Shown in pieces: positions 1 to 64,000 of a DNA stretch of 64,000 bases. This DNA comes from Alistipes sp. Marseille-P5061. GTDB taxonomy: Bacteria; Bacteroidota; Bacteroidia; Bacteroidales; Rikenellaceae. The translations under genes were made by a program, and so were the position numbers. The first letter of the stretch is position 1; each line of letters opens with the position of its first letter. The notes beneath the pieces were generated by a model. The model was not told the DNA's origin, did not search any database, and saw nothing but the letters and a program-made list of their open reading frames with translations. The stretch is from positions 253,120-317,119 of the forward strand of contig NZ_LT985748.1 of assembly GCF_900290115.1 (NCBI RefSeq), in the 5' to 3' direction.

Positions 1-37
1 ACAGTCGTTTAATTCCGTCATTATGAGTCAATCGGCA

Positions 38-1704
38 GACTGTCCCGGTAATTTTTCCGATCGAACTCATCTTTTTATATTTTCGGCTCCGTTTCGGAGC
101 CCCTTTTTTCATTTTTGGACCCAACTGGAGCCAATACTCCAGTGAAAGGGCCGTTTCTCACTCACCTCGAACATCAGGCAGCCTGGGCAATTTCGTTGAC
201 TTCCCGCCGGACGAGCTGTACTGCATTCGCCGTGTGGATGCCAAAGAAGATGTACAGGATTTCGGTCAACTTCGTCCTTGCCTTGATGCGTTTCAGGCCA
301 TAGTGTTCCTTCTGCGTTCCGAACGAGCCTTCCATCCTCGTTGCCCTCACCCTCGCCAGCTCGTTGCGGATGATGTCGTTCTCTTTCTTTTCCAAGGACG
401 GACGGCCACGCTTGACGAATGACGTCTGTATTCCTCTATCCTTGCAGTACCCCCTGTTGGCGCTGCCGGCATAGCCTGCATCTCCTCCGACCTTCTTCGC
501 CTCCACACCGAAGAGCTTTCGGTGCATCTTCAGGCAGTGCGTAAGCCTGGTTCCCTCGTTGAAGGCATTGAATGACAGCTTCTCGATGAATGAGAGTCCG
601 TCAACCTGGATGTTGTTGCACTTCGCACCAAACTCTACGCTCTTCACTTCCTTGCCTCTCACGATCGGCCTCACATACGGCTTGCTGATGCTCACTATCC
701 TGTCCTTGACACTCTCGCGAGGATTGTTGTTCTCGAAGTGGGCCTTCTGCTGGCGGTACACTCTTGTGATGATTTCAATATCGCTCTTCTGTCTGGCTGT
801 CAGCAATTTCTCCGCGCCTGCATTCTCCCTCTCCAGTGTGCGGGTCTGCTTCAGTATCTTCCCCAAAAGGTTGAGCAGGCGTCTGGTCAGTTTCCTGGTC
901 TGGACTTTCGTATGCCTGCGCCGCTTCCTGTACGACAGGTTGGCCTTCTCTACGTCTACGTACTTCGTCCTCGGACGGTGCACATTCAGCTTGGCACTCA
1001 GAGTGCACATTATCTCATATGACTTCTCTATTCCTTCCCACAGAAGCTTCGCATCCGTAGGATAGCGCATCTCGCTCTCGTAGCAGGTCGCATCCGTATA
1101 CATCGTGTCCAGGTCCTTCATGTACGGTTTCCAGGCTCTTGCCAGTATCTCCTGCTGCTGTTGGATCTTCAGCCCGCGGGCCAGCTCCGAAAACACGTCG
1201 TCCAGAAGTTTGTAGTTCGTCAGAGGATGCATCGGGTCTATTCTCACATCGCAGAAGAGCTGATAGTGGACGTTGCCGTTAAGATGCTCCATCAACCTCG
1301 GGCTGCTCAGACCTGTGTACATCTTCAGGAACATCAGCGCAACCTTGCCCTCCGGGGTGAAGTATGTTTTTCGCCCTTTCTTCGCTCTCATGCTCTTGCT
1401 TATCAGTCCAAAGTTCTCTGCCATCTCACCAAGCGGCAGCCTCTTCCTGATTTTTCCCAGCTCGCTAGTCTCGAACGTCCGCCTATACAATTCATAAAAA
1501 TCGAACTCCGTGAAAGGAAGATCGGGTGATATTTCAGAGAAATTTTGTACCTTAGCCATGCAGATTAATTTTTGCGATACCTCCAAATTTGGCTTTTCTA
1601 GGGCAATTGGAGGTATTCTTTTTATCTTTAGCTAAGATACAAATTTTATATTACATTGGCAATCAATTCGTTATAAAGTTTTTATTCTTTTTACGACAGT
1701 CCCT
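38..1704 (-). mobile_element. Probable insertion sequence carrying an IS5/IS1182-type transposase
   Basis: The transposase at 174-1559 fills most of this interval. Possible ends are GACTGTC at 38-44 and its inverted match GACAGTC at 1695-1701, and the right end coincides with the point where the neighbouring integrase loses homology (about 1705). Hairpins lie just inside both ends: a perfect 7-bp stem at 124-143, and ATACCTCC paired with GGAGGTAT around 1579-1615. No target-site duplication is visible, and sequence left of position 38 does not read as the missing part of the integrase. The boundaries are therefore tentative, and an IS-linked deletion is possible. Confidence 0.45.
174..1559 (-). 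CDS. DDE transposase, IS5/IS1182-like
   Basis: About 461 residues if translation starts at MAKVQNF (an in-frame ATG lies nine codons upstream). It would cut and join the ends of its own insertion sequence. Motifs consistent with a DDE catalytic triad are TDATCYES (first Asp), GGDAGYAG (second Asp) and EGSFGTQKEHYGLKRIK (Glu followed by basic residues). The N-terminal third resembles the DUF772-type domain of IS5/IS1182 transposases, and the middle is rich in Lys and Arg. The frame is intact, so the element may still be active. It sits against a truncated integrase in a region more AT-rich than the surrounding chromosome. The exact IS family is uncertain. Confidence 0.8.
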   Translation of the reverse strand: MAKVQNFSEISPDLPFTEFDFYELYRRTFETSELGKIRKRLPLGEMAENFGLISKSMRAKKGRKTYFTPEGKVALMFLKMYTGLSSPRLMEHLNGNVHYQLFCDVRIDPMHPLTNYKLLDDVFSELARGLKIQQQQEILARAWKPYMKDLDTMYTDATCYESEMRYPTDAKLLWEGIEKSYEIMCTLSAKLNVHRPRTKYVDVEKANLSYRKRRRHTKVQTRKLTRRLLNLLGKILKQTRTLERENAGAEKLLTARQKSDIEIITRVYRQQKAHFENNNPRESVKDRIVSISKPYVRPIVRGKEVKSVEFGAKCNNIQVDGLSFIEKLSFNAFNEGTRLTHCLKMHRKLFGVEAKKVGGDAGYAGSANRGYCKDRGIQTSFVKRGRPSLEKKENDIIRNELARVRATRMEGSFGTQKEHYGLKRIKARTKLTEILYIFFGIHTANAVQLVRREVNEIAQAA

Positions 1705-2442
1705 AAAGTAGGAGAACAGGAAGATGTCCTTTGTAAATAGGGTGTATTCGGTTTTGTGGCTTGGCTCTATTTCCAATGCCATCAACTTCTGAATGTCTCC
1801 TTTCGTGATGGCACGCTTTCTTGTCCGTGTCCATAAACTGCCGACCTTGTACTTGGCAAACGGATTGACCTTTTGGATAAAGATGCCATCGGCAAGAGCC
1901 TTGTTGTAGGCGGCCTTGAATATGGCGAATTTTGTGGCTATGCTGTTGCTGGCATTGCCGTTCTTCCGCAGGAACAGTTCGAAATCCCGCAAGAAGGTAT
2001 GGTCAATCTCATCGAAACGGATATTGAGAGAACGGAATCGAGACAGATGAGAACACAGCACCCGATGCTTGCTGGCCGACGCGTATTTGCCGAGTGCTTC
2101 CAACCGTTCGATTATCTGCTTCAGATAGTCGCCAACTGTACAGTTAACCCGCTTGCCGTTTTGCCCGAATAGATTCTCAAACGTGACGGGGAGCTCCATG
2201 ATTTCCAGACGCTGGATTCGCTTCTCATACTCCTTAATTTTGGCTGTTATCTGGAACTGGATATTGTCCCTGTCGGGGCAGTCATCGGTCACCTTTTGCG
2301 CCTCTGCATCCCAATGTGCTGGGGCAACGGAGACGCCCAACCCGATACTCTTTTTGCGCTTTCCCTGAAAGAAGAGGAGGCATAGGGGAGAGGTGGAATC
2401 CCTATAAACGATGTTCTTTCGGCATATAACCTTGAATGTCAT
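1705..2442 (-). pseudogene. Tyrosine recombinase (integrase), C-terminally truncated
   Basis: The reading frame starts at MTFKVICRKN and keeps the arm-binding and SAM-like core-binding domains typical of Bacteroidetes integrases (KSIGLGVSVAPAHWD; NSIATKFAIFKAAYNKAL). It stops matching the family after FLFSYF, where the catalytic domain should begin. The frame then runs a further 15 codons into apparent IS sequence and ends near 1663. The Arg/His/Tyr catalytic residues are all missing, so recombinase activity is not expected. It lies just beyond the 3' end of tRNA-Lys and points away from it, the usual arrangement for an element integrated in a tRNA gene. The rest of that element lies left of the window or was deleted. 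Confidence 0.75.
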
Positions 2443-2484
2443 TTGATTGTGTGTTATATGCAGTCGGAGGACGGACAGGCTCAA

Positions 2485-2517
2485 TGCATACCCTAATGCG
2501 TACCCTATGCGTACCCT
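2485..2517. repeat. Three short direct repeats upstream of the truncated integrase
   Basis: TGCATACCCT (2485-2494), TGCGTACCCT (2497-2506) and TGCGTACCCT (2508-2517) follow one another at 11-12 bp spacing. A reversed match, TAGGGTA, lies near 2565. Short repeats between an integrase gene and the att site are often arm-type binding sites for the integrase N-terminal domain. That role here is an inference from position. Confidence 0.45.
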
Positions 2518-2577
2518 GCGCCCGAAAAAGGGCGTTTTTTGAGGTTCAAAACCCGAAATCGTGATAGGGTAGAGAAA

Positions 2578-2616
2578 ACAAAAAGAGCCGACAATCGATT
2601 GACTGTCAGCTCTTTT
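2578..2616. terminator. Bidirectional hairpin terminator behind tRNA-Lys
   Basis: AAAAGAGC pairs with GCTCTTTT around a self-complementary centre (CAATCGATTG region). With A- and T-tracts on both sides it can stop transcription from either direction. It starts right after the CCA end of tRNA-Lys. Confidence 0.65.
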
Positions 2617-2617
2617 C

Positions 2618-2693
2618 TGGTGAACCCGCTGGGGCTCGAACCCAGGACCCCAACATTAAAAGTGTTGTGCTCTACCTGCTGAGCTACGGATTC
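2618..2693 (-). tRNA. tRNA-Lys (anticodon TTT)
   Basis: The 76-nt cloverleaf reads on the minus strand. The acceptor GAATCCG pairs with CGGGTTC, followed by discriminator A and an encoded CCA. The anticodon loop CTTTTAA sits in a CAACA/TGTTG stem, and the T-loop is GTTCGAG. A consensus promoter lies 37 nt upstream. The 3' end borders an integrase remnant, so the gene appears to have been used as an attachment site. Confidence 0.95.
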
Positions 2694-2729
2694 TCCGGCC
2701 AAACGGAACTGCGTCCCGATTTGGTGGTG

Positions 2730-2759
2730 CAAATGTAGAGATTATTTTTGTTTTACCAA
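2730..2759 (-). promoter_or_regulatory. Promoter of tRNA-Lys
   Basis: Minus strand: TTG (2757-2759), 19-nt spacer, TACATTTG (2730-2737). This fits the Bacteroidetes -33/-7 consensus and overlaps the divergent promoter of the polyamine gene. Confidence 0.65.
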
Positions 2760-2777
2760 AATAAAATGATATTTTTG
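2748..2777 (+). promoter_or_regulatory. Promoter of the carboxynorspermidine dehydrogenase gene
   Basis: TTG (2748-2750), 19-nt spacer, TATTTTTG (2770-2777), 65 bases before the start codon. A second TATTTTTG lies at 2743-2750. Confidence 0.65.
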
Positions 2778-2841
2778 TTCCGGCAAAAGCCAAAAACACT
2801 TAGCCGGAAAATAAACAAAACTCTTAACTCTAAAATAAACT

Positions 2842-4032
2842 ATGTGTAGAGCTCTGATTATCGGCGCCGGAGGCGTCGGAACGGTCGTTACCCAGAAAAT
2901 CGCCGCCAATCCGGTCTTTACGGATGTGATGCTGGCCAGCCGTACCAAATCCAAATGCGACGCCGTGGCCGCTGCCATCGGCGGCGAGCGGGTGAAGACG
3001 GCCCAGGTCGATGCCGACAACGTGGCCGAGCTGTGCGAGCTGTTCCGCGCATTCAAGCCCGACATCGTGGTCAACGTGGCGCTTCCCTATCAGGACCTGA
3101 CGATTATGGACGCCTGCCTCGAGTGCGGCTGCAACTACCTTGACACGGCCAACTACGAGCCACGCGACGAGGCGCACTTCGAATATTCGTGGCAGTGGGC
3201 CTACCAGGACCGCTTCAAGGCGGCCGGTTTGACGGCCATCCTCGGCTGCGGCTTCGACCCGGGCGTTACGGCTATCTTCACGGCCTACGCCGCCAAGCAC
3301 CATTTCGACGAGATTCACTACCTCGATATCGTGGACTGCAACGCCGGCAACCACGGCAAGGCATTCGCCACCAACTTCAACCCCGAAATCAACATCCGCG
3401 AGGTGACGCAGAAGGGCCGCTATTACGAGAACGGCGAGTGGGTGGTCACCGAGCCGCACGAGATTCACCGTCCGCTGCACTATCCCGGCATCGGCGAGCG
3501 TGAGTCGTATGTGATTTACCACGAGGAGCTGGAGTCGCTCGTCAAGAACTATCCGACCATCAAGCGCGCCCGTTTCTGGATGACCTTCGGACAGGAGTAC
3601 CTGACGCACCTGCGCGTGATTCAGGACATCGGCATGGCGCGCATCGACCCGATTATGTACAACGGCGTCGAGATTGTGCCGATTCAGTTCCTCAAGGCGG
3701 TGCTTCCCGACCCCAAGTCGCTGGGCGCGAACTACCACGGCCAGACCTCGATTGGCTGCCGCATCCGGGGCATCAAGGACGGCAAGGAGCACACCTACTA
3801 CATCTACAACAACTGCGACCACGAGCAGGCCTACAAGGAGACCGGCACGCAGGCCGTGTCGTTCACCACGGGCGTTCCGGCCGCGCTGGGTGCCGCCATG
3901 TGGGCCAAGGGGCTGTGGCGCGGCGCCGGCGTCTTCAACGTCGAGGAGTTCGACCCGGACCCCTTCCTGGCGGAGCTGGGTCCCCAGGGCCTTCCCTGGC
4001 ACGAGCTGTTCGACGTCGACATCGAGGTCTGA
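2842..4032 (+). CDS. Carboxynorspermidine/carboxyspermidine dehydrogenase (saccharopine dehydrogenase family)
   Basis: 396 residues, cytoplasmic. This family makes a Schiff base between L-aspartate semialdehyde and a diamine and reduces it with NADPH to carboxy(nor)spermidine, the alternative spermidine route common in gut Bacteroidetes. The N-terminus carries the Rossmann dinucleotide motif G8-A-G-G-V-G13, and residues such as LDTANYEPRDEAHFEY and GCGFDPGVT are typical of the Lys9/saccharopine-dehydrogenase-like group. The matching decarboxylase lies 1.4 kb downstream on the same strand, which supports this substrate choice over saccharopine. A strong terminator follows directly, so it is probably monocistronic. 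The gene name is often left blank or given as a lys1-like gene. Confidence 0.85.
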   Translation: MCRALIIGAGGVGTVVTQKIAANPVFTDVMLASRTKSKCDAVAAAIGGERVKTAQVDADNVAELCELFRAFKPDIVVNVALPYQDLTIMDACLECGCNYLDTANYEPRDEAHFEYSWQWAYQDRFKAAGLTAILGCGFDPGVTAIFTAYAAKHHFDEIHYLDIVDCNAGNHGKAFATNFNPEINIREVTQKGRYYENGEWVVTEPHEIHRPLHYPGIGERESYVIYHEELESLVKNYPTIKRARFWMTFGQEYLTHLRVIQDIGMARIDPIMYNGVEIVPIQFLKAVLPDPKSLGANYHGQTSIGCRIRGIKDGKEHTYYIYNNCDHEQAYKETGTQAVSFTTGVPAALGAAMWAKGLWRGAGVFNVEEFDPDPFLAELGPQGLPWHELFDVDIEV

Positions 4033-4058
4033 GGCCTTGCGCACGACGCACAACCGGA

Positions 4059-4096
4059 AAAACGGACGGGACGGCATCCCGTCCGTTTTGTTTTTT
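4059..4096 (+). terminator. Intrinsic terminator
   Basis: AAAACGGACGGGA (4059-4071) pairs with TCCCGTCCGTTTT (4077-4089), followed by GTTTTTT. It ends the dehydrogenase transcript. Confidence 0.8.
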
Positions 4097-4154
4097 GCTC
4101 GGCTCGGCTTCGGATTTAGGTATTTCTACTGACCTCCGCACGGAAGGATTCCGT

Positions 4155-4162
4155 TACTTTTG
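4155..4162 (+). promoter_or_regulatory. Probable -7 promoter element
   Basis: TACTTTTG fits TAnnTTTG and lies 32 bases before the cupin gene. No good TTG -33 element is present. Confidence 0.4.
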
Positions 4163-4194
4163 CCCATGGAAGAAAACCGAAACAGAACCGAACC

Positions 4195-4749
4195 ATGCAA
4201 CCCGACACAACCGCAACACTCGCAACCCGATACGATGAACCGTGCGACGAGCGCACGGACTACGCCCCGTTTTTCGACGGCCTGCTGGCCGTTGCCGCCG
4301 GACCGCTGACCGACGAAACGGGGGAGCGCATCCGCAACTACGTGATGGGGTGGCTCGAGAGGCACCCGCTCGAGTCGTTCGACCGATACTCCGACCGCAA
4401 CTACGTGCGCAGCTATCTGGGCCGCTGCCCCCGCACCCACTGGGAGGCGCTCGTCATGAGCTGGAAGCAGGGTAACCGGACGACCATCCACGGCCACCCG
4501 GCCTTTGCCGGCTACCACTTTGCCGACGGCCGCTTCCGGGTCGAGGTCTTCGAACCGACGGGCGACGGCCGCGCACGACGCATTGCTGAGCAGGTGATTG
4601 ACGGCCGCGAAGGCTTCTTTGCCATCGGGACCCCGGGCCGCTTCGACAACCACCTCCACCGCATCACCTGCCTCAGTCCGACGGGCCACAGCCTGCACGT
4701 CTACTCGGACGACGCGCTGCAGGGCATCGCCTTCACCGAGGCGGAGTAG
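4195..4749 (+). CDS. Cysteine-dioxygenase-like cupin (thiol dioxygenase family)
   Basis: 184 residues, cytoplasmic, no signal peptide. Thiol dioxygenases use Fe(II) and O2 to oxidise a thiol to a sulfinic acid; cysteine dioxygenase makes cysteine sulfinate. The iron-binding three-His pattern is visible: H99 and H101 in IHGHP, and H155 in NHLHRITC. The later SLHVYSDD resembles the SLHLYSPP segment of cysteine dioxygenases. The length fits the family (about 180-200). The true substrate (cysteine, cysteamine or 3-mercaptopropionate) cannot be read from the sequence. It lies between two polyamine genes and 1.8 kb upstream of a cysteate synthase, so sulfur and sulfonate metabolism is a plausible setting. 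Confidence 0.75.
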   Translation: MQPDTTATLATRYDEPCDERTDYAPFFDGLLAVAAGPLTDETGERIRNYVMGWLERHPLESFDRYSDRNYVRSYLGRCPRTHWEALVMSWKQGNRTTIHGHPAFAGYHFADGRFRVEVFEPTGDGRARRIAEQVIDGREGFFAIGTPGRFDNHLHRITCLSPTGHSLHVYSDDALQGIAFTEAE

Positions 4750-4794
4750 CTGCCATCACCGGAAGGGGGGGGGCAACGGGAGCTTCGGACAGGG

Positions 4795-5180
4795 CCGGAG
4801 CCCCGCCGACAGGTTTCCCGCAGCCGGGACGGTGACGGTTCCCGCCATATTTTCCGCACCGCCGCCGAAACAGCGTCCGGCCAGCTGCCGTATCGTTCGC
4901 ACTGCGGCCGGAATGCCGGAGCCCCGCCGACAGGTTTGCCGCAGCCGGGACGGTGACGATTCCCGCCATATTTTCCGTGCCGCCGAAACAGCGTCCGGCC
5001 AGCTGCCGTATCGTTCGCACTGCGGCCGGAATGCCGGAGCTCCGCCGACAGATTTTCCGCGCGGCAGCCGTGGTTCCCGCACCGCTGAGACGCCGCTTCC
5101 GCGCCCGACCTGCCGAGATGTTTTCCGCGCCACAGCCGAGCGTCCTCGGCCTGCCGAGAAGTTTTCCGCGCCGCAGCCGG
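4795..5180. repeat. GC-rich tandem repeats of 118-121 bp in a 700-bp spacer
   Basis: Unit 1 starts at 4795 (CCGGAGCCCCGCCGACAGG), unit 2 at 4916 and a diverged unit 3 at 5034. Units 1 and 2 are nearly identical over 118-121 bp. A shorter submotif (about GACAGrTTTTCCGC followed by GCAGCCG) recurs at roughly 4808, 4929, 5047, 5115 and 5158. Long frames run through it on both strands, but their translations are Arg/Pro/Gly-rich and change character between units. I see no gene in 4750-5440. Confidence 0.8.
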
Positions 5181-5340
5181 GACGCCGTCCGACCCGCTTG
5201 CGGGTTTTCATCCCCCGACCGGACCCGCGGCCAGCCCCGCTCTTTCCGCCGTGCGACCGCATGCGGCAGAGCCGCTACGTATAAATACCTATTTCTCCAA
5301 AAAGCGAAACGCAAACGTAGGCTTTTCGCAATGATTTTCC

Positions 5341-5348
5341 TATTTTTG
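5341..5348 (+). promoter_or_regulatory. Probable -7 promoter element for the decarboxylase gene
   Basis: TATTTTTG fits TAnnTTTG and lies about 100 bases before the chosen start. The -33 region is weak. Confidence 0.4.
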
Positions 5349-5446
5349 CATCTGTTTTGAACGTTTCCGTTGACACGATGACCCGTATGGGCTTTCCCCC
5401 GAAAAGCAACGGAAACATTGGTTGGAATTTACTGGAAAACCGCTCG

Positions 5447-6577
5447 ATGATTGACTTTCTGAAACTGCCCTCTCCGTGCTACGTCCTGGACGAGACGCTG
5501 CTGGACCACAACCTGGAGGTAATCGACCGCGTGCGCCGCGAGTCGGGTGCCGAAATCATTGTGGCGCTCAAGGCCTGCGCCATGTGGAGCATCTTCCCGG
5601 AGCTGGCGCGCCACTCCGACGGCGCCACCGCCTCGTCGGCCGCCGAAGCGCGGCTCGTCTACGAGGAGTACGGCCGCCCGGCCCACACCTACGCCCCGGT
5701 CTACACGGATGAGAACATCGAGGAGATTCTCCGCTACAGCGACCACATCACCTTCAACTCCGTGGCGCAGTACGAGCGCTTCGGACAGCAGGCGCTCATC
5801 CGCGGCATCTCGTGCGGACTGCGCGTCAACCCGCGCTACTCGCCCGTCGAGACGGCACTCTACAACCCCTGCGTGGCCGGGTCGCGGCTGGGCATCGTGC
5901 CCGAGCAGCTGCGCGAGTTGCCGGCCGGCATCGAGGGGCTCCATTTCCACGTCCTCTGCGAATCGCGGCCCGAGCATCTGCGTCTGGCGCTCGAGGCGCT
6001 CGAGCGGAACTTCGGCCAGCTGCTGCCGCAGCTCAAGTGGCTCAACATGGGCGGCGGCCATTTGATGACGCACGCCGAATACGACTGCGACGAGCTGATT
6101 GCCATCCTGCGCGACTTCCACGCCTGCTATCCCCACCTGAGGCTGATTCTCGAGCCGGGCAGCGCCTTTACGTGGCGCACGGGCTATCTGGTCTCGACCG
6201 TCGAGGACATCGTCGAGAACGGCGGCGTGCGTACGGCGATGCTCAACGTCTCGTTCGCCTGCCACATGCCCGACTGCCTCGAAATGCCCTACAAGCCGGC
6301 CATCCTCGGCGCCCATGAACCCGCCGAGGGCGAAGCGCGCTGGCGCATGGGCGGCAACAGCTGCCTGGCGGGCGACTACTACGGAGACTGGGCCTTCGAC
6401 CACAAACTGAAGGTGGGCGAGCGGATTGTCTTCGAGGATATGATTCACTACACGATGGTCAAGACCACGATGTTCAACGGCGTGGCCCATCCCGCCATCG
6501 CCATCGCACGGCGCGACGGCAGACTCGACGTCATCCGCCGCTTCGGCTACGAGGACTTCAAGAACCGAATGTCGTAA
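5447..6577 (+). CDS. nspC: Carboxynorspermidine decarboxylase
   Basis: 376 residues from the ATG at 5447; the open frame reaches back to 5357 but the upstream part lacks family features. This PLP enzyme of the alanine-racemase/ornithine-decarboxylase fold (type III) decarboxylates carboxy(nor)spermidine to (nor)spermidine in the cytoplasm. The PLP lysine is K42 in VALKAC. A substrate-binding segment GNSCLAGDYYGDW near the C-terminus matches the NspC group, and the glycine-rich NMGGGHLM loop would hold the phosphate. It completes the pathway begun by the dehydrogenase at 2842. The cysteate synthase gene follows after only 18 bases, so the two are probably cotranscribed. Confidence 0.9.
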   Translation: MIDFLKLPSPCYVLDETLLDHNLEVIDRVRRESGAEIIVALKACAMWSIFPELARHSDGATASSAAEARLVYEEYGRPAHTYAPVYTDENIEEILRYSDHITFNSVAQYERFGQQALIRGISCGLRVNPRYSPVETALYNPCVAGSRLGIVPEQLRELPAGIEGLHFHVLCESRPEHLRLALEALERNFGQLLPQLKWLNMGGGHLMTHAEYDCDELIAILRDFHACYPHLRLILEPGSAFTWRTGYLVSTVEDIVENGGVRTAMLNVSFACHMPDCLEMPYKPAILGAHEPAEGEARWRMGGNSCLAGDYYGDWAFDHKLKVGERIVFEDMIHYTMVKTTMFNGVAHPAIAIARRDGRLDVIRRFGYEDFKNRMS

Positions 6578-6595
6578 CTAATCAAACATAGATAC

Positions 6596-7888
6596 ATGGA
6601 AGAATTTACCCCTACCCGCTACACCCTCGAGTGCGTGGCCACCGGACGCGAATTCGAGGATGACGGCTGGACGCTCGAGGACCATACGTCGCCCACACCC
6701 TCGCTGGTGAGGGCCCGTTATGCCCGCAAGCAGCTCGAAGTGAAGCCCGACTCCTACGGATTCTACAAGTTCTGCGACTGGCTGCCCGTCCGGCGCATGC
6801 TCAAGGGCTCCTCGGCACCCGTGACCTACCGCAGCAGCGGACTGGCCCGGCACCTCGGTCTGGAGAATCTCTGGATTACCTTCAACGGCTGGTATCCCGC
6901 CATCGGGGCGAAGATGTCGACCTGCTCGTTCAAGGAGACCGAGGCCTTCTCGGTCTGCGCCCGCATTCCCGAGGGCGAGAAGCGGGTGCTGGTGGTCGCC
7001 TCGGCCGGCAACACGGCCCGCGCCTTCGCCAAGGTATGCTCCGACAACCGGATTCCGCTGCTGCTCTCGGTTCCCTACGACAACATCAGGGCGCTCTGGT
7101 TCGAACACGAGCTCGACCCCTGCGTCAAGCTCATCTCGTGCGAGCGGGGCGGCGACTACTTCGATGCCATCCACCTCTCGAATCTGGCGCTCAAGAGCGG
7201 CAAGTTCTACGCCGAGGGCGGCGCGAAGAACATCGCCCGCCGCGACGGCATGGCGACGACCGTGCTCTCGGCCACGACGACCATCGGCCGGATTCCCGAC
7301 TACTACTTCCAGGCCGTCGGCAGCGGCACGGGTGCTATTGCCGCCTGGGAGGCCAACCTGCGTCTGATTGAGGACGGCCGCTTCGGCAGCAACCTCATGA
7401 AGCTGATGGTGGCCCAGAACGCTCCGTTCGTCCCGATGTACGACGCCTGGCGGGCCAATTCGCGACAGATGCTGCCCTACGACGACGACAAGGCGCGCCG
7501 CGACGCCGAAATCATCGACGCCAAGGTGCTTTCGAACCGTCGTCCCCCCTACAGCCTTGCGGGCGGTCTCTACGACGCGCTGAAGGCCACCGGCGGCGAG
7601 ATGCTCGTGGCGACCAACGCCCAGGCGCGCAAGGCGCGTCAGCTCTTCAAGGAGCTGGAGGGTGTCGACATCTACTCGGCGGCCGGCATCGCACTCGCCT
7701 CGCTCATCAAGGAGGTGGCGGCCGGACACATCGCCAAGGATGCGGTCGTCATGCTCAACGTGACGGGCGGCGGCGAGGAGCACTTCCAGGAGGGCAAGGA
7801 GCTCTCTTACCTCAAGCCGGCACACGTCTTCCCGCTCAACCCCGACCCCGCCGAGGTCATCGCGACGGTCGAGGCGCTGTTCGAGTAG
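6596..7888 (+). CDS. Cysteate synthase (threonine-synthase-like PLP enzyme)
   Basis: 430 residues, cytoplasmic. Cysteate synthases convert O-phosphoserine and sulfite to L-cysteate. In Bacteroidetes, cysteate feeds capnine and sulfonolipid synthesis; in methanogens it feeds coenzyme M. The PLP lysine is K113 in TCSFKETEA. VVASAGNTARAFA, YRSSGLARHLGLEN, GGAKNIARRDGM and the C-terminal NVTGGGEEHF follow the archaeal cysteate synthase closely and separate it from ordinary threonine synthase. Its start lies 18 bases after nspC. The acyltransferase that would use cysteate is not in the window. Threonine synthase is the main alternative and is less likely given the SFKETEA region. Confidence 0.82.
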   Translation: MEEFTPTRYTLECVATGREFEDDGWTLEDHTSPTPSLVRARYARKQLEVKPDSYGFYKFCDWLPVRRMLKGSSAPVTYRSSGLARHLGLENLWITFNGWYPAIGAKMSTCSFKETEAFSVCARIPEGEKRVLVVASAGNTARAFAKVCSDNRIPLLLSVPYDNIRALWFEHELDPCVKLISCERGGDYFDAIHLSNLALKSGKFYAEGGAKNIARRDGMATTVLSATTTIGRIPDYYFQAVGSGTGAIAAWEANLRLIEDGRFGSNLMKLMVAQNAPFVPMYDAWRANSRQMLPYDDDKARRDAEIIDAKVLSNRRPPYSLAGGLYDALKATGGEMLVATNAQARKARQLFKELEGVDIYSAAGIALASLIKEVAAGHIAKDAVVMLNVTGGGEEHFQEGKELSYLKPAHVFPLNPDPAEVIATVEALFE

Positions 7889-7922
7889 CGACGGACTTTT
7901 TTGCGGATTTCTTTCGGTCGAC

Positions 7923-7952
7923 TTGCCGATTCGACCGAAAAGCGTATCTTTG
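7923..7952 (+). promoter_or_regulatory. Promoter of the TonB-dependent receptor gene
   Basis: TTG (7923-7925), 19-nt spacer, TATCTTTG (7945-7952). This is a consensus Bacteroidetes promoter, placing the transcript start near 7959 and giving a leader of about 87 nt. Confidence 0.7.
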
Positions 7953-7969
7953 CGGCGATTCGGAGCGAG

Positions 7970-8007
7970 GCGGTACAGCCGGGCCCGCTCCGGGTTGCCG
8001 CTTTTTT
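7970..8007 (+). promoter_or_regulatory. Terminator-like hairpin in the receptor leader
   Basis: GCGG (7970-7973) pairs with CCGC (7998-8001) around an inner C+G stem, followed by six T (8002-8007). It begins about 11 nt after the predicted transcript start and ends 38 nt before the ATG, so it could attenuate the gene. It could also simply be structured leader RNA. No known riboswitch motif was recognised. Confidence 0.35.
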
Positions 8008-8045
8008 ATTCAATTTATCAACTACCAACTCAAATTCGTTACAAG

Positions 8046-10037
8046 ATGAATGATTTCCAGATGAACAAGACTCCGAGGAGTTGTCGCTGGAGCCGTTGGA
8101 GCCGCAACAGCTGGGCAGCTTTTGCGAGCCTCCACCGCTGCGTGACCATCGGAGTGCTGGCCGTCGGGATGTCCATTCTCTTGCTTGCGACGCAGACGGT
8201 CCATGCCCAGCAGTCCGACTCGGTTGCCATCTACCGCGAGATGGCCATCGACGAGGTGGGCATATCGGGGCGCATAGCGGCCCCGACACCGAACGCCGTG
8301 TCGCAAGTCACGCTTTTCGACCGAAAGGAGCAGGGTCCCGCCCCGCTCCAGACGCTGGAGGACGCCCTGCGCCTCACCCCTTCGGTCGACATCCGGGAGC
8401 GTGGCAGCAAGGGAATCCAGGCGGACATCTCCGTACGGGGAGGCTCCTTCGACCAGACCATGGTGATGCTCAACGGCATCGACTTCACGGATGCCCGCAC
8501 GGGCCATCAATCCCACTCGCTGCCCGTCGACATCGACTGCGTATCGGGCATCGACCTGGTGGAGGGTGTGCCGGGCGTAGGCGCCTATGCCGGGGCGGTC
8601 AACATCCGCACGGCGCCGCTCATGCCCGACTACCTGCGCTTCGAGGGGGCGGGCGGCCAGTACGGCTACGCCTACGGCAACATCTCGGGGGCAGCCACCC
8701 GTGAGCGGCTGACGCTCTTCACGGCCGCCTCCTACCGGCGCAGCGACGGCTACATGCACAACACCGACTTTGCCAACTACAACGCCTTCCTGAGGGCCAC
8801 CTACGAGGCGTCGAGGGCCGGCAGCTTCGAGTTCCAGGCCGGCTATCAGGAGCGCTCCTTCGGCTCGAACGGCTTCTATGCGGCCTACAACCCCGACCAG
8901 TGGGAGCAGACCTCGACGGCGCTCGCCTCGCTGCGCTGGAGCGTTCCGCTCGGACGCTTCAAGCTGGGCAGCTCGGTCAGCTACCGCAAAAACTTCGACC
9001 GCTACGACTGGACGCGCGGCACGCCGCTCAACCGCCACAACACGGACAACGTCGGCGCCCGGCTGTGGAGCGACCTGCGCTGGGCGGCCGGTACCACCTC
9101 GCTCGGGGGCGACTACACCTACAACCACATCTACAGCACCAATCTGGGCGAGCCGCTCGACCGTCCCCACGGCCTCTACACCCATGCCAAGGCGCGCCAC
9201 GTGGGCAACATCTGGCTGCGCCACGTCAAGCAGTGGCGCCGCTGGGAGGCGGCCGCCTCGGGCGGCGTGAGCCTGACGCCCTACGGCACCTCGGCGCTGT
9301 GGAACGTCTCGGCCGACTACCGGCCCGCGGAGGGGCTCCACGTGGGTGCCGGCATCGCGCAGTCGATGCGCCTGCCCACCTTCACGGACCTCTACTACTC
9401 GTCGCCGGCCCAAATCAACAACCTCGACCTCACGCCCGAGCATGCGATTACCTACCGCCTCGGGGCCGACTACACCCGAGCCCGCTGGCACGTCGCGCTG
9501 CAGAGCTACTACCGCGCCGGGCGCGACATCATCGACTGGGTGCTGCGCGAGGATATGGGGGGCAAGTGGCACTCCGAGCAGAGCAGCCGCCTTGCGACCT
9601 TCGGGGTCGAACTCTCGGGCGGCTACCGCTCCGAGGAGGGGTTCCTGCGGCGCGCCACGCTGCTCTACGCCTACGTCACCACCAGTCAGGACAACCGCCT
9701 GGTCACCAAGAACGCCATGGACTACATGCGCCACAAGGCGGCACTCAACGTCGAGGTGCGCTTCCTGCGCCGCCTCACGCTCTCGCTCACCGGAGCGCTC
9801 TACGACCGTGCGGGCAGCTACCTCTTCTATCCCGTTGCGGGCGACTCCTCCCTCTCGGAGCGGCGCAGCTACGACCCCTATTTCCTGCTCGACGGACGCC
9901 TGTCGTGGGAGAAGGGCATCTGCCGCCTCTATGTCGACGCAACGAACATCACCGACACCGACTACTGCGAGATGGGCGGCATACGCCGTCCCGGAGCGTG
10001 GGTGACGGGAGGCATCGTGCTCACCATCGGCCGATAG
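8046..10037 (+). CDS. TonB-dependent outer membrane receptor
   Basis: 663 residues from the ATG at 8046. The open frame extends to 7923, but that part would overlap the promoter. A long, basic signal region ends near TVHAQ. A plug domain follows (LEDALRLTPSVDIRERGSKGIQADISVRGGSFDQTMVMLNGI), here with the family pattern of IRG-GSFDQ-V-LNG, then a 22-strand-type barrel rich in aromatic residues. No N-terminal carboxypeptidase-like domain is present, so it resembles BtuB-type siderophore or vitamin receptors more than SusC. No lipoprotein or ABC partner lies nearby, and the ligand cannot be inferred. It has its own promoter and a terminator directly after it. Confidence 0.88.
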   Translation: MNDFQMNKTPRSCRWSRWSRNSWAAFASLHRCVTIGVLAVGMSILLLATQTVHAQQSDSVAIYREMAIDEVGISGRIAAPTPNAVSQVTLFDRKEQGPAPLQTLEDALRLTPSVDIRERGSKGIQADISVRGGSFDQTMVMLNGIDFTDARTGHQSHSLPVDIDCVSGIDLVEGVPGVGAYAGAVNIRTAPLMPDYLRFEGAGGQYGYAYGNISGAATRERLTLFTAASYRRSDGYMHNTDFANYNAFLRATYEASRAGSFEFQAGYQERSFGSNGFYAAYNPDQWEQTSTALASLRWSVPLGRFKLGSSVSYRKNFDRYDWTRGTPLNRHNTDNVGARLWSDLRWAAGTTSLGGDYTYNHIYSTNLGEPLDRPHGLYTHAKARHVGNIWLRHVKQWRRWEAAASGGVSLTPYGTSALWNVSADYRPAEGLHVGAGIAQSMRLPTFTDLYYSSPAQINNLDLTPEHAITYRLGADYTRARWHVALQSYYRAGRDIIDWVLREDMGGKWHSEQSSRLATFGVELSGGYRSEEGFLRRATLLYAYVTTSQDNRLVTKNAMDYMRHKAALNVEVRFLRRLTLSLTGALYDRAGSYLFYPVAGDSSLSERRSYDPYFLLDGRLSWEKGICRLYVDATNITDTDYCEMGGIRRPGAWVTGGIVLTIGR

Positions 10038-10062
10038 GGGCCGGACCGGCTGTATGACTTCG

Positions 10063-10094
10063 GAGGTCTCCGCACGTGCGGGGACCTCTTTTTT
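10063..10094 (+). terminator. Intrinsic terminator
   Basis: GAGGTC-t-CCGC pairs with GCGG-g-GACCTC (10063-10088), loop ACGT, followed by six T. Confidence 0.85.
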
Positions 10095-10340
10095 CGTTGG
10101 CGGCAGGAGAGGAAGAATCTTGTTCGTCGGCGCCCGGCAGCGGGGAAGGAAAGGGCCGCACCCGGGCCGTCCAATGCCCGGCAGCGGGGGAGGGCAGCAC
10201 CCCCGCCCGCCGGAGGCCCGGCGAAGTGAACGAATACGTCCGAGCAGAGAGTGAAAAACGGCCGCAAAGTGTCGTTCCGCTCGAAAAGCGGGGGCAAAAC
10301 TTCCCGTTTCAAAGGAGAAATTGCTTTTTTGATTACGGAT
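10095..10340. other. Spacer without a recognised gene; 14-bp direct repeat
   Basis: GCCCGGCAGCGGGG occurs at 10132-10145 and again at 10176-10189 in GC-rich sequence. Nothing else is recognised between the terminator and the hut promoter. Confidence 0.5.
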
Positions 10341-10373
10341 TTGCAAATGTTCTCCGAATTTTTCTTACCTTTG
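10341..10373 (+). promoter_or_regulatory. Promoter of the hut operon
   Basis: TTG (10341-10343), 22-nt spacer, TACCTTTG (10366-10373), 28 bases before ftcD. The spacer is slightly longer than the usual 19-21. No operator repeat was seen. Confidence 0.5.
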
Positions 10374-10401
10374 ATAAGAGATAATCCTAAAACTTCCGAA
10401 T

Positions 10402-12102
10402 ATGCAGAAACGTATCGTAGAATGCGTTCCCAACTTCAGCGAGGGACGCGACAAGGCCGTAATTCACGAAATTACCTCGGCCATCGAGGCGGTCGAAGGG
10501 GTCAAACTGCTCGACGTGGACCCCGGCGAGGCGACCAACCGCACGGTGGTGACCTTCGTCGGCGAGCCCGAAGCCGTGCTCGAGGCGGCCTTTGCCGGTG
10601 TCAAATGCGCCTCGGAGCTCATCGACATGCGCAACCACCACGGCGCTCACCCGCGCATGGGCGCCACCGACGTGCTGCCGCTCATCCCCATTGCGGGCAT
10701 CACGCTCGAGGAGTGCGCCGAACTGTCGCGCGGTCTGGCCCGCCGCATCGCCGACGAGCTGCATATTCCGACCTACTGCTACGAGGCGGCCGCCCTGAAG
10801 CCCGAGCGGAAGAATCTGGCCGTCTGCCGCGCCGGCGAGTATGAGGCGCTGCCCGAGAAGCTGGCCCATGCAGAGACGGCGCCCGACTTCGGCGCCCGCC
10901 CCTTCGACGAGGGTGTGGCCCGCACGGGTGCGACGACCGTCGGCGCCCGCGACTTCCTCATCGCCGTCAACTTCAACCTCAATACCACCTCGACGCGCCG
11001 CGCCAACGCCATCGCCTTCGACGTGCGCGAGAAGGGACGCCCCGTGCGCGAGGGCGGTTCGCCCGTGGGCAAGCCGCTCAAGGACGAGCACGGCAACACG
11101 CTCATGCAGCCCGGTACGCTCAAGGCGACGAAAGCCATCGGCTGGTTCATCGAGGAGTACGGCATCGCCCAGGTCTCGATGAACATCACCGACATTTCGG
11201 TCACGCCGCTCCACATCGCCTTCGACGAGGTGTGCCGCAAGGCCGATGCCCGGGGCGTGCGCGTCACCGGAACCGAGATTGTGGGTCTGGTCCCCAAGCG
11301 GGCGCTGGTCGACGCAGGGCGCTACTTCCTGCGCAAGCAGCAGCGCTCGACGGGCATCTCGGAGCGTGAAATCATCCGCATCGCCATCAAGTCGATGGGG
11401 CTCGACGACCTGAAGCCCTTCAACCCCGACGAGAAGGTCATCGAGTATCTGCTCGAGGCCGACAACCGCACCAAGCGGCTCGTCGACATGACCTGCACGG
11501 ACTTTGCCGAGGAGACGGCCAGCGAATCGCCGGCTCCGGGCGGCGGCTCCATCTCGGCCTACATGGGTGCGCTGGGTGCGGCCCTGGGGACGATGGTGGC
11601 CAACCTCTCGGCCCACAAGGCCGGCTGGGACGCCCGCTGGGAGGAGTTCTCCGACTGGGCCGACAAGGGCCAGGAGGTGATGACCGAGCTGCTGCATCTG
11701 GTGGACGAGGATACGGCCGCCTTCAACCGCATCATGGCCGTCTTCACCATGCCCAAGACGACCGACGAGGAGAAGGCCGCCCGCAGCGCCGCGTTGCAGG
11801 AGGCGACGCTCTACGCCACCGAGGTGCCGCTGCGTACGATGAAGGCCTCGTCGCGCGTCTTCGAGCTCGTGCGTGCGATGGCCCAGACGGGCAACCCCAA
11901 TTCGGTATCGGATGCCGGCGTGGGCGCTCTGGCCGCCCGCAGCGCCGTGATGGGTGCCTGTCTCAACGTCAAAATCAACGCCGCCGGACTCAAGGACCGT
12001 GCGACGGCCGACCGCCTCATCGCCGAAGCCGATGCGCTGGCGGCCGAAGCCTGCCACCTCGAGGCGGAGGTGCTCGCCATTGTGGAACAGAAGATAAAAT
12101 AG
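10402..12102 (+). CDS. ftcD: Bifunctional glutamate formiminotransferase / formiminotetrahydrofolate cyclodeaminase
   Basis: 566 residues, cytoplasmic. It moves the formimino group from formiminoglutamate to tetrahydrofolate and then releases ammonia to give methenyl-THF, the last steps of histidine degradation in this organism. The N-terminal transferase domain (about 1-300) begins ECVPNFSEGRD and contains MRNHHGAHPRMGATDVLP. The C-terminal cyclodeaminase domain (about 350-560) begins near DFAEETASESPAPGGGSISA. The fusion length matches the animal-type and Bacteroidetes enzyme. It leads an operon with hutU (9-bp gap), hutH and hutI, and its presence explains the absence of hutG or hutF. Confidence 0.95.
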   Translation: MQKRIVECVPNFSEGRDKAVIHEITSAIEAVEGVKLLDVDPGEATNRTVVTFVGEPEAVLEAAFAGVKCASELIDMRNHHGAHPRMGATDVLPLIPIAGITLEECAELSRGLARRIADELHIPTYCYEAAALKPERKNLAVCRAGEYEALPEKLAHAETAPDFGARPFDEGVARTGATTVGARDFLIAVNFNLNTTSTRRANAIAFDVREKGRPVREGGSPVGKPLKDEHGNTLMQPGTLKATKAIGWFIEEYGIAQVSMNITDISVTPLHIAFDEVCRKADARGVRVTGTEIVGLVPKRALVDAGRYFLRKQQRSTGISEREIIRIAIKSMGLDDLKPFNPDEKVIEYLLEADNRTKRLVDMTCTDFAEETASESPAPGGGSISAYMGALGAALGTMVANLSAHKAGWDARWEEFSDWADKGQEVMTELLHLVDEDTAAFNRIMAVFTMPKTTDEEKAARSAALQEATLYATEVPLRTMKASSRVFELVRAMAQTGNPNSVSDAGVGALAARSAVMGACLNVKINAAGLKDRATADRLIAEADALAAEACHLEAEVLAIVEQKIK

Positions 12103-12111
12103 CCGAACGAT

Positions 12112-14130
12112 ATGACACTGCAAGAATTCCAGAACGACATCCGGGCCGGCATTCCCGACAAGCTGCCCGCACCGAAACCCTACGACAAGCAAATCAACCA
12201 CGCCCCGAAGCGCAAGGAGATTCTGACGCCCGAAGAGCGCGTGCTGGCCATCCGCAACGCGCTGCGCTACTTCCCGGAGAAGCACCATGCGCTGCTGGCC
12301 AGGGAGTTTGCCGAGGAGCTGCGCAAGTACGGCCGCATCTACATGTACCGTCTGCGCCCCGGCTATGAGATGTATGCCCGTCCCATCGACGAGTATCCCG
12401 CCCGCTGCCGTCAGGCGGCCGCCATCATGATGATGATTCAGAACAATCTGGACAAGGCCGTGGCGCAGCACCCCCACGAACTGATTACCTACGGAGGCAA
12501 CGGCGCCGTCTTCCAGAACTGGGCGCAGTACCGCCTGACGATGAAGTACCTCTCGGAGATGACCGACCACCAGACGCTGGTCATGTATTCGGGCCACCCG
12601 CTGGGGCTCTTCCCCTCGCATCCCGACGCTCCGCGCGTGATTGTGACCAACGGCATGGTGGTGCCCAACTACTCGAAGCCCGACGACTGGGAGCGCTTCA
12701 ATGCGCTGGGCGTCTCGCAGTACGGTCAGATGACCGCCGGCTCCTACATGTACATCGGTCCGCAGGGCATCGTCCACGGTACGACCATCACCATCATGAA
12801 CGCCGCCCGCAAGCGGTTCAACGCCGAGCGCAAGGATGCCCGCGGCATGCTCTTCGTCTCGTCGGGACTGGGCGGCATGTCGGGTGCCCAGCCCAAGGCG
12901 GGCAACATCTCGGGCGTGGTCTCGGTCGTAGCCGAAATCAACCCCAAGGCGGCGCAGAAGCGCTACGACCAGGGGTGGGTCGACGAGCTGCACGACTCGC
13001 TCGACGAGCTGCTGCCGCGCATCCGCCGCGCCGTGGCCGACCGCGAGGTGGTCTCACTGGCCTACGTGGGCAACGTCGTCGACCTCTGGGAGCGCCTCGC
13101 CGCCGAGGAGGTTAATGTCGACCTCGGTTCGGACCAGACCTCGCTGCACAACCCCTGGGCGGGCGGTTACTACCCCGTGGGGCTGAGCTACGACGCCTCG
13201 AACAAGATGATGGTCGAGGAGCCCGTGCGCTTCCGCGAATGCGTCCAGGAGTCGCTGCGCCGCCAGGTAGACGCCATCAACAAGCTGACGGCCCGCGGCA
13301 TGTACTTCTTCGACTACGGCAACGCCTTCCTGCTGGAGGCTTCGCGCGCCGGCGCGGCGGTCAACGGCGAGAACGGACGCTTCCGCTATCCCTCCTACGT
13401 GCAGGACATCATGGGCCCGATGTTCTTCGACTACGGCTTCGGACCCTTCCGCTGGGTCTGCACCTCGGGCAAGGCCGAGGACCTCGAGACGACCGACCGC
13501 ATCGCGGCCGAGGTGCTCGAGAATATTCGCCGGACGGCGCCCGCCGAGATTGCCGGGCAGCTCGACGACAACATCCACTGGATTCGCGAGGCGGGGCGCA
13601 ACAAGCTGGTCGTAGGCTCGCAGGCCCGCATCCTCTATGCCGACTGCCAGGGACGCACCGAAATCGCGCTGGCCTTCAACCGCGCCATCGCCGATGGTCG
13701 CCTCTCGGCACCCGTCGTACTGGGCCGCGACCACCACGACGTCTCGGGCACCGACTCGCCCTACCGCGAAACGTCGAACATCTACGACGGCTCGTCGCGC
13801 ACGGCCGACATGGCGGTGCAGAACGTCATCGGCGACTCGTTCCGCGGCGCCACGTGGGTATCGCTCCACAACGGCGGCGGCGTAGGCTGGGGCGAGGTCA
13901 TCAACGGCGGCTTCGGCATGGTCATCGACGGTACGGAGGAGTCCGAGCGCCACATCCGCGAGATGCTCTTCTGGGATGTCAACAACGGCATCGCCCGCCG
14001 CAGCTGGGCCCGCAACGAGGGCGCCATGTCGGCCATCCGCCGCGAGATGGAGCGCACGCCCGGCCTGCAGGTCACGATGCCCAACATCGCCGACGAGGAG
14101 CTCGTCCGCAATGCGCTCAAGGAGGAGTAA
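12112..14130 (+). CDS. hutU: Urocanate hydratase
   Basis: 672 residues. It converts urocanate to imidazolonepropionate with tightly bound NAD+. Family signatures include ITYGGNGAVFQNW, the glycine-rich SSGLGGMSGAQPKA that holds NAD, and DQTSLHNPWAGGYYPVG. It is longer than the roughly 560-residue proteobacterial HutU and close to the length of the eukaryote-like form that Bacteroidetes often carry. It starts nine bases after ftcD, so the two are cotranscribed. It makes the substrate of hutI, encoded two genes on. Confidence 0.95.
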   Translation: MTLQEFQNDIRAGIPDKLPAPKPYDKQINHAPKRKEILTPEERVLAIRNALRYFPEKHHALLAREFAEELRKYGRIYMYRLRPGYEMYARPIDEYPARCRQAAAIMMMIQNNLDKAVAQHPHELITYGGNGAVFQNWAQYRLTMKYLSEMTDHQTLVMYSGHPLGLFPSHPDAPRVIVTNGMVVPNYSKPDDWERFNALGVSQYGQMTAGSYMYIGPQGIVHGTTITIMNAARKRFNAERKDARGMLFVSSGLGGMSGAQPKAGNISGVVSVVAEINPKAAQKRYDQGWVDELHDSLDELLPRIRRAVADREVVSLAYVGNVVDLWERLAAEEVNVDLGSDQTSLHNPWAGGYYPVGLSYDASNKMMVEEPVRFRECVQESLRRQVDAINKLTARGMYFFDYGNAFLLEASRAGAAVNGENGRFRYPSYVQDIMGPMFFDYGFGPFRWVCTSGKAEDLETTDRIAAEVLENIRRTAPAEIAGQLDDNIHWIREAGRNKLVVGSQARILYADCQGRTEIALAFNRAIADGRLSAPVVLGRDHHDVSGTDSPYRETSNIYDGSSRTADMAVQNVIGDSFRGATWVSLHNGGGVGWGEVINGGFGMVIDGTEESERHIREMLFWDVNNGIARRSWARNEGAMSAIRREMERTPGLQVTMPNIADEELVRNALKEE

Positions 14131-14250
14131 CCCCTCCGCCGCGCGCATCACATTCTTCGGCAAGGGCCGGGGCGGGGGAGTTCCCTCCGCTCCGGCCGCA
14201 GCCGGGAAACAAACGCCACCAACCAACCACAAAAAACGAATCATCTTCAC

Positions 14251-15744
14251 ATGGAAATTCACCATATCTCGGCGGAGCACCTCTCGATTGGCCGCGTCCG
14301 CGAAATTCTCGACCGTCACATCACCCTTGCACTGAGCGACGACGCCAAGCGCCGCATCGTCCGCTGCCGCGAGTACCTCGACCGCAAGATGGAGCACCCC
14401 GAACGCCCCATCTACGGCATCACGACGGGCTTCGGCTCGCTCTGCAACATCTCGGTGGGGCACGATGACCTGGCCCAGCTGCAGAAGAACCTCATGATGT
14501 CGCACGCCTGCGGTACGGGCGAGCGCGTCCCCTCGGAGATTGTGCGGCTGATGCTGCTGCTCAAGGTGCAGTCGCTCTCCTACGGCCATTCGGGCGTTCA
14601 GCTGGCGACGGTCGAGCGGCTCATCGACTTCTTCAACGCCGACATCCTGCCGGTGGTCTACCAGCAGGGCTCGCTCGGAGCGTCGGGCGACCTGGCGCCG
14701 CTGGCCCACATGTCGCTGCCGCTCATCGGACTGGGCGAGGTGGAGTACGAGGGACGCGTGCGCCCCGCTGCCGAGGTGCTGGCCGAAAAGGGATGGGCTC
14801 CCATCGAGCTGCAGTCGAAGGAGGGCCTCGCGCTGCTCAACGGCACGCAGTTCATGAGCGCCTACGGCGTCTGGGCCGTCATGCAGGCGCAGCGGCTGAG
14901 CGCCTGGGCCGACCGCATCGGCGCCATGTCGCTCGACGCCTTCGACGGCCGCATCGAACCCTTCTGCGACGAGGTGCACCTGGTGCGCGGCCACAAGGGT
15001 CAGCTCACCACGGCACGTGCGTTCCGCCGCCTGCTCGAGGGCAGCGAACTGCTGGCCCGCCCCAAGCAGCATGTCCAGGACCCCTACTCGTTCCGCTGCA
15101 TCCCGCAGGTGCACGGAGCCTCGAAAGATACCATCGACTATGTCGAGAGCGTCATCACGACCGAAATCAACAGCACGACCGACAACCCGACGATTTTCCC
15201 CGACGAGGACATGGTCGTCTCGGCCGGCAACTTCCACGGGCAGCCCATCGCGCTGGCCATGGACTTCCTGGCCATCGCCGTGGCCGAGCTGGGCAACATC
15301 TCGGAGCGCCGCATCTACAAGCTGATTTCGGGCCAGCGCGGCCTGCCCAACTTCCTGGTCGCCAAGCCGGGACTCAACAGCGGTTTCATGATTCCGCAGT
15401 ACACGGCCGCCTCGATTGTCAGCCAGTCGAAGGGGCTCTGCATGCCGGCATCGGTCGACTCGATTCCCTCGTCGCAGGGTCAGGAGGACCATGTGAGCAT
15501 GGGTTCGAACGCCGCCACGAAGCTCTACCGCGTGGTCAACAACACGGAACGCGTGCTGGCCATCGAGCTCTTCAACGCCGCCCAGGCGCTTGAGTTCCGC
15601 CGCCCGGCCCGCTCGTCGGAGCGCATCGAACGCCTCTTCGCCGACTACCGCCGCGTGGTGCCTTTCGTCGACATCGACCGCGTGATGTATCCGCTCATCG
15701 ACGCCTCGGTCCGCTTCCTGCGCACCGAGCAGGTGGAGGAGTAG
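14251..15744 (+). CDS. hutH: Histidine ammonia-lyase
   Basis: 497 residues, cytoplasmic. It removes ammonia from L-histidine to give urocanate, the first step of the pathway. The Ala144-Ser145-Gly146 triad in GSLGASGDLAPLAH cyclises to the MIO electrophile. Other signatures are YGITTGFGSL, NGTQFMSAYG, NPTIFPDEDMV and the C-terminal QGQEDHVSMG. Length and motif order are normal. A 120-bp gap separates it from hutU, with no clear terminator, so it is probably still part of the operon. Confidence 0.95.
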   Translation: MEIHHISAEHLSIGRVREILDRHITLALSDDAKRRIVRCREYLDRKMEHPERPIYGITTGFGSLCNISVGHDDLAQLQKNLMMSHACGTGERVPSEIVRLMLLLKVQSLSYGHSGVQLATVERLIDFFNADILPVVYQQGSLGASGDLAPLAHMSLPLIGLGEVEYEGRVRPAAEVLAEKGWAPIELQSKEGLALLNGTQFMSAYGVWAVMQAQRLSAWADRIGAMSLDAFDGRIEPFCDEVHLVRGHKGQLTTARAFRRLLEGSELLARPKQHVQDPYSFRCIPQVHGASKDTIDYVESVITTEINSTTDNPTIFPDEDMVVSAGNFHGQPIALAMDFLAIAVAELGNISERRIYKLISGQRGLPNFLVAKPGLNSGFMIPQYTAASIVSQSKGLCMPASVDSIPSSQGQEDHVSMGSNAATKLYRVVNNTERVLAIELFNAAQALEFRRPARSSERIERLFADYRRVVPFVDIDRVMYPLIDASVRFLRTEQVEE

Positions 15745-15778
15745 CCGTCGTCAGCATCCGCAAAACAAAGGACGCATC

Positions 15779-17017
15779 ATGAGACTGCTGATTAAAAACA
15801 TCGGAACGATTGTCGGAATCCAGCCGGAAGGCATCGAACGTCTGTGTGGCGAGCAGATGGGGCGTTTGGAGACGCTCGATGCCGCCTGGCTGCTGGCCGA
15901 GGAGGGGCGCATCGCCGCCTTCGGGTCGATGGCCGAGGGGTGTCCCGACGCCGCAGAGGTGGTGGATGCCGCCGGGGGGATGCTCTTCCCGTCGTTCTGC
16001 GACTCGCACACCCATCTGGTCTATGCCGGCAGCCGCGAGCAGGAGTTCCTCGACAAAATCAACGGCCTGAGCTACGAAGAGATAGCGCGCCGCGGCGGGG
16101 GTATTCTCAACTCCGCCGACCGGCTCCACGCCACCTCCGAGGAGGAGCTCTACCGCCAGGCGATGGAGCGCATCCGCGAAATCATCCGCATGGGCACCGG
16201 CGCCGTGGAAATCAAGAGCGGCTACGGCCTTACGACCGAGGACGAGCTGAAGATGCTGCGCGTCATCCGCCGCATCCGCCAGACGGCACCGCTCGAGGTG
16301 CGCGCCACCTTCCTCGGGGCGCACGCCGTTGGGCGCGCCTACGTCGGGCGCCAGGCAGAGTACGTAGACCTCATCTGCCGCGAAATGCTCCCGGCCGTGG
16401 CCCGCGAGGGGCTGGCCGAGTATGTCGATGTCTTCTGCGACCAGGGCTTCTTCACGGTCGAGGAGACGGCCCGCATCCTCGAAACGGCCGCCCGCTACGG
16501 ACTTGTGCCGAAGATTCATGCCAACGAGCTGGCCGTCTCGGGCGGCGTGCAGGTGGGTGTGGCCCACGGCGCGCTCTCGGTGGACCACCTCGAACGGATG
16601 GGCGAGGCCGAAATCGAGGCGCTGCGCGGCAGCCGCACGATGCCCACGATGCTCCCCGGCGCCGCCTTCTTCCTCGGGATGAGCTATCCGCCCGCCCGCG
16701 AGATGCTCCGCGCAGGTCTGGGTGTCGCGCTGGCTTCGGACTACAACCCCGGCTCGACCCCCTCGGGCAACATGAAGATGGTCCTCTCGCTGGCCACCAT
16801 TCGCATGAGGATGACACCGGCCGAGGCCATCAACGCCGCGACGCTCAACGGCGCCTATGCCATGGGGCTGAGCCGCGACGCAGGCTCCATCACCGTGGGC
16901 AAGCTGGCCAACTTCTTCCTCACGCCTCCCATGCCTTCGGTCGCCTTCTTCCCCTATGCCTACACCACGCCGCTCGTCAGCCGCGTCTTCCTGCGCGGCA
17001 AGGAAATAGTGGCGTAG
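15779..17017 (+). CDS. hutI: Imidazolonepropionase
   Basis: 412 residues, amidohydrolase superfamily, cytoplasmic. It hydrolyses 4-imidazolone-5-propionate to formiminoglutamate, which ftcD then consumes. Metal-binding His77 and His79 lie in [28 protein letters not shown] and [17 protein letters not shown] carry the later His and Asp ligands. It begins 34 bases after hutH and closes the operon. The gene order ftcD-hutU-hutH-hutI covers histidine to glutamate plus methenyl-THF and ammonia. Confidence 0.94.
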
Positions 17018-17039
17018 TTTTTGCCACAGCCGTTACGAC

Positions 17040-17948
17040 ATGACCCGTTTTGCACTCATCACAAGCCTGTTGCTTACCGCCATGACCGCAACCGCACAAA
17101 AGCCCGCCCCGCTCACAGCCGAGGAGCGGCGGGTCATCATCGGGAAGGGGACCGAAGCCCCCTTCTCGGGCCGTTACTACGATTTCGACGAGGAGGGCAC
17201 CTACCGCTGCCGCCAGTGCGGTGCCGCGCTCTACCGCTCGGAGGACAAGTTCGACGCCGGCTGCGGCTGGCCCAGCTTCGACGACGAGCTGCCCGGAGCC
17301 ATCCGCCGCCAACGCGACGCCGACGGACGGAGGACCGAAATTCTCTGCGCCCGCTGCGGCGCGCACCTGGGACATGTATTTGCCGGAGAGGGATTTACGC
17401 CCAAGAACCTAAGGCATTGCGTCAACTCCATATCGCTCACCTTCGAACCGAAGTCAGCCGAGCAGCACGAACAGACGGCCATCTTTGCCGGCGGCTGCTT
17501 CTGGGGCGTCGAGTACATGTTCTCGCGCGTGCCGGGCGTTCGCTCCATCGAGGCGGGCTATACGGGAGGCCACACCGAGAACCCCACCTATGAGGAGGTC
17601 TGCAGCCACACGACGGGCCATGCCGAGGCGGTACGCATCCGCTTCGACCCTGCACAGGTGAGCTACGAGACGCTGGCGCGCCTCTTCTTCGAAATCCACG
17701 ACCCGACGCAGGCCGACGGCCAGGGTCCCGATATCGGCGACCAATACCGCTCGGAGCTCTTCTACACGACGCCCGAACAGCGTGAAGTGGGCGAGCGGCT
17801 CATCGGCGAGCTGCGCGCAAAGGGGTACGACGTGGTGACGCGCATCACCCCGGCATCGCGCTTCTGGCCGGCCGAGGCCTATCACCAGAACTACTACGAG
17901 CGCAAGGGGCAGCAGCCCTATTGCCACAGCCGCGTACGGCGGTTCTGA
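17040..17948 (+). CDS. msrBA: Secreted bifunctional methionine sulfoxide reductase, MsrB-MsrA
   Basis: 302 residues. A signal peptide (about 1-19, ending ATA-Q) sends it to the periplasm, where it would repair oxidised methionine in both stereo forms. The MsrB domain comes first: Cys57/Cys60 and Cys103/Cys106 are the zinc ligands and Cys127 in [11 protein letters not shown] is the catalytic residue. The MsrA domain follows with Cys153 in GGCFWG and a typical [16 protein letters not shown] segment. B-before-A order is the less common fusion order. The thiol reductant partner is not adjacent. It starts 22 bases after hutI, so read-through from the hut operon is possible but no functional link is implied. 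Confidence 0.92.
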
Positions 17949-18212
17949 GGCCTCCGGGGTACCGGAGGGGAGATAACAGGGGCCGCGGGCTGAAGAGCCG
18001 GGAAGCGGAACGCCGGAGCACCGGAGCACCGAAGTGCAACGGGATTTCCGCTAAACCGGGAACTCGGAATATCAGGAAGCCAGGGTACCGAAACGTCGGA
18101 GCCCCCGAAGCATCGGGATACCCCCCCCTGCAAAACCGCAAGGCGCAAAACAGCCCCACAAAGCCGCAAGGCGCAGGCCCGACGTCGCGCAGGCCGCCAG
18201 ATGCCATTCTTC

Positions 18213-18258
18213 AAAAAAGAAAGGAGCCCAGCCAAACAGGCCGGACTCCTCTCTTTTT
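18213..18258. terminator. Bidirectional terminator between msrBA and mutS
   Basis: AGGAG (18222-18226) pairs with CTCCT (18246-18250), extended by an A-rich arm facing a T-rich arm, so it can serve both converging genes. The 250 bp before it (17950-18210) hold only GC-rich sequence and a 12-bp direct repeat CCGCAAGGCGCA. Confidence 0.6.
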
Positions 18259-18293
18259 GCATTGCACCAAAGGCAACCCGCTGACAACGAGCG

Positions 18294-21002
18294 TCAAAGA
18301 CCCGTTATCTTCTTGATTTCATTGAGCTTGTTCAGCGCCTCGATGGGCGTCAGCGAATTGATGTCCAACCCCTTGATTTGGTCGCGAATCTGCACCAGCA
18401 CCGGGTCGTCGAGCTGGAACATCGAGAGCTGCATGTTCTGCGGCGAAGGGCTCTCGGCCGCCTCGCGCACGGCATGGGCCGAGGCCTTGCGCCCCCGCTC
18501 CTTGAGGCTGCGGCTGGGAACAATTTCGTTGTTGCCGTAGACCAGTTCGAGGTTGCGCAGAATCTCCTCGGCGCGGGCGACGACCGAGAGGGGCATGCCC
18601 GCCATGCGGGCCACGTGGATACCGAACGAGTGCTCGGTGCCGCCCCGCTCAAGCTTGCGCAGAAAGACGATTGTATTGCCCATCTCCTTGACCGCCACGT
18701 GGTAGTTCTTCACCCGCGGGCACATCTGCTCCATCTCGTTGAGCTCGTGGTAGTGGGTGGCGAAGAGCGTCTTGGCGCGGGCCGTAGGGTGGTTGTGGAG
18801 GTATTCGACCATGGCCCACGCAATCGAAATTCCGTCGTAGGTGCTCGTACCGCGGCCGATTTCGTCGAGCAACACCAGACTGCGGTCCGAGATGTTGTTC
18901 AGGATGCTGGCCGACTCGAGCATCTCGACCATGAAGGTCGACTCGCCCTGCGAGATGTTGTCCGAAGCGCCGACGCGCGTGAAAATCTTGTCGACGATGC
19001 CGATATGGGCCGACTCGGCCGGGACGAACGAGCCCATCTGGGCCATCAGCACGATGAGCGCCGTCTGGCGCAGCAGCGCCGACTTACCCGACATGTTGGG
19101 ACCCGTAATCATCATTATCTGCTGCTCCTTGTCGTCGAGCATCACGTCGTTGGGGACATACTGCTCGCCGACGGGCATCAGCGTCTCGATGACCGGGTGA
19201 CGCCCCTGCCGGATGTCGATGCGGCGCCCCTCGTCCAATACCGGACGCACGTAGTGACGCTCGCAGGCGATGCGCGCAAAGGACTGCAGGCAGTCGATGC
19301 CGGCGATGGTGGCTGCATTGCGCTGCAGCTGGGGCAGCGTACGGGCCACATAGGCAACGATTTCGGAGTAGATGCGCTGCTCGATGACAAGCATGCGCTC
19401 CTCGGCCCCCAGAATCTTCTCCTCGTACTCCTTGAGCTCCTCGGTGATGTAGCGCTCGGCGCTGGTGAGCGTCTGCTTGCGAATCCACGTCGGGGGAACC
19501 TTGTCCTTATAGGTGTTGCGCACCTCGATATAGTAGCCGAAGACGTTGTTGTAGCTGATTTTGAGGGACGGAATGCCCGTTGCCTCGCTCTCGCGCTGCT
19601 GGATGCGATTGAGGTAGTCCTTGCCGTGGAGCGCGATGCGGCGCAGGTCGTCCAGCTCGGCGTCGACCCCGTCGGCGATGACGCCCCCCTTCTGAATCTG
19701 GTTGTTCTGCGGGTCGGGGTAGATGTCGTGCGCCAGACGGTCGCGCACCTCCGTGAGGGGGTCGATGCGCTCGGCAAGCTGGTGGAGCCGGTCGGCATCG
19801 GTCGACTGCAGCAGCACCTTGAGCGTCTCGACCGCCGAGAGCGAATTCTTGAGCTGCACCAGCTCGCGCGGGGTGATGCGCGCGGCGGCGATGCGCGAAC
19901 CGATGCGCTCGAGGTCACCCACGGCCTCCAGCTGCTCGCGAAGCGCCTCGGCGAACTCCCCCTCGCGCGTGAGCAGCTCCACGATGTCGAGCCGCTCGTT
20001 GATGCGCGCCGGCTCCTTGATGGGCATGGCCACCCACCGCTTGAGCAGACGGCCGCCCATGGGGGTCAGCGTCCGGTCGATGACGTCGGCAAAGCCGTTC
20101 TTGCGGCCCGCGGCGCCGTTGGTCGAGAAGAGCTCCAGGTTGCGGATGGTGAACTTGTCAATCCAGACGTAGTCGTTCTGGTCGATGCGGGCGATGGAGG
20201 TGACGTGGCCGATGTTCTTGTGCTCGGTGAATTCGAGGTAGTGGAGGATGGCTCCCGCCGCCGAGATGCCCGTGGTGAAGTGCTCCACGCCGAAGCCCTT
20301 GAGCGACTGCGTGCCGAACTGGCGGCAGAGCTTTTCGCGGTTCACCTCCTCCGAAAAGACCCACTCGTCGAGGCGGTAGGTGTAGTACTTCGACCCGAAG
20401 GCCTGCGTAAAGTGCTCCTCGCAACCACGCTGGTAGATAATCTCTTTCGGAGCAAAGTTCGAGAGCAGCTTGTCGACGTACGAATCGCTCCCTTCAGAGA
20501 CGTAGAACTCGCCGGTCGAGATGTCGAGGAAGGCGACGCCGGTCGACTGGCGGCCGAAATAGATGGAGGCCAGATAGATGTTCTCCTTGTTCGAGAGGAT
20601 GTTCTCCTCGAGGACCACGCCGGGGGTCACCAGCTCGATGACGCCGCGCTTGACCAGCCCCTTGACCAGTTTTGGGTCCTCCAGCTGTTCGCAGATGGCG
20701 ACGCGCTCGCCCGCACGCACTAGCTTGGGCAGGTAGGTGTCGATGGCGTGGTAGGGGAAGCCGGCCAGCTCGACATACGACGCCGCGCCGTTGGCCCGCC
20801 GCGTGAGGGTGATGCCCAGAATGCCGCTGGCACGGATTGCATCCTCGCCGAAGGTTTCGTAGAAGTCACCCACGCGGAACAGCAGGATTGCATCGGGGTG
20901 CACCGCCTTGATGGAGTAGTATTGCTTCATCAGCGGGGTTTCGACATATTGCTTGTTGTCGGCCTTCGTTTTTTCGCTCTTTGCCACGGTCTTTTTCTTC
21001 AA
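18294..21002 (-). CDS. mutS: DNA mismatch repair protein MutS
   Basis: 902 residues. It binds mismatches and small loops and recruits MutL. The mismatch-reading F47-Y-E49 motif lies in GDFYETF. The lever and clamp regions follow, then the ATPase: Walker [10 protein letters not shown] near residues 631-640 and Walker [16 protein letters not shown], with ATHYHEL after it. A long Lys-rich N-terminal extension precedes the mismatch domain. The C-terminus ends in the short helical segment [14 protein letters not shown] typical of the dimer/tetramer region. It has its own consensus promoter. Confidence 0.97.
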
Positions 21003-21015
21003 AAAATAGTTCCTA

Positions 21016-21045
21016 CAAAGATAGCGGATTTTGCCGGCCGGTCAA
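21016..21045 (-). promoter_or_regulatory. Promoter of mutS
   Basis: Minus strand: TTG (21043-21045), 19-nt spacer, TATCTTTG (21016-21023), 14 bases before the ATG. The 5' leader would be very short. Confidence 0.6.
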
Positions 21046-21191
21046 AATGCCCCGCCGAAAAATTGCACGAAAAGCCGCTTCCTCCCGGCGCATCGGAACG
21101 CGCCACCCGGCATCGGCCGGCTGTGCGCGACGCCGACCGCATCGAACCGAAGCTTTAGATAATCGGAAGTAAATACCTGTTGGAAGATATC

Positions 21192-21812
21192 TTACCGGAA
21201 GACCTCGTCGAACATGCGGGCGTAGTGGGCGGTCTTCCACTCCAGCGGACGGGGATAGGCGCGCGACGAGGAGGGCATGCGCCAGAGCTGCAGCCGGCGA
21301 CCGTCAAGCGTGAAGGGCTGCGAACCGCCTACCTCGGGAACCGTCGCGATGCCGAGCTTGCGGCAGAGGGTTTCGGCGGCCTTCTGACCCGTCACCACCA
21401 CCGCGCAGCAGTGGGGCAGCCGGCGTATAAGGGCCGGGATGTCAGTTTCACGCACAACTTGAAGAAAATTGTCCGATGCGTTGCCTTTCAGGCGAATCAC
21501 CTCGCAGGCCGTATCGTACAGGGCGACCCCCTTCGTACGGAGGAACTCCTCGAGCCGTGCGCGGTCGAAGGCCTTGCGGTCGGGGGTCAGAAAGTGGTCG
21601 CGCTCCCCGAAGAAGTGGTAGCCGAAGATGCGCCACATGTCGTTCTGGAGGTTGGGGTAGTAGAACTCCATCGACCAGCGCCGGCGGGGCGGCGGGAAGC
21701 TCCCCAGCATTAGCAGCCGGGCATTTTCGGGCAGGAAGGGTTCGAGCGGATGGCGCTCGACGACGGGCTCCGAGGCCTGTTCCGCGGATTGAGGTATATC
21801 CTGTTTATTCAT
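21192..21812 (-). CDS. Uracil-DNA-glycosylase-family protein
   Basis: 206 residues, cytoplasmic. The fold suggests removal of uracil or mismatched pyrimidines from DNA. Visible family elements are the first motif LLMLGSFPPPRRRWSMEFYYPN, where family members carry the catalytic-loop G-S-F-P-P, the segment GVALYD, and the late RMPSSSRAYPRPL corresponding to the DNA-intercalation loop. It resembles the Mug/TDG-like branch more than Ung. It lies next to mutS and a helicase, a local cluster of DNA-repair functions on one strand. The biochemical substrate is not certain. Confidence 0.7.
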   Translation of the reverse strand: MNKQDIPQSAEQASEPVVERHPLEPFLPENARLLMLGSFPPPRRRWSMEFYYPNLQNDMWRIFGYHFFGERDHFLTPDRKAFDRARLEEFLRTKGVALYDTACEVIRLKGNASDNFLQVVRETDIPALIRRLPHCCAVVVTGQKAAETLCRKLGIATVPEVGGSQPFTLDGRRLQLWRMPSSSRAYPRPLEWKTAHYARMFDEVFR

Positions 21813-21847
21813 TGTTTATCAATATATTGCGCGCAAATGCACCTTTT

Positions 21848-23263
21848 CTATTCGAAGAAGCGTTCGTCGAAGTTGACCAGGTAGAGCCGTTCGGTTGCCC
21901 GCGTGAGAGCCGTGTAGAGCCAGCGCAGCATGTCGCGCGTCATCGGCTCGTCGCCGAAGATGCAGCGGTCGACGAAGACCGCCTTCCACTGCCCGCCTTG
22001 AGCCTTGTGGCAGGTAACCGCATAGGCGAACTTGACCTGCAGGGCGTTGAAGTGGGGATTTTCACGAATCTCCTTGAAGCGTTTCAGCTTGCTGCGGATG
22101 TCGAGGTAGTCCTTTTCGACCTCGTAGAAGAGCCGCGTGCTCTCCTCGCGCGTCAGCGAGGGGGACTCCGACGAGAGGGTGTCGAGCAGCACCTTGCAGG
22201 TGAGCTCCGTATCGTCGTAGTCGCCGAACGAGAGGGTAGCCTCGGCGAAGTGGAAGCCGTAGAGCTCCTCGAAGCGCCGCAGCCGCTTCAGGCAGGCGAT
22301 GTCGCCGTTGGCGATGAAGCTCATCGGACACTCCTTGTCGTGCTCGGTAAAGTAGTAGTTGTTCTTGACCACCATCAGCATGTCGCCGCTCTCAATCTCC
22401 TCCTCGGCGTAGAGCACGTTGTAGCGGATACCATTATTATAACGGTTCGCACGCTTGTTCGAACGGGTGATGACGATGCACTCGTCGCGCCCGTAGCGCG
22501 CATAGCAGTCCTGCAGCGTCTCGAGGAAGTCGCCGCCCTCAAGTGCGACGATATCCGGGAAATCCATGTTGAAACGCGGAATCTCGTAGATTCCCTGCTC
22601 GAGCATGCAGCGTACGAGCGTGGCATTGAAGAGGATACCCGACTGCGCCTCCTGGCGGACCACCTCGTCCATCGTGCCGTAGACCACCTCGCCGTAGGAG
22701 GACATCGCCTGCGGGTCGAGCGCCGGACTGAAATCGCACCCCACGGGCGGCAGCTGCGCGTTGTCGCCCACCAGGATGAGCCGGCAGCCGCGCCCGCTGC
22801 GGACATAGTCGACCAGGTCCTGCAGCAGCGAGCCGCTGCCGAACAGCGCATCGCCGCCAGGCATGTCGGCCAGCATCGAGGCCTCGTCAACGATGAAGAC
22901 GGCCCCCCGTTCTGGGTTGGGATTGAGCGAGAATTTCGATTCGTAGTCGGCATTGGTCCGCTGCCGGTAGATGCGCTTGTGGATGGTCAGCGCCTTCTCG
23001 TGGGCATACTGCGCGAGGACCTTGGCGGCACGCCCCGTGGGGGCCAGCAGGACGGGTTTCATCCCCATTTCGTGGAGCGCTCCGACCAATGCCGAGATGA
23101 GCGTGGTCTTGCCGGTTCCCGCATATCCGTTGAGCACGAAAATCTTCGAAAAATCGTCATCTGCAAGATAATCGGATAACTTTTCTACGATTTTTTTTTG
23201 CCCAGAAGTTGCTTCAAAACAAATTTTGGCGTAAATTTGGGTCGCAATACGTGTATTAAGCAT
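21848..23263 (-). CDS. RecD-like/Dda-like DNA helicase
   Basis: 471 residues. Superfamily 1B 5'-3' helicase motifs are clear: Walker A G46-YAGTGKT-53, Walker B IVDEASM with D126/E127, motif III LVGDNAQLPPVG, and the C-terminal YAVTCHKAQGGQWKAVFVD with a final WLYTALTRATERLYLV. It is shorter than E. coli RecD (608) and lacks recognisable RecB or RecC neighbours, so it probably works alone, as Dda or RecD2-type proteins do. The Bacteroidetes form is usually annotated as an AAA-family ATPase. It lies upstream of the glycosylase gene with a 35-bp gap and is likely cotranscribed with it. Confidence 0.85.
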   Translation of the reverse strand: MLNTRIATQIYAKICFEATSGQKKIVEKLSDYLADDDFSKIFVLNGYAGTGKTTLISALVGALHEMGMKPVLLAPTGRAAKVLAQYAHEKALTIHKRIYRQRTNADYESKFSLNPNPERGAVFIVDEASMLADMPGGDALFGSGSLLQDLVDYVRSGRGCRLILVGDNAQLPPVGCDFSPALDPQAMSSYGEVVYGTMDEVVRQEAQSGILFNATLVRCMLEQGIYEIPRFNMDFPDIVALEGGDFLETLQDCYARYGRDECIVITRSNKRANRYNNGIRYNVLYAEEEIESGDMLMVVKNNYYFTEHDKECPMSFIANGDIACLKRLRRFEELYGFHFAEATLSFGDYDDTELTCKVLLDTLSSESPSLTREESTRLFYEVEKDYLDIRSKLKRFKEIRENPHFNALQVKFAYAVTCHKAQGGQWKAVFVDRCIFGDEPMTRDMLRWLYTALTRATERLYLVNFDERFFE

Positions 23264-23305
23264 TTACCGGCATATTTGCGACAAACTTAATAACAAATAT
23301 TTAAA

Positions 23306-23941
23306 ATGAAAAGAATTGCTCAAATTATTCTGGGGGTAGTCATCCTGGGACTGGTCTATGTAATCTACGACCAGATTTCGACCCCGATTCGCTTTGACGA
23401 CGAAGTGAAAGTTCGGAATGCTCAGGTCATCGACCGCATCAAGGACATCCGTACGGCTCAGCGCTCCTTCAAGTCGAAGTACCAGCGTTTTACCGGCAGC
23501 TTTGATACGCTGATTTCCTTCGTGCTCAACGACTCCCTCGAGCTCGAGCGCAAGATTGTCGACGAGGACGACTCGGTTGCCATGGCCATGCTGAAGAAGT
23601 CCGGCCGCAAGAACGTCCAGAAGTTCAAGGTCGCAGTCATCGATACCGTATTCGCACCCAAGAAGCTCTCACGCGCCGATGTGGAGAACCTCCGTTACAT
23701 CCCCGGCACGGACAACAAGGCCCAGTTCATCATGGAGGCCGGCATCATCACGACCGAGTCGAAGGTGATGATTCCCGTTGTGGAGTGCCGCGCTCCCTAC
23801 AAGATGTATCTCGACACGGTTGAGTTCCGTCAGGATATCATCAACCTCATCGACAACGATGTCCACAACCTCCAGCGTTACCCGGGCATCAAGTTCGGTT
23901 CGATGGAAACCGGTAACAATGAGGCAGGTAACTGGGAATAA
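23306..23941 (+). CDS. Conserved membrane-anchored protein of unknown function
   Basis: 211 residues. An N-terminal membrane segment (about 5-22, AQIILGVVILGLVYVIY) anchors a soluble domain with the stretch RIKDIRTAQRSFKSKYQRFTGSFDTLISF. That stretch looks like the region after the helix in pseudopilin-like proteins, with KYQRFTGSFDTL reminiscent of a minor-pilin N-terminus, but no prepilin peptidase site is seen. I recognise it as a family conserved in Bacteroidales, without an assigned role. It is translationally coupled to the DUF3822 gene (23-nt overlap) and then rsmD. Confidence 0.7.
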   Translation: MKRIAQIILGVVILGLVYVIYDQISTPIRFDDEVKVRNAQVIDRIKDIRTAQRSFKSKYQRFTGSFDTLISFVLNDSLELERKIVDEDDSVAMAMLKKSGRKNVQKFKVAVIDTVFAPKKLSRADVENLRYIPGTDNKAQFIMEAGIITTESKVMIPVVECRAPYKMYLDTVEFRQDIINLIDNDVHNLQRYPGIKFGSMETGNNEAGNWE

Positions 23942-24527
23942 CGGAAACTCTCCCGATAAGACAGTGTCCATTCAGCTCATGTTGGATGGACACTCTTTTT
24001 CGGTAGAGAGCCTTCCTGCGGCCGAAGAGGCCGGAGGGCTCGGCTTCGAGCCGCTCACCCCGCGCACGATGCTCGTCCCGCGCGAGGCCTTTGCCGGGGA
24101 GCTGGCCGCAAGCTATCTTGCCGCCGAGGGGCTCGCACCACTCGAGGGCGAGTGTGCGGTGTGGAGCGATACGCAGCAGCAGACGGTGGCCGTGATGGCC
24201 ATCGACCGCGCGGTGCTCGACGCCCTGCATGCGAAGTACGGCGAGCGGCTCAGCTTCACCTCGCCGCTGCTCCACCAGCCGAAATTCTCGGGCAACGCCG
24301 TCTGGATGATGCGCTGCGGCTCGCTGCTCTACGTGAAGGTCTACCGCACCATCCTGCAGCTGGCCGAGGTCATACGGGCCGAAAACGACGCCGACGTGCT
24401 CTACTTCGTTGAACGCCTTGCCGGCATCTTCCCGCCGGCCGACTACGAGCTGCACGTAGAGGGGGAGGGCGGCGCCGCATTGCGCAAACTGCTCAAGGGA
24501 TACTACAAACGAATCGTATGCGAATAG
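23919..24527 (+). CDS. DUF3822 family protein
   Basis: 202 residues from the ATG at 23919, which overlaps the end of the upstream gene. The frame is open further left, but that part only mirrors the preceding gene. The opening VSIQLMLDGHSFSVESLP is characteristic of DUF3822, a Bacteroidetes-specific family with an actin/ASKHA-like fold by family annotation. No catalytic residue is obvious. The last codons overlap the rsmD start (ATGCGAATAG), so the three genes form a tightly coupled operon. The function is unknown. Confidence 0.75.
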   Translation: MRQVTGNNGNSPDKTVSIQLMLDGHSFSVESLPAAEEAGGLGFEPLTPRTMLVPREAFAGELAASYLAAEGLAPLEGECAVWSDTQQQTVAVMAIDRAVLDALHAKYGERLSFTSPLLHQPKFSGNAVWMMRCGSLLYVKVYRTILQLAEVIRAENDADVLYFVERLAGIFPPADYELHVEGEGGAALRKLLKGYYKRIVCE

Positions 24528-25054
24528 TCAGCGGAAAATACAAGGGACGTGCCATCAACCCGCCGCGCAACCTGCGTGCACGGCCGACCACCGATTTTGC
24601 CAAGGAGAACCTCTTCAACGTGCTGGGCAATCTGGTCGACTTCGAGGAGTGCGACGTACTCGACCTCTTCGCCGGCACGGGCTCCATCAGCTACGAGTTT
24701 GCCTCGCGCGGAGCACGGAGCGTCACGTCGGTCGAAATCAATCCGGTGCACTACAACTTCATCCGTCAGACGGCCGCGCAGCTCGGCATCGACAACATGT
24801 ATGTCGTCAAGGCCAATGTCTTCCTCTACCTGAAGAGCTGCACGAAGCGCTTCGACATCATCTTCTCGGACGCCCCCTACGACCTGGAGGGGAGCGAACG
24901 GGTCATCGACCTGGTGCTCGGCGGCGATTTGCTGCGCGAAGGGGGAATGCTGATTTTCGAACACTCGAAGCAGCACGATTTTTCCGCACATCCCTGCTTC
25001 TGGCAGTTAAGGAGTTACGGAAGCGTGCAGTTTTCTTTCTTCAAAAAAGCGTAG
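24518..25054 (+). CDS. rsmD: 16S rRNA (guanine(966)-N2)-methyltransferase
   Basis: 178 residues. It methylates G966 of 16S rRNA in the small subunit using S-adenosylmethionine. The N-terminus MRIVSGKYKGRAI and RPTTDFAKENLFN are diagnostic, and the SAM-binding DLFAGTGSISYE lies at about 49-60. The catalytic motif, usually D-P-P-Y, reads D118-A-P-Y121 here, a small but noticeable change. It overlaps the DUF3822 gene by ten bases. The tRNA-Asp promoter starts just after its stop codon. Confidence 0.92.
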   Translation: MRIVSGKYKGRAINPPRNLRARPTTDFAKENLFNVLGNLVDFEECDVLDLFAGTGSISYEFASRGARSVTSVEINPVHYNFIRQTAAQLGIDNMYVVKANVFLYLKSCTKRFDIIFSDAPYDLEGSERVIDLVLGGDLLREGGMLIFEHSKQHDFSAHPCFWQLRSYGSVQFSFFKKA

Positions 25055-25061
25055 CAAGGTA

Positions 25062-25091
25062 TTGCAGAATTGAAAAAATGCATTACCTTTG
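25062..25091 (+). promoter_or_regulatory. Promoter of tRNA-Asp
   Basis: TTG (25062-25064), 19-nt spacer, TACCTTTG (25084-25091), 19 bases before the tRNA. A textbook match. Confidence 0.75.
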
Positions 25092-25110
25092 CACTCGCAA
25101 TACCGAAAGG

Positions 25111-25187
25111 GGTGCGTTAGTTCAGCTGGTTAGAATACGTGCCTGTCACGCACGGGGTCAGGGGTTCGAGTCCCCTACGCACCGCCA
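25111..25187 (+). tRNA. tRNA-Asp (anticodon GTC)
   Basis: 77 nt. The acceptor GGTGCGT pairs with ACGCACC, followed by discriminator G and encoded CCA. The anticodon loop holds GTC between GTGC-type stem arms, and the T-loop is TTCGAGT. The last 17 bases, plus five beyond, recur exactly at 33204-33225, which marks this gene as the attachment site of the element that follows. Confidence 0.95.
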
Positions 25188-25295
25188 GAGAGAGGGCCAA
25201 AGAAGGTCCTACAAAAGCAAAAGCCTTGTAAACGAGCAGTTTACGAGGTTTTTTTGTTTTTGGATTATCTGCATGAGAAAGCAAAAAACAACCGG
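25171..25295. repeat. Left attachment repeat (attL) at tRNA-Asp
   Basis: 25171-25192 matches 33204-33225 over 22 identical bases, starting in the T-arm and running past the CCA. Beyond it, homology to the right copy continues imperfectly through the terminator to the shared GAGAAAGCAAAAAACAACC (ending at 25295 and 33362). The right copy has about 35 extra bases before its terminator. Confidence 0.8.
25224..25255 (+). terminator. tRNA-Asp terminator
   Basis: CCTTGTAAAC (25224-25233) pairs with GTTTACGAGG (25239-25248), followed by seven T. A near-copy lies behind the right attachment site. Confidence 0.85.
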
Positions 25296-25436
25296 TTTCT
25301 GGTGTCCAAATCGGTGGACTTTTTCCGAGGGCCGAATCGTCCACCGAATAAGCATTTAACTCATTGATTTGCATCGTATTTCATCTTGACGCAAAAGGCT
25401 CTTGAAAGTAATTTTGCAACCTGTAAATACGATGTT

Positions 25437-26654
25437 ATGGAAAGGACAACCTGCACGCTGATTTACTACCTGCGCAAGACCCGGATCGACAAGGAAGGGA
25501 AAGCGCCGATTTATGTACGCCTCACAGTCAACGGCCAACGTGCCGAAGTTTGTGCTCGGGCCCGCATCTTGCCCCGGTATTGGAATCAATCCCGAGGCAA
25601 GGCTGTGGAAAACAACCGGGAAGGCCGTGAGATTAACCGGCTGCTGGAGGCCATCTCGTTCAATATTGCGCAAACGCGACGCACGCTGGAGGCAGAAGGG
25701 AAAGAGATTACGGCTACGGGGATTATGGATCGCTACCTGGGCAAGGACCTTCCCGAACGCCATACCCTGATGGAGGTCTTTCGGGAACACAACAAACGGT
25801 GCCGGGCTTTGATCGGAATCGACTTCACCGCATCGACCGTACAGCGTTACGAGAGTCTGATGCGCATCACGGGGGAGTTTCTGCTAAAGGAGTATGGCTC
25901 CGAGGATCTCTATCTGGACGAATTGCCGGTCCATTTGGTCGAGGATTATGAGTTCTACATGAAGACCGAGAGACGATGCGTTCACAATACGGTGATGAAG
26001 AATCTGAAAAACTTCAAGAAGATCATCCGCATTGCGCAAAGCAACGGATGGGTTCCGAAGGACCCGTTTCACGGCAAACATATCCACATGGAGCCGGTCG
26101 ACCGACCTTTTTTGGAGAAACAGGAGTTTTTGTCGATGCTCCACAAGGAGATCTCGATCCCTCGATTGGCGCAGGTCCGCGACATCTTCTGTTTCTGCTG
26201 TCTGACGGGGCTGGCCTTTACGGACGTGCAACAGCTCAAGGCGGAGCATCTCGTGGTGGACATCCACGGCAAGATCTGGATTCGCAAGGCGCGGCAGAAG
26301 ACCAAGAACATGTGCAACATTCCGCTGCTCGACGAGGCGCAAAAGATCCTCGACCGTTACAGGGAACACCCCTACTGCCAGACGCGCGGCGTGCTGCTTC
26401 CCGTATGCAGCAACCAGAAGATGAACTCCTACTTGAAGGAGCTGGCCGACATCTGCGGCATCCCCAAAAATCTGTCGACTCATTGTGCGCGCCATACGTT
26501 CGCAACCCTGACGCTGGCCAGCGGCGCGACGATCGACAACGTTGCCAAGATGCTCGGCCATGCCAACGTCAACATGACGCGCCGCTATGCGAAGGTCCTC
26601 GACTCGTCGATTATGCGCGACATGGAAGTCGTCGCCGAAAATATGGCGTTGTAG
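25437..26654 (+). CDS. Tyrosine-type site-specific recombinase (element integrase)
   Basis: 405 residues from the ATG at 25437; an in-frame ATG at 25386 is less likely. An arm-binding domain at the N-terminus (TLIYYLRKTRIDKEGKAPIY) is followed by a SAM-like core-binding domain (about 105-210). The catalytic domain contains the Lys region IRKARQKTKN, H-x-x-R in STHCARHTFATLT, LGHANVNMT and the nucleophile in RRYAKV. The usual first catalytic Arg (TGLR) is Ala in TGLAFTDV, as in many Bacteroidetes integrases that tolerate a change there. It should excise and integrate the element at the tRNA-Asp repeats. Confidence 0.88.
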   Translation: MERTTCTLIYYLRKTRIDKEGKAPIYVRLTVNGQRAEVCARARILPRYWNQSRGKAVENNREGREINRLLEAISFNIAQTRRTLEAEGKEITATGIMDRYLGKDLPERHTLMEVFREHNKRCRALIGIDFTASTVQRYESLMRITGEFLLKEYGSEDLYLDELPVHLVEDYEFYMKTERRCVHNTVMKNLKNFKKIIRIAQSNGWVPKDPFHGKHIHMEPVDRPFLEKQEFLSMLHKEISIPRLAQVRDIFCFCCLTGLAFTDVQQLKAEHLVVDIHGKIWIRKARQKTKNMCNIPLLDEAQKILDRYREHPYCQTRGVLLPVCSNQKMNSYLKELADICGIPKNLSTHCARHTFATLTLASGATIDNVAKMLGHANVNMTRRYAKVLDSSIMRDMEVVAENMAL

Positions 26655-27120
26655 CCCAATGACGGAGAGCTGAACCAACGGGAAATATCCCGGTTTTTAT
26701 TCCAACGTAGTACCTCGGCTGTTTCCGGTTAACTTGGCTCCTCGTTGAGCCGGAACGAGTATTTGTAACTCGGAGTTTGAGATAGAGGGTTGTGCTTTCG
26801 CTGACAGGTTATTCGATGGATGATTTGGGGTTCGACTTGGGAGAACACCGCCCGCCTCGCAGAGCGAGGACCTTTGTCGGACAAACCGCCGGTTGTCGGA
26901 CAAAGGTACACCTCGCTCCCGTCAGGCGGCGGGTACTGCTCCGGCATTCGCAGAGGACAATTCCTCTCCCGAAAGAGCATCTCCGAAACGAAAAATCACG
27001 GGCGGATTCTCCGCTGCAATATTACGAGAATCTTCAGGGATTAAAAAGCGCGGTTGTCGGCCATGCAAGGCCATAATCCTTTTCGGGAATCTTCTACTGT
27101 GATGCTCCTGCCCCCCCGGG
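26655..27120. other. Spacer after the integrase; palindromic repeats, no gene
   Basis: TTTGTCGGACAAA (about 26872-26884, a perfect 6-bp inverted repeat around one base) is followed by a second TTGTCGGACAAA about 20 bp on. The rest gives only short, unconvincing frames. Confidence 0.4.
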
Positions 27121-27243
27121 TTCAACATCACCGAAATCGCCGAGGCCGCAGGCTTCGTCTCGCCCAGCCATTTCACCCGCATGTTCAAGACCCGGGGGGG
27201 CTCACCCATCCAACTGGCGCAAGACGCAGGGTGGAGAGAACTC
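27121..27243 (+). pseudogene. Remnant of an AraC-family DNA-binding domain
   Basis: The frame reads FNITEIAEAAGFVSPSHF then TRMFKTRGG-S-P, a clear match to the second helix-turn-helix of AraC-type regulators (usual form: ITEIA..VGF.SPSYFTR.FKK..G.SP). Both sides degenerate at runs of G or C (about 27111-27120 and 27193-27200). No start codon or first helix-turn-helix is present. It may be what is left of a regulator of the fimbrial operon. Confidence 0.65.
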
Positions 27244-27280
27244 CATTTGGTAACTCCGGCCGGCCTCTGACGGCCCCGAA

Positions 27281-27365
27281 TTCTTGCCTAAACAACAATT
27301 TTTCTTGCCTAAACGACAAAATTGGCGGCCGGAACTTTCCAGTTCCGGTTTTTCTGTTAATTTTG
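27281..27365 (+). promoter_or_regulatory. Control region of the fimbrial operon
   Basis: TTCTTGCCTAAAC occurs at 27281-27293 and 27302-27314, 21 bp apart (two helical turns), like a tandem operator. CCGGAACT (27329-27336) pairs with AGTTCCGG (27341-27348) before five T, a terminator-like hairpin. TAATTTTG (27358-27365) fits the -7 element, 62 bases before the first gene, but no TTG -33 element is present. An activator-dependent promoter would fit this layout. Confidence 0.5.
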
Positions 27366-27427
27366 TTCTCGAACCATGTCCCGAAACCAGGCTTCCCGGC
27401 TTCCATCCGAACAAAATTTCCAATACC

Positions 27428-28540
27428 ATGAATAGATTGCTGACCCTATTGTTTGCGTTGGGCCTCCTCGCGGGCCCAACCTTCGGCCAGACGGCAGACA
27501 ACCCCTCCGACCCTGCCCCGGCCGAGTATACCTTCCGCTTCGTGGCGGGCGACGACATGTTCTACATCCCGTGGAACGGCAACGGCGAAGAGCTCGACCG
27601 TCTGTTGGCCTGCATCGCGCAAAACAAGGCCGCCATCACGGAGGGCTCCGTTCCCGTTCTGGTCGACGGCTACTGCACCTCGCAGCCCTCGGAGGCCGAA
27701 AACCTCGCCTTGGCCAAGACGCGCTCCAACCGCGTGAAGACGGAGATGATTCTCCGCGGCGGGCTCACCGAGGAGTGCTTCACAACGAAAAACCATGCCG
27801 ACAAAGGCAACTTCGTCACCGTGCGCCTCGTCATCCCCGCCACTCCGTCGGAGGCCGAGCTTGCAGCCCGCCGCGCTGCCGAGAAGGCCGAAGCCGAGCG
27901 TCTGGAGGCCGCGAAGCGCGCCGAAGAGGAGCGCCTTGCCGCCGAGCGGGCCGCCGCCGAAGAGCGCCGCAGAGCAGAAGAAGAGGCACGCCGGGCCGCC
28001 GAGGAGGCTGCCGCTGCCGCCCCCGCGGCCGAAGAGCCCGAGGAGAGTGAATGCTGCGCCATGGGCCTCGACCTGCGGGCCAACCTGCTGCGCTGGGCGA
28101 CGCTGACGCCCGACCTCGGGCTGGAGTGGCGCATCTCCGACCGCTGGAGCCTGGGCGTAGGCGGCTCGTGGACCTCGTGGTCGTGGAACAACAAGCAGCG
28201 CCGCTACGCCCTCTGGGAGGTGGCTCCCGAGGTGCGTTATTATATGGGTAAGGCGCGGCGCGGCTACCTCGGCCTGATGTTCAAGACCGGCGCCTTCAAC
28301 TTCAAGTTCTCCGAGACGGGACGCCAGGGCGACCTTCTGGGCGGCGGGCTGACCGGAGGCTACATCCTGCCGCTCGGCAAGCGCCTCTCGCTCGACTTCT
28401 CGCTCGGGCTCGGATACCTGAACGCCGACTATGAGAAATACACGGTCATCGACGGCGTGCGCGTGCGCCACGGCTCGGAGACCAGGGATTGGTGGGGCCC
28501 CGTTCATGCCGGCATCACCCTGAAGTGGAACCTTTTCTAA
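27428..28540 (+). CDS. OmpA-like / DUF3575 outer membrane protein of a fimbrial operon
   Basis: 370 residues from the ATG at 27428; the open frame upstream covers the promoter. A signal peptide ends near PTFGQ. Residues of about 75-120 (VPVLVDGYCTSQPS...NLALAKTRSNRVKTEMI) resemble the OmpA peptidoglycan-binding fold. A strongly charged Ala/Glu/Arg segment (about 140-195) should form a long coiled coil. The rest is a DUF3575 beta-barrel-like domain (GLDLRANLLRWATLTPDLGLEW to AGITLKWNLF). DUF3575 proteins often precede Mfa/fimbrillin genes, and this one is followed by three. It probably anchors or spaces the fimbrial machinery in the outer membrane and periplasm. Confidence 0.75.
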   Translation: MNRLLTLLFALGLLAGPTFGQTADNPSDPAPAEYTFRFVAGDDMFYIPWNGNGEELDRLLACIAQNKAAITEGSVPVLVDGYCTSQPSEAENLALAKTRSNRVKTEMILRGGLTEECFTTKNHADKGNFVTVRLVIPATPSEAELAARRAAEKAEAERLEAAKRAEEERLAAERAAAEERRRAEEEARRAAEEAAAAAPAAEEPEESECCAMGLDLRANLLRWATLTPDLGLEWRISDRWSLGVGGSWTSWSWNNKQRRYALWEVAPEVRYYMGKARRGYLGLMFKTGAFNFKFSETGRQGDLLGGGLTGGYILPLGKRLSLDFSLGLGYLNADYEKYTVIDGVRVRHGSETRDWWGPVHAGITLKWNLF

Positions 28541-28558
28541 ACCATGGAGGACGACGAT

Positions 28559-29443
28559 ATGAAACCAACACGATATATTCCGATTCTGGCCGCCGCAGCC
28601 ACCGCGCTGCTGACCGCCTCCTGCGTCAAGGACACGCTCTACAACACGCCGCACCCCAACCACGGCAAGATTACCGTCACGGCCGACTGGTCGGCCCGCG
28701 GCGAGGGTATCGACATCCCCGCCACGTGGACAATCGCCATGGGCGACTATACGGGTACGGAGACCGCCGCCACCCACGCCCCCGACCATCTGTTCGCGCC
28801 GGGCAGCTACACCCTCGTGGCGTGGAACCCCGCCGAGGGCATCACCGTGAGCGGCACCACGGCCACCGTCGCCCCGGCCTCGGGCAGCCAGACGACGGGC
28901 ACCTTCATCGACAACGCCCCGGGGTGGTTCTTCACCCATGCCGAACAGGTGTCGATTGAGAAGGACACCGACTACCCGTTTACCGCCGCGATGCGGCAGC
29001 AGGTGCGCGAACTGACGCTTGTCGTCGAACCAACGGGCGACGCCGCCCACCGCATCACGGAGATTGAGGCCAGCATCTCGGGCGTGGCCGGAACGCTCGA
29101 CTTCGCAACCGATACCTACGGAGCCGCTTCGAACGTCGTGCTGCCCTTCACCAGGATTACCTCGGGGGCCGATGCCGGCAAGTGGAAAGCCACGGTGCGG
29201 CTGCTGGGCATCACGGGCGGCGAGCAGCTGCTGACGGGTGAAATCCGCTATGCTGACGGCAACCCGGCCCCCACCACGCTGGAGAGCGACCTTACGGAAG
29301 CCCTCGCGGCCTTCAACACCGCGAAGAGCGAACCGATGACCCTCGGCGGAACGCTGGAAACACCAGATGAAGTGGAAATCCAAGGGGCCACCATATCAGG
29401 TTGGGAAGAAATAGATAATGGTGAAGTAGACGCAGATTTGTAA
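28559..29443 (+). CDS. FimB/Mfa2-family fimbrial anchor lipoprotein
   Basis: 294 residues from MKPTRYIP; an ATG five codons earlier is also possible. The lipobox LLTASC would give a lipidated Cys and export. The mature N-terminus VKDTLYNTPHPNHGKITVTADWS is typical of FimB/Mfa2-type subunits, which cap or anchor type V fimbriae at the cell surface. The body is predicted beta-rich with no cysteine pattern. It lies 18 bases after the DUF3575 gene and 20 bases before the first fimbrillin, in one operon. Confidence 0.75.
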   Translation: MKPTRYIPILAAAATALLTASCVKDTLYNTPHPNHGKITVTADWSARGEGIDIPATWTIAMGDYTGTETAATHAPDHLFAPGSYTLVAWNPAEGITVSGTTATVAPASGSQTTGTFIDNAPGWFFTHAEQVSIEKDTDYPFTAAMRQQVRELTLVVEPTGDAAHRITEIEASISGVAGTLDFATDTYGAASNVVLPFTRITSGADAGKWKATVRLLGITGGEQLLTGEIRYADGNPAPTTLESDLTEALAAFNTAKSEPMTLGGTLETPDEVEIQGATISGWEEIDNGEVDADL

Positions 29444-29463
29444 CTGATAAAATGACCGATATA

Positions 29464-31029
29464 ATGAAGACAAGATTTTTTGCACTTGCAGCACTCGCCC
29501 TCTCACTGGCCGCCTGCACACAGGACGAACCGGCTGACGACAATCGTCTGCCCGAAGGTGAATATCCCGTAGTCATCCGTGCCACCGGACTGTCCGTAGA
29601 GGCAACGCCACAGGCAGCTCCATCCACCCGTGCCACCGTGGACGGCGACTGGCAGGGCGTACAGACCGTAGCACTCAAGACGGGCGACGCAGTAAAGGAA
29701 TACACCGTAACGGCTACGGATGCCGACGGATACAAGAGCGCCACGCTCTCATGCGAGAACGACCCGCACTACTGGACCAGCCGCGACCCGATTACCGTAT
29801 CGGCATGGTGGCCCCTCGATGATACAGACATCACACGGATGCCTGCCGTGAAGGTGACCGGAGACCAGAGCACGCTGGCCGCGTTCCAAGGCAGCGACTT
29901 CATCTCCGCCATCGACCAAACGGTGGAATTTGACGACCCGACTCTTGAATTTACCCACCGCACGGCACGCATGGCCATCGAACTGAAACCCGGTACGGGA
30001 TTCACGAGCGTGGACGGTGCCACGGTGAGCCTCGTGAGCCTGTCCACCGATAACGAAAACCCGACCGCCATCCAGACCTACCACGCAAGCGGCAACAGCT
30101 ACGAGGCACTGACCGCCCCGCAGACCGTTGCGAAAGGCGAGCCGTTCATCCGCGTGGAACTTGGCGGCGGCAACTTCTACTTCCGCCCGCAGAACGACGT
30201 CGTGCTGGAGGCGGGCAACCGCTATACCTACACCGTCAAGGTGAACGCCACCGGCCTGACGCTGGAGGGCTGCACCATCGGCGGCTGGGAACCCGGCCAA
30301 GGCGAGAGCGGCGCAGCCGAGGATTTGGGCTACATCTACGACACCACCACCAAGACCTACACGGTCTATAACGCAGACGGCCTGCTGGCATGGAACGAAG
30401 CTGCACAAAAAGACCAATCGATAAATTGTACCCTCTCCGCCGACATCAACATGGCGGGTAAGGAATGGACAAGGATAGGCATATGGCCAGGTTACTCCGG
30501 CATCTTTAATGGGCAAGGGCACAGCATTACGGGATTAAGCTTATCAGCAAGTTGTACTGAGCTTTTTGGTCTATTAAATGAAGATGGAGTGATAAAGAAC
30601 CTACAACTCGTAGATGTGAATCTGTATGGCAATAGTGGAGGAGCAGCTGGAATAGTGTCTCAAAATAATGGTCAAATCATTGCCTGCTCCGTGACGGGAA
30701 ATATTTCCGCATATAGTACAACTTGTGGTATAGCCAATTCAAATTATGGCAGTATCATCGCTTGCTGGTTCGACGGCACATTGAAAGAGAATGAATGTGG
30801 AGCTATAGTAGATTATAACTACAGTACTATAACTTCCTGTTATTGGGGAGGCAATGCCGGGCAAGGTGTATATCATAATCAAGGAGGAACGGTAGATGTT
30901 ACGAAGGTGGACGGCGTGATCGTGAAATGGCAGACAGCCGTGGATGGCATGAACGCCGCCCTCACCGGCAACGACTACCAGTGGGCACGCGGCACCGACG
31001 GCCTGCCCGTACTGCAAAAGAAACAATAA
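29464..31029 (+). CDS. Fimbrillin-family lipoprotein with GLUG-like C-terminus (first paralogue)
   Basis: 521 residues from MKTRFF; an ATG four codons earlier is equally open. Lipobox LSLAAC. The N-terminal two thirds is Mfa-like fimbrillin (TRATVDGDWQGVQ, DPHYWTSRDPITVSAWWP, LEFTHRTARMAIEL). The C-terminal third has GLUG-type repeats (IFNGQGHSITGLSL, GGAAGIVSQNNGQIIACS) and ends like its neighbour (MNAALTGNDYQW). The DNA from about 30420 to 30900 is clearly more AT-rich than the rest of the gene, suggesting the repeat region was replaced by recombination. In the fimbrial operon it is a candidate surface-exposed subunit or tip protein. Confidence 0.78.
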   Translation: MKTRFFALAALALSLAACTQDEPADDNRLPEGEYPVVIRATGLSVEATPQAAPSTRATVDGDWQGVQTVALKTGDAVKEYTVTATDADGYKSATLSCENDPHYWTSRDPITVSAWWPLDDTDITRMPAVKVTGDQSTLAAFQGSDFISAIDQTVEFDDPTLEFTHRTARMAIELKPGTGFTSVDGATVSLVSLSTDNENPTAIQTYHASGNSYEALTAPQTVAKGEPFIRVELGGGNFYFRPQNDVVLEAGNRYTYTVKVNATGLTLEGCTIGGWEPGQGESGAAEDLGYIYDTTTKTYTVYNADGLLAWNEAAQKDQSINCTLSADINMAGKEWTRIGIWPGYSGIFNGQGHSITGLSLSASCTELFGLLNEDGVIKNLQLVDVNLYGNSGGAAGIVSQNNGQIIACSVTGNISAYSTTCGIANSNYGSIIACWFDGTLKENECGAIVDYNYSTITSCYWGGNAGQGVYHNQGGTVDVTKVDGVIVKWQTAVDGMNAALTGNDYQWARGTDGLPVLQKKQ

Positions 31030-31051
31030 CAACCCCTAAACAACACGCATC

Positions 31052-32863
31052 ATGAAACGAACAACCATCCATATATCCGCAGCCCTCGCCCTGCTGCTCG
31101 GCTTTACCGCCTGCACGCGGGACGAAGCGGGCTTCCTGCCGGAAGGGGCGGAAGGCACACCCATCGTCTTCACCGCCACGGGGCTGAACCCCGCGGCGAC
31201 CGCCACCGCCGGCACCCGTGCCCCGGTGGACGGCGACTGGGAGGGCGTGCAGAGCGTGGCAGTCAGGATGGACGGCACGGTGAAGGCGTACGACGTGACG
31301 CCCACCACCGACCGCACCGGCGCCATGCTGACCTCCGATGACCCGCACTACTGGACCAACCACGATGACATCACCGTCACGGCGTGGTGGCCCTACACCG
31401 AAGGCGAGACCACCCCGCCTGCCGTGGTGGTAAGAGCCGACCAAAGTTCGCCGACTGACTTCGAGGGAAGCGACTTTATTTCCGCCGAGAACCAGCCGGT
31501 GAGCTACGGCAACCCCACGCTCCGCTTCACCCACCGCACGGCGCGGGTCACCGTCATCCTGACGGACTACACCGAGGGGATGGCGTCCGTCAAGTTGACC
31601 GGCCTCTCCACCGAGAACGGCAACCCGGCCGAAATCGCCCCGTATGACAAGGGCGGTGACACCTACACCGCCCTCGTAGCCCCGCAAAGTGTGGCAACGG
31701 GCACGGCCTTCATCACCTGCGCCTTCACCAACGGCAAGGTCTTCGTCTATAAGATGCAGAGCGATACCCACTGGCAGGCGGGCGAGGAATATACCTACAC
31801 CGTCTCCCTCGCCGCGGCAAAAGACCCGGGATACACCGTATCTGAGGACGGCAAGACCTACGAGGTCTACAACGCCGAGGGCCTGAAGAACATCGCCGAA
31901 CTGGTGAACGAAGAATGGAAGTTAGGCATCAATATCACCCTGACCGACAACATCGACTTGACGGGCATCGACTGGACACCGATAGGCAAAGATGATAACA
32001 AAGCATACACCGGCACCTTCGACGGCAATGGCAAGACCATCACGGGGCTGACCGTTACGGGAAGTTATAAATATGCAGGCCTGTTCGGAGATATCGACGA
32101 GAACGGCACGGTGAAGAACGTGGTGCTGGAGGGCGTACAGATAACAAGCGACAACAGTTCGGGCTATGCCGGCGGCGTGGCAGGAGATAGCTGGGGTACC
32201 ATTGAAAACTGCTCGGTGTCGGGCAGCGTCAGCGGCACAACGTTCGCAGGTGGCGTGGTGGGCTCTCAATGGGGCGGTTCCATCACCGGGTGCAACTCCT
32301 CGGCCACAGTGAAGGGCGTGATCTTTGCCGGCGGCATAGCGGGAGAAACGAATAGTGGGGCCTCCCTGACCGGCTGCTACGCCACGGGTGACGTGACCGT
32401 TGAAAACGACGGTACGAACAACTCCCATGCCGGCGGCGTGGTGGGATACAACGGAGGTTGCACCCTGACCGCCTGCTATGCCACGGGCAGCGTGACCGGT
32501 AGCGGAAGCGGCACCATCTATGTAGGCGGCGTAACGGGAAGCAACAATTTAGGCATCCTGACTGCCTGCTACCATGCCAAGGGAGATGTCAGCGGCCCGA
32601 CCGGAACCACAGGCGGCGTGGCGGGAAGGAACTTCAAGGGCTCCATGTCTGGTGGCGGTATCATCACCGCCTGCTACTGGGGAGGCAACGGTCAGGAACA
32701 AGGCATCGGTGAAGACCAGGTAGGTACCGGCGGAACCACACAGGTGACGGACGGCCTCTGGCAGAATGCCCTTGCCCACATGAACGCCGCCCTGAGCGGT
32801 AAAGGCTGGCAGTACGAACTCAAAGACGGAAACAGCCTGCCTACCTTGAAGAAAGAACAGTAA
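31052..32863 (+). CDS. Fimbrillin-family lipoprotein with GLUG repeats (second paralogue)
   Basis: 603 residues. Lipobox LLGFTAC. The fimbrillin part (TRAPVDGDWEGVQS, DPHYWTNHDDITVTAWWP, LRFTHRTARVTVIL) is clearly homologous to the preceding gene, so the two arose by duplication. The C-terminal half carries at least five GLUG-type units (AGGVAGDSWGTIENCSVSG, AGGVVGSQWGGSITGC, AGGIAGETNSGASLTGC and so on), each about 30-40 residues with a Gly-Gly-Val turn. The unit number exceeds that of the first paralogue. It is probably surface-displayed and adhesive. It follows the first fimbrillin by 22 bases and is the last gene of the element. Confidence 0.8.
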   Translation: MKRTTIHISAALALLLGFTACTRDEAGFLPEGAEGTPIVFTATGLNPAATATAGTRAPVDGDWEGVQSVAVRMDGTVKAYDVTPTTDRTGAMLTSDDPHYWTNHDDITVTAWWPYTEGETTPPAVVVRADQSSPTDFEGSDFISAENQPVSYGNPTLRFTHRTARVTVILTDYTEGMASVKLTGLSTENGNPAEIAPYDKGGDTYTALVAPQSVATGTAFITCAFTNGKVFVYKMQSDTHWQAGEEYTYTVSLAAAKDPGYTVSEDGKTYEVYNAEGLKNIAELVNEEWKLGINITLTDNIDLTGIDWTPIGKDDNKAYTGTFDGNGKTITGLTVTGSYKYAGLFGDIDENGTVKNVVLEGVQITSDNSSGYAGGVAGDSWGTIENCSVSGSVSGTTFAGGVVGSQWGGSITGCNSSATVKGVIFAGGIAGETNSGASLTGCYATGDVTVENDGTNNSHAGGVVGYNGGCTLTACYATGSVTGSGSGTIYVGGVTGSNNLGILTACYHAKGDVSGPTGTTGGVAGRNFKGSMSGGGIITACYWGGNGQEQGIGEDQVGTGGTTQVTDGLWQNALAHMNAALSGKGWQYELKDGNSLPTLKKEQ

Positions 32864-33203
32864 ACCGTCGGGCGGGAAAAGTTCCGCTTGAAACGGAAAA
32901 AAACCGAAGTATAACCCCAATAAAGAAAGGAACTCCCATTCCGGGCGGGAGTATTGTGCCCGGTAACATCATACAGACACCGCAGCCCGCTACCGCAAGG
33001 TCAGTGGGCTGTATTTCTTACACCTGCGCACCAAGATAGCGGCAGTTGCTTTTTTCTGAAAAAACGATTACTTTTAGGTCGTAAAAGAGCACAAGGCAAG
33101 CAAAATGTAATTCGATGCGATTGTGAAGACACCTAATCGGTGGACAACGTTTTGTAATTGCGTATCTTGCTGATAATCTTTCTGGTGTGGGCAAATGTTC
33201 ATT
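32864..33203. other. Right-end spacer of the element, no gene
   Basis: A hairpin of ACTCCC with GGGAGT (about 32930-32950) and a CAGCCC/GGGCTG stem (about 32983-33013) could end the fimbrial transcript. Nothing else is recognised. Confidence 0.45.
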
Positions 33204-33362
33204 TCCCCTACGCACCGCCAGAGAGGGGGCCGGAGAAGGAGAAGAGAAGGGCAGTAAGAAAGCCCGAAGTTCCGTAGAAACAGATGAAAGCCTTGTAAAC
33301 TATCGTTTACAAGGCTTTTTTTATTTTAGGATTCTCTGCAAGAGAAAGCAAAAAACAACCGG
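33204..33362. repeat. Right attachment repeat (attR), partial tRNA-Asp copy
   Basis: 33204-33225 repeats the last 17 bases of tRNA-Asp plus five following bases exactly. Homology then continues with gaps through a near-identical terminator (33288-33322: AAGCCTTGTAAAC with GTTTACAAGGCTT, then T) to GAGAAAGCAAAAAACAACC. Only the tRNA 3' end is present, so this is not a second tRNA. Confidence 0.8.
33288..33322 (+). terminator. Terminator in the right attachment repeat
   Basis: A 13-bp stem (33288-33300 with 33305-33317), loop TATC, then a T tract. It is probably the original tRNA-Asp terminator, displaced by the element. Confidence 0.75.
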
Positions 33363-33442
33363 GTGGGGAGTTTATCAAGGAGATATTCAGCACAATGCGT
33401 ATCATCATGATTTGCGGCGTATGATGAGAAAGGGCATAAAAA

Positions 33443-33468
33443 GGCGTGGCCGGAATTCCGGCCACGCC
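33443..33468 (-). terminator. Terminator of the RND efflux operon
   Basis: A 26-bp perfect inverted repeat (GGCGTGGCCGGAA and its complement). On the minus strand it is followed by five T. It lies 24 bases after the tolC-like gene. Confidence 0.8.
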
Positions 33469-33491
33469 CCTTAAACGCTCACCCTTTGCGA

Positions 33492-34808
33492 TTACTCCAA
33501 CGCTCCGGTGCTTCTGAGGTATTCGGTCTCGTAGATTCGGTACTGCGTCTGCGCCTCGATGAGATTGCTCTCGGCCTGCTGCCACTGCGACTGGGCATCG
33601 AGGAGGTCAGTCAGCGGTGCCATCTTCGCAGCATACCGGTTACGCATCACGCGCAGGTTCTCTTCGGCCTGCCGCAAGGCCAGTCCGGCCGTCTGAATCA
33701 TCCGGTAACCGTCCTCGACGTTGCGGATTGCCTGCTCGACCTCGAGCGTCATCAGGCGCGTATTCTTCTGCAGGTCGAGCTGCGCGTTCTGCAGCTCGTA
33801 ACGCGCCTTGCGAACCTTCTTGCGGCTCGCGCCCCAGTGGAAAATCGGAATCTTCACGGCCACCATCGCCATTCCCAGTCCGTCGCGAAACTCCTGCGTA
33901 TAGGGAAGGTAGTTGCCGCCTCCGGCATCGACCATGCTATGCAGCTTGATGTTGCCGTAGTAGGTATAACCGAGCGAAAGCCCCGCCGTGGGGAGCATCG
34001 CCGAACGGGCATCGCGAATCTGCTGCTCGCCGATGGCCACCTGCTGTTCGAGCATCCGCAATTCGGGCCGGGCATCGAGCTCGGCCGACAGGAGACCGGG
34101 CGCCGACGGCTGGAAGAGCGTATCGGTCGGCACGGGACGCTGGTCGCTATCCACGCCAATCACCCGACACAACGACATGCGGCACAAGTCGGCTCCGTTG
34201 CGGGCCTTCTGGAGCTGGTAGTGGATTTCGCTGCGCTTGGCTTCGATGCGCAGCCGGTCGTTCTCGATGGCCATGCCGGTCTGGAAAGCCACCGATACCT
34301 GGTCATAGAGCGTATCCATCTGCGCGGCGTAGCTTTCGAGCATGCACACCTTGCGGTCGACGGCCACCAGTGTCCAGTAGGCGTTGTCGGCCTCGACCAG
34401 CACATCCATGCGCGTCATGCGCTGCTGCTCGCCGGCCACCTCTTCACCGATGCGCGCCATACGACGGGCGGCCGAAATCTTGCCGCCGGCATAGAGCGGC
34501 TGCGTGAGGGTGAGTCCCGCCATGTAGGTGCCGCGCATGCGCAGCTCCATGCCCATCATGTCGATATCAGGCATGACATAGGCACCCGTCGCCGAACCTT
34601 CGATTTTCGGAAGAGCGGCCGCCGAGGCGATGCGACGGTCCAGACGCGCCTGCTCGAGGCGGATATCGGCCTGCTGCAGCTCCTCGCTGTGGGCAAGCGC
34701 CCGTTCGCGGCACTCGGCCAGCGAGAGCGGCAGCGGCTGCTGGGCCCGCGTCGCAAGGACCGACAGCAGGGCTGCTCCCAGAAGTGCATATATGGGTTTG
34801 ATTTTCAT
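33492..34808 (-). CDS. TolC-family outer membrane efflux protein
   Basis: 438 residues. A signal peptide (about 1-22, ending TRAQ) leads to an outer membrane trimer that forms the exit duct of a tripartite pump. The two repeated helical halves are visible (LSLAECRERALAHSEELQQADIRLEQARLDRR and later AYRMIQTAGLALRQAEENLRVMRNRY), as is the usual PLTDLLDAQSQWQQAESNLIEAQTQYRIYETEYLRSTG ending. It starts three bases after the RND stop codon and is the last gene of the operon. Confidence 0.9.
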   Translation of the reverse strand: MKIKPIYALLGAALLSVLATRAQQPLPLSLAECRERALAHSEELQQADIRLEQARLDRRIASAAALPKIEGSATGAYVMPDIDMMGMELRMRGTYMAGLTLTQPLYAGGKISAARRMARIGEEVAGEQQRMTRMDVLVEADNAYWTLVAVDRKVCMLESYAAQMDTLYDQVSVAFQTGMAIENDRLRIEAKRSEIHYQLQKARNGADLCRMSLCRVIGVDSDQRPVPTDTLFQPSAPGLLSAELDARPELRMLEQQVAIGEQQIRDARSAMLPTAGLSLGYTYYGNIKLHSMVDAGGGNYLPYTQEFRDGLGMAMVAVKIPIFHWGASRKKVRKARYELQNAQLDLQKNTRLMTLEVEQAIRNVEDGYRMIQTAGLALRQAEENLRVMRNRYAAKMAPLTDLLDAQSQWQQAESNLIEAQTQYRIYETEYLRSTGALE

Positions 34809-34811
34809 CTC

Positions 34812-37800
34812 TTAAGCGTTTTGAGGTTTGCGAATCCGGAACATGGCCGCATAGAAGAGCGGCAGCAGCACCAGCGTGATGATTGTACCGACCGTAAGGC
34901 CGCCCATGATGGTCAGGGCCATCGAGCCGTACATCGGGTCGCCGACCAGCGGTATCATTCCGACGATGGTCGTCAGTGAGGCCATCAGCACGGGCCGCAC
35001 ACGCGAGACGGTCGCCTCGATGACGGCCGTATAGGGCGACTGGTACTCCTCGGTCTGCAGCCGGTTGATTTCGTCGACCAGCACGATGGCGTTCTTGACC
35101 ATCATGCCGATGAGTCCCATCATGCCGATGATGGCCATGAAGGTGAGCGGCTGTCCCGTCAGGAGCAGCGAGGGGGTGATGCCGCAGAAGACAAACGGGA
35201 AGCAAAGGAGGATGAGCAGCACCTTGCGCCAGCTGTTGAACAGCGCCAGCAGGATGGCCAGAATCAGGAAGATGGTCAGCGGCAGGTACTTCATCAGATT
35301 GCCGATGGCCTCACCCTGCAGCTCGCCTTCGCCCACCCAGCGCATCGTATAACCGTCGGGCAGCGCGATGGCCTCGATTTCGGGACGGATGGACTCGACA
35401 ACGCGGGCCGGCGTCGCCTCGTCGCAGTCGGGGTTGGGGTCACACTCCGCCTCGATAACCCTCCGTCCATTCATCCTCAGCACCACATCCTCGTCCCAGT
35501 CGAGGCGGATGTCGCGCACGGCATTTCCGAGCGGCATGGCGCGGAACATGCGCTCCTGCAGCTCGCTCATCCCGCGACCGCCGGCCAACGCACCCTGCAG
35601 CTCCTCGTTGCTCATACGCAGGTTCATCATGCTCCAGACGGGTATCTCGTCGAGGTTGCGGATGCGGCTGCCGTCGTCGTTGCGCACCTGGAGGTTCAAC
35701 GTCACCATCCGCTCCTGGTCGTTCAGCACGCCGACCGGCATGCCGTCGGTGGCAGCCAGCAGGGCGTTGGCCACATCTCCACGGCCGATTCCGGCCCGCA
35801 GGGCATCCTGCTGGTTGAACTCGGCAACGAGCGCCTTGCCCTTCGGTTTCCAGTTGTTCTGCACGGAGTAGACATCGACATAGGGCGAGTGGCGCATGAT
35901 GGCCTCGGCCTGCGCGCTCAGCTCGCGCAGCACGGCCGGGTCGGGACCCGCAAACTCCACCTCGACGGTATGCGACGTCGAAATCGAGAAGTTGTACTTG
36001 CGGATGCGGACATAGGCCTCGGGAAACTCCTCACGCAACTGCCGACGGATGTCGGGAATCGTCTTGAGAACGGTCTTGTAATCGGGGCAGTCGACAATCA
36101 GTTCACCGTAGCAGTCGCCGCCCGAGGTCATCGGACGCACCAGGCAATAGTGTGCCGGGGCGCTGCCCTGGCTGACAGCCACACGGTCGACGCCCGGATG
36201 GAGCCGCACGCTGTCGCTCATCTCGAGCAGACGGTCACGCACCCGGTCGGCATCCGTGGCCGAGGGGAAGAAGCACTCGACGACGAACTGCTTGTAGTCG
36301 AAGTCGGGGAAGAAGAGGTTCTTGACACGCGTCATGCCGAAGAGCGCAAGGGCCAGCACGGCAAAGGCCACGACAATCGTCGCCCGCTTGTACCCGATGA
36401 GGAAGGCGATTGTGCGGCGCACGAAGCGGTGGACCGGCGAGTTCATCACGGCCGGCTTCTGCGCTCCGGGCAGAGCTTTTTCGCGGGCCGGAAGCCACGA
36501 CTTGGCACATACGGGCACCTGTACCAGCGCCAGCACCCAGCTGGCCAGCAGACTCACACACAGCACCAGAAAGAGGTCGCCGGCATATTCGCCCGCCGAA
36601 TCGGGCGAGAGGTAGATGCCCAGAAAGGTCGAGGCGGCGATGACGGTCGCCCCGAGCAGCGGCAGGGCCGTATTGCGGCCGATGCGGTAGAGGTATGTTT
36701 TCGGGGAGAGGCCCCGCTTCTTGTCAATCAGGATGCCGTCCATAATCACCACGGCATTGTCGACCAACATGCCCATCGCCACGATGAAGGCACCGAGCGA
36801 GATGCGCTGCAGCGTCGTGCCGCACGTCAGCAGAATCGGGAATGAGACGGCCACCGTCAGCACCAGTCCGAACCCGATAATCAAACCGCTGCGGAATCCC
36901 ATGGTGAAGATGAGCACCAGGATGACTATCACGACCGACTCCAGCAGGTTCCACATGAACGACGAGATGGCCTCCGAAACCTTGTCGGGCTGGAAGAAAA
37001 TCTTCTCCGTACGGAAGCCGGCCGGAAGCTGCTTCATGGCCTCCTCGAGCCGTGCATCGACCGCCTTGCCCACATCCGGAACGATGGCCGAGGACTCCAT
37101 GGCGATGCAAAGGGCCAGGGCGGGTTTTCCGTCCACGAAGAACCCGTTGCGCTGCGGTGAGGCGTAGCCCCGCTCGACACGGGCCACATCGCCGATGCGC
37201 ATCTGACGGCTGTCCATCGTGCGGATTTCCAGATTGCGAATCTCCTCCACGTCGTCGGCCGCCGAATCGACATAGAGGGCGATGCGTTCGTCGCCGCTCA
37301 GATAGGCCCCGGCGTTGACCGTCTTGCCGGCCTGCTGCAGCGCCGAGGTTATCTGCGTCGGAATCACTCCGTTGCGCGCTATCTGCTCCTTCGAGAGGAT
37401 GATGTTGATTACCTCGTCGCGGTTGCCGGCGATGTTAATCCGCTTGACGCCCTTCACGTCGAGCAGTTCACGCCGCAGATACTTGGCATAGCGGTACATC
37501 TCGGGATAGCCGTATCCGTCGGCCGTCAGCGCATAGAAGATGCCGTAGACATCCATCATGTCGTCGATGACCACCGGGTCGTAGCACCCCTGGGGCAGGC
37601 GCGACGCAACGTCGCTCACCTTGCGGCGCAGTAGGTCGAAGTGCTGCTCCAGGTCCCGGTTCAGCACCGTCATCTGGAACTCAACAGTCAGCAGCACCGA
37701 GCCGTTGCGGCACTCGCTCTTCACCTTCTTGACGTTGGGCAGCGCCCGCAGCTCGTCCTCCATCAGCTGGGCCACCTTCAGCTCCACTTCGTGGGCGCTC

Positions 37801-37970
37801 GCTCCGGGGCAGGGAACCACGACCATCGCCTGCTTGACCGCCACGGCCGGGTCCTCGAGCTTGGGCATGTAGAGGAACGACAGCACTCCGGCGATGAGGA
37901 TGGCTCCCACAAGCGACCAGAACAACACCGGCCGCCGCATGAAAAATTCGGTCAGCTTCATCTTCATCAC
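34812..37970 (-). CDS. RND-family efflux permease (AcrB/HAE1-like)
   Basis: 1052 residues. It is an inner membrane proton-driven pump. Twelve membrane segments are expected, with two large periplasmic loops. A short cytoplasmic start FFMRRPVLFWSLVGAILIAG and internal repeats (MGMLVDNAVVIMDGI; GMMGLIGMMVKNAIVLVDEI) are the conserved TM4/TM10 regions. LFFPDFDYKQFVVECFFP marks the second periplasmic half. Substrates cannot be told from sequence; drug or bile-like export is the usual role. Its ATG overlaps the adaptor stop codon (ATGA), so the three genes are translated together. Confidence 0.93.
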   Translation of the reverse strand: MMKMKLTEFFMRRPVLFWSLVGAILIAGVLSFLYMPKLEDPAVAVKQAMVVVPCPGASAHEVELKVAQLMEDELRALPNVKKVKSECRNGSVLLTVEFQMTVLNRDLEQHFDLLRRKVSDVASRLPQGCYDPVVIDDMMDVYGIFYALTADGYGYPEMYRYAKYLRRELLDVKGVKRINIAGNRDEVINIILSKEQIARNGVIPTQITSALQQAGKTVNAGAYLSGDERIALYVDSAADDVEEIRNLEIRTMDSRQMRIGDVARVERGYASPQRNGFFVDGKPALALCIAMESSAIVPDVGKAVDARLEEAMKQLPAGFRTEKIFFQPDKVSEAISSFMWNLLESVVIVILVLIFTMGFRSGLIIGFGLVLTVAVSFPILLTCGTTLQRISLGAFIVAMGMLVDNAVVIMDGILIDKKRGLSPKTYLYRIGRNTALPLLGATVIAASTFLGIYLSPDSAGEYAGDLFLVLCVSLLASWVLALVQVPVCAKSWLPAREKALPGAQKPAVMNSPVHRFVRRTIAFLIGYKRATIVVAFAVLALALFGMTRVKNLFFPDFDYKQFVVECFFPSATDADRVRDRLLEMSDSVRLHPGVDRVAVSQGSAPAHYCLVRPMTSGGDCYGELIVDCPDYKTVLKTIPDIRRQLREEFPEAYVRIRKYNFSISTSHTVEVEFAGPDPAVLRELSAQAEAIMRHSPYVDVYSVQNNWKPKGKALVAEFNQQDALRAGIGRGDVANALLAATDGMPVGVLNDQERMVTLNLQVRNDDGSRIRNLDEIPVWSMMNLRMSNEELQGALAGGRGMSELQERMFRAMPLGNAVRDIRLDWDEDVVLRMNGRRVIEAECDPNPDCDEATPARVVESIRPEIEAIALPDGYTMRWVGEGELQGEAIGNLMKYLPLTIFLILAILLALFNSWRKVLLILLCFPFVFCGITPSLLLTGQPLTFMAIIGMMGLIGMMVKNAIVLVDEINRLQTEEYQSPYTAVIEATVSRVRPVLMASLTTIVGMIPLVGDPMYGSMALTIMGGLTVGTIITLVLLPLFYAAMFRIRKPQNA

Positions 37971-39037
37971 AACAGCCCTCCCACATTGGTTTGACTCGGC
38001 TCGGCCACCACACGGACCTTCTCGCCCTCTTCAAGAGCCGACACTCCGGCCCGAACAACCCATTCGCCGCCATCGAGCCCTCCGACAACGACGGCCCGGC
38101 CTTCAGCATCGGTATTGCCGAGCACAACGGCCCGGCGCCGCACGGTCGAATCGGCGCCGAAGACCCACACGCTGGGCGTCTCCCCCTCGAGGAAGATGCT
38201 CCCGAACGGGAGAGCGTAACCCTGCCGGCCCGTCGTATCGGCCACGCCAATGAGCACCTCGACATTCATGCCGGCCGTCAGCCGCCGGTCGGGCTGTCCC
38301 GCAAAGGCGAGCGTCACATGGTAGAGCTGGTTGCCGTCGGCCCGGGGCGGCATGCCCGAAAGGCGCATCGGCATCTCCCCGTCGATACCCGCCGCACGGC
38401 AGGCGAAGTGCGTAAAGCGGTCGCGGCGACGGTACTCGACGGGCGGAATGTCGACCTCGACCTCCATGCGCGAGACATCGAGCAGCAAGAAAAGCGCCGT
38501 CCCGGCATCGACCATCTCCGCCGGCGAGAAGTTCACCTTCTGGATATAGCCGTCGGTCGGAGCGTAGAGCTTCGTATAGTTGAGTTTGTTGCGGTTGGCC
38601 TGCAGCTGTACGCCCAGCTGCCGCAGCCCGGCGCTGGCCTTCTCGAAGTCATTGGCCGAGACGCTCTTCTGCTCGAAAAGCTGCTTCGTGCGTTCGACCT
38701 CATCCTTGAGCTGGTCGTACTGGATTTGCAACGCCTCGACCGCCAGCCGGTAGTCGGCGTCGTCGAGTTCGGCGAGCAGCTCTCCGCGCCGCACGTAGTC
38801 ACCCTCCTCCACGTGAATCCGGGCAATCTGTCCGGCCGTCTTGAATCCCAGGTTCACCTCGTGGGCCGCACGGACGACGCCCGAAAAGGTGCGGATTGTT
38901 TCGCCGCCCAGAAGCTCGGGCCGCGTCAGGCTCACCCTCTGTACGTAGGGTTCGTTGGACGGACTCCCCGCACAGCCGCACGTCAGGGCTGCAACCAGTG
39001 CAAGCCCGACGCTCTTTACTGCTGTCTTCATTGCCAT
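37967..39037 (-). CDS. RND efflux periplasmic adaptor lipoprotein
   Basis: 356 residues from MAMKTAV; longer frames reach 39094 but the shorter start places a normal signal sequence. The lipobox LTCGC anchors it to a membrane. The HlyD/AcrA layout is visible: beta-barrel and lipoyl half-motifs (GQIARIHVEEGDYVRRGELLAELD and TKLYAPTDGYIQKVNFSPAEMV) flank a helical hairpin of about 65 residues. It joins the RND pump to TolC. As first gene of the operon it faces a divergent AraC regulator 165 bp away. Confidence 0.88.
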   Translation of the reverse strand: MAMKTAVKSVGLALVAALTCGCAGSPSNEPYVQRVSLTRPELLGGETIRTFSGVVRAAHEVNLGFKTAGQIARIHVEEGDYVRRGELLAELDDADYRLAVEALQIQYDQLKDEVERTKQLFEQKSVSANDFEKASAGLRQLGVQLQANRNKLNYTKLYAPTDGYIQKVNFSPAEMVDAGTALFLLLDVSRMEVEVDIPPVEYRRRDRFTHFACRAAGIDGEMPMRLSGMPPRADGNQLYHVTLAFAGQPDRRLTAGMNVEVLIGVADTTGRQGYALPFGSIFLEGETPSVWVFGADSTVRRRAVVLGNTDAEGRAVVVGGLDGGEWVVRAGVSALEEGEKVRVVAEPSQTNVGGLL

Positions 39038-39174
39038 CATTTTTGAAATTTTCACCGGCAAAGTTCCAGATTTTTCCGTGAAGGCTTTTGTCACATGCTG
39101 CCGTCATGTTGTTCGAAAGGATGGCAAAACAGACCTTTTGAGTGAAAAACAACCGATTTTCCTGTTTGAATCCG

Positions 39175-39182
39175 TATATTTG
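39175..39182 (+). promoter_or_regulatory. Probable -7 element of the AraC regulator
   Basis: TATATTTG fits TAnnTTTG, 20 bases before the ATG. The -33 region is poor. The 165-bp divergent spacer is the likely site of regulator binding. Confidence 0.35.
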
Positions 39183-39202
39183 TCGACATAAAGCGAACGA
39201 CA

Positions 39203-40129
39203 ATGGATGAACTCCGGGACTTCAATGCACTCAATCTGGCGATGATACCCTTCGACGAGCAGGACTGCATCGTCGACAATCAGTTCTTTCTGGCCGGCGA
39301 TTTCGGCGAAGCGGGGCCTTCGCGCAATTATTCGAGCGACCCGTCGATGGTTTCCATACTCACGGCACCGTATCCCTTCAAGATTCAGGCAGCCATGATG
39401 CAGTTGTGTCTGGGCGGGAGGATGCGCGTGCGGCTAAACCTCAATGAATACGAGCTGCACCGCAACTCGCTGTTGATAGTCACTCCGGGGTCCATCGGCC
39501 AATGCCTCGACATTTCGGCCGACTGCCGCATAGTGCTTATCGCCCTGTCGAACAGCTACATCATTTCGGAGCAGAACAGCGAAGGGGCGCTCATCGTGCG
39601 CAAGTTCCTTTCGCAGCAGTCGCTGCTCGAGCTCACCGAGGAGCAGACGTCCGAGATACTGGAACTCTGCCGGGCCCTGCGCAAAAAGCTCCGCCAGCCA
39701 GACTTCCGGTTCAAGCACGAGGTCCTGAAGGGCTACCTGCAGGTGCTCTACGGTGAAATCTGTCAGCTGATGGCCCCGCTGGTCGAGGAGCAGGACTCCC
39801 GACAGGGGTCGCGCAAAAGGCAGATTTTTGACCGTTTTCTCGAGGAGCTGCGGCAGCACTACGCCTCGCAGCGCAGCGTTCAGTTCTATGCCGACCGACT
39901 CTGCCTGACCCCGAAATACCTCTCGCAGGTGGTTTATGCCGTCAGCGGACGCCATGCCGGCGACTGGATTCGCGACTATGTGGTTCTCGAGGCCAAAGCG
40001 TTGCTGAAGAGCGGCCAATATACGGTTCAGCAGGTCGCCGACCTGCTGAATTTCGCCAATCAATCGTTTTTCGGGGTCTACTTCAAGAAGGCGGTCGGCT
40101 GTTCGCCGACTGCCTACAAGGAGATGTAG
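39203..40129 (+). CDS. AraC-family transcriptional regulator
   Basis: 308 residues. An N-terminal cupin-like sensing domain (about 1-190; MQLCLGGRMRVRLNLNEYELHRNSLLIVTPG) precedes two helix-turn-helix motifs: SVQFYADRLCLTPKYLSQVV (first) and TVQQVADLLNFANQSFFGVY (second), ending with FKKAVGCSPTAYKEM. Divergent to the RND operon, so it most likely controls that pump in response to a small molecule. The ligand is unknown. Confidence 0.88.
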   Translation: MDELRDFNALNLAMIPFDEQDCIVDNQFFLAGDFGEAGPSRNYSSDPSMVSILTAPYPFKIQAAMMQLCLGGRMRVRLNLNEYELHRNSLLIVTPGSIGQCLDISADCRIVLIALSNSYIISEQNSEGALIVRKFLSQQSLLELTEEQTSEILELCRALRKKLRQPDFRFKHEVLKGYLQVLYGEICQLMAPLVEEQDSRQGSRKRQIFDRFLEELRQHYASQRSVQFYADRLCLTPKYLSQVVYAVSGRHAGDWIRDYVVLEAKALLKSGQYTVQQVADLLNFANQSFFGVYFKKAVGCSPTAYKEM

Positions 40130-40747
40130 GTCTACACGTTCCTGCCGATGATTGCGGGGACAATGTTACCTGCCGGATACTCGGGGGAGGGTAGAGTACG
40201 GTCGGATGAGAATCACATTCCCGGCCGTTCCGGTCCCCGGCGGCTGTCTCTTTCGGCCACTCGCCACCTTGGCATGTACACTAAACGTGTTCCGAATGGA
40301 AAAACCAGGATGCGTATATATTCCGACCAATCCAAGTTTTCGTGCCGTCCGGAATTGAAGTACAGGAGCGAAGACCGCCACATCGAATACAAAGAACGAC
40401 TCTGCAAGCCATCACTCTTCGCGCCATGCATACAACCGTTCGGAGGTGGCAAGGAGATGAATCTCTTTCCAGGCACGTAATCGAGATTTTCGCATCCAAA
40501 CCTTGGAACCGATTGCGCGCCGTAACAGGCCACGCCTCAAAAGCAGGTCTGAGGCGTAGCCATCGAAGGCATTATTCAGTTCCCGGCAGTCAACCGGCAG
40601 CCGGATGAGCAATGCCCGCTACCGCATGGCCTGGAGCGGCATCGGGACGCTTTATTCGGCGCGTACTTCAAGCGTCCTGTCGGCCTGAGGCGGAAGAAGG
40701 GTCCCGAAGAGCCCTCTTCCCGGAGCATTCCATCGCGGCGCGGTCCC
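40130..40747. other. Spacer with a hairpin and a possible AraC relic
   Basis: GGC-c-ACGCCTCA (40528-40539) pairs with TGAGGCGT-a-GCC (40550-40561). At 40649-40687 the plus strand reads ALFGAYFKRPVGL, like the end of an AraC second helix-turn-helix, but over only 13 residues. No intact gene is visible. Confidence 0.4.
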
Positions 40748-40786
40748 AAAAACAATCGGTCGGGAGACGATACTCCCGACCGATTG
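40748..40786 (-). terminator. Terminator of the fructokinase operon
   Basis: A 14-bp stem (CAATCGGTCGGGAG with its complement, 40753-40766 and 40773-40786). On the minus strand it is followed by five T. Confidence 0.85.
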
Positions 40787-40816
40787 CCGCATAAAAGAAT
40801 CACATCCGTGCCACAG

Positions 40817-41710
40817 CTACTGCAGCTGTCCCGTCAACTGCGGAGGCAGCACCGGCATGGCACCCTTCTGGGTGCAGACATAGGCGGAGGTCTGGACCGC
40901 AAGGGCATGCGCCTCGGCGACGCTCTTGCCCTTCAGGATTGACGAGATGAAGGCAGCGGTGAAGCTGTCGCCGGCACCCACCGTATCGGCCACCTCCACC
41001 TTGGGGGTGGGCAGGAACGAGATGTTGCCCGGCGTGAAGACGTAGCTGCCGTTGATTCCGCAGGTGAGAATCAGCATCTTCAGATTGTACTTTCCCAGGA
41101 GAATCCAGCACTTGTCCTGAAGGTCGATGCCCGGATAGCCGAACATGCGGCTTACCTGAATCAACTCTTCGTCGTTTATCTTCAGGATGTTGCAGCGCTT
41201 CATCGAGTTGCAGAGAATCTCCTTGTTGTAGAAGCCCTGACGCAGGTTGACATCGAAGACTACCAGCGTCTCGTCATTCTCGGGCATGGCATCCAGGAAG
41301 CTGCCGATGGTGTTGCGCGACACCACGCTGCGCTGGGCCAGCGAGCCGAAGCAGACCGCCTTCGTCCGGCGGGCGAGCGCCTCGAGCGCAGGAGTGTAGG
41401 GGATGTTGTCCCACGCCACATTCTCCTTGATTTCATATTGGGGAACCCCCGCCTGGTCGATGCTCACCTGCACGGTTCCCGTGGCATAGGGCACCGTGGC
41501 AATGTGGCAGTTGAGCCCCTTCGAGGTAAAGTTATCCAGAATCTCCTTTCCCAGCGCATCCTCACCCACGGCGCTCACCACGCAACTCGGCAATCCGAAC
41601 TGGGAGACATGATAGGCGAAATTGGCCGGTGCGCCGCCAATCTTTTTCCCTTCGGGGAGCATGTCCCACAGGACTTCGCCCATTCCTACGACAACATCAT
41701 TTGCGTTCAT
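40817..41710 (-). CDS. PfkB-family carbohydrate kinase, probable fructokinase
   Basis: 297 residues, cytoplasmic. Family signatures are GEVLWDMLPEGKKIGGAPANFA at the N-terminus and DTVGAGDSFTAAFI with catalytic Asp248 in GAGD. GEVLWD and GGAPANFAYH are typical of fructokinases rather than ribokinases. It would phosphorylate incoming fructose. It lies 22 bases after the MFS transporter gene in one operon, with the sensor gene divergent. This gene set resembles the fructose module beside the B. thetaiotaomicron fructan locus (fructokinase, inner membrane fructose transporter, BT1754-type sensor). Confidence 0.85.
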   Translation of the reverse strand: MNANDVVVGMGEVLWDMLPEGKKIGGAPANFAYHVSQFGLPSCVVSAVGEDALGKEILDNFTSKGLNCHIATVPYATGTVQVSIDQAGVPQYEIKENVAWDNIPYTPALEALARRTKAVCFGSLAQRSVVSRNTIGSFLDAMPENDETLVVFDVNLRQGFYNKEILCNSMKRCNILKINDEELIQVSRMFGYPGIDLQDKCWILLGKYNLKMLILTCGINGSYVFTPGNISFLPTPKVEVADTVGAGDSFTAAFISSILKGKSVAEAHALAVQTSAYVCTQKGAMPVLPPQLTGQLQ

Positions 41711-41732
41711 TGAATCGGTATTTTAGATTGAA

Positions 41733-42911
41733 CTATATCTTTTTGATTTTCAACGTATAGTAAAGAAGGTAGAGCACTCCGACGGTCATGACGGCAACGG
41801 CGCCAATCTGTCCGACGGCATCGGCCGCGTAGCCCATCGCCAGCGGGAAGACCGTACCGCCGAAGAGGCCCATAATCATGAGGCCCGACACCTCGTTCTT
41901 CTTGTCCGAGGCATAGACGAGCGTCTGCGAGAAGATGACCGAGAAGATGTTCGAGTTGCCGAATCCAATCAGTCCGATGCCCGTGTAGAGTGGTGCAAGG
42001 GTGTCGCACAGAGCCAGCAGGCTCATGCCGACGAGCATCATCAGCACGCTGATGGCGAAGAAGAGCTTCGGCGAGATGGCGCGCAGGATGAATGCCCCGA
42101 GGAAGCAGCCGATGGTACGGAAGATGAAGTAGATTCCGGTGGCAAATCCGGCATCCTCGAGCGGAAGACCCAGCCGTTCGATGATGATTTTGGGAGCGGT
42201 GGTGTTGGTTCCCACGTCGATTCCGACATGGCACATGATTCCGAGGAAGGAGAGCAGGATGAAGGGCCTGCCGAGCTGCTTGAGGCACTGGCCGATGCTC
42301 GACGCCGCAACGGGGCGGTCTTCTTCGATGGACGTAGCGGCCAGCAGCGAGATGGCCAGCAACGAGATGACGGCATAGATGACGAACAGCACCCGCCAGC
42401 CCAGGCCGAAGACGGGGAGGAGGGTAGTGGCGCCCCACGCCGCAATAATCGGAGCCAGGAACGAGGCGATGGCCTTGACGAACTGGCCGAAGGTGAGGGT
42501 CGAAGCCAGCCGGTCGCTGCTTATAAGGTTCGTAACCAGCGGATTGAGCGACGTCTGCATGATGGCGTTTCCGATGCCGAGCAGCGAGAACGAAGCCAGC
42601 ATAATCAGATAGCTGTCACCGAAGGTCGGGATGAAGAGCGATACGGCCGTGACCACGAGGCTGATGAGCACCGTGTTTTTCCGTCCGATTTTATTCATCA
42701 GCATGCCCGTCGGCACGGAGAAAATCAGGAACCAGAAGAAGACAAGCGAGGGAAAGAGATTCGCCTGTGCATCGGTCAGCCCGAGGTCCTGCTGCACGTA
42801 GTTCGAGGCCGTGCCCACGAGGTCGACAAACCCCATGGCAAAGAAGCAGAGCATCACCGGGATAATCCGGAGCAAAAACGATTTGCGGCGGGTGATAAGC
42901 GATTGTGACAT
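41733..42911 (-). CDS. MFS sugar transporter (FucP/glucose-galactose type)
   Basis: 392 residues with about 12 membrane segments. The loop GMLMNKIGRKNTVLISL matches the MFS loop 2-3 signature, and the first helix segment FFAMGFVDLVGTASNYVQQDLGLTDAQANL is like FucP-type symporters of Bacteroidetes. It would bring a hexose across the inner membrane with protons. Paired with the fructokinase, fructose is the best guess. The 5' leader may be about 300 nt if the promoter at 43218 is used. Confidence 0.85.
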   Translation of the reverse strand: MSQSLITRRKSFLLRIIPVMLCFFAMGFVDLVGTASNYVQQDLGLTDAQANLFPSLVFFWFLIFSVPTGMLMNKIGRKNTVLISLVVTAVSLFIPTFGDSYLIMLASFSLLGIGNAIMQTSLNPLVTNLISSDRLASTLTFGQFVKAIASFLAPIIAAWGATTLLPVFGLGWRVLFVIYAVISLLAISLLAATSIEEDRPVAASSIGQCLKQLGRPFILLSFLGIMCHVGIDVGTNTTAPKIIIERLGLPLEDAGFATGIYFIFRTIGCFLGAFILRAISPKLFFAISVLMMLVGMSLLALCDTLAPLYTGIGLIGFGNSNIFSVIFSQTLVYASDKKNEVSGLMIMGLFGGTVFPLAMGYAADAVGQIGAVAVMTVGVLYLLYYTLKIKKI

Positions 42912-43217
42912 GGTCAGGTATTATTTAGGTTAGACTTCAAGCAGGGGACATACGCACAGATTCCGCATCGTCGGAACGCCCCTGCAGCGGCAACTGCAGG
43001 CGGCAGGCCTCGCCCGTCGTCCGGAAAGGGGCATGGCCCGCAATCGGGCGTCGCAACCCGACACCGCACCTCACGGAGGCCGATGCCGGCGGCGTCAGCT
43101 CCCGCTGCATGACCACAGACGGGCTCTTGTCGATGTTCATCTCCACTGCGTATGAGTTCTTCGGTTGGTATCCTGCACGGCCATCTCCGGAACTCCGGAG
43201 AGGCGCATACGGTATTG

Positions 43218-43225
43218 CAAAGTTA
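43218..43225 (-). promoter_or_regulatory. Possible -7 element of the transporter-kinase operon
   Basis: Minus strand TAACTTTG fits TAnnTTTG. The -33 element is weak, as expected if the hybrid sensor activates it. It lies about 307 bases before the MFS start. The 42912-43217 stretch holds no recognised gene. Confidence 0.35.
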
Positions 43226-43334
43226 GCAACGAACCGGTTCCGAACCTATAAAATATCGTGCATTGTCTGTCAAAATTGTGGCGCGAAGCGTTTGTTTTAT
43301 GATTACATCCGCATTTTGGGCGAAGAATATGAAT

Positions 43335-43342
43335 TAAATTTG
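43335..43342 (+). promoter_or_regulatory. Possible -7 element of the hybrid sensor gene
   Basis: TAAATTTG fits TAnnTTTG, 18 bases before the ATG. A TTTG at 43315-43318 leaves only a 16-nt spacer. Confidence 0.35.
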
Positions 43343-43360
43343 GGACGCCAAAACGAACCT

Positions 43361-46107
43361 ATGCACAGAATCCTTCCTCTCGCTCTATGCCTGCTGCTCT
43401 TGTCGGGGCTCTCCGGATGCCATCGGGACAAAGTCTACAGAATCGGCATCTCGCAATGCAGCCAGGACGACTGGCGCACGAAGATGAACGACGAAATCAA
43501 TCGTGAAATCATGCTTCACAAGGATGCCGTGGTGGAGATTCGTTCGGCCGACGACAGCAGCGCCAGACAAATCGACGACATCCGCTACTTTGTCCAAAAC
43601 GGCTTCGACATCCTCATCGTGTCGCCCAACGAGGCGGCGGCCCTGACGCCCGTCATCGACGAGGTATACAAAGCGGGGATTCCCGTCGTCATCTTCGACC
43701 GCAACATCAACAGCCGCAGCTATACGGCGCGCATCGGCGCGGACGACGAGGGGACCGGGCGCGCCGCGGCCCGCTACGCCATGCACCTGCTCGGGGGTAA
43801 GGCCCGTGCCATCGAGATATCCGGACTGAGGGGCTCCACGCCGGCCGCGGCGCGCCATCGGGGATTCGTCCGCGAGCTCGAATCGGCCGGCGGCACGCTG
43901 CTGGCCAGCGCCCCGGGCAACTGGAACAAGGAGGATGCCGTCCCCGTCGTGGACTCCCTGCTAAGCATCCATCCCGAAACGAACCTCATCTATGCCCACA
44001 ACGACCGCATGGCCATCGGGGCGTCGGAGGTTGCCCGCCGCCTCGGACGCGACGACATAAAGATAATAGGTATTGACGCCGCCCCCGACATCGGCATCCG
44101 GGCGGTGGCCGACGGCATCATCGATGCGACGTTCCTCTATCCCACGGAGGGGCACCGCCTCGTCCGCACGGCGCTCGCCATTCTGAAGCACGAGCCCTAT
44201 GAGCGGGAGACCATCCTGCCCGTCTCGTCAGCCGTGGACCGGAGCAACGCCGACATCCTGCTGCGGCAGAACGAGATGCTTAAGGAGGAGACCCGCAAAA
44301 TCGAACTGCTCAAGACCCGGATTGACCTCTTCCAGGCCGAATACTCCGCCCAGAAGTCGCTCTTATACGCCGGCATCGCCATCATCCTGCTGCTCTGCGG
44401 CGTCGGATTCCTCCTGCTGAGAGCCTGGTGGCAGCACAGCCGCCACCAGAAGGAGCTCATGCAGCAGAACCGCCTTCTGGAGGAGGAGCGCGACAAGCAA
44501 AAGCGGCTCAACGAACAGCTCGAGAACGCCACCCAGTCCAAACTGATGTTCTTCACCAACGTGTCGCACGACCTGTGCACGCCGCTGACGCTCATCTCGG
44601 AGCCCGTTGCGCAGCTCGCCGCAGCCGACAACCTCACCCCGCAGCAGCACACCCTCATGAAGATTGCGGAGAAGAACGTGCGGATACTCCGCCGCCTGAT
44701 TGACCAGATACTCGACTTCCGCAAATACGAAAACGGCAAGCTGGAGGTCCATCGCTCGGAGGTGGACTTCAACCAATGCATCCGCGAATGGATGGAGTCG
44801 TTCCATGCGGTTGCCTGCAAGCGGGGCATCAAACTGGAGCTGGAGGCCCCCGCGGCCGGGCAGTCCCTCCCGCTGGCCATCGACGTGGAGAAAATCGAGC
44901 GCGTATTCTTCAATCTGCTCTCCAACGCGCTGAAATATACGCCCCGCAACGGCTCCATCACCGTCCGCTGCCGCTGCGATGCCCGGCAGCTGACCTTCGA
45001 GGTCGCCGACACGGGCGAGGGTATCAGCGAGCACGACATCGGCAACATCTTCGACCGGTTCTACCAGGCCGACCGCATCCACCCCCGCGGCTCGGGCATC
45101 GGTCTGTCGCTGGCCAAGGCCTTCGTGGAGCTCCACGGAGGCACCATCTCGGTCGAGAGCCAGCTGCACAAGGGAGCCCGCTTCACGGTGACGCTCCCCG
45201 TCCGTCACGTCGCCCCGGCCACCACGGAGACCGGAGCGGAAGACGTTGACTCGGCAACAGGGCAGCACAACGTCGAGGCCGAGTTCGAGACGATTGACGA
45301 CCACACCTCCTTCGACGCCGACAAGCCCATCATCCTCGTCATCGACGACAACCGGGACATCCGGCTGCTCATCAAGGAGCTGATGAGCGCCGACTACAAC
45401 ATCCTCACGGCATCGAACGGCCGGGAGGGGGTGCGGCTGGCGGCCAGATACGTGCCCGACCTGGTCATCTGCGACGTCATGATGCCGGTCATGGATGGAC
45501 TGGAGTGCTGCCGGCGCATCAAGAACGAGCTTTCGACCTCGCACATCCCGGTTCTGATGCTGACGGCCTGCTCGATGGACGAACAGCGGGCACAGGGATA
45601 CGACAGCGGAGCCGACGGCTATCTTTCCAAGCCGTTCAGCAGCGCCGTGCTGAAGTCCCGCTGCGCGAGCCTCATCGCCAACCGGAAACGAATCCGTGAG
45701 CTGTGGAGCTCCTCCCTCCCGGCAGGCGGCCGGAAGCAGGAGCGCCCGACGTCCGGCCCGAATGCCCCGGCCGGGGACCGGACAACGAATTCTACAACCG
45801 CTTCCTCGCCCTGTTCCAGGAGGAGATGGGGAATGCCAACCTGAGCATCGACTCGATTGCCGCCAGGATGGGGCTCGAACGCTCGCAGTTCTACCGCAAA
45901 ATCAAGTCGCTCACCAACTACGCCCCCGTGGAGCTAATCCGTCTGCTGCGCCTGCAGCGGGGCCGCACGCTCCTCACCACCACGGACAAGAGCATCAGCG
46001 AGATTGCCTACGAAACGGGCTTCTCCGCTCCATCCTATTTCACGAAATGCTACCGCGACGTCTACGGGGAGACTCCGACCGACGTCCGCAACAGAGTGGC
46101 AAAATAG
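43361..46107 (+). pseudogene. Hybrid two-component sensor-regulator (BT1754-like), frameshifted before its DNA-binding domain
   Basis: From the ATG at 43361 the order is: lipoprotein-like signal (LSGLSGC), periplasmic sugar-binding-protein domain (about 22-290; VYRIGISQCSQDDW, FDILIVSPNEA), membrane segment (about 331-352), histidine kinase with H403 in FTNVSHDLCTPLTL, N-box NLLSNALKY and GSGIGLSLAKAF, and receiver with Asp705 in VICDVMMP. The AraC-type DNA-binding domain (ANLSIDSIAARMGLERSQFY; SISEIAYETGFSAPSYFTK) is in the next frame, ending at 46107. The shift lies near 45771-45785 beside a run of four G. It could be a true mutation or a base-call error. If intact, it would activate the divergent transporter-kinase genes on binding fructose. 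Confidence 0.8.
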
Positions 46108-46133
46108 AGCGCCCGACCGCATCGCCCGCGCTG

Positions 46134-46165
46134 AAACGCACCTTCTGCCCGGCGAGGTGCGTTTT
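46134..46165 (+). terminator. Intrinsic terminator
   Basis: AAACGCACCT (46134-46143) pairs with AGGTGCGTTT (46155-46164). It ends the hybrid sensor transcript. Confidence 0.7.
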
Positions 46166-46289
46166 CGCATTACGCCCTCTCCGCAGGGCGCAGGCCGAGT
46201 TCCCGGCGCTCTCCGGACACCGACGCCCGTCCCTTTTTCCGACAGCGCCGCGCCACGACGCAGCTGCGCCGTCCGCACGACGCAGGGAT

Positions 46290-46320
46290 TTGGCTTTTCC
46301 GGCGGAATTCGGTACCTTTG
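46290..46320 (+). promoter_or_regulatory. Promoter of the Crp/Fnr-type gene
   Basis: TTG (46290-46292), 20-nt spacer, TACCTTTG (46313-46320), 32 bases before the ATG. Confidence 0.65.
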
Positions 46321-46352
46321 TACAGCCGCGCAACCGCGGCCCGCCTCCCGAC

Positions 46353-46934
46353 ATGTACTTCATCGACGCCATACGCATGCTCTGCCCGCTCTCCGCCGAG
46401 AGCGAACGCCGCCTTGTCGAGGTCACGACCCCCTGCCGCTTCCCGAAGCGCTACCAGCTGGTCCGCGACGGGGAGTTCTGCCATTCGGCCTACTTCCTCG
46501 AGCAGGGGATGACCCGCTCGTTCTGGGTCGTCGACGGCGAGGAGGTTACCACCTCCTTCTCGAGCGAGGGCGGAATCGTCTTCAGCATGGACGAGCTCTA
46601 CTACGGCCGGCGCAGCGAGGAGGTGGTCGAGACACTCGAGGAGACCTCCGCGCGACGGATTGCACTCGACGACCTGCGCACACTCTTCCGCACGAACCTC
46701 GAACTGGCCAACTGGGGGCTCATCATCCACCAGAACGAGTACCGGCGGCTCCACCGTTCGCACAAGGAGCGCCTCACGCTCCCGGCCGAGGAGCGCTACG
46801 AGGCCTTCTGCCGTCAGTTTCCCGACGTCTGCCGACGGGCCCAGCTGGGCTACATCGCCTCCTACCTGGGCATCTCGCTCTCGACGCTGAGCCGGCTGCG
46901 GGCAAAAAAGGCGAAGCGCGGTGCAGGAATTTGA
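46353..46934 (+). CDS. Crp/Fnr-family transcriptional regulator
   Basis: 193 residues from MYFIDAIRML; the open frame extends much further left but only mirrors the sensor gene. The N-terminal cyclic-nucleotide-binding-like beta-roll (PKRYQLVRDGEFCHSAYFLEQGMTRSFW) lacks the residues that hold cAMP, so the ligand is unknown. The C-terminal helix-turn-helix is GYIASYLGISLSTLSRLRAKK. No Cys cluster is present, so it is not an Fe-S-type Fnr. It lies ahead of an acyltransferase gene, without proof of a link. Confidence 0.85.
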   Translation: MYFIDAIRMLCPLSAESERRLVEVTTPCRFPKRYQLVRDGEFCHSAYFLEQGMTRSFWVVDGEEVTTSFSSEGGIVFSMDELYYGRRSEEVVETLEETSARRIALDDLRTLFRTNLELANWGLIIHQNEYRRLHRSHKERLTLPAEERYEAFCRQFPDVCRRAQLGYIASYLGISLSTLSRLRAKKAKRGAGI

Positions 46935-46966
46935 CGCAGCGCAAATTTTATTCACCCGCCGCTCCT

Positions 46967-46974
46967 TAACTTTG
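46967..46974 (+). promoter_or_regulatory. Probable -7 element of the acyltransferase gene
   Basis: TAACTTTG fits TAnnTTTG, 32 bases before the ATG. No TTG lies at the right distance. Confidence 0.4.
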
Positions 46975-47006
46975 CAGCGTCACTGAACTCCGAAAACGAC
47001 CGCACC

Positions 47007-48152
47007 ATGCTCACCCCCCATACGGCATTCTCCGATTCGAAACCCCACTACGAACTGCTGGACGGCCTGCGCGGCGTCGCCGCTCTGCTGGTGGTCTGGT
47101 ACCACCTCTTCGAGGCCTTCGCCACCAGCCCCGTCGACCAGCGCTTCAACCACGGCTATCTGGCCGTCGACTTCTTCTTCCTCCTTTCGGGATTCGTGAT
47201 TGGCTACGCCTACGACGAGCGGTGGGGCCGCGGGCTGCGCATGCGCGATTTCATCAAGCGGCGCCTCATCCGCCTCCACCCGATGGTCGTCCTGGGGGCG
47301 CTGCTGGGTGCCGCAGCCTTTTTCGTGCAGGGAAGCGTGCGTTGGAACGGCGAGCCGGTCTCGACCGGCATGGTGCTTGCGGCACTGCTCTGCGGCCTGC
47401 TGCTCATCCCCGCATGGCCCGGCGCCGGGCACGAGGTGCGCGGCAACGGCGAGATGTATCCGCTCAACGGCCCCGGCTGGTCGCTCTTCTTTGAGTATCT
47501 GGGCAACCTGCTCTACATGCTGCTGCTCCGGCGGCTGCCGACGCGCTGGCTGACGTTGCTCGTCGCCCTCACGGGTGCGGCGCTGGCGGCCTTTGCCATC
47601 GGCGACCTGTCGGGATACGGCCATCTGGGGGTAGGGTGGACACTCGCCGGCAGCAACTTCCCGGGCGGAATGCTGCGGCTGCTCTTCGCCTTCCCCGCCG
47701 GACTGCTCCTCGCACGGCGCTTCCGCCCGGTGCGCATCCGCGGCGCCTTCTGGCTCTGCAGCCTCTCGCTGGCCGTGCTGCTCGCCATGCCCTATGTCGG
47801 CTCGGAGCAGAACCACCTCTTCAACGGCCTCTACGACACGCTCAGCACGCTGCTGCTCTTCCCGCTGCTGCTCTGGCTCGGCGCCTCGGGCCATGCCACG
47901 GATGCGGCAACGGCCCGCATCTGCGGCTTTCTGGGCGACATCTCCTATCCGCTCTACATGGTACACTATCCCTCGATGTACCTCTTCTACGCCTGGGTAT
48001 GGAACCACGGATACACCTTCTCCGAGGTGTGGCCCGTCGCCGCAGCGCTCTTTGCGGGCAACATCCTGCTGGCGTGGTTCGTGCTGAAAATCTACGACGA
48101 ACCGCTGCGTCGCCTCCTCACGGCTCGCTTCCTCCGGCCGCGCCGGCAGTAG
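47007..48152 (+). CDS. Acyltransferase 3 family membrane protein
   Basis: 381 residues with about ten membrane segments. The N-terminal LLDGLRGVAALLVVWYHL carries the conserved Arg of the family and the DGLRG signature. The segment RRLIRLHPMVVLG carries the second conserved Arg region. Such proteins move acetyl or similar groups onto extracellular polysaccharide or other surface acceptors. No polysaccharide cluster is adjacent, so the acceptor is unknown. It is followed by the cysK leader. Confidence 0.85.
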   Translation: MLTPHTAFSDSKPHYELLDGLRGVAALLVVWYHLFEAFATSPVDQRFNHGYLAVDFFFLLSGFVIGYAYDERWGRGLRMRDFIKRRLIRLHPMVVLGALLGAAAFFVQGSVRWNGEPVSTGMVLAALLCGLLLIPAWPGAGHEVRGNGEMYPLNGPGWSLFFEYLGNLLYMLLLRRLPTRWLTLLVALTGAALAAFAIGDLSGYGHLGVGWTLAGSNFPGGMLRLLFAFPAGLLLARRFRPVRIRGAFWLCSLSLAVLLAMPYVGSEQNHLFNGLYDTLSTLLLFPLLLWLGASGHATDAATARICGFLGDISYPLYMVHYPSMYLFYAWVWNHGYTFSEVWPVAAALFAGNILLAWFVLKIYDEPLRRLLTARFLRPRRQ

Positions 48153-48180
48153 CCCCCCCCGAAATTTTCGCACTTGGGAT

Positions 48181-48211
48181 TTGCTTTTTTTCGTTTCGTT
48201 TTCTATTTTTG
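48181..48211 (+). promoter_or_regulatory. Promoter of the cysK leader
   Basis: TTG (48181-48183), 20-nt spacer, TATTTTTG (48204-48211). The transcript should start near 48218, giving a leader of about 220 nt before cysK. Confidence 0.7.
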
Positions 48212-48275
48212 TCCGCTGAATTGCCTTTCGGCATTCATCGAGACTATGAGGAGCCAGAAACAACAGATTGCAACC

Positions 48276-48341
48276 ATGAACCTCCGGATGCGTTCCGCAT
48301 ACGCCGGCTGGTGCATCGCGGCTTGTTGTTGCTGTTGTTAA
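48276..48341 (+). CDS. Cysteine-run leader peptide of cysK (putative attenuator ORF)
   Basis: 21 codons from the ATG at 48276 (an in-frame ATG at 48246 would give 31). The peptide ends with five consecutive Cys codons (48324-48338: TGT TGT TGC TGT TGT) before TAA, and another Cys codon lies at 48312. Six of the last nine residues are cysteine. The promoter lies upstream and a terminator with a competing hairpin lies just downstream, ahead of cysteine synthase. By analogy with his, trp and leu leaders, ribosome stalling on these codons when Cys-tRNA is scarce would change RNA folding. It is not expected to be a functional protein. No experimental support can be read from sequence. Confidence 0.75.
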   Translation: MNLRMRSAYAGWCIAACCCCC

Positions 48342-48348
48342 AGCTCAT

Positions 48349-48394
48349 CCCGAAGGAGCGGGCTTAAGGCCCGTCCATGCGGCTCCTCTTTTTT
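48349..48394 (+). terminator. Attenuator: intrinsic terminator with an overlapping alternative hairpin
   Basis: Terminator: AGGAGC (48354-48359) pairs with GCTCCT (48382-48387), with an inner GGGC/GCCC stem, then six T (48389-48394). Competing stem: CCCG (48349-48352) pairs with CGGG (48359-48362), using bases of the terminator's left arm. A further option is GCTC (48343-48346) with GAGC (48356-48359). The leader stop codon lies 12 bases upstream of the terminator, within reach of a stalled ribosome. Confidence 0.7.
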
Positions 48395-48439
48395 CCGCTT
48401 TTTACATAATCAAGGTTTTACCCAAACTCATCGTATCCA

Positions 48440-49348
48440 ATGGTGAAGAATAACATTCTGGAAACCATCGGCAATACGCCGATGGTACGCATCAACCGGC
48501 TGAACAGCAAACCCAACGTCGAAATATGGGCCAAACTCGAAGGATTCAACCCCACGGGCAGCATCAAGGACCGCATCGCGCTCCAGATGATTGAGCAGGC
48601 CGAACGCGAAGGGCGCCTCCGCCCGGGGCAGACCATCATCGAGCCAACATCGGGCAATACGGGCATCGGACTGGCCGTCATCGGCATCGTCAAAGGCTAT
48701 CCCGTCGAAATCGTGATGAGCCGCGCCGTCTCGGTCGAACGGCGGAAAATCATCCGCTCCTACGGGGCGAAGGTCACCCTGACCCCGGCCGAGGAGGGGA
48801 CCGACGGAGCCATTCGTCTGGCCCGGCGGCTGGTTGCCGAGCATCCCGGCAAGTACTTCATGCCCGACCAGTTCAGCAACGCGCAGAACTACCAGGCGCA
48901 CTACGAGAAGACGGCCGCCGAAATCTGGGAACAGACCGAAGGGCGCATCGACTACTTCGTCAGCGCACTCGGTACCTCGGGCACCATCATGGGAATCTCC
49001 CGCTTTCTGAAGGCACGCAACCCCGACATCCGGATTGTCTCGGCCCATCCGGTCCGCGGCCACTACATCCAGGGGCTGAAGAACATGGAGGAGGCCATCG
49101 TACCGGCCATCTACGACCCCTCGCGCATCGACCTGCAGGTTATGGTCGAGAGCGAGGAGGCCATTGCCATGGCGCGTCAGATTATCGCCCGCGAGGGGAT
49201 TTTCGCCGGCATGAGCAGCGGCGCCGCCATGATTGCGGCCCTGCACATCGCCGAGCGGATTGACCACGGCAACATCGTCGTCATCTTCCCCGACCGGGCC
49301 GAGAAGTACCTCAGCACCACCATGTTCGCCGACCTTGCGGAGGATTAG
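48440..49348 (+). CDS. cysK: Cysteine synthase (CysK/CysM family)
   Basis: 302 residues, cytoplasmic PLP enzyme that makes L-cysteine from an activated serine (O-acetylserine) and sulfide. The PLP lysine lies in NPTGSIKDR, the substrate loop is EPTSGNTGIG, and the phosphate-binding glycines lie in SALGTSGTIMG. PTGSIKDR instead of PGGSVKDR is more like CysM-type or O-phosphoserine-using enzymes, so the exact substrate is open. It has its own promoter and cysteine-rich leader, so it is probably controlled by cysteine supply. A strong terminator follows. Confidence 0.9.
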   Translation: MVKNNILETIGNTPMVRINRLNSKPNVEIWAKLEGFNPTGSIKDRIALQMIEQAEREGRLRPGQTIIEPTSGNTGIGLAVIGIVKGYPVEIVMSRAVSVERRKIIRSYGAKVTLTPAEEGTDGAIRLARRLVAEHPGKYFMPDQFSNAQNYQAHYEKTAAEIWEQTEGRIDYFVSALGTSGTIMGISRFLKARNPDIRIVSAHPVRGHYIQGLKNMEEAIVPAIYDPSRIDLQVMVESEEAIAMARQIIAREGIFAGMSSGAAMIAALHIAERIDHGNIVVIFPDRAEKYLSTTMFADLAED

Positions 49349-49466
49349 CGCCGGAAAGTCCTGCGGCATCGCCGGCCGGGCACCCTGTCATCCGGCAACG
49401 GTCACTGTGCCGCAGCCGCCGGACACGGCCCGCCGGAAAGCTGAGGCCTCCGGCAGCCGCAAAAAC

Positions 49467-49506
49467 GCCCGAAGGGCGGGACCCCAATGGGTCCCGCCCT
49501 TCGGCC
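49467..49506. terminator. Bidirectional terminator between cysK and udk
   Basis: A long GC-rich stem (GCCCGAAGGGCGGGACC and complement) with a CAAT loop, flanked by A and T tracts on its two sides. It serves both converging genes. Confidence 0.8.
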
Positions 49507-49572
49507 TGTTTCGGTATCACCAGAACGTATCGCCCGCGACCGGCGGAGCGCCTCCGGCACACCATCTTCCCG

Positions 49573-50193
49573 TCACTTGTTCTCTATCAGCGAGCGGATG
49601 TTCTGGATAAGCATCGACACGGCTACCGAGTTGAAGCCGCCCTCGGGAATGATGACGTCGGCATACTTCTTCGACGGCTCGACAAACTCCTCGTGCATGG
49701 GCTTGACCGTTGTCGTATACTGCGTGATGACCGACTGCATCGTCCGGCCCCGTTCGCAGACGTCGCGCAGGATGCGGCGCGCCAGCCGGATGTCGGCGTC
49801 GGTATCGACGTAGACCTTGATGTCCATCAGGTCACGCAGCTCCTTGTTCTCGAAAATCAGGATGCCGTCGACGATAATCACGCGCGAAGGCTTGACGCAG
49901 ACCGTCTCCGAGGTGCGGTCGTGCTCGACGAACGAATAGACCGGATGCTCGATGGGCACGTTGTCCTTCAGCGCCTTGATGTGTTCGACCAGCATCTGCG
50001 TATCGAACGCCTGGGGGTGGTCGTAGTTGAGCTTCGTGCGCTCCTCGTAGGTCAATTCGGGATGCGCCTTGTAGTAGTAGTCGTGGCACAGCGTGGCGAC
50101 GTCGTCACCCTGAAAGGCCTCCTGCAGACGCTTGACGAGCGTCGACTTTCCCGAGCCGGTTCCTCCGGCCACTCCGATAACGGTAACTTCCAT
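49573..50193 (-). CDS. udk: Uridine kinase
   Basis: 206 residues, cytoplasmic. It phosphorylates uridine and cytidine to UMP and CMP in pyrimidine salvage. The P-loop GGTGSGKST is at the N-terminus, followed by CHDYYYKAH and YDHPQAFDT, which belong to the substrate site of this family. VIIVDGILIFENKEL marks the Walker B-like region and DADIRLARRILRD the lid. Normal length. Its start lies 82 bases from the gyrB stop and it is on the same strand. Confidence 0.95.
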   Translation of the reverse strand: MEVTVIGVAGGTGSGKSTLVKRLQEAFQGDDVATLCHDYYYKAHPELTYEERTKLNYDHPQAFDTQMLVEHIKALKDNVPIEHPVYSFVEHDRTSETVCVKPSRVIIVDGILIFENKELRDLMDIKVYVDTDADIRLARRILRDVCERGRTMQSVITQYTTTVKPMHEEFVEPSKKYADVIIPEGGFNSVAVSMLIQNIRSLIENK

Positions 50194-50275
50194 ACGGTCA
50201 GTTTTTAGGAGTTTTTATCTAAAGAAAAGGATTGCCGCCGCTGAGGGAGACAATCCTTTTCATTGCATACCTGCA

Positions 50276-52283
<2,008 letters not shown>

Positions 52284-52289
52284 ACACTC

Positions 52290-52624
52290 CGGCCGGGGCA
52301 TTATGCCGTTTTTACGGGGAAAATCATACAAAGGGAGGATTGCGCCGGAAGCATCCGGTCGAGGGGTCCGCCGTATCCCGCACCGGCCCGAAAAGAGCAC
52401 GGCGGGCGGCACGCAGCCCCGCCGCCCCGAAGAGCGGAGGCCACGCCGCCGGCACACCCCGGGAGCGCCAACCGATACCGCATGCGCCCCCGCATCCGAC
52501 CGCGGCTCCCGGTTCCTGGAAAGCATCTGTTCCAGTCCACGGGCGGCACTCGTCCGTGCCCCGGGCATTACAGCATCCGTTCCGCAAGCCGGCGTCCGAC
52601 ACCGACGGTCCGTACATCCGCCGC
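52290..52624. other. GC-rich spacer without a recognised gene
   Basis: Short frames exist on both strands, but their translations are Arg/Pro-rich and inconsistent. No repeat, RNA or promoter pattern was seen. Confidence 0.5.
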
Positions 52625-52658
52625 AAAAGAAAAAGGCGTCCCGGGACCCCGCGACGCC
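52625..52658 (-). terminator. Terminator of ftsE
   Basis: GGCGTC (52635-52640) pairs with GACGCC (52653-52658). On the minus strand it is followed by a T-rich tract (A-rich at 52625-52634 on the plus strand). Confidence 0.65.
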
Positions 52659-52687
52659 GTGCACTCCGCCAAGCACTCCGCCGAATG

Positions 52688-53422
52688 CTAACCGAGCTCC
52701 GAGAGCAGGTCCACCTCGCGGATGTGCCCCTTGGCAAAGAGGAGCGCGCGGGCAGGGTAGTTCTCGATGAGCGCGGTGTTATGCGTCGACATCACCACGG
52801 CGCAGCCCCGCGCGGCAATGTCGCGGAAGAGCTGCATGATGCCCTCGGCCGTCACCGGGTCGAGGTTTCCCGTCGGCTCGTCGGCCAGCAGCACCTTGGG
52901 GTCGTTGAGCAGGGCGCGACCGATGACCAGGCGCTGCTGCTCGCCGCCCGAGAGCTCGAAGGGCATCTTGTAGGCCTTCGACTCGAGGTGGACAATCTTC
53001 AGAATCTTGTCAATCCGCTGGCGAATCGCGCTCTCCTCCTTCCAGCCCGTCGCCTTCATCACGTAATAGAGGTTCATGAAGACGTTGCGGTCGGTCAGCA
53101 GCTGGTAGTCCTGGAAGACGATGCCGATTTTGCGGCGCAGGTAGGGGATATCCCTGCGTCGGAGCCGGCGCAGGTCGAATCCGGCCACATAGCCCTCACC
53201 CGTGAGCAGCGGCACCTCGGCGTAGAGCGTCTTGAGCAGCGTGCTCTTGCCGCTGCCCACGCGCCCGAGCAGATAGACGAACTCGCCCTCGGCGACGGTG
53301 AAGCTCACCTCCGAAAGCACCATTTCGCCCTCGCGGAGCTGTTTGGCCTCCGACCTGCGTCCGAAAGAGGCATCGGCGTGGTAGATTGCCGCATTCTCGA
53401 GTTTTACTACGTAATCGCTCAT
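52688..53422 (-). CDS. ftsE: FtsE-like ABC transporter ATPase
   Basis: 244 residues, cytoplasmic. It is the ATPase partner of the membrane protein FtsX in cell division and peptidoglycan hydrolase control. Walker [10 protein letters not shown], signature LSGGEQQR, Walker B VLLADEPT and the switch His in MSTHN are all intact. The N-terminal [34 protein letters not shown] carries an extra loop between the first strands. No ftsX follows in the window, which is common in Bacteroidetes where the genes are split. Confidence 0.85.
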
Positions 53423-53508
53423 ATCTGGTTATTGCCGGATTTTCTGCCAAAGGTACGCAAAAATCCCGATTATTCCGCCCCCGGCGGGCCATTTTGCACG
53501 CCGCGCTT

Positions 53509-53537
53509 TTGTATTTTCCCGAAAAGAGTTATCTTTG
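53509..53537 (+). promoter_or_regulatory. Promoter of tmRNA
   Basis: TTG (53509-53511), 18-nt spacer, TATCTTTG (53530-53537), 42 bases before the mature 5' end. Confidence 0.55.
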
Positions 53538-53579
53538 CCTCCGGTTTCCATGAGGACTCGTCCCGTGCGGAACAAATCC

Positions 53580-53980
53580 GGGGGTGCCCGGTTTTGACAG
53601 CAGGCAGAGTCGGATTGTAAGCACGTCGAGCGCTGTGTGGCGGCTCGTAAATCCCGACACTCGACAATCAAATGGCAATAACAGCTATGCACTCGCTGCC
53701 TAATTTTCAAGGAAAATTAGCTTAATCGCCGGGTCCAAGGCGGCTTGGCGACGAGTATCCCGGGCGACTGTTCCGCTCCTTAACGGTTGTCCATATGGGG
53801 TATCATCAATTTGGAGATAGTGCGACGGAGGGTTCCGGCCGGCGTGCGAAATCAAAGGAACTGGGCTTGGGGTTAGGTTGCCGCCTGCCAGACCCCGGGA
53901 GAAGGACCAAACGGCGGATAAGCGTGTAGAAAGCTTTCGGGCTCCTTGTTTGGACGCGGGTTCGACTCCCGCCACCTCCA
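53580..53980 (+). ncRNA. ssrA: tmRNA
   Basis: About 401 nt. The 5' end GGGGGTG pairs with the 3' CACCTCC, and the tRNA-like T-arm GGGTTCGACTCCC lies near the 3' end. The tag-coding frame begins at about 53674 (GGC AAT AAC AGC ...) and ends at TAA 53701-53703, giving a tag GNNSYALAA. It frees stalled ribosomes and marks the unfinished proteins for proteolysis. The genome continues ACAA after the acceptor rather than ACCA, so CCA would be added after transcription. Confidence 0.93.
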
Positions 53981-53989
53981 CAAAACGAC

Positions 53990-54030
53990 GAATCGCACCG
54001 GTCTTGTTATCAGACCGGTGCGATTCATTT
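53990..54030 (+). terminator. tmRNA terminator
   Basis: A 15-bp stem (53990-54004 with 54012-54026), loop of seven, followed by a T-rich tail. Confidence 0.85.
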
Positions 54031-54064
54031 TATCAAGCTCCGGAAGAGCTCCGCCCGTCCGTCA

Positions 54065-56266
54065 TCAGAAGACCGATACCTCGTCGATGAAGAACCAACA
54101 GGGGCAGCCCACGCCGTAGTGCCACGACGGGCAGATTTTGGTCCCCTCGACCGACACCCTGATGTAGCGGGCGCGGACCGGCTGGGGCGACTCGACCCGC
54201 GCCGGCACGAACTTCACCTGCACGGACTGGTCCTCGGGAAACTCCACGCGGCCGAACTCCCTCCACGTCTCGTCATCCGACGAGAGGGCGTAGGTGACCG
54301 ATTTGGGCAGCAGCACCCACTGTCCCAACTGGTGGAGGAAGTCCGCCTCGACAGAGGTGAACTCCTTCTCCTCGCCCAGGTCGACGATGAAGGCGGCATC
54401 GCAGCCTTCCCAGCCCGTCCAGCTCTCGACGAAGGAGGCCCCGCCGAAGAGGCCGTCGGTGAGCGTCCGCTCGCCGACCTCCCTGTAACGCGCCGCCGGC
54501 TCGTCGAGCCAGATGATGCGGGCGCCCAGCGCCTTGCTCTGCCGCTCCGAGGGGAGATAGCGTTCGCGGTAGAGCTTGCAGTAATCCAGCGGGCTGTTGT
54601 GCCGCTCGTTGAGCGTCTCGACACCGAACCCGGAGACGTAACGCTCGAAGGTGTCGAGCTCGCGCACTACCGCATCGACATCCTTTTCACGCTTCGTACG
54701 GGCAATCTCGAGGTCGGAATACATCAGCGGCAGGCGCGCCATCCGCACGCGGGCCAGCAGCGTGGAGTCCCCGGCCACGGAGGACTCGGCCCGGTCGAAG
54801 AGCTCGTTGTAGCGCTTGCGCGAGGCGTCGTTGAGCATGCCGTCCTTGTGCGAGACGGGCGAGTCGTAAATCCACAGCCGCTGTCCCGAAGCGAGCAGAC
54901 CACCTTCGAGCAGCTTCTCGTATTGGTAGATGTAGGGAGCCGCATCACCGTAGTATTCAGTCATGAAGCGGAGCATCAGCTCGTCGGTATCCTGGTCGGG
55001 ATTCCACATCAGCTTGCTCACCACATAGGTACGCAGCTCCGAGAAGTCGCCGCCGTACGAACCGCCAATCTGCGAGAAGTGCATCGTCACGTGGTTGCGG
55101 CGGAAGAGTTCGATGTTGGGCTTGAGCACCGGGAAGTTGGGGAAGGGCGAGACCATGTTGTCGAAGTTGATGCCGTAGTCCCAGACAAAGATGTTGTCCG
55201 AAATGGCCGACCACCCCTCGAGGGCGCGGACGAACTTCTGTCCCGACGCGTTGTCCGTCAGCGGCACCTCGCGGTCGCAGTCGATGTCGCAGAGCATGAT
55301 GTTAACGTTGGGCAGCGGCTTGACATGGAGCGGCGGCTCCATCGTGAAGAGGTAGGCCAGCGTCGAGAACTCCTTGTCGGGGAAGCGCTCGGCGAGCTTG
55401 TTCAGGAAGCGGATGTAGTTGCCCGAAGGCGCCCCCTCATACTGGTTCACCCGCTCGCACTCCTCGCAACGGCAGTAGGTGAAGTTGCTGTCGTTCTGGC
55501 TGATGGAGATGATGTTCATCCCCGGGTTCGCCTTGAAGACCGAATCCACCTTGGCCGCAACCAGCTCCAGCACCTCGGGGTTGGTCAGACACCACTGGCT
55601 GGCCTTTCCGGGCCGGCGCTCTCCGTTGATGAAGGAGTAGTATTCGGGATGCTCCCGGCCGTAGACCGAGGCGGGGAGCAGCTGGTTGAAGGTATGAACC
55701 CACATCCCTCCGGCAAAGATGTCGCGGGGCTCCTCCAGCCGCAGGAAGTCGCGGTAGGTCTCGTCCAGAGCCATGCCGTAGCCCTGGCTCTGGCGGTAGC
55801 GGAAGGCCGGATTCTCGAAGCAGTCCATCGCGGGCAGCACGATGGTCGGTCTGCGGTCAATCGTATAGGTGTTCGCCGCCAGGTAATCTACACCGAGGTA
55901 GCGCTCGAGCAGCGTTACGACGCCGTAGAGCGCCCCCTTGTCGCCGCCCGACGAGACGTAGAGCACGCCGTCGCGGCTCTGCAGCCGGAAGCCGTCCTCC
56001 GTAAGCGACGTCGTGTCGCCCGCACCGATGACCACATCGCCGCGTCTGGGGGCGGCTCCTTCGAGCAGCGGCAGCTCCGCACCGCTCGCTTCGCGCACGA
56101 AGCGCTGCAGCAGGGCGGCGGCACGCCGGTTGACGGACGACCCGTCGGCCGCGACAATCCGCGCGACGGGCTTTCCCTTGCGGGCGAGCGTCGTCTGAGC
56201 CGCCGCAGAGAGCGCTCCCGACAGCAGCACGGCCATCAGGAGCAGACAGGGTTTCAAAAAGCGCAT
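54065..56266 (-). CDS. DUF4838 family secreted protein (GH20/GH67-like fold)
   Basis: 733 residues from MRFLKPC; the open frame to 56437 runs through the promoter. A signal peptide (about 1-23, ending SAAAQ) exports it. An N-terminal glycoside-hydrolase-associated domain (ARKGKPVARIVAADGSS; GDVVIGAGDTT) precedes the DUF4838 region (ISISQNDSNFTYCRCEECERVN; EYYSFINGERRPG), in which the Asn-Asp pair may correspond to active-site residues. The C-terminal GWEGCDAAFIVDLGEEKEFTSVEADFLHQ resembles an F5/8-type carbohydrate-binding domain. It probably acts on host or plant glycans. The substrate is unknown. Confidence 0.8.
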   Translation of the reverse strand: MRFLKPCLLLMAVLLSGALSAAAQTTLARKGKPVARIVAADGSSVNRRAAALLQRFVREASGAELPLLEGAAPRRGDVVIGAGDTTSLTEDGFRLQSRDGVLYVSSGGDKGALYGVVTLLERYLGVDYLAANTYTIDRRPTIVLPAMDCFENPAFRYRQSQGYGMALDETYRDFLRLEEPRDIFAGGMWVHTFNQLLPASVYGREHPEYYSFINGERRPGKASQWCLTNPEVLELVAAKVDSVFKANPGMNIISISQNDSNFTYCRCEECERVNQYEGAPSGNYIRFLNKLAERFPDKEFSTLAYLFTMEPPLHVKPLPNVNIMLCDIDCDREVPLTDNASGQKFVRALEGWSAISDNIFVWDYGINFDNMVSPFPNFPVLKPNIELFRRNHVTMHFSQIGGSYGGDFSELRTYVVSKLMWNPDQDTDELMLRFMTEYYGDAAPYIYQYEKLLEGGLLASGQRLWIYDSPVSHKDGMLNDASRKRYNELFDRAESSVAGDSTLLARVRMARLPLMYSDLEIARTKREKDVDAVVRELDTFERYVSGFGVETLNERHNSPLDYCKLYRERYLPSERQSKALGARIIWLDEPAARYREVGERTLTDGLFGGASFVESWTGWEGCDAAFIVDLGEEKEFTSVEADFLHQLGQWVLLPKSVTYALSSDDETWREFGRVEFPEDQSVQVKFVPARVESPQPVRARYIRVSVEGTKICPSWHYGVGCPCWFFIDEVSVF

Positions 56267-56295
56267 GGCAGGGTAGTTTGAGTTTCTTTCCGGTT

Positions 56296-56326
56296 CAAAG
56301 ATAAGAAATATCGTCCGAAGCGGCAA
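56296..56326 (-). promoter_or_regulatory. Promoter of the DUF4838 gene
   Basis: Minus strand: TTG (56324-56326), 20-nt spacer, TATCTTTG (56296-56303), 30 bases before the ATG. Confidence 0.65.
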
Positions 56327-56427
56327 GCCCCCGGAACGAAAAAGAGCCGCCGCCGGACGTTTTCGGCAACTTGCGGCGCTGCGTTCGGTCCCGATGGCGG
56401 TATCCCGTGAAAAACTCTTCGCCACAT

Positions 56428-56458
56428 TTGCCACCAAGCCCCCATTTCACTATCTTTG
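56428..56458 (+). promoter_or_regulatory. Promoter of purT
   Basis: TTG (56428-56430), 20-nt spacer, TATCTTTG (56451-56458), 20 bases before the ATG. Confidence 0.7.
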
Positions 56459-56478
56459 TCCCACCAAAATCTACGCCC

Positions 56479-57654
56479 ATGACTAAGAAAATCCTGCTGC
56501 TCGGCTCCGGAGAGCTGGGCAAAGAGTTCGTAATCGCCACCCAGCGACTGGGCCAGCACATCATCGCCTGCGACTCCTACGCAGGGGCCCCCGCCATGCA
56601 GGTGGCCGACGAGTGCGAGGTCTTCAGCATGCTCGACGGCGACGCGCTGGCCGCCGCCGTGGCCAAGCACCAGCCCGACATCATCGTTCCCGAAATCGAG
56701 GCCATCCGCACCGAGCGCCTCTACGACTTCGAACGCCAGGGCATCCAGGTCGTACCGAGCGCCCGTGCCGTCAACTTCACGATGAACCGCAAGGCGATTC
56801 GCGACCTGGCAGCCAAGGAGCTCGGTCTGCGCACGGCCAAATACTTCTATGCCAAATCGCTGGACGAGTTATACGAAGCGGCGCATCAAATCGGATTTCC
56901 CTGCGTCGTCAAGCCGCTCATGTCCTCCTCGGGCAAGGGTCAGTCGGTCGTCCGCTCGGCCGAGGAGCTGCCGCACGCATGGGAGTACGGCTGCGCCGGA
57001 AGCCGCGGCGATATCCGCGAGCTGATTGTCGAGGAATTCATCCGCTTCGACAGCGAAATCACCCTTCTGACCGTCACCCAGCAGCAGGGGCCGACGCTCT
57101 TCTGCCCGCCCGTGGGCCACGTCCAGAAGAACGGCGACTACCGCGAAAGCTTCCAGTCGCCCGAAATCGCCCCCGAGCATCTGGCCGAGGCGCAGCGCAT
57201 GGCCGCCAAGGTGACCGAGGCGCTGGGCGGCGCCGGTCTGTGGGGCGTGGAGTTCTTCCTCAGCCACGAGCACGGCGTCTACTTCTCGGAGCTCTCGCCG
57301 CGACCTCACGACACGGGTATGGTAACGCTCGCCGGAACGCAGAATCTCAACGAGTTCGAGCTGCACGCCCGCGCCGTCCTCGGACTGCCCATCCCGGCCA
57401 TCACCTTCGAGCGTATGGGTGCCAGCGCCGTGATTCTCTCCCCCGAAGTCGTCGGCAGCGGAGCTCCGCAGTACGACGGACTGAAGGAGGCGCTGGCCGA
57501 CGACCCGGCCACCGACCTGCGGATTTTCGGCAAACCCACCATGCGCCCCGGCCGCCGCATGGGCGTCGTGGTGTGCCACGCCCCGCTGGGCAGCGACCTC
57601 GAGACGCTGCGCAACCGCGCCAAGGCAGCTGCCGCAAAGGTCAAGGTACACTAA
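56479..57654 (+). CDS. purT: Formate-dependent phosphoribosylglycinamide formyltransferase
   Basis: 391 residues from MTKKILLLG, cytoplasmic. It makes formyl-GAR from GAR, formate and ATP in purine synthesis, independent of folate. The ATP-grasp domain shows [11 protein letters not shown] at the N-terminus, [14 protein letters not shown] in the nucleotide-binding loop, and [25 protein letters not shown] with the metal ligands. Length is normal. It has its own promoter and a strong terminator. Formate from other steps could supply it. Confidence 0.95.
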
Positions 57655-57697
57655 CACATTCCTCTCAACGGCAGGGTAAAACCTGCCGTCGGTTCAC

Positions 57698-57741
57698 CCG
57701 GAACGGATACTGCACGCAAGGCTCCGTTCCGGTTTTTTTTT
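57698..57741 (+). terminator. Terminator of purT
   Basis: CCGGAACGGA (57698-57707) pairs with TCCGTTCCGG (57723-57732), followed by nine T. The spacer to 57970 holds no recognised gene. Confidence 0.85.
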
Positions 57742-57972
57742 GCGACCTCCGAAGCGACGAGCCGCGCCGCCGGAAGGGGAGCCCGCGCCCCGGCTCCGAC
57801 GGAAAGCCACATGCCGGGGACCGGCCAGCGCATGCACCCCGGCACCACACGGAAGCACCGTCCAGAGGCACCACAGGGGGCCGCCGAGTTCCTGCACCCC
57901 GCAACACCTACCACCGAAAAAACCGGCCGGCAACCCCTGCTCCCACGATTTCGCATTTCCCAAATTATTTCG

Positions 57973-57980
57973 TAAATTTG
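57973..57980 (+). promoter_or_regulatory. Probable -7 element of the aminotransferase gene
   Basis: TAAATTTG fits TAnnTTTG, 32 bases before the ATG. The -33 region reads TTTC rather than TTTG. Confidence 0.45.
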
Positions 57981-58012
57981 CCCCGACAAATCAAACATCA
58001 TCTCTATCAACA

Positions 58013-59200
58013 ATGGCAAAAGCAGTAAACATCGAACGTTCACACCGTCTGGACGGGATTGGAGAGTACTATTTTTCGCGTCGTCTGCGCGAAATTGCCG
58101 ACATCGAGGCAGCCACCGGCCGCCAGATTGTCAAACTCGCAATGGGCAGCCCCGACCTGCCGCCCCATCAGTCGGTCATCGACCGTCTGGCCAAGGAGGC
58201 TCAGCGTCCCGACGTACACAAATACATGTCTTACAAGGGCGAACCCATTCTGCGCAAGGCTTTTGCCGACTGGTACAAGAAGTGGTACGGCGTGGAGTTC
58301 GACTACAACTCCGAGATTCTGCCCCTCATCGGTTCGAAGGAGGGTATCATGCACATCTGCATGACGTTCCTCAATCCGGGCGACAAGGTGCTGGTCCCCA
58401 ACCCGGGCTATCCCACCTATTCGGCCGCCGTACGCCTTTCGGGCGGTGAGATGCTTCCCTATGCGCTCAACAAGCAGACCAACTTCTATCCCGATTTCGA
58501 GGCCATCGAGCGTGCCGGTCTCGACGGCGTCAAGATGATGCTGGTCAACTATCCCAACATGCCGACGGGCCAGACGCCGACGCGCGAGCTCTTCGAGAAA
58601 ATCATCGAGTTCGGTGCCAAGCACAACATCCTGATTGTGCACGACAATCCCTACAGCTTCATCCGCAACAGCGACAAGCCGATGAGCATCATGTCGGTAG
58701 ACGGTGCACGTGAAGTGGCGCTCGAGATGAACTCGCTCTCGAAGGGACACTCGATGGCCGGCTGGCGCGTGGGCGTCATCCTGGGCCGCAAGGAGTGGAT
58801 TGACTCGATTCTGACCTTCAAGAGCAACATGGACTCGGGCATGTTCTATCCGATTCAGGCCGCTGCCGACACGGCGCTGTCGCTCGGTGCCGACTGGTAC
58901 AAGCAGCTCAACGACATCTACTACGGCCGCGAGAAGCAGGCCTACGCACTGCTCGATGCGCTGGGATGCACCTACCGCCCGCACCAGGCCGGACTCTTCG
59001 TCTGGGCCGAGCTTCCGGAGGATTACGAGGGCGACAGCTTTGCCTTCTCGGACGAGGTGATGGAGAAGTGCGACGTCTTCCTGACCCCCGGCGGCATCTT
59101 CGGTTCGGAGGGCAAGCGCTACATCCGCATCACGCTCTGCTGCCCCGAGGAGCTGCTCAAGCGTGCAACCGACAACGTAAAGGCCCGGCTCCACAAGTAG
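58013..59200 (+). CDS. Class I/II PLP-dependent aminotransferase
   Basis: 395 residues from MAKAVNIERS, cytoplasmic. Fold-type I signatures are NPGYPTYSAAVRLSGG, NYPNMPTGQTPT, HDNPYSF, and the PLP-binding lysine in NSLSKGHSMAGWRVG. The C-terminal R is in KRYIRITLC. It belongs to a group of Bacteroidetes aminotransferases of uncertain substrate (alanine, aspartate, methionine or LL-diaminopimelate types are close). No biosynthetic neighbours help. A strong terminator follows. Confidence 0.85.
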   Translation: MAKAVNIERSHRLDGIGEYYFSRRLREIADIEAATGRQIVKLAMGSPDLPPHQSVIDRLAKEAQRPDVHKYMSYKGEPILRKAFADWYKKWYGVEFDYNSEILPLIGSKEGIMHICMTFLNPGDKVLVPNPGYPTYSAAVRLSGGEMLPYALNKQTNFYPDFEAIERAGLDGVKMMLVNYPNMPTGQTPTRELFEKIIEFGAKHNILIVHDNPYSFIRNSDKPMSIMSVDGAREVALEMNSLSKGHSMAGWRVGVILGRKEWIDSILTFKSNMDSGMFYPIQAAADTALSLGADWYKQLNDIYYGREKQAYALLDALGCTYRPHQAGLFVWAELPEDYEGDSFAFSDEVMEKCDVFLTPGGIFGSEGKRYIRITLCCPEELLKRATDNVKARLHK

Positions 59201-59218
59201 CCGCCAGCCCTGTATACG

Positions 59219-59256
59219 AGAAGCGGACCGACCCGTCGGGGTCGGTCCGCTTCTTT
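59219..59256 (+). terminator. Terminator of the aminotransferase gene
   Basis: AGAAGCGGACCGACCC (59219-59234) pairs with GGGTCGGTCCGCTTCT, followed by T. The 59257-59470 stretch holds no recognised gene. Confidence 0.85.
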
Positions 59257-59470
59257 CATATCTGCTTCAGGCATTCACGCTTCGGCGCGGAGTGCCGCAC
59301 AGAGGGAGAGTCATTCGGCCCGGGCTCCGCAACAAGGAGGCCATTCATCGGCAAAGCCACCACGCCGCGGCGAGAGCAGCATCGTAACAAGGGCACCAGC
59401 ACCAGCATCGACAAGACAACCGTGCCGCAACGAGCGCTTCACGCCGCAATGAAACTCCCGTCCCGCTCCG

Positions 59471-59647
59471 CTACTTCGGCTCGCCGGGGCACCGGGCATC
59501 CTTGCCCTTGTTCCGCATTGGACACTCGCGGCTGCAGCTGCCGCACGCGGGCACACGCTTGCCGCGCAGCGTCTGCACGAGCCGCCAGACGACGACCGCC
59601 GCCAGCACCACTCCGAAGAGCCAGACAATGCCGTCCTGCCACGTCAT
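59471..59647 (-). CDS. FeoB-associated Cys-rich membrane protein
   Basis: 58 residues. A single membrane segment (about 7-24, IVWLFGVVLAAVVVWRLV) is followed by a short basic linker and a cluster of four Cys: ACGSCSRECPM and a later RCPGE. The ATG lies one base after the feoAB stop codon (TAG-C-ATG), so translation is coupled. Small proteins of this type follow feoB in many Bacteria, with an unknown role in ferrous iron uptake; the Cys could hold iron or an Fe-S cluster. It is short enough to be missed by length filters. Confidence 0.85.
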   Translation of the reverse strand: MTWQDGIVWLFGVVLAAVVVWRLVQTLRGKRVPACGSCSRECPMRNKGKDARCPGEPK

Positions 59648-59648
59648 G

Positions 59649-62285
59649 CTACAACCAGTTTACGAGGTGATAGACGACCCACGACACCAGCCAGGCCACC
59701 GCCGTGTTGTAGACCACCGACGTCAGCGCCCACTTCCAGCCCGCCTCCGAGGCGATGGCCGCAATGGTGGCGATGCAGGGGAAGTAGATGAGGATGAAGA
59801 CCAGAAAGGCAATGACCGAAGCCGTGTTGAAATCGCCGCTCGCAAGCAGCCGCTTCGAAAGGCTGGCCATCTCGGCCTCCTCATCGTCCGACTCGGCCAG
59901 CTCGGCCGTGGCCGATGCCCGGCTTGCGGCAACCTCCTCCGAAGCGGTCGTTGCGGCAGAGGGCTCGTTCACCTGTACGGCGGCCGTTCCTGCCACAGGC
60001 TCCGAAGAGGACATTGCGGCTGCTTCGGCGGCAGGCTCCGATGCCGGAGCTGCGGTCGTTTCCGATGCCGGCTCAGTTACAGGAGTTGCTTCCGGCGCCG
60101 CACCGGCGGCAACCGACGTCTCAGTACCGGTTACGGGCGCCTCGGCATAGAGCACGCCGAGCGTGCTGACGACAATCTCCTTGGCCGCCACGCCCGAGAG
60201 CAGCGATACACCCGCCTTCCAGTTGAGACCCATCGGCGTAAAGGCCGGCTCGCAGGCCTTGCCAATCCGGCCCAGATAGGAGTTCTCATAATGTACGGAG
60301 GCCGGCACGGGCTCCTCGGTGCGCGGATAGTAGCTCAGCAGCCAGACGATGACCGACGCTATCAGAATCATGCCGCCCATCTTGCGGAGGTACTGCGCGC
60401 ACTTGTCCCACATGTGGCGGAGCGTCGTCTTCCAGGTCGGCAGCCGGTAGGGTGGCAGCTCCATGACAAAGGGGGTTTCGTCCACCGGGAAGAAGAAGCG
60501 CCGAATCAGCCGTGCGGTGACGATGGCCAGCAGAATGCCCAGCACATAGAGGCAGAACATCACCAGCCCCGACCGGCCGGGGAAGAAGGTGCCGGCAAGA
60601 AGCAGGTAGATGGGTATTCGCGCGCTGCACGACATGAACGGAGTTATCATGATGGTTATCAGACGGCTGCTGCGGCTCTCGATGGTTCGCGTCGCCATGA
60701 TGGCCGGCACGTTGCAGCCGAAGCCCATCACCAGCGGAATGAACGATTTTCCGTGCAGGCCGATGCGGTGCATGATGCGGTCCATGATGAAGGCCGCACG
60801 CGCCAGATAGCCCGAATCCTCCATGAAGGAGATGAACAGGTAGAGGATGACGATGTTCGGCAGGAAGACAATCACGCTGCCCACGCCGCCGATGACGCCG
60901 TCGACCAGCATGTCGCGGATGGGGCCGGCGGGCAGCAGGGCGTTGATGCCCTCGCCAATCCACCCGACGAGCGTCTCAATCCACCCCTGGGGGTAGGCGC
61001 CGAGGCTGAACGTGCACCAGAACATCAGCCACATGAGGAAGAAGAAGATGGGGAAGCCCCACAGCTTGTGGGTCACCAGCGTGTCGATGAGCGCCGTTGC
61101 GGAGCGTTCGGCCCCCATGCCGGGGGTGAGCGTCTCCTTGAGCGCTCCGGAGATGAAGCCGTACTTCTGGTTGGCAATCGCCGTCTCGACATCCTCGCCC
61201 AGCGCCTCGGAGATGCGCTGCGCCTCGCGGTCGCGAATCTCCACCCACTTGGGGAAGCGTTCGCAGCCGCGCAGCCACTCCTCGACCTGGTGGTCGCCCT
61301 CGAGCATCTTCATCGCGTAGTAGCGCGGCGGAAAGGCCTTGGGCAGCTGGCTGCGGTATTCGTTCATGTCGTCGTGGAGCCGGCGGACGCTCTCCTCGAC
61401 CACGGGACCCAGACCGATATGGATGTGGCGCACCCGCTCGTCACGGTTCTCGTAGACCGCAATCACGGTGTCGAGCAGCGTCTCGATGCCCTTGTGGTTG
61501 CGCGCCTCGACGGGGACCATCGGCACACCGAGCATGCGGCCCAGACTGTCGTAGTCGAGCGTGGCGCCGCTGGCGTCCAGCTCGTCGTACATGTTGAGCG
61601 CCACTACGATGCGCGGGTTTATATCAATCAGTTCGGTAGTCAGATAGAGGTTGCGTTCGAGGTTCGAGGCCACCACCGCGTTGACAATCACGTCGGGGCT
61701 GTTCTTCTCGATGTGGCTGCGCACGTAGCGCTCCTCGGGCGTATAGGCCGAGAGGGCGTAGGTGCCCGGCAGGTCGGTCACCCCGAACGTATAGCCGCGG
61801 TAGGTGCAGCGCCCCCGCTTGGCATCGACCGTCACGCCGCTGTAGTTGCCCACATGCTCGTGACCGCCCGAGATGGCGTTGAACAGAGAGGTCTTGCCGC
61901 TGTTGGGGTTGCCCACCAGGGCGATTTCGATGTGGCGGCTGCGCTCGTGAATCACCCGCTCGACACTGCCCGTTTCGGGAAGCGCATCCCCTTTAGGGGC
62001 ACGTCCCGACGCATCGTCAACCACCTGACGGGCCTGTTCGTCGGCCAACTGCTTTGCTTCGCTGTCGGAGAGCACCTCCACCATGTCGGCCTCGCTGCGC
62101 CGCAGCGAGATGTCGTAACCCATGACCTTGTATTCGATGGGGTCCTTCAGCGGTGCATTGAGCAGCACCTCGACGCGCTGCCCCCGCACGAAGCCCATCT
62201 CCATGATTCGGCGACGGAAGCCGCCGTGACCGTGCACCTTGAGAATCGTTGCCGATTCGCCGGTCTTCAAATCCGATAGACGCAT
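59649..62285 (-). CDS. feoB: FeoA-FeoB fusion, ferrous iron transporter
   Basis: 878 residues from MRLSDLKTG; the open frame to 62366 has no further homology. The N-terminal FeoA domain (about 1-75, SH3-like) is fused to the FeoB G-domain: G1 GNPNSGKTSLFNA, G3 DLPGTYAL, G4 LNMYDELD. The membrane part has gate motifs GFGCNVPAIMATRTIE and LLSGVAAKEIVVSTLG. It moves Fe2+ into the cytoplasm. Residues of about 716-803 form an Ala/Ser/Thr/Glu/Pro-rich insert between the gate region and the last helices, longer than usual. The FeoA-FeoB fusion is common in Bacteroidetes. Confidence 0.93.
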   Translation of the reverse strand: MRLSDLKTGESATILKVHGHGGFRRRIMEMGFVRGQRVEVLLNAPLKDPIEYKVMGYDISLRRSEADMVEVLSDSEAKQLADEQARQVVDDASGRAPKGDALPETGSVERVIHERSRHIEIALVGNPNSGKTSLFNAISGGHEHVGNYSGVTVDAKRGRCTYRGYTFGVTDLPGTYALSAYTPEERYVRSHIEKNSPDVIVNAVVASNLERNLYLTTELIDINPRIVVALNMYDELDASGATLDYDSLGRMLGVPMVPVEARNHKGIETLLDTVIAVYENRDERVRHIHIGLGPVVEESVRRLHDDMNEYRSQLPKAFPPRYYAMKMLEGDHQVEEWLRGCERFPKWVEIRDREAQRISEALGEDVETAIANQKYGFISGALKETLTPGMGAERSATALIDTLVTHKLWGFPIFFFLMWLMFWCTFSLGAYPQGWIETLVGWIGEGINALLPAGPIRDMLVDGVIGGVGSVIVFLPNIVILYLFISFMEDSGYLARAAFIMDRIMHRIGLHGKSFIPLVMGFGCNVPAIMATRTIESRSSRLITIMITPFMSCSARIPIYLLLAGTFFPGRSGLVMFCLYVLGILLAIVTARLIRRFFFPVDETPFVMELPPYRLPTWKTTLRHMWDKCAQYLRKMGGMILIASVIVWLLSYYPRTEEPVPASVHYENSYLGRIGKACEPAFTPMGLNWKAGVSLLSGVAAKEIVVSTLGVLYAEAPVTGTETSVAAGAAPEATPVTEPASETTAAPASEPAAEAAAMSSSEPVAGTAAVQVNEPSAATTASEEVAASRASATAELAESDDEEAEMASLSKRLLASGDFNTASVIAFLVFILIYFPCIATIAAIASEAGWKWALTSVVYNTAVAWLVSWVVYHLVNWL

Positions 62286-62424
62286 AGGTATTTTCGAGTT
62301 TTTGGACGTAAAGATACGAAATTTCCATGCGCTTATCAATCCCAAATGATAGGTATTCCGGGCCAAAAGGGGCCCGCGCAGGCAATTTTTCCCCTCTTGC
62401 GGCGCAATGTCACGGGGAAAGCCC

Positions 62425-62432
62425 TATATTTG
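62425..62432 (+). promoter_or_regulatory. Probable -7 element of lrgA
   Basis: TATATTTG fits TAnnTTTG, 96 bases before the ATG. The nearest TTG is 25 bases upstream, longer than usual. Confidence 0.35.
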
Positions 62433-62528
62433 CCGCGCCAAACCGGACGGGGAGCCGCTCCGGCAGGGCAAACGGCACGCCGGATGGGGTTTCACAAAGC
62501 CGCCGCTCCGCGCACAAAGCTCCGAATC

Positions 62529-63041
62529 ATGACAGGACTCTTCTACATCCTCTTCTTCTGGCTGGTGGGCAACGTACTGAGCCGCCTGACCGGGAACATC
62601 GTATCGGGCAACATCATCGGCATGGTGCTGCTCTTCGCCTCGCTCTGCCTGCACTGGGTCAAGGCCGAGACCGTGCGGCCGGCAGCCCGTTTCCTGCTGG
62701 CCGGCATGGCGCTCTTCTTCGTCCCCTTCGGCGTGGGGCTGATGGACTCCTACCGGGTGATTCTCGACAATCTGTGGGCCGTGGTGGTCTCGGGCGTCGT
62801 CTCGACGGTCGCCGTGCTGCTCGTGGCCGGCAAGACCTTCCAGAGTCTCAACCGCCGCTACGGAGCCCCGCTGCCGCCCGTGGCCGAGCCCGAAGAGGAG
62901 ATTCCGCCCCTGCCGGGCGAGGAGATGCCCGAAGAGGCGTCCGGAGCGAGTGCCTCCGCAACTGCCGGTGCCGAGGCGGAACCCGCAACCGTTCTGCGGA
63001 GCGAAACGCCCGACGGGCCGAGCGACGCGGAAGCCCGATAA
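62529..63041 (+). CDS. lrgA: CidA/LrgA-family membrane protein
   Basis: 170 residues from MTGLFYIL; the open frame goes further left but without membrane-protein character. Four membrane segments fill about 1-100 (FYILFFWLVGNVLSRLTG, NIIGMVLLFASLCLHWV, FLLAGMALFFVPFGVGLM, NLWAVVVSGVVSTVAVLL). The last 65 residues form an acidic Pro/Glu/Ala-rich tail not seen in typical 120-residue LrgA. Holin-like, it works with LrgB. It is 48 bases upstream of lrgB in one operon. The pair is linked to murein hydrolase control, and newer work suggests small-molecule export. Confidence 0.85.
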   Translation: MTGLFYILFFWLVGNVLSRLTGNIVSGNIIGMVLLFASLCLHWVKAETVRPAARFLLAGMALFFVPFGVGLMDSYRVILDNLWAVVVSGVVSTVAVLLVAGKTFQSLNRRYGAPLPPVAEPEEEIPPLPGEEMPEEASGASASATAGAEAEPATVLRSETPDGPSDAEAR

Positions 63042-63089
63042 TTTTCATCACCCAGACAACACGCAACCAGCAACATACACCTTTCCGCC

Positions 63090-63785
63090 ATGTGGTATGA
63101 CATCATCGCTTCGGACCTTTTCCTGCTGACGCTCACCGTCGGCCTCTACTGCGTCGGGATGCGCCTCTACCGACGCGTCCACACGCCGCTGCTCCACCCC
63201 GTGCTGCTCACCTTCATCGCCGTCATCGTCTTTCTGCGCTGCACGGGCATCGACTACCCGCGCTATCAGGAGGCCACGAGCATCCTGAACTTCGTGCTGG
63301 GCATGTCGGTCGTCGCTCTGGGCTATCTGATGTACGAGCAAATCGACCAACTGCGCGGCCGGCTCACCCCGGTCATCATCTCGACGCTTGCCGGCTGCGT
63401 CGTGGGAGTGCTGAGCGTGGTCTACATCGCCATGGCATTCGGTGCCGAGCGGGCGATTGTCAACTCGCTGGCCCCCAAATCGGTCACCGTGCCCATCGCC
63501 GTCTCGGTGGCAGGCCCTCTGGGCGGCATCGCGACGGTCACCTCGGTGGTGGTCTTCTGCGTGGGCATCTTCGGCAGCATCTTCGGAGAGTGGATTCTCC
63601 GCCGGTGCGGCGTTACCGACCCCCAGGCCCGCGGCTTTGCGCTGGGCTCGGCGGCCCACGGCATCGGCACGGCGCGCGCCATCGAAATCGGAGCCGTCGA
63701 GGGGGCCCTCAGCGGTCTGGCCATGGCGCTGATGGGGCTGGCCACGGCGCTGCTCACGCCGCTCATGGAGCACTACCTCTATTAA
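63090..63785 (+). CDS. lrgB: LrgB-family membrane protein
   Basis: 231 residues with about seven membrane segments. Family signature: SLAPKSVTVPIAVSVAGPLGG and GFALGSAAHGIGTARAIEIG, which are the re-entrant-type conserved loops of LrgB/CidB. LLHPVLLTFIAVIVFL lies near the N-terminus. It acts in the inner membrane with the LrgA-like protein encoded just upstream. Confidence 0.92.
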   Translation: MWYDIIASDLFLLTLTVGLYCVGMRLYRRVHTPLLHPVLLTFIAVIVFLRCTGIDYPRYQEATSILNFVLGMSVVALGYLMYEQIDQLRGRLTPVIISTLAGCVVGVLSVVYIAMAFGAERAIVNSLAPKSVTVPIAVSVAGPLGGIATVTSVVVFCVGIFGSIFGEWILRRCGVTDPQARGFALGSAAHGIGTARAIEIGAVEGALSGLAMALMGLATALLTPLMEHYLY

Positions 63786-63876
63786 GATAGGGAAGAGCGG
63801 GGTAGCGGCATCCATCCCGCCCCCGAAACGAAAAAACAGCCGGGACGCACGTCCCGCACCAATACACCCGACACAC

Positions 63877-64000
63877 ATGAAACAATACGCAGTCATTTCG
63901 ACCGAGAAAGGGGTGATGAAGGCCGAACTCTACACCGAGGCGACACCCGGCACGGTGGCCAACTTCATCGACCTGGCCAACCACAACTTCTACGACGGGC
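63877..64000 (+). CDS. Peptidyl-prolyl cis-trans isomerase, cyclophilin type (partial)
   Basis: The first 41 codons are in the window and the gene continues past its end. The start MKQYAVISTEKGVMKAEL, then YTEATPGTVANFIDLANHNFYDG, is the usual cyclophilin beginning (strand, then helix with TV-NF--LA). No signal peptide is present, so the protein is cytoplasmic. It would catalyse proline isomerisation during protein folding. A CGGGACG/CGTCCCG hairpin lies about 20 bases before the ATG. Confidence 0.8.
   Translation, partial: MKQYAVISTEKGVMKAELYTEATPGTVANFIDLANHNFYDG

Follow-up and report, generated by a model that had tools for sequence, protein, structure and literature searches.

Why does a cysteine synthase gene of Alistipes sp. 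Marseille-P5061 follow a short reading frame that ends in five consecutive cysteine codons? The sequence-only reading of this DNA had proposed cysteine-sensing attenuation, and we followed that proposal in the window, by which we mean the whole analysed stretch of 64,000 nucleotides, as well as in the genomes of relatives. Proteobacterial attenuators of the trp and his type combine control codons with alternative antiterminator and terminator hairpins and use the position of the ribosome as the switch. In Bacteroidetes, Bacteroid-trp RNA is located ahead of Trp genes and is regarded as a probable attenuator as well. We consider it probable that the window locus works as a ribosome-mediated attenuator, with charged tRNA-Cys as the sensed signal and a single cysteine synthase gene under its control. 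The locus is made up of the following elements, given in window coordinates.

47007–48152: upstream gene, an acyltransferase (Acyl_transf_3 match)
48180–48211, + strand: promoter motif of the Bacteroidota type, TTTG at 48180–48183 and TAnnTTTG, here TATTTTTG, at 48204–48211
48246–48341, + strand: leader ORF of 31 codons, MRSQKQQIATMNLRMRSAYAGWCIAACCCCC and stop, with the C-terminal end ...WCIAACCCCC
48248–48255, + strand: 8-base complement GAGGAGCC, a perfect match to the terminator 3' arm at 48381–48388
48276, + strand: alternative leader start, an in-frame ATG at codon 11 that gives 21 codons
48312–48338, + strand: control codons, one Cys codon at 48312–48314 and five consecutive ones at 48324–48338
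48342–48384, + strand: predicted competing structures from folding, two alternative pairings, each around an inner hairpin and using bases of the terminator 3' arm
48354–48394, + strand: intrinsic terminator, consisting of a hairpin (48354–48387), a C and T6 (48389–48394)
48440–49348, + strand: cysteine synthase gene, CysK/CysM family and closer to CysM, the putative regulated gene

Direct reading of the DNA confirmed the overall observation that a promoter, a Cys-ending ORF and a terminator lie ahead of a cysteine synthase gene, the order being acyltransferase gene, promoter motif, leader ORF, 12-base spacer, terminator and cysteine synthase gene. The same kind of evidence supplies the control codons, the putative target enzyme and the Cys leaders of relatives. 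The promoter had been placed at 48181–48211 and indeed lies there, its motif beginning one base earlier at 48180; both ORF starts, the five terminal Cys codons and the sixth Cys codon four codons ahead of them are likewise as described, and the leader stop TAA (48339–48341) directly adjoins the fifth codon of the run. We take the two-part motif TTTG/TAnnTTTG to be the promoter consensus of Bacteroidota. It has 10 matches in the window, some of them overlapping, against 0.13 expected, while a generic promoter scan over the locus gave no promoter-like site. A start for a shared transcript of leader and gene is therewith present at the level of a motif, and transcription would probably begin at about 48217–48220. 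When the relatives treated below are included, 21 of 27 Cys leaders have TAnnTTTG in the 80 nt ahead of them, compared with 3.6% of shuffles, in a test where L309 and L310 offered only 25 and 23 bases of upstream sequence. As a separate observation, the same two-part motif occurs at 53508–53537 (+), some 40 bases upstream of the tmRNA gene at 53580–53983 (+).

The terminator, too, was found as the sequence-only reading had placed it, 12 bases after the leader stop: the hairpin folds, with a GGAGC/GCTCC outer stem, an inner G+C stem and a 9-base bulge, the folding energy of 48353–48388 is −14.9 kcal/mol, and C plus T6 follow. A generic terminator scan missed this hairpin (9-base bulge) and returned two other weak sites, with 1.2 expected, and automatic terminator finders chose a wrong or competing hairpin, so that we take the window terminator from direct folding of the transcript. 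The leader as a whole has an MFE z of −1.67, and 14 of 200 shuffles fold equally low. Rfam gave nothing at gathering level at this locus, the only match being a lncRNA family on the opposite strand (E 0.44), and the covariance-model matches there include no His, Leu, Thr or Trp leader, no Bacteroid-trp, no T-box and no SAM riboswitch.

Could the cysteine run be mere chance, an untranslated stretch of TGY repeats in front of the ordinary terminator of the acyltransferase gene? Four Cys codons in a row (TGY x4) are as common in the window's genome as in the reversed control, with 41 matches (30 of them examined as sequence, the other 11 by place) versus 42, and because of this equality a four-Cys run alone would mean little. 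A terminator 200 bases downstream of the acyltransferase gene would not be odd either, and terminator-like hairpins also occur in 15 of 113 leader-negative regions. Runs of at least five Cys codons, however, are found at just 5 places on both strands of the 2.67 Mb genome, and by an arithmetic estimate about 0.0004 of them would be expected over the 400 bases that precede the cysteine synthase gene, on its own strand. Since the run moreover belongs to a short ORF that has a promoter motif ahead of it and a cysteine synthase gene after it, and since the closest homologues of the enzyme carry Cys-run leaders too, we regard a chance origin as very improbable. The greater weight for the leader being real comes from these relatives and not from window statistics. 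We claim no uniqueness for the window leader, because long shadow frames overlap even this true leader and ORF length is uninformative on gene context. Pattern searches alone gave little: ATG plus four Cys codons matched 8 times in 101 genus genomes versus 18 times in the reversed control, and a six-Cys pattern in 393 genomes of the order was dropped after 30 examined loci had yielded 4 ATG-started short ORFs, 3 of them at contig ends, with no downstream gene found.

How such a leader would act can be laid out along the classical scheme. RNA polymerase would start at about 48217–48220, with a ribosome following over the leader ORF. At ample Cys-tRNA, the ribosome would pass the five Cys codons, reach the stop at 48339 and cover the bases up to about 48351, leaving the hairpin 48354–48387 and T6 to end transcription. 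In cysteine shortage it would stall on the Cys run, and the bases 3' of the leader stop would stay free to pair with the terminator 3' arm; with the terminator blocked, RNA polymerase would continue into the cysteine synthase gene. Leader translation, stalling, the competing pairing in the window and the response to cysteine are steps that we infer. Assuming a front edge of the ribosome 13 bases past the first base of the A-site codon, a ribosome on any one of the five Cys codons gives a predicted terminator probability of 0.04–0.10; once it stands at the stop codon the value is 0.89, falling to 0.84 or 0.71 when the edge is moved forward by one or by two bases.

For the stalled state, folding predicts two pairings that are almost equal in energy. 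CCG 48350–48352 pairs with CGG 48380–48382 in the first, whereas AGCTCAT 48342–48348 pairs with 48377–48384 in the second, which becomes the best fold once the first is weakened. In single-base test copies at 48349–48352 the stalled-state terminator probability therefore stays at 0.00–0.27 and the terminator is not freed, because the second pairing takes over, and this substitution singles out neither pairing. The same predicted switch appears in 76 of 500 shuffles of the 12-base spacer, which is not significant, and we accordingly grade a ribosome-dependent antiterminator in the window as plausible only. Complementarity of the spacer to the terminator 5' arm is also no better than in shuffles (p 0.79). 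The folding that the sequence-only reading had called for thus returns a terminator and a predicted ribosome-position switch, yet one that 15% of shuffles equal, and it is the Cys-run leaders in relatives that favour its core claim of ribosome-mediated cysteine sensing. Its particular competitor, a CCCG/CGGG stem between 48349–48352 and 48359–48362, did not survive. The letters are present, and the predicted pairing probability is 0.70 in a transcript ending at 48362; it is 0.01 in one ending at 48364 and 0.00–0.01 in all longer transcripts tested, so that the stem lasts for about two bases of transcription.

Folded free of ribosomes, the leader has an MFE structure in which GAGGAGCC at 48248–48255 pairs with the terminator 3' arm. 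Of 3000 shuffles, 124 contain some 8-mer that is complementary to the terminator region, and 2 contain the exact GAGGAGCC 8-mer. This pairing may be due to chance, or it may add a further layer that would be opened by a ribosome starting at 48246. The window locus has the testable defining features of a classical amino acid attenuator except for a significant antiterminator in its own sequence. It differs from the trp and his attenuators in its signal, cysteine, in its lineage, in a stop directly after the control codons and in the predicted pairing of the leader 5' end with the terminator 3' arm in the absence of a ribosome.

The downstream gene had been called cysK. Its product of 302 aa is indeed a cysteine synthase, passing the subfamily model TIGR01136 with 381 bits (cut-off 344.15), and within the CysK/CysM family it is CysM-like: in a ranking confined to models that bear the name cysK or cysM, CysM comes first (366.9, cut-off 394.2) and CysK second (332, cut-off 350.95), both scores lying below the cut-off. 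Searched with its own sequence, the enzyme is the sole match in its own genome. No serine O-acetyltransferase (CysE, TIGR01172) exceeds the cut-off in that genome, under a model that only 8 of 14 control genomes pass, and three weak TIGR01172 matches there look like sugar acetyltransferases.

Conserved leaders were found in the genus in front of another gene, the one for CysK. We searched 180 genus genomes with the CysK of G023, the one copy scanned with TIGR01139, which it passes. Matches at E 1e-60 or better were obtained in 36 of the 180 genomes (17 of 70 among the more complete), and many genus members may not make cysteine through such a synthase. These 36 genomes hold 14 CysK genes (73–100% identity to the G023 CysK) and 22 genes of the window type. 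All 14 CysK genes have an ATG-started Cys leader with 4–6 Cys codons that begins 183–207 bases upstream, typically with the motif NHTMCCCAAxCCRCRRxVPAAGR. Among the 22 window-type genes, at least three Cys codons in a row occur upstream of the window gene itself and of no other (L194 offering just 224 bases upstream), and no other genome in the genus sample carries the window's leader. The terminators of the CysK leaders pass an automatic test in 13 of 14 cases versus 15 of 113 leader-negative regions; in L186 the hairpin is present and its T tract broken, and a first automatic finder had found none for L186 and L187. The comparison of upstream regions proposed by the sequence-only reading hence finds Cys leader and terminator conserved in the genus CysK set, whereas most Bacteroidales cysteine synthase genes examined have no leader. 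That reading had named a lack of conservation in relatives as refuting, and its core claim withstands this check.

A candidate antiterminator is seen in 12 of the 14 CysK leaders, where its pairing with the terminator 5' arm has an energy of −16.5 to −21.8 kcal/mol (L183 and L184, identical over this region, are both counted). The segment corresponds to the codons for VPAAG or their counterparts and starts 11–13 bases after the last Cys codon, in a search that itself began at base 11, which is where a ribosome stalled on the last Cys codon would just leave the segment free. The pairing beats mononucleotide shuffles at the 5% level in 10 of 14 leaders, these being related, non-independent sequences; L183 and L185 just miss this level, and the two most divergent leaders, L188 and L189, have no antiterminator pairing. 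When transcripts end short of the terminator 3' arm and the ribosome occupies the Cys codons, the 5' arm is predicted to pair upstream with a mean probability of about 0.6 or more in these 12 leaders, and this value drops once the ribosome has moved past these codons, least so in L186 and L187. When the complete transcripts are folded to equilibrium the switch is slight, since the terminators are then the stronger structures. As the antiterminator is visible only in transcripts cut before the 3' arm, the argument is therefore a kinetic one.

In a MAFFT alignment of the CysK set (L183 and L184 being off by one base on its 3' side), the terminator pairs keep 86.9% of cells paired, compared with 37.5–71.7% when slid. 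Five cells in three pairs changed on both sides, a value reached in 5 of 500 shuffles for the cells and in 93 of 500 for the pairs. Neither the covariation score, with 99 of 500, nor the count of pair types, with 491 of 500, is outstanding. For the antiterminator, 90.6% of cells are paired versus 17.1–69.9% when slid, and 212 of 500 shuffles do as well; just one cell changed on both sides. With almost no covariation, covariation therefore does not prove the antiterminator.

Turning to the closest relatives of the enzyme, 56 genomes of the Butyricimonas family were searched and contained 8 copies of the window enzyme type at 67–85% identity. Five of these (L295, L296, L297, L292 and L299) have leaders whose final six or seven Cys codons are followed by no more than three residues, and the closest homologues, at 84–85% identity, have leaders ending in ...GMGRACCCCCCL, ...GMGRACCCCCCCL and ...GNACCCCCCCRCR at the stop. 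A sixth copy, L300 (67% identity), has a leader with ...SSCCCFLK..., and no Cys leader was found for L293 and L298. Across the loci examined in this family, 9 of 30 have a Cys leader and 21 have none. Outside the Cys run, related loci encode differing peptides. This bears on the idea that the Cys-rich micropeptide acts as a protein, for instance in metal binding or thiol redox sensing, for which leader peptides that act in trans in other bacteria set a precedent (peTrpL, in the text available from PMC7298713). Given the divergence outside the run, and since the residues after the run in the genus CysK set are also explained by terminator-arm pairing, we think a function as a protein highly unlikely.

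No clear U-tract terminator was found between leader and gene in L295, L296, L297, L292 and L299; the automatic test passes L295 and L299 on T-poor tails and fails the other three. L295 and L296 have in common a stable hairpin that lacks a T tract. The output of the Butyricimonas-family leaders may hence differ from the intrinsic termination of the window. Might the window locus also respond to cysteine by another output, with stalling preventing Rho-dependent termination or unmasking the start of the cysteine synthase gene, an output of the kind proposed for cys leaders in Actinobacteria? Besides these relatives, Actinobacteria speak for this, as Cys-run leaders without terminators precede cys operons and cbs there, in Mycobacterium and Propionibacterium cys operons and at Bifidobacterium longum cbs, according to the accessible text of PMC1262725, and as cysteine genes of M. 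smegmatis and mycobacterial polycysteine uORFs are cited as being under translation attenuation in the portion consulted of PMC13236596. In the window, by contrast, a hairpin with T6 stands 12 bases past the leader stop, and 13 of the 14 genus CysK leaders have a terminator behind them, which makes a non-termination output rather unlikely for the window, and attenuation by intrinsic termination stays our preferred reading.

Polycysteine leader ORFs are, as the sequence-only reading had stated, known from some actinobacteria (PMC1262725, again for the text available). They share with the window the short ORF with a Cys run near its stop before cysteine biosynthesis genes and differ in having no conserved terminator hairpin, whereas the window has an intrinsic terminator and a Bacteroidota promoter motif. 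Another known case is the uORFC-8-2 motif before cysS in Rhodobacterales, described, in the part of PMC8632094 at hand, with Cys codons and a likely intrinsic terminator and proposed to act by ribosome-mediated attenuation. It resembles the window in this order of uORF, with its Cys codons, and likely terminator; unlike the window, it has two tandem Cys codons, targets a cysteinyl-tRNA synthetase and belongs to alphaproteobacteria. Bacteroid-trp RNA (RF01692), a candidate structured RNA of Bacteroidetes (PMC2864571, in the text seen), concerns another amino acid, and the window has no Rfam match. The attenuator specificities in Rfam at the time of a 2013 survey were His, Leu, Thr and Trp, by the available part of PMC3766115, and the text of a 2010 attenuator survey (PMC2965389) contains neither cysK nor Bacteroid and mentions cysteine nowhere but in a reference. 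The B. thetaiotaomicron transcriptome paper reports leader-peptide-like ORFs in long 5' UTRs, and the three mentions of cysteine in its accessible text concern growth media (PMC7366714). Among the papers listed in searches of open-licence PMC articles, none showed a cysteine attenuator in Bacteroidota, in agreement with the sequence-only reading. Cysteine attenuation is a known kind of device, for which we found no earlier description in this combination of phylum and signal. The surprise is moderate, and the genus CysK leaders as well as the mixed outputs in relatives add weight beyond the window alone.

If the preferred reading is true, some gut Bacteroidales would control cysteine synthesis by reading the supply of Cys-tRNA on the ribosome, and commensal sulfur metabolism would be tied to cysteine without a regulator protein. 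Cysteine attenuation would be extended to Bacteroidota, with natural variants to compare that have or lack a terminator and carry single or multiple ORFs, and it would help to explain short ORFs in long 5' UTRs of Bacteroidota such as those of B. thetaiotaomicron (in the text available from PMC7366714).

How widespread are such leaders? In 80 named loci with window-type homologues (L031–L110, where L039 and L107 have only 215 and 155 bases upstream), a run of at least three Cys codons in a short upstream ORF occurs only in Butyricimonas sp. Marseille-P3923. Among 80 upstream regions from other Bacteroidales genomes, 3 satisfy a Cys-cluster rule versus 2 of 80 antisense regions and 1 of 800 dinucleotide shuffles. 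These three regions, L214, L273 and L281, each combine a Cys leader with a strong terminator. The antiterminator of L273 starts 13 bases past the last Cys codon and is equalled in 0 of 300 shuffles, and the pairings in L214 and L281 are not significant against shuffles. L010 is a fourth such leader, with a TTG start and a weaker hairpin, and L313 has a leader with ...NCCCCCQSLDC... plus a terminator. In both L309 and L310 a single leader holds three short ORFs, similar between the two genomes, which end in ...CCCCCCC, ...CCCSC and ...TVCCG at the respective stops; the genes that follow are CBS-like and cystathionine gamma-synthase/lyase-like, none over a curated cut-off, and no terminator was found between the short ORFs and these genes. 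The third short ORF of L310, searched in 345 phylum genomes, gave one weak match (E 0.04) and no sign of a wide family. In a phylum search, the top 30 CysK matches all belonged to a single family of another class, and none of them has three or more Cys codons in succession. We did not count as leaders those frames whose Cys codons form doublets or lie scattered (e.g. L041, L093, L201, L202, L204, L206 and L207), as were L152 (CCC, TTG start), L158 and others. Taking all leaders together, 22 of 28 pass the terminator rule compared with 15 of 113 leader-negative regions, the 22 including L295 and L299 with their T-poor tails and the window by way of its competing hairpin. Among the loci examined, the Cys-leader device looks patchy, being regular before the genus CysK and in part of the Butyricimonas family and rare elsewhere. 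By eye, at least six leaders look unlike each other, the three-ORF array of L309 and L310 among them; the genes that they precede are of CysM-like, CysK, other cysteine-synthase-like and CBS-like/cystathionine-lyase-like types.

Where the window copy came from was approached with a 94-row enzyme tree. One branch with 98/92 support sets apart 86 rows, which comprise every other Alistipes row of the window type and also take in L298 and L300. On the other side stand the window enzyme, L031 (the same gene as L292), L295, L296, L297, L299, Odoribacter laneus and a distant outgroup. The shortest paths from the window enzyme lead to L295, L296 and L297; we are unsure of its exact place, with a very long outgroup branch and an open fork next to the window. 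The simplest reading would be that enzyme and leader were transferred together into the window's lineage. Tentatively, and with somewhat more doubt than belief, we suggest that Cys-codon attenuation is recurrent in Bacteroidales, having arisen or been rebuilt several times, and that the window copy came from a Butyricimonas-like donor and gained its intrinsic terminator, which replaced a terminator-free output. Mapped onto the same tree, presence of the leader requires 4 changes compared with 6.8 in shuffles, with 0 of 500 shuffles as low.
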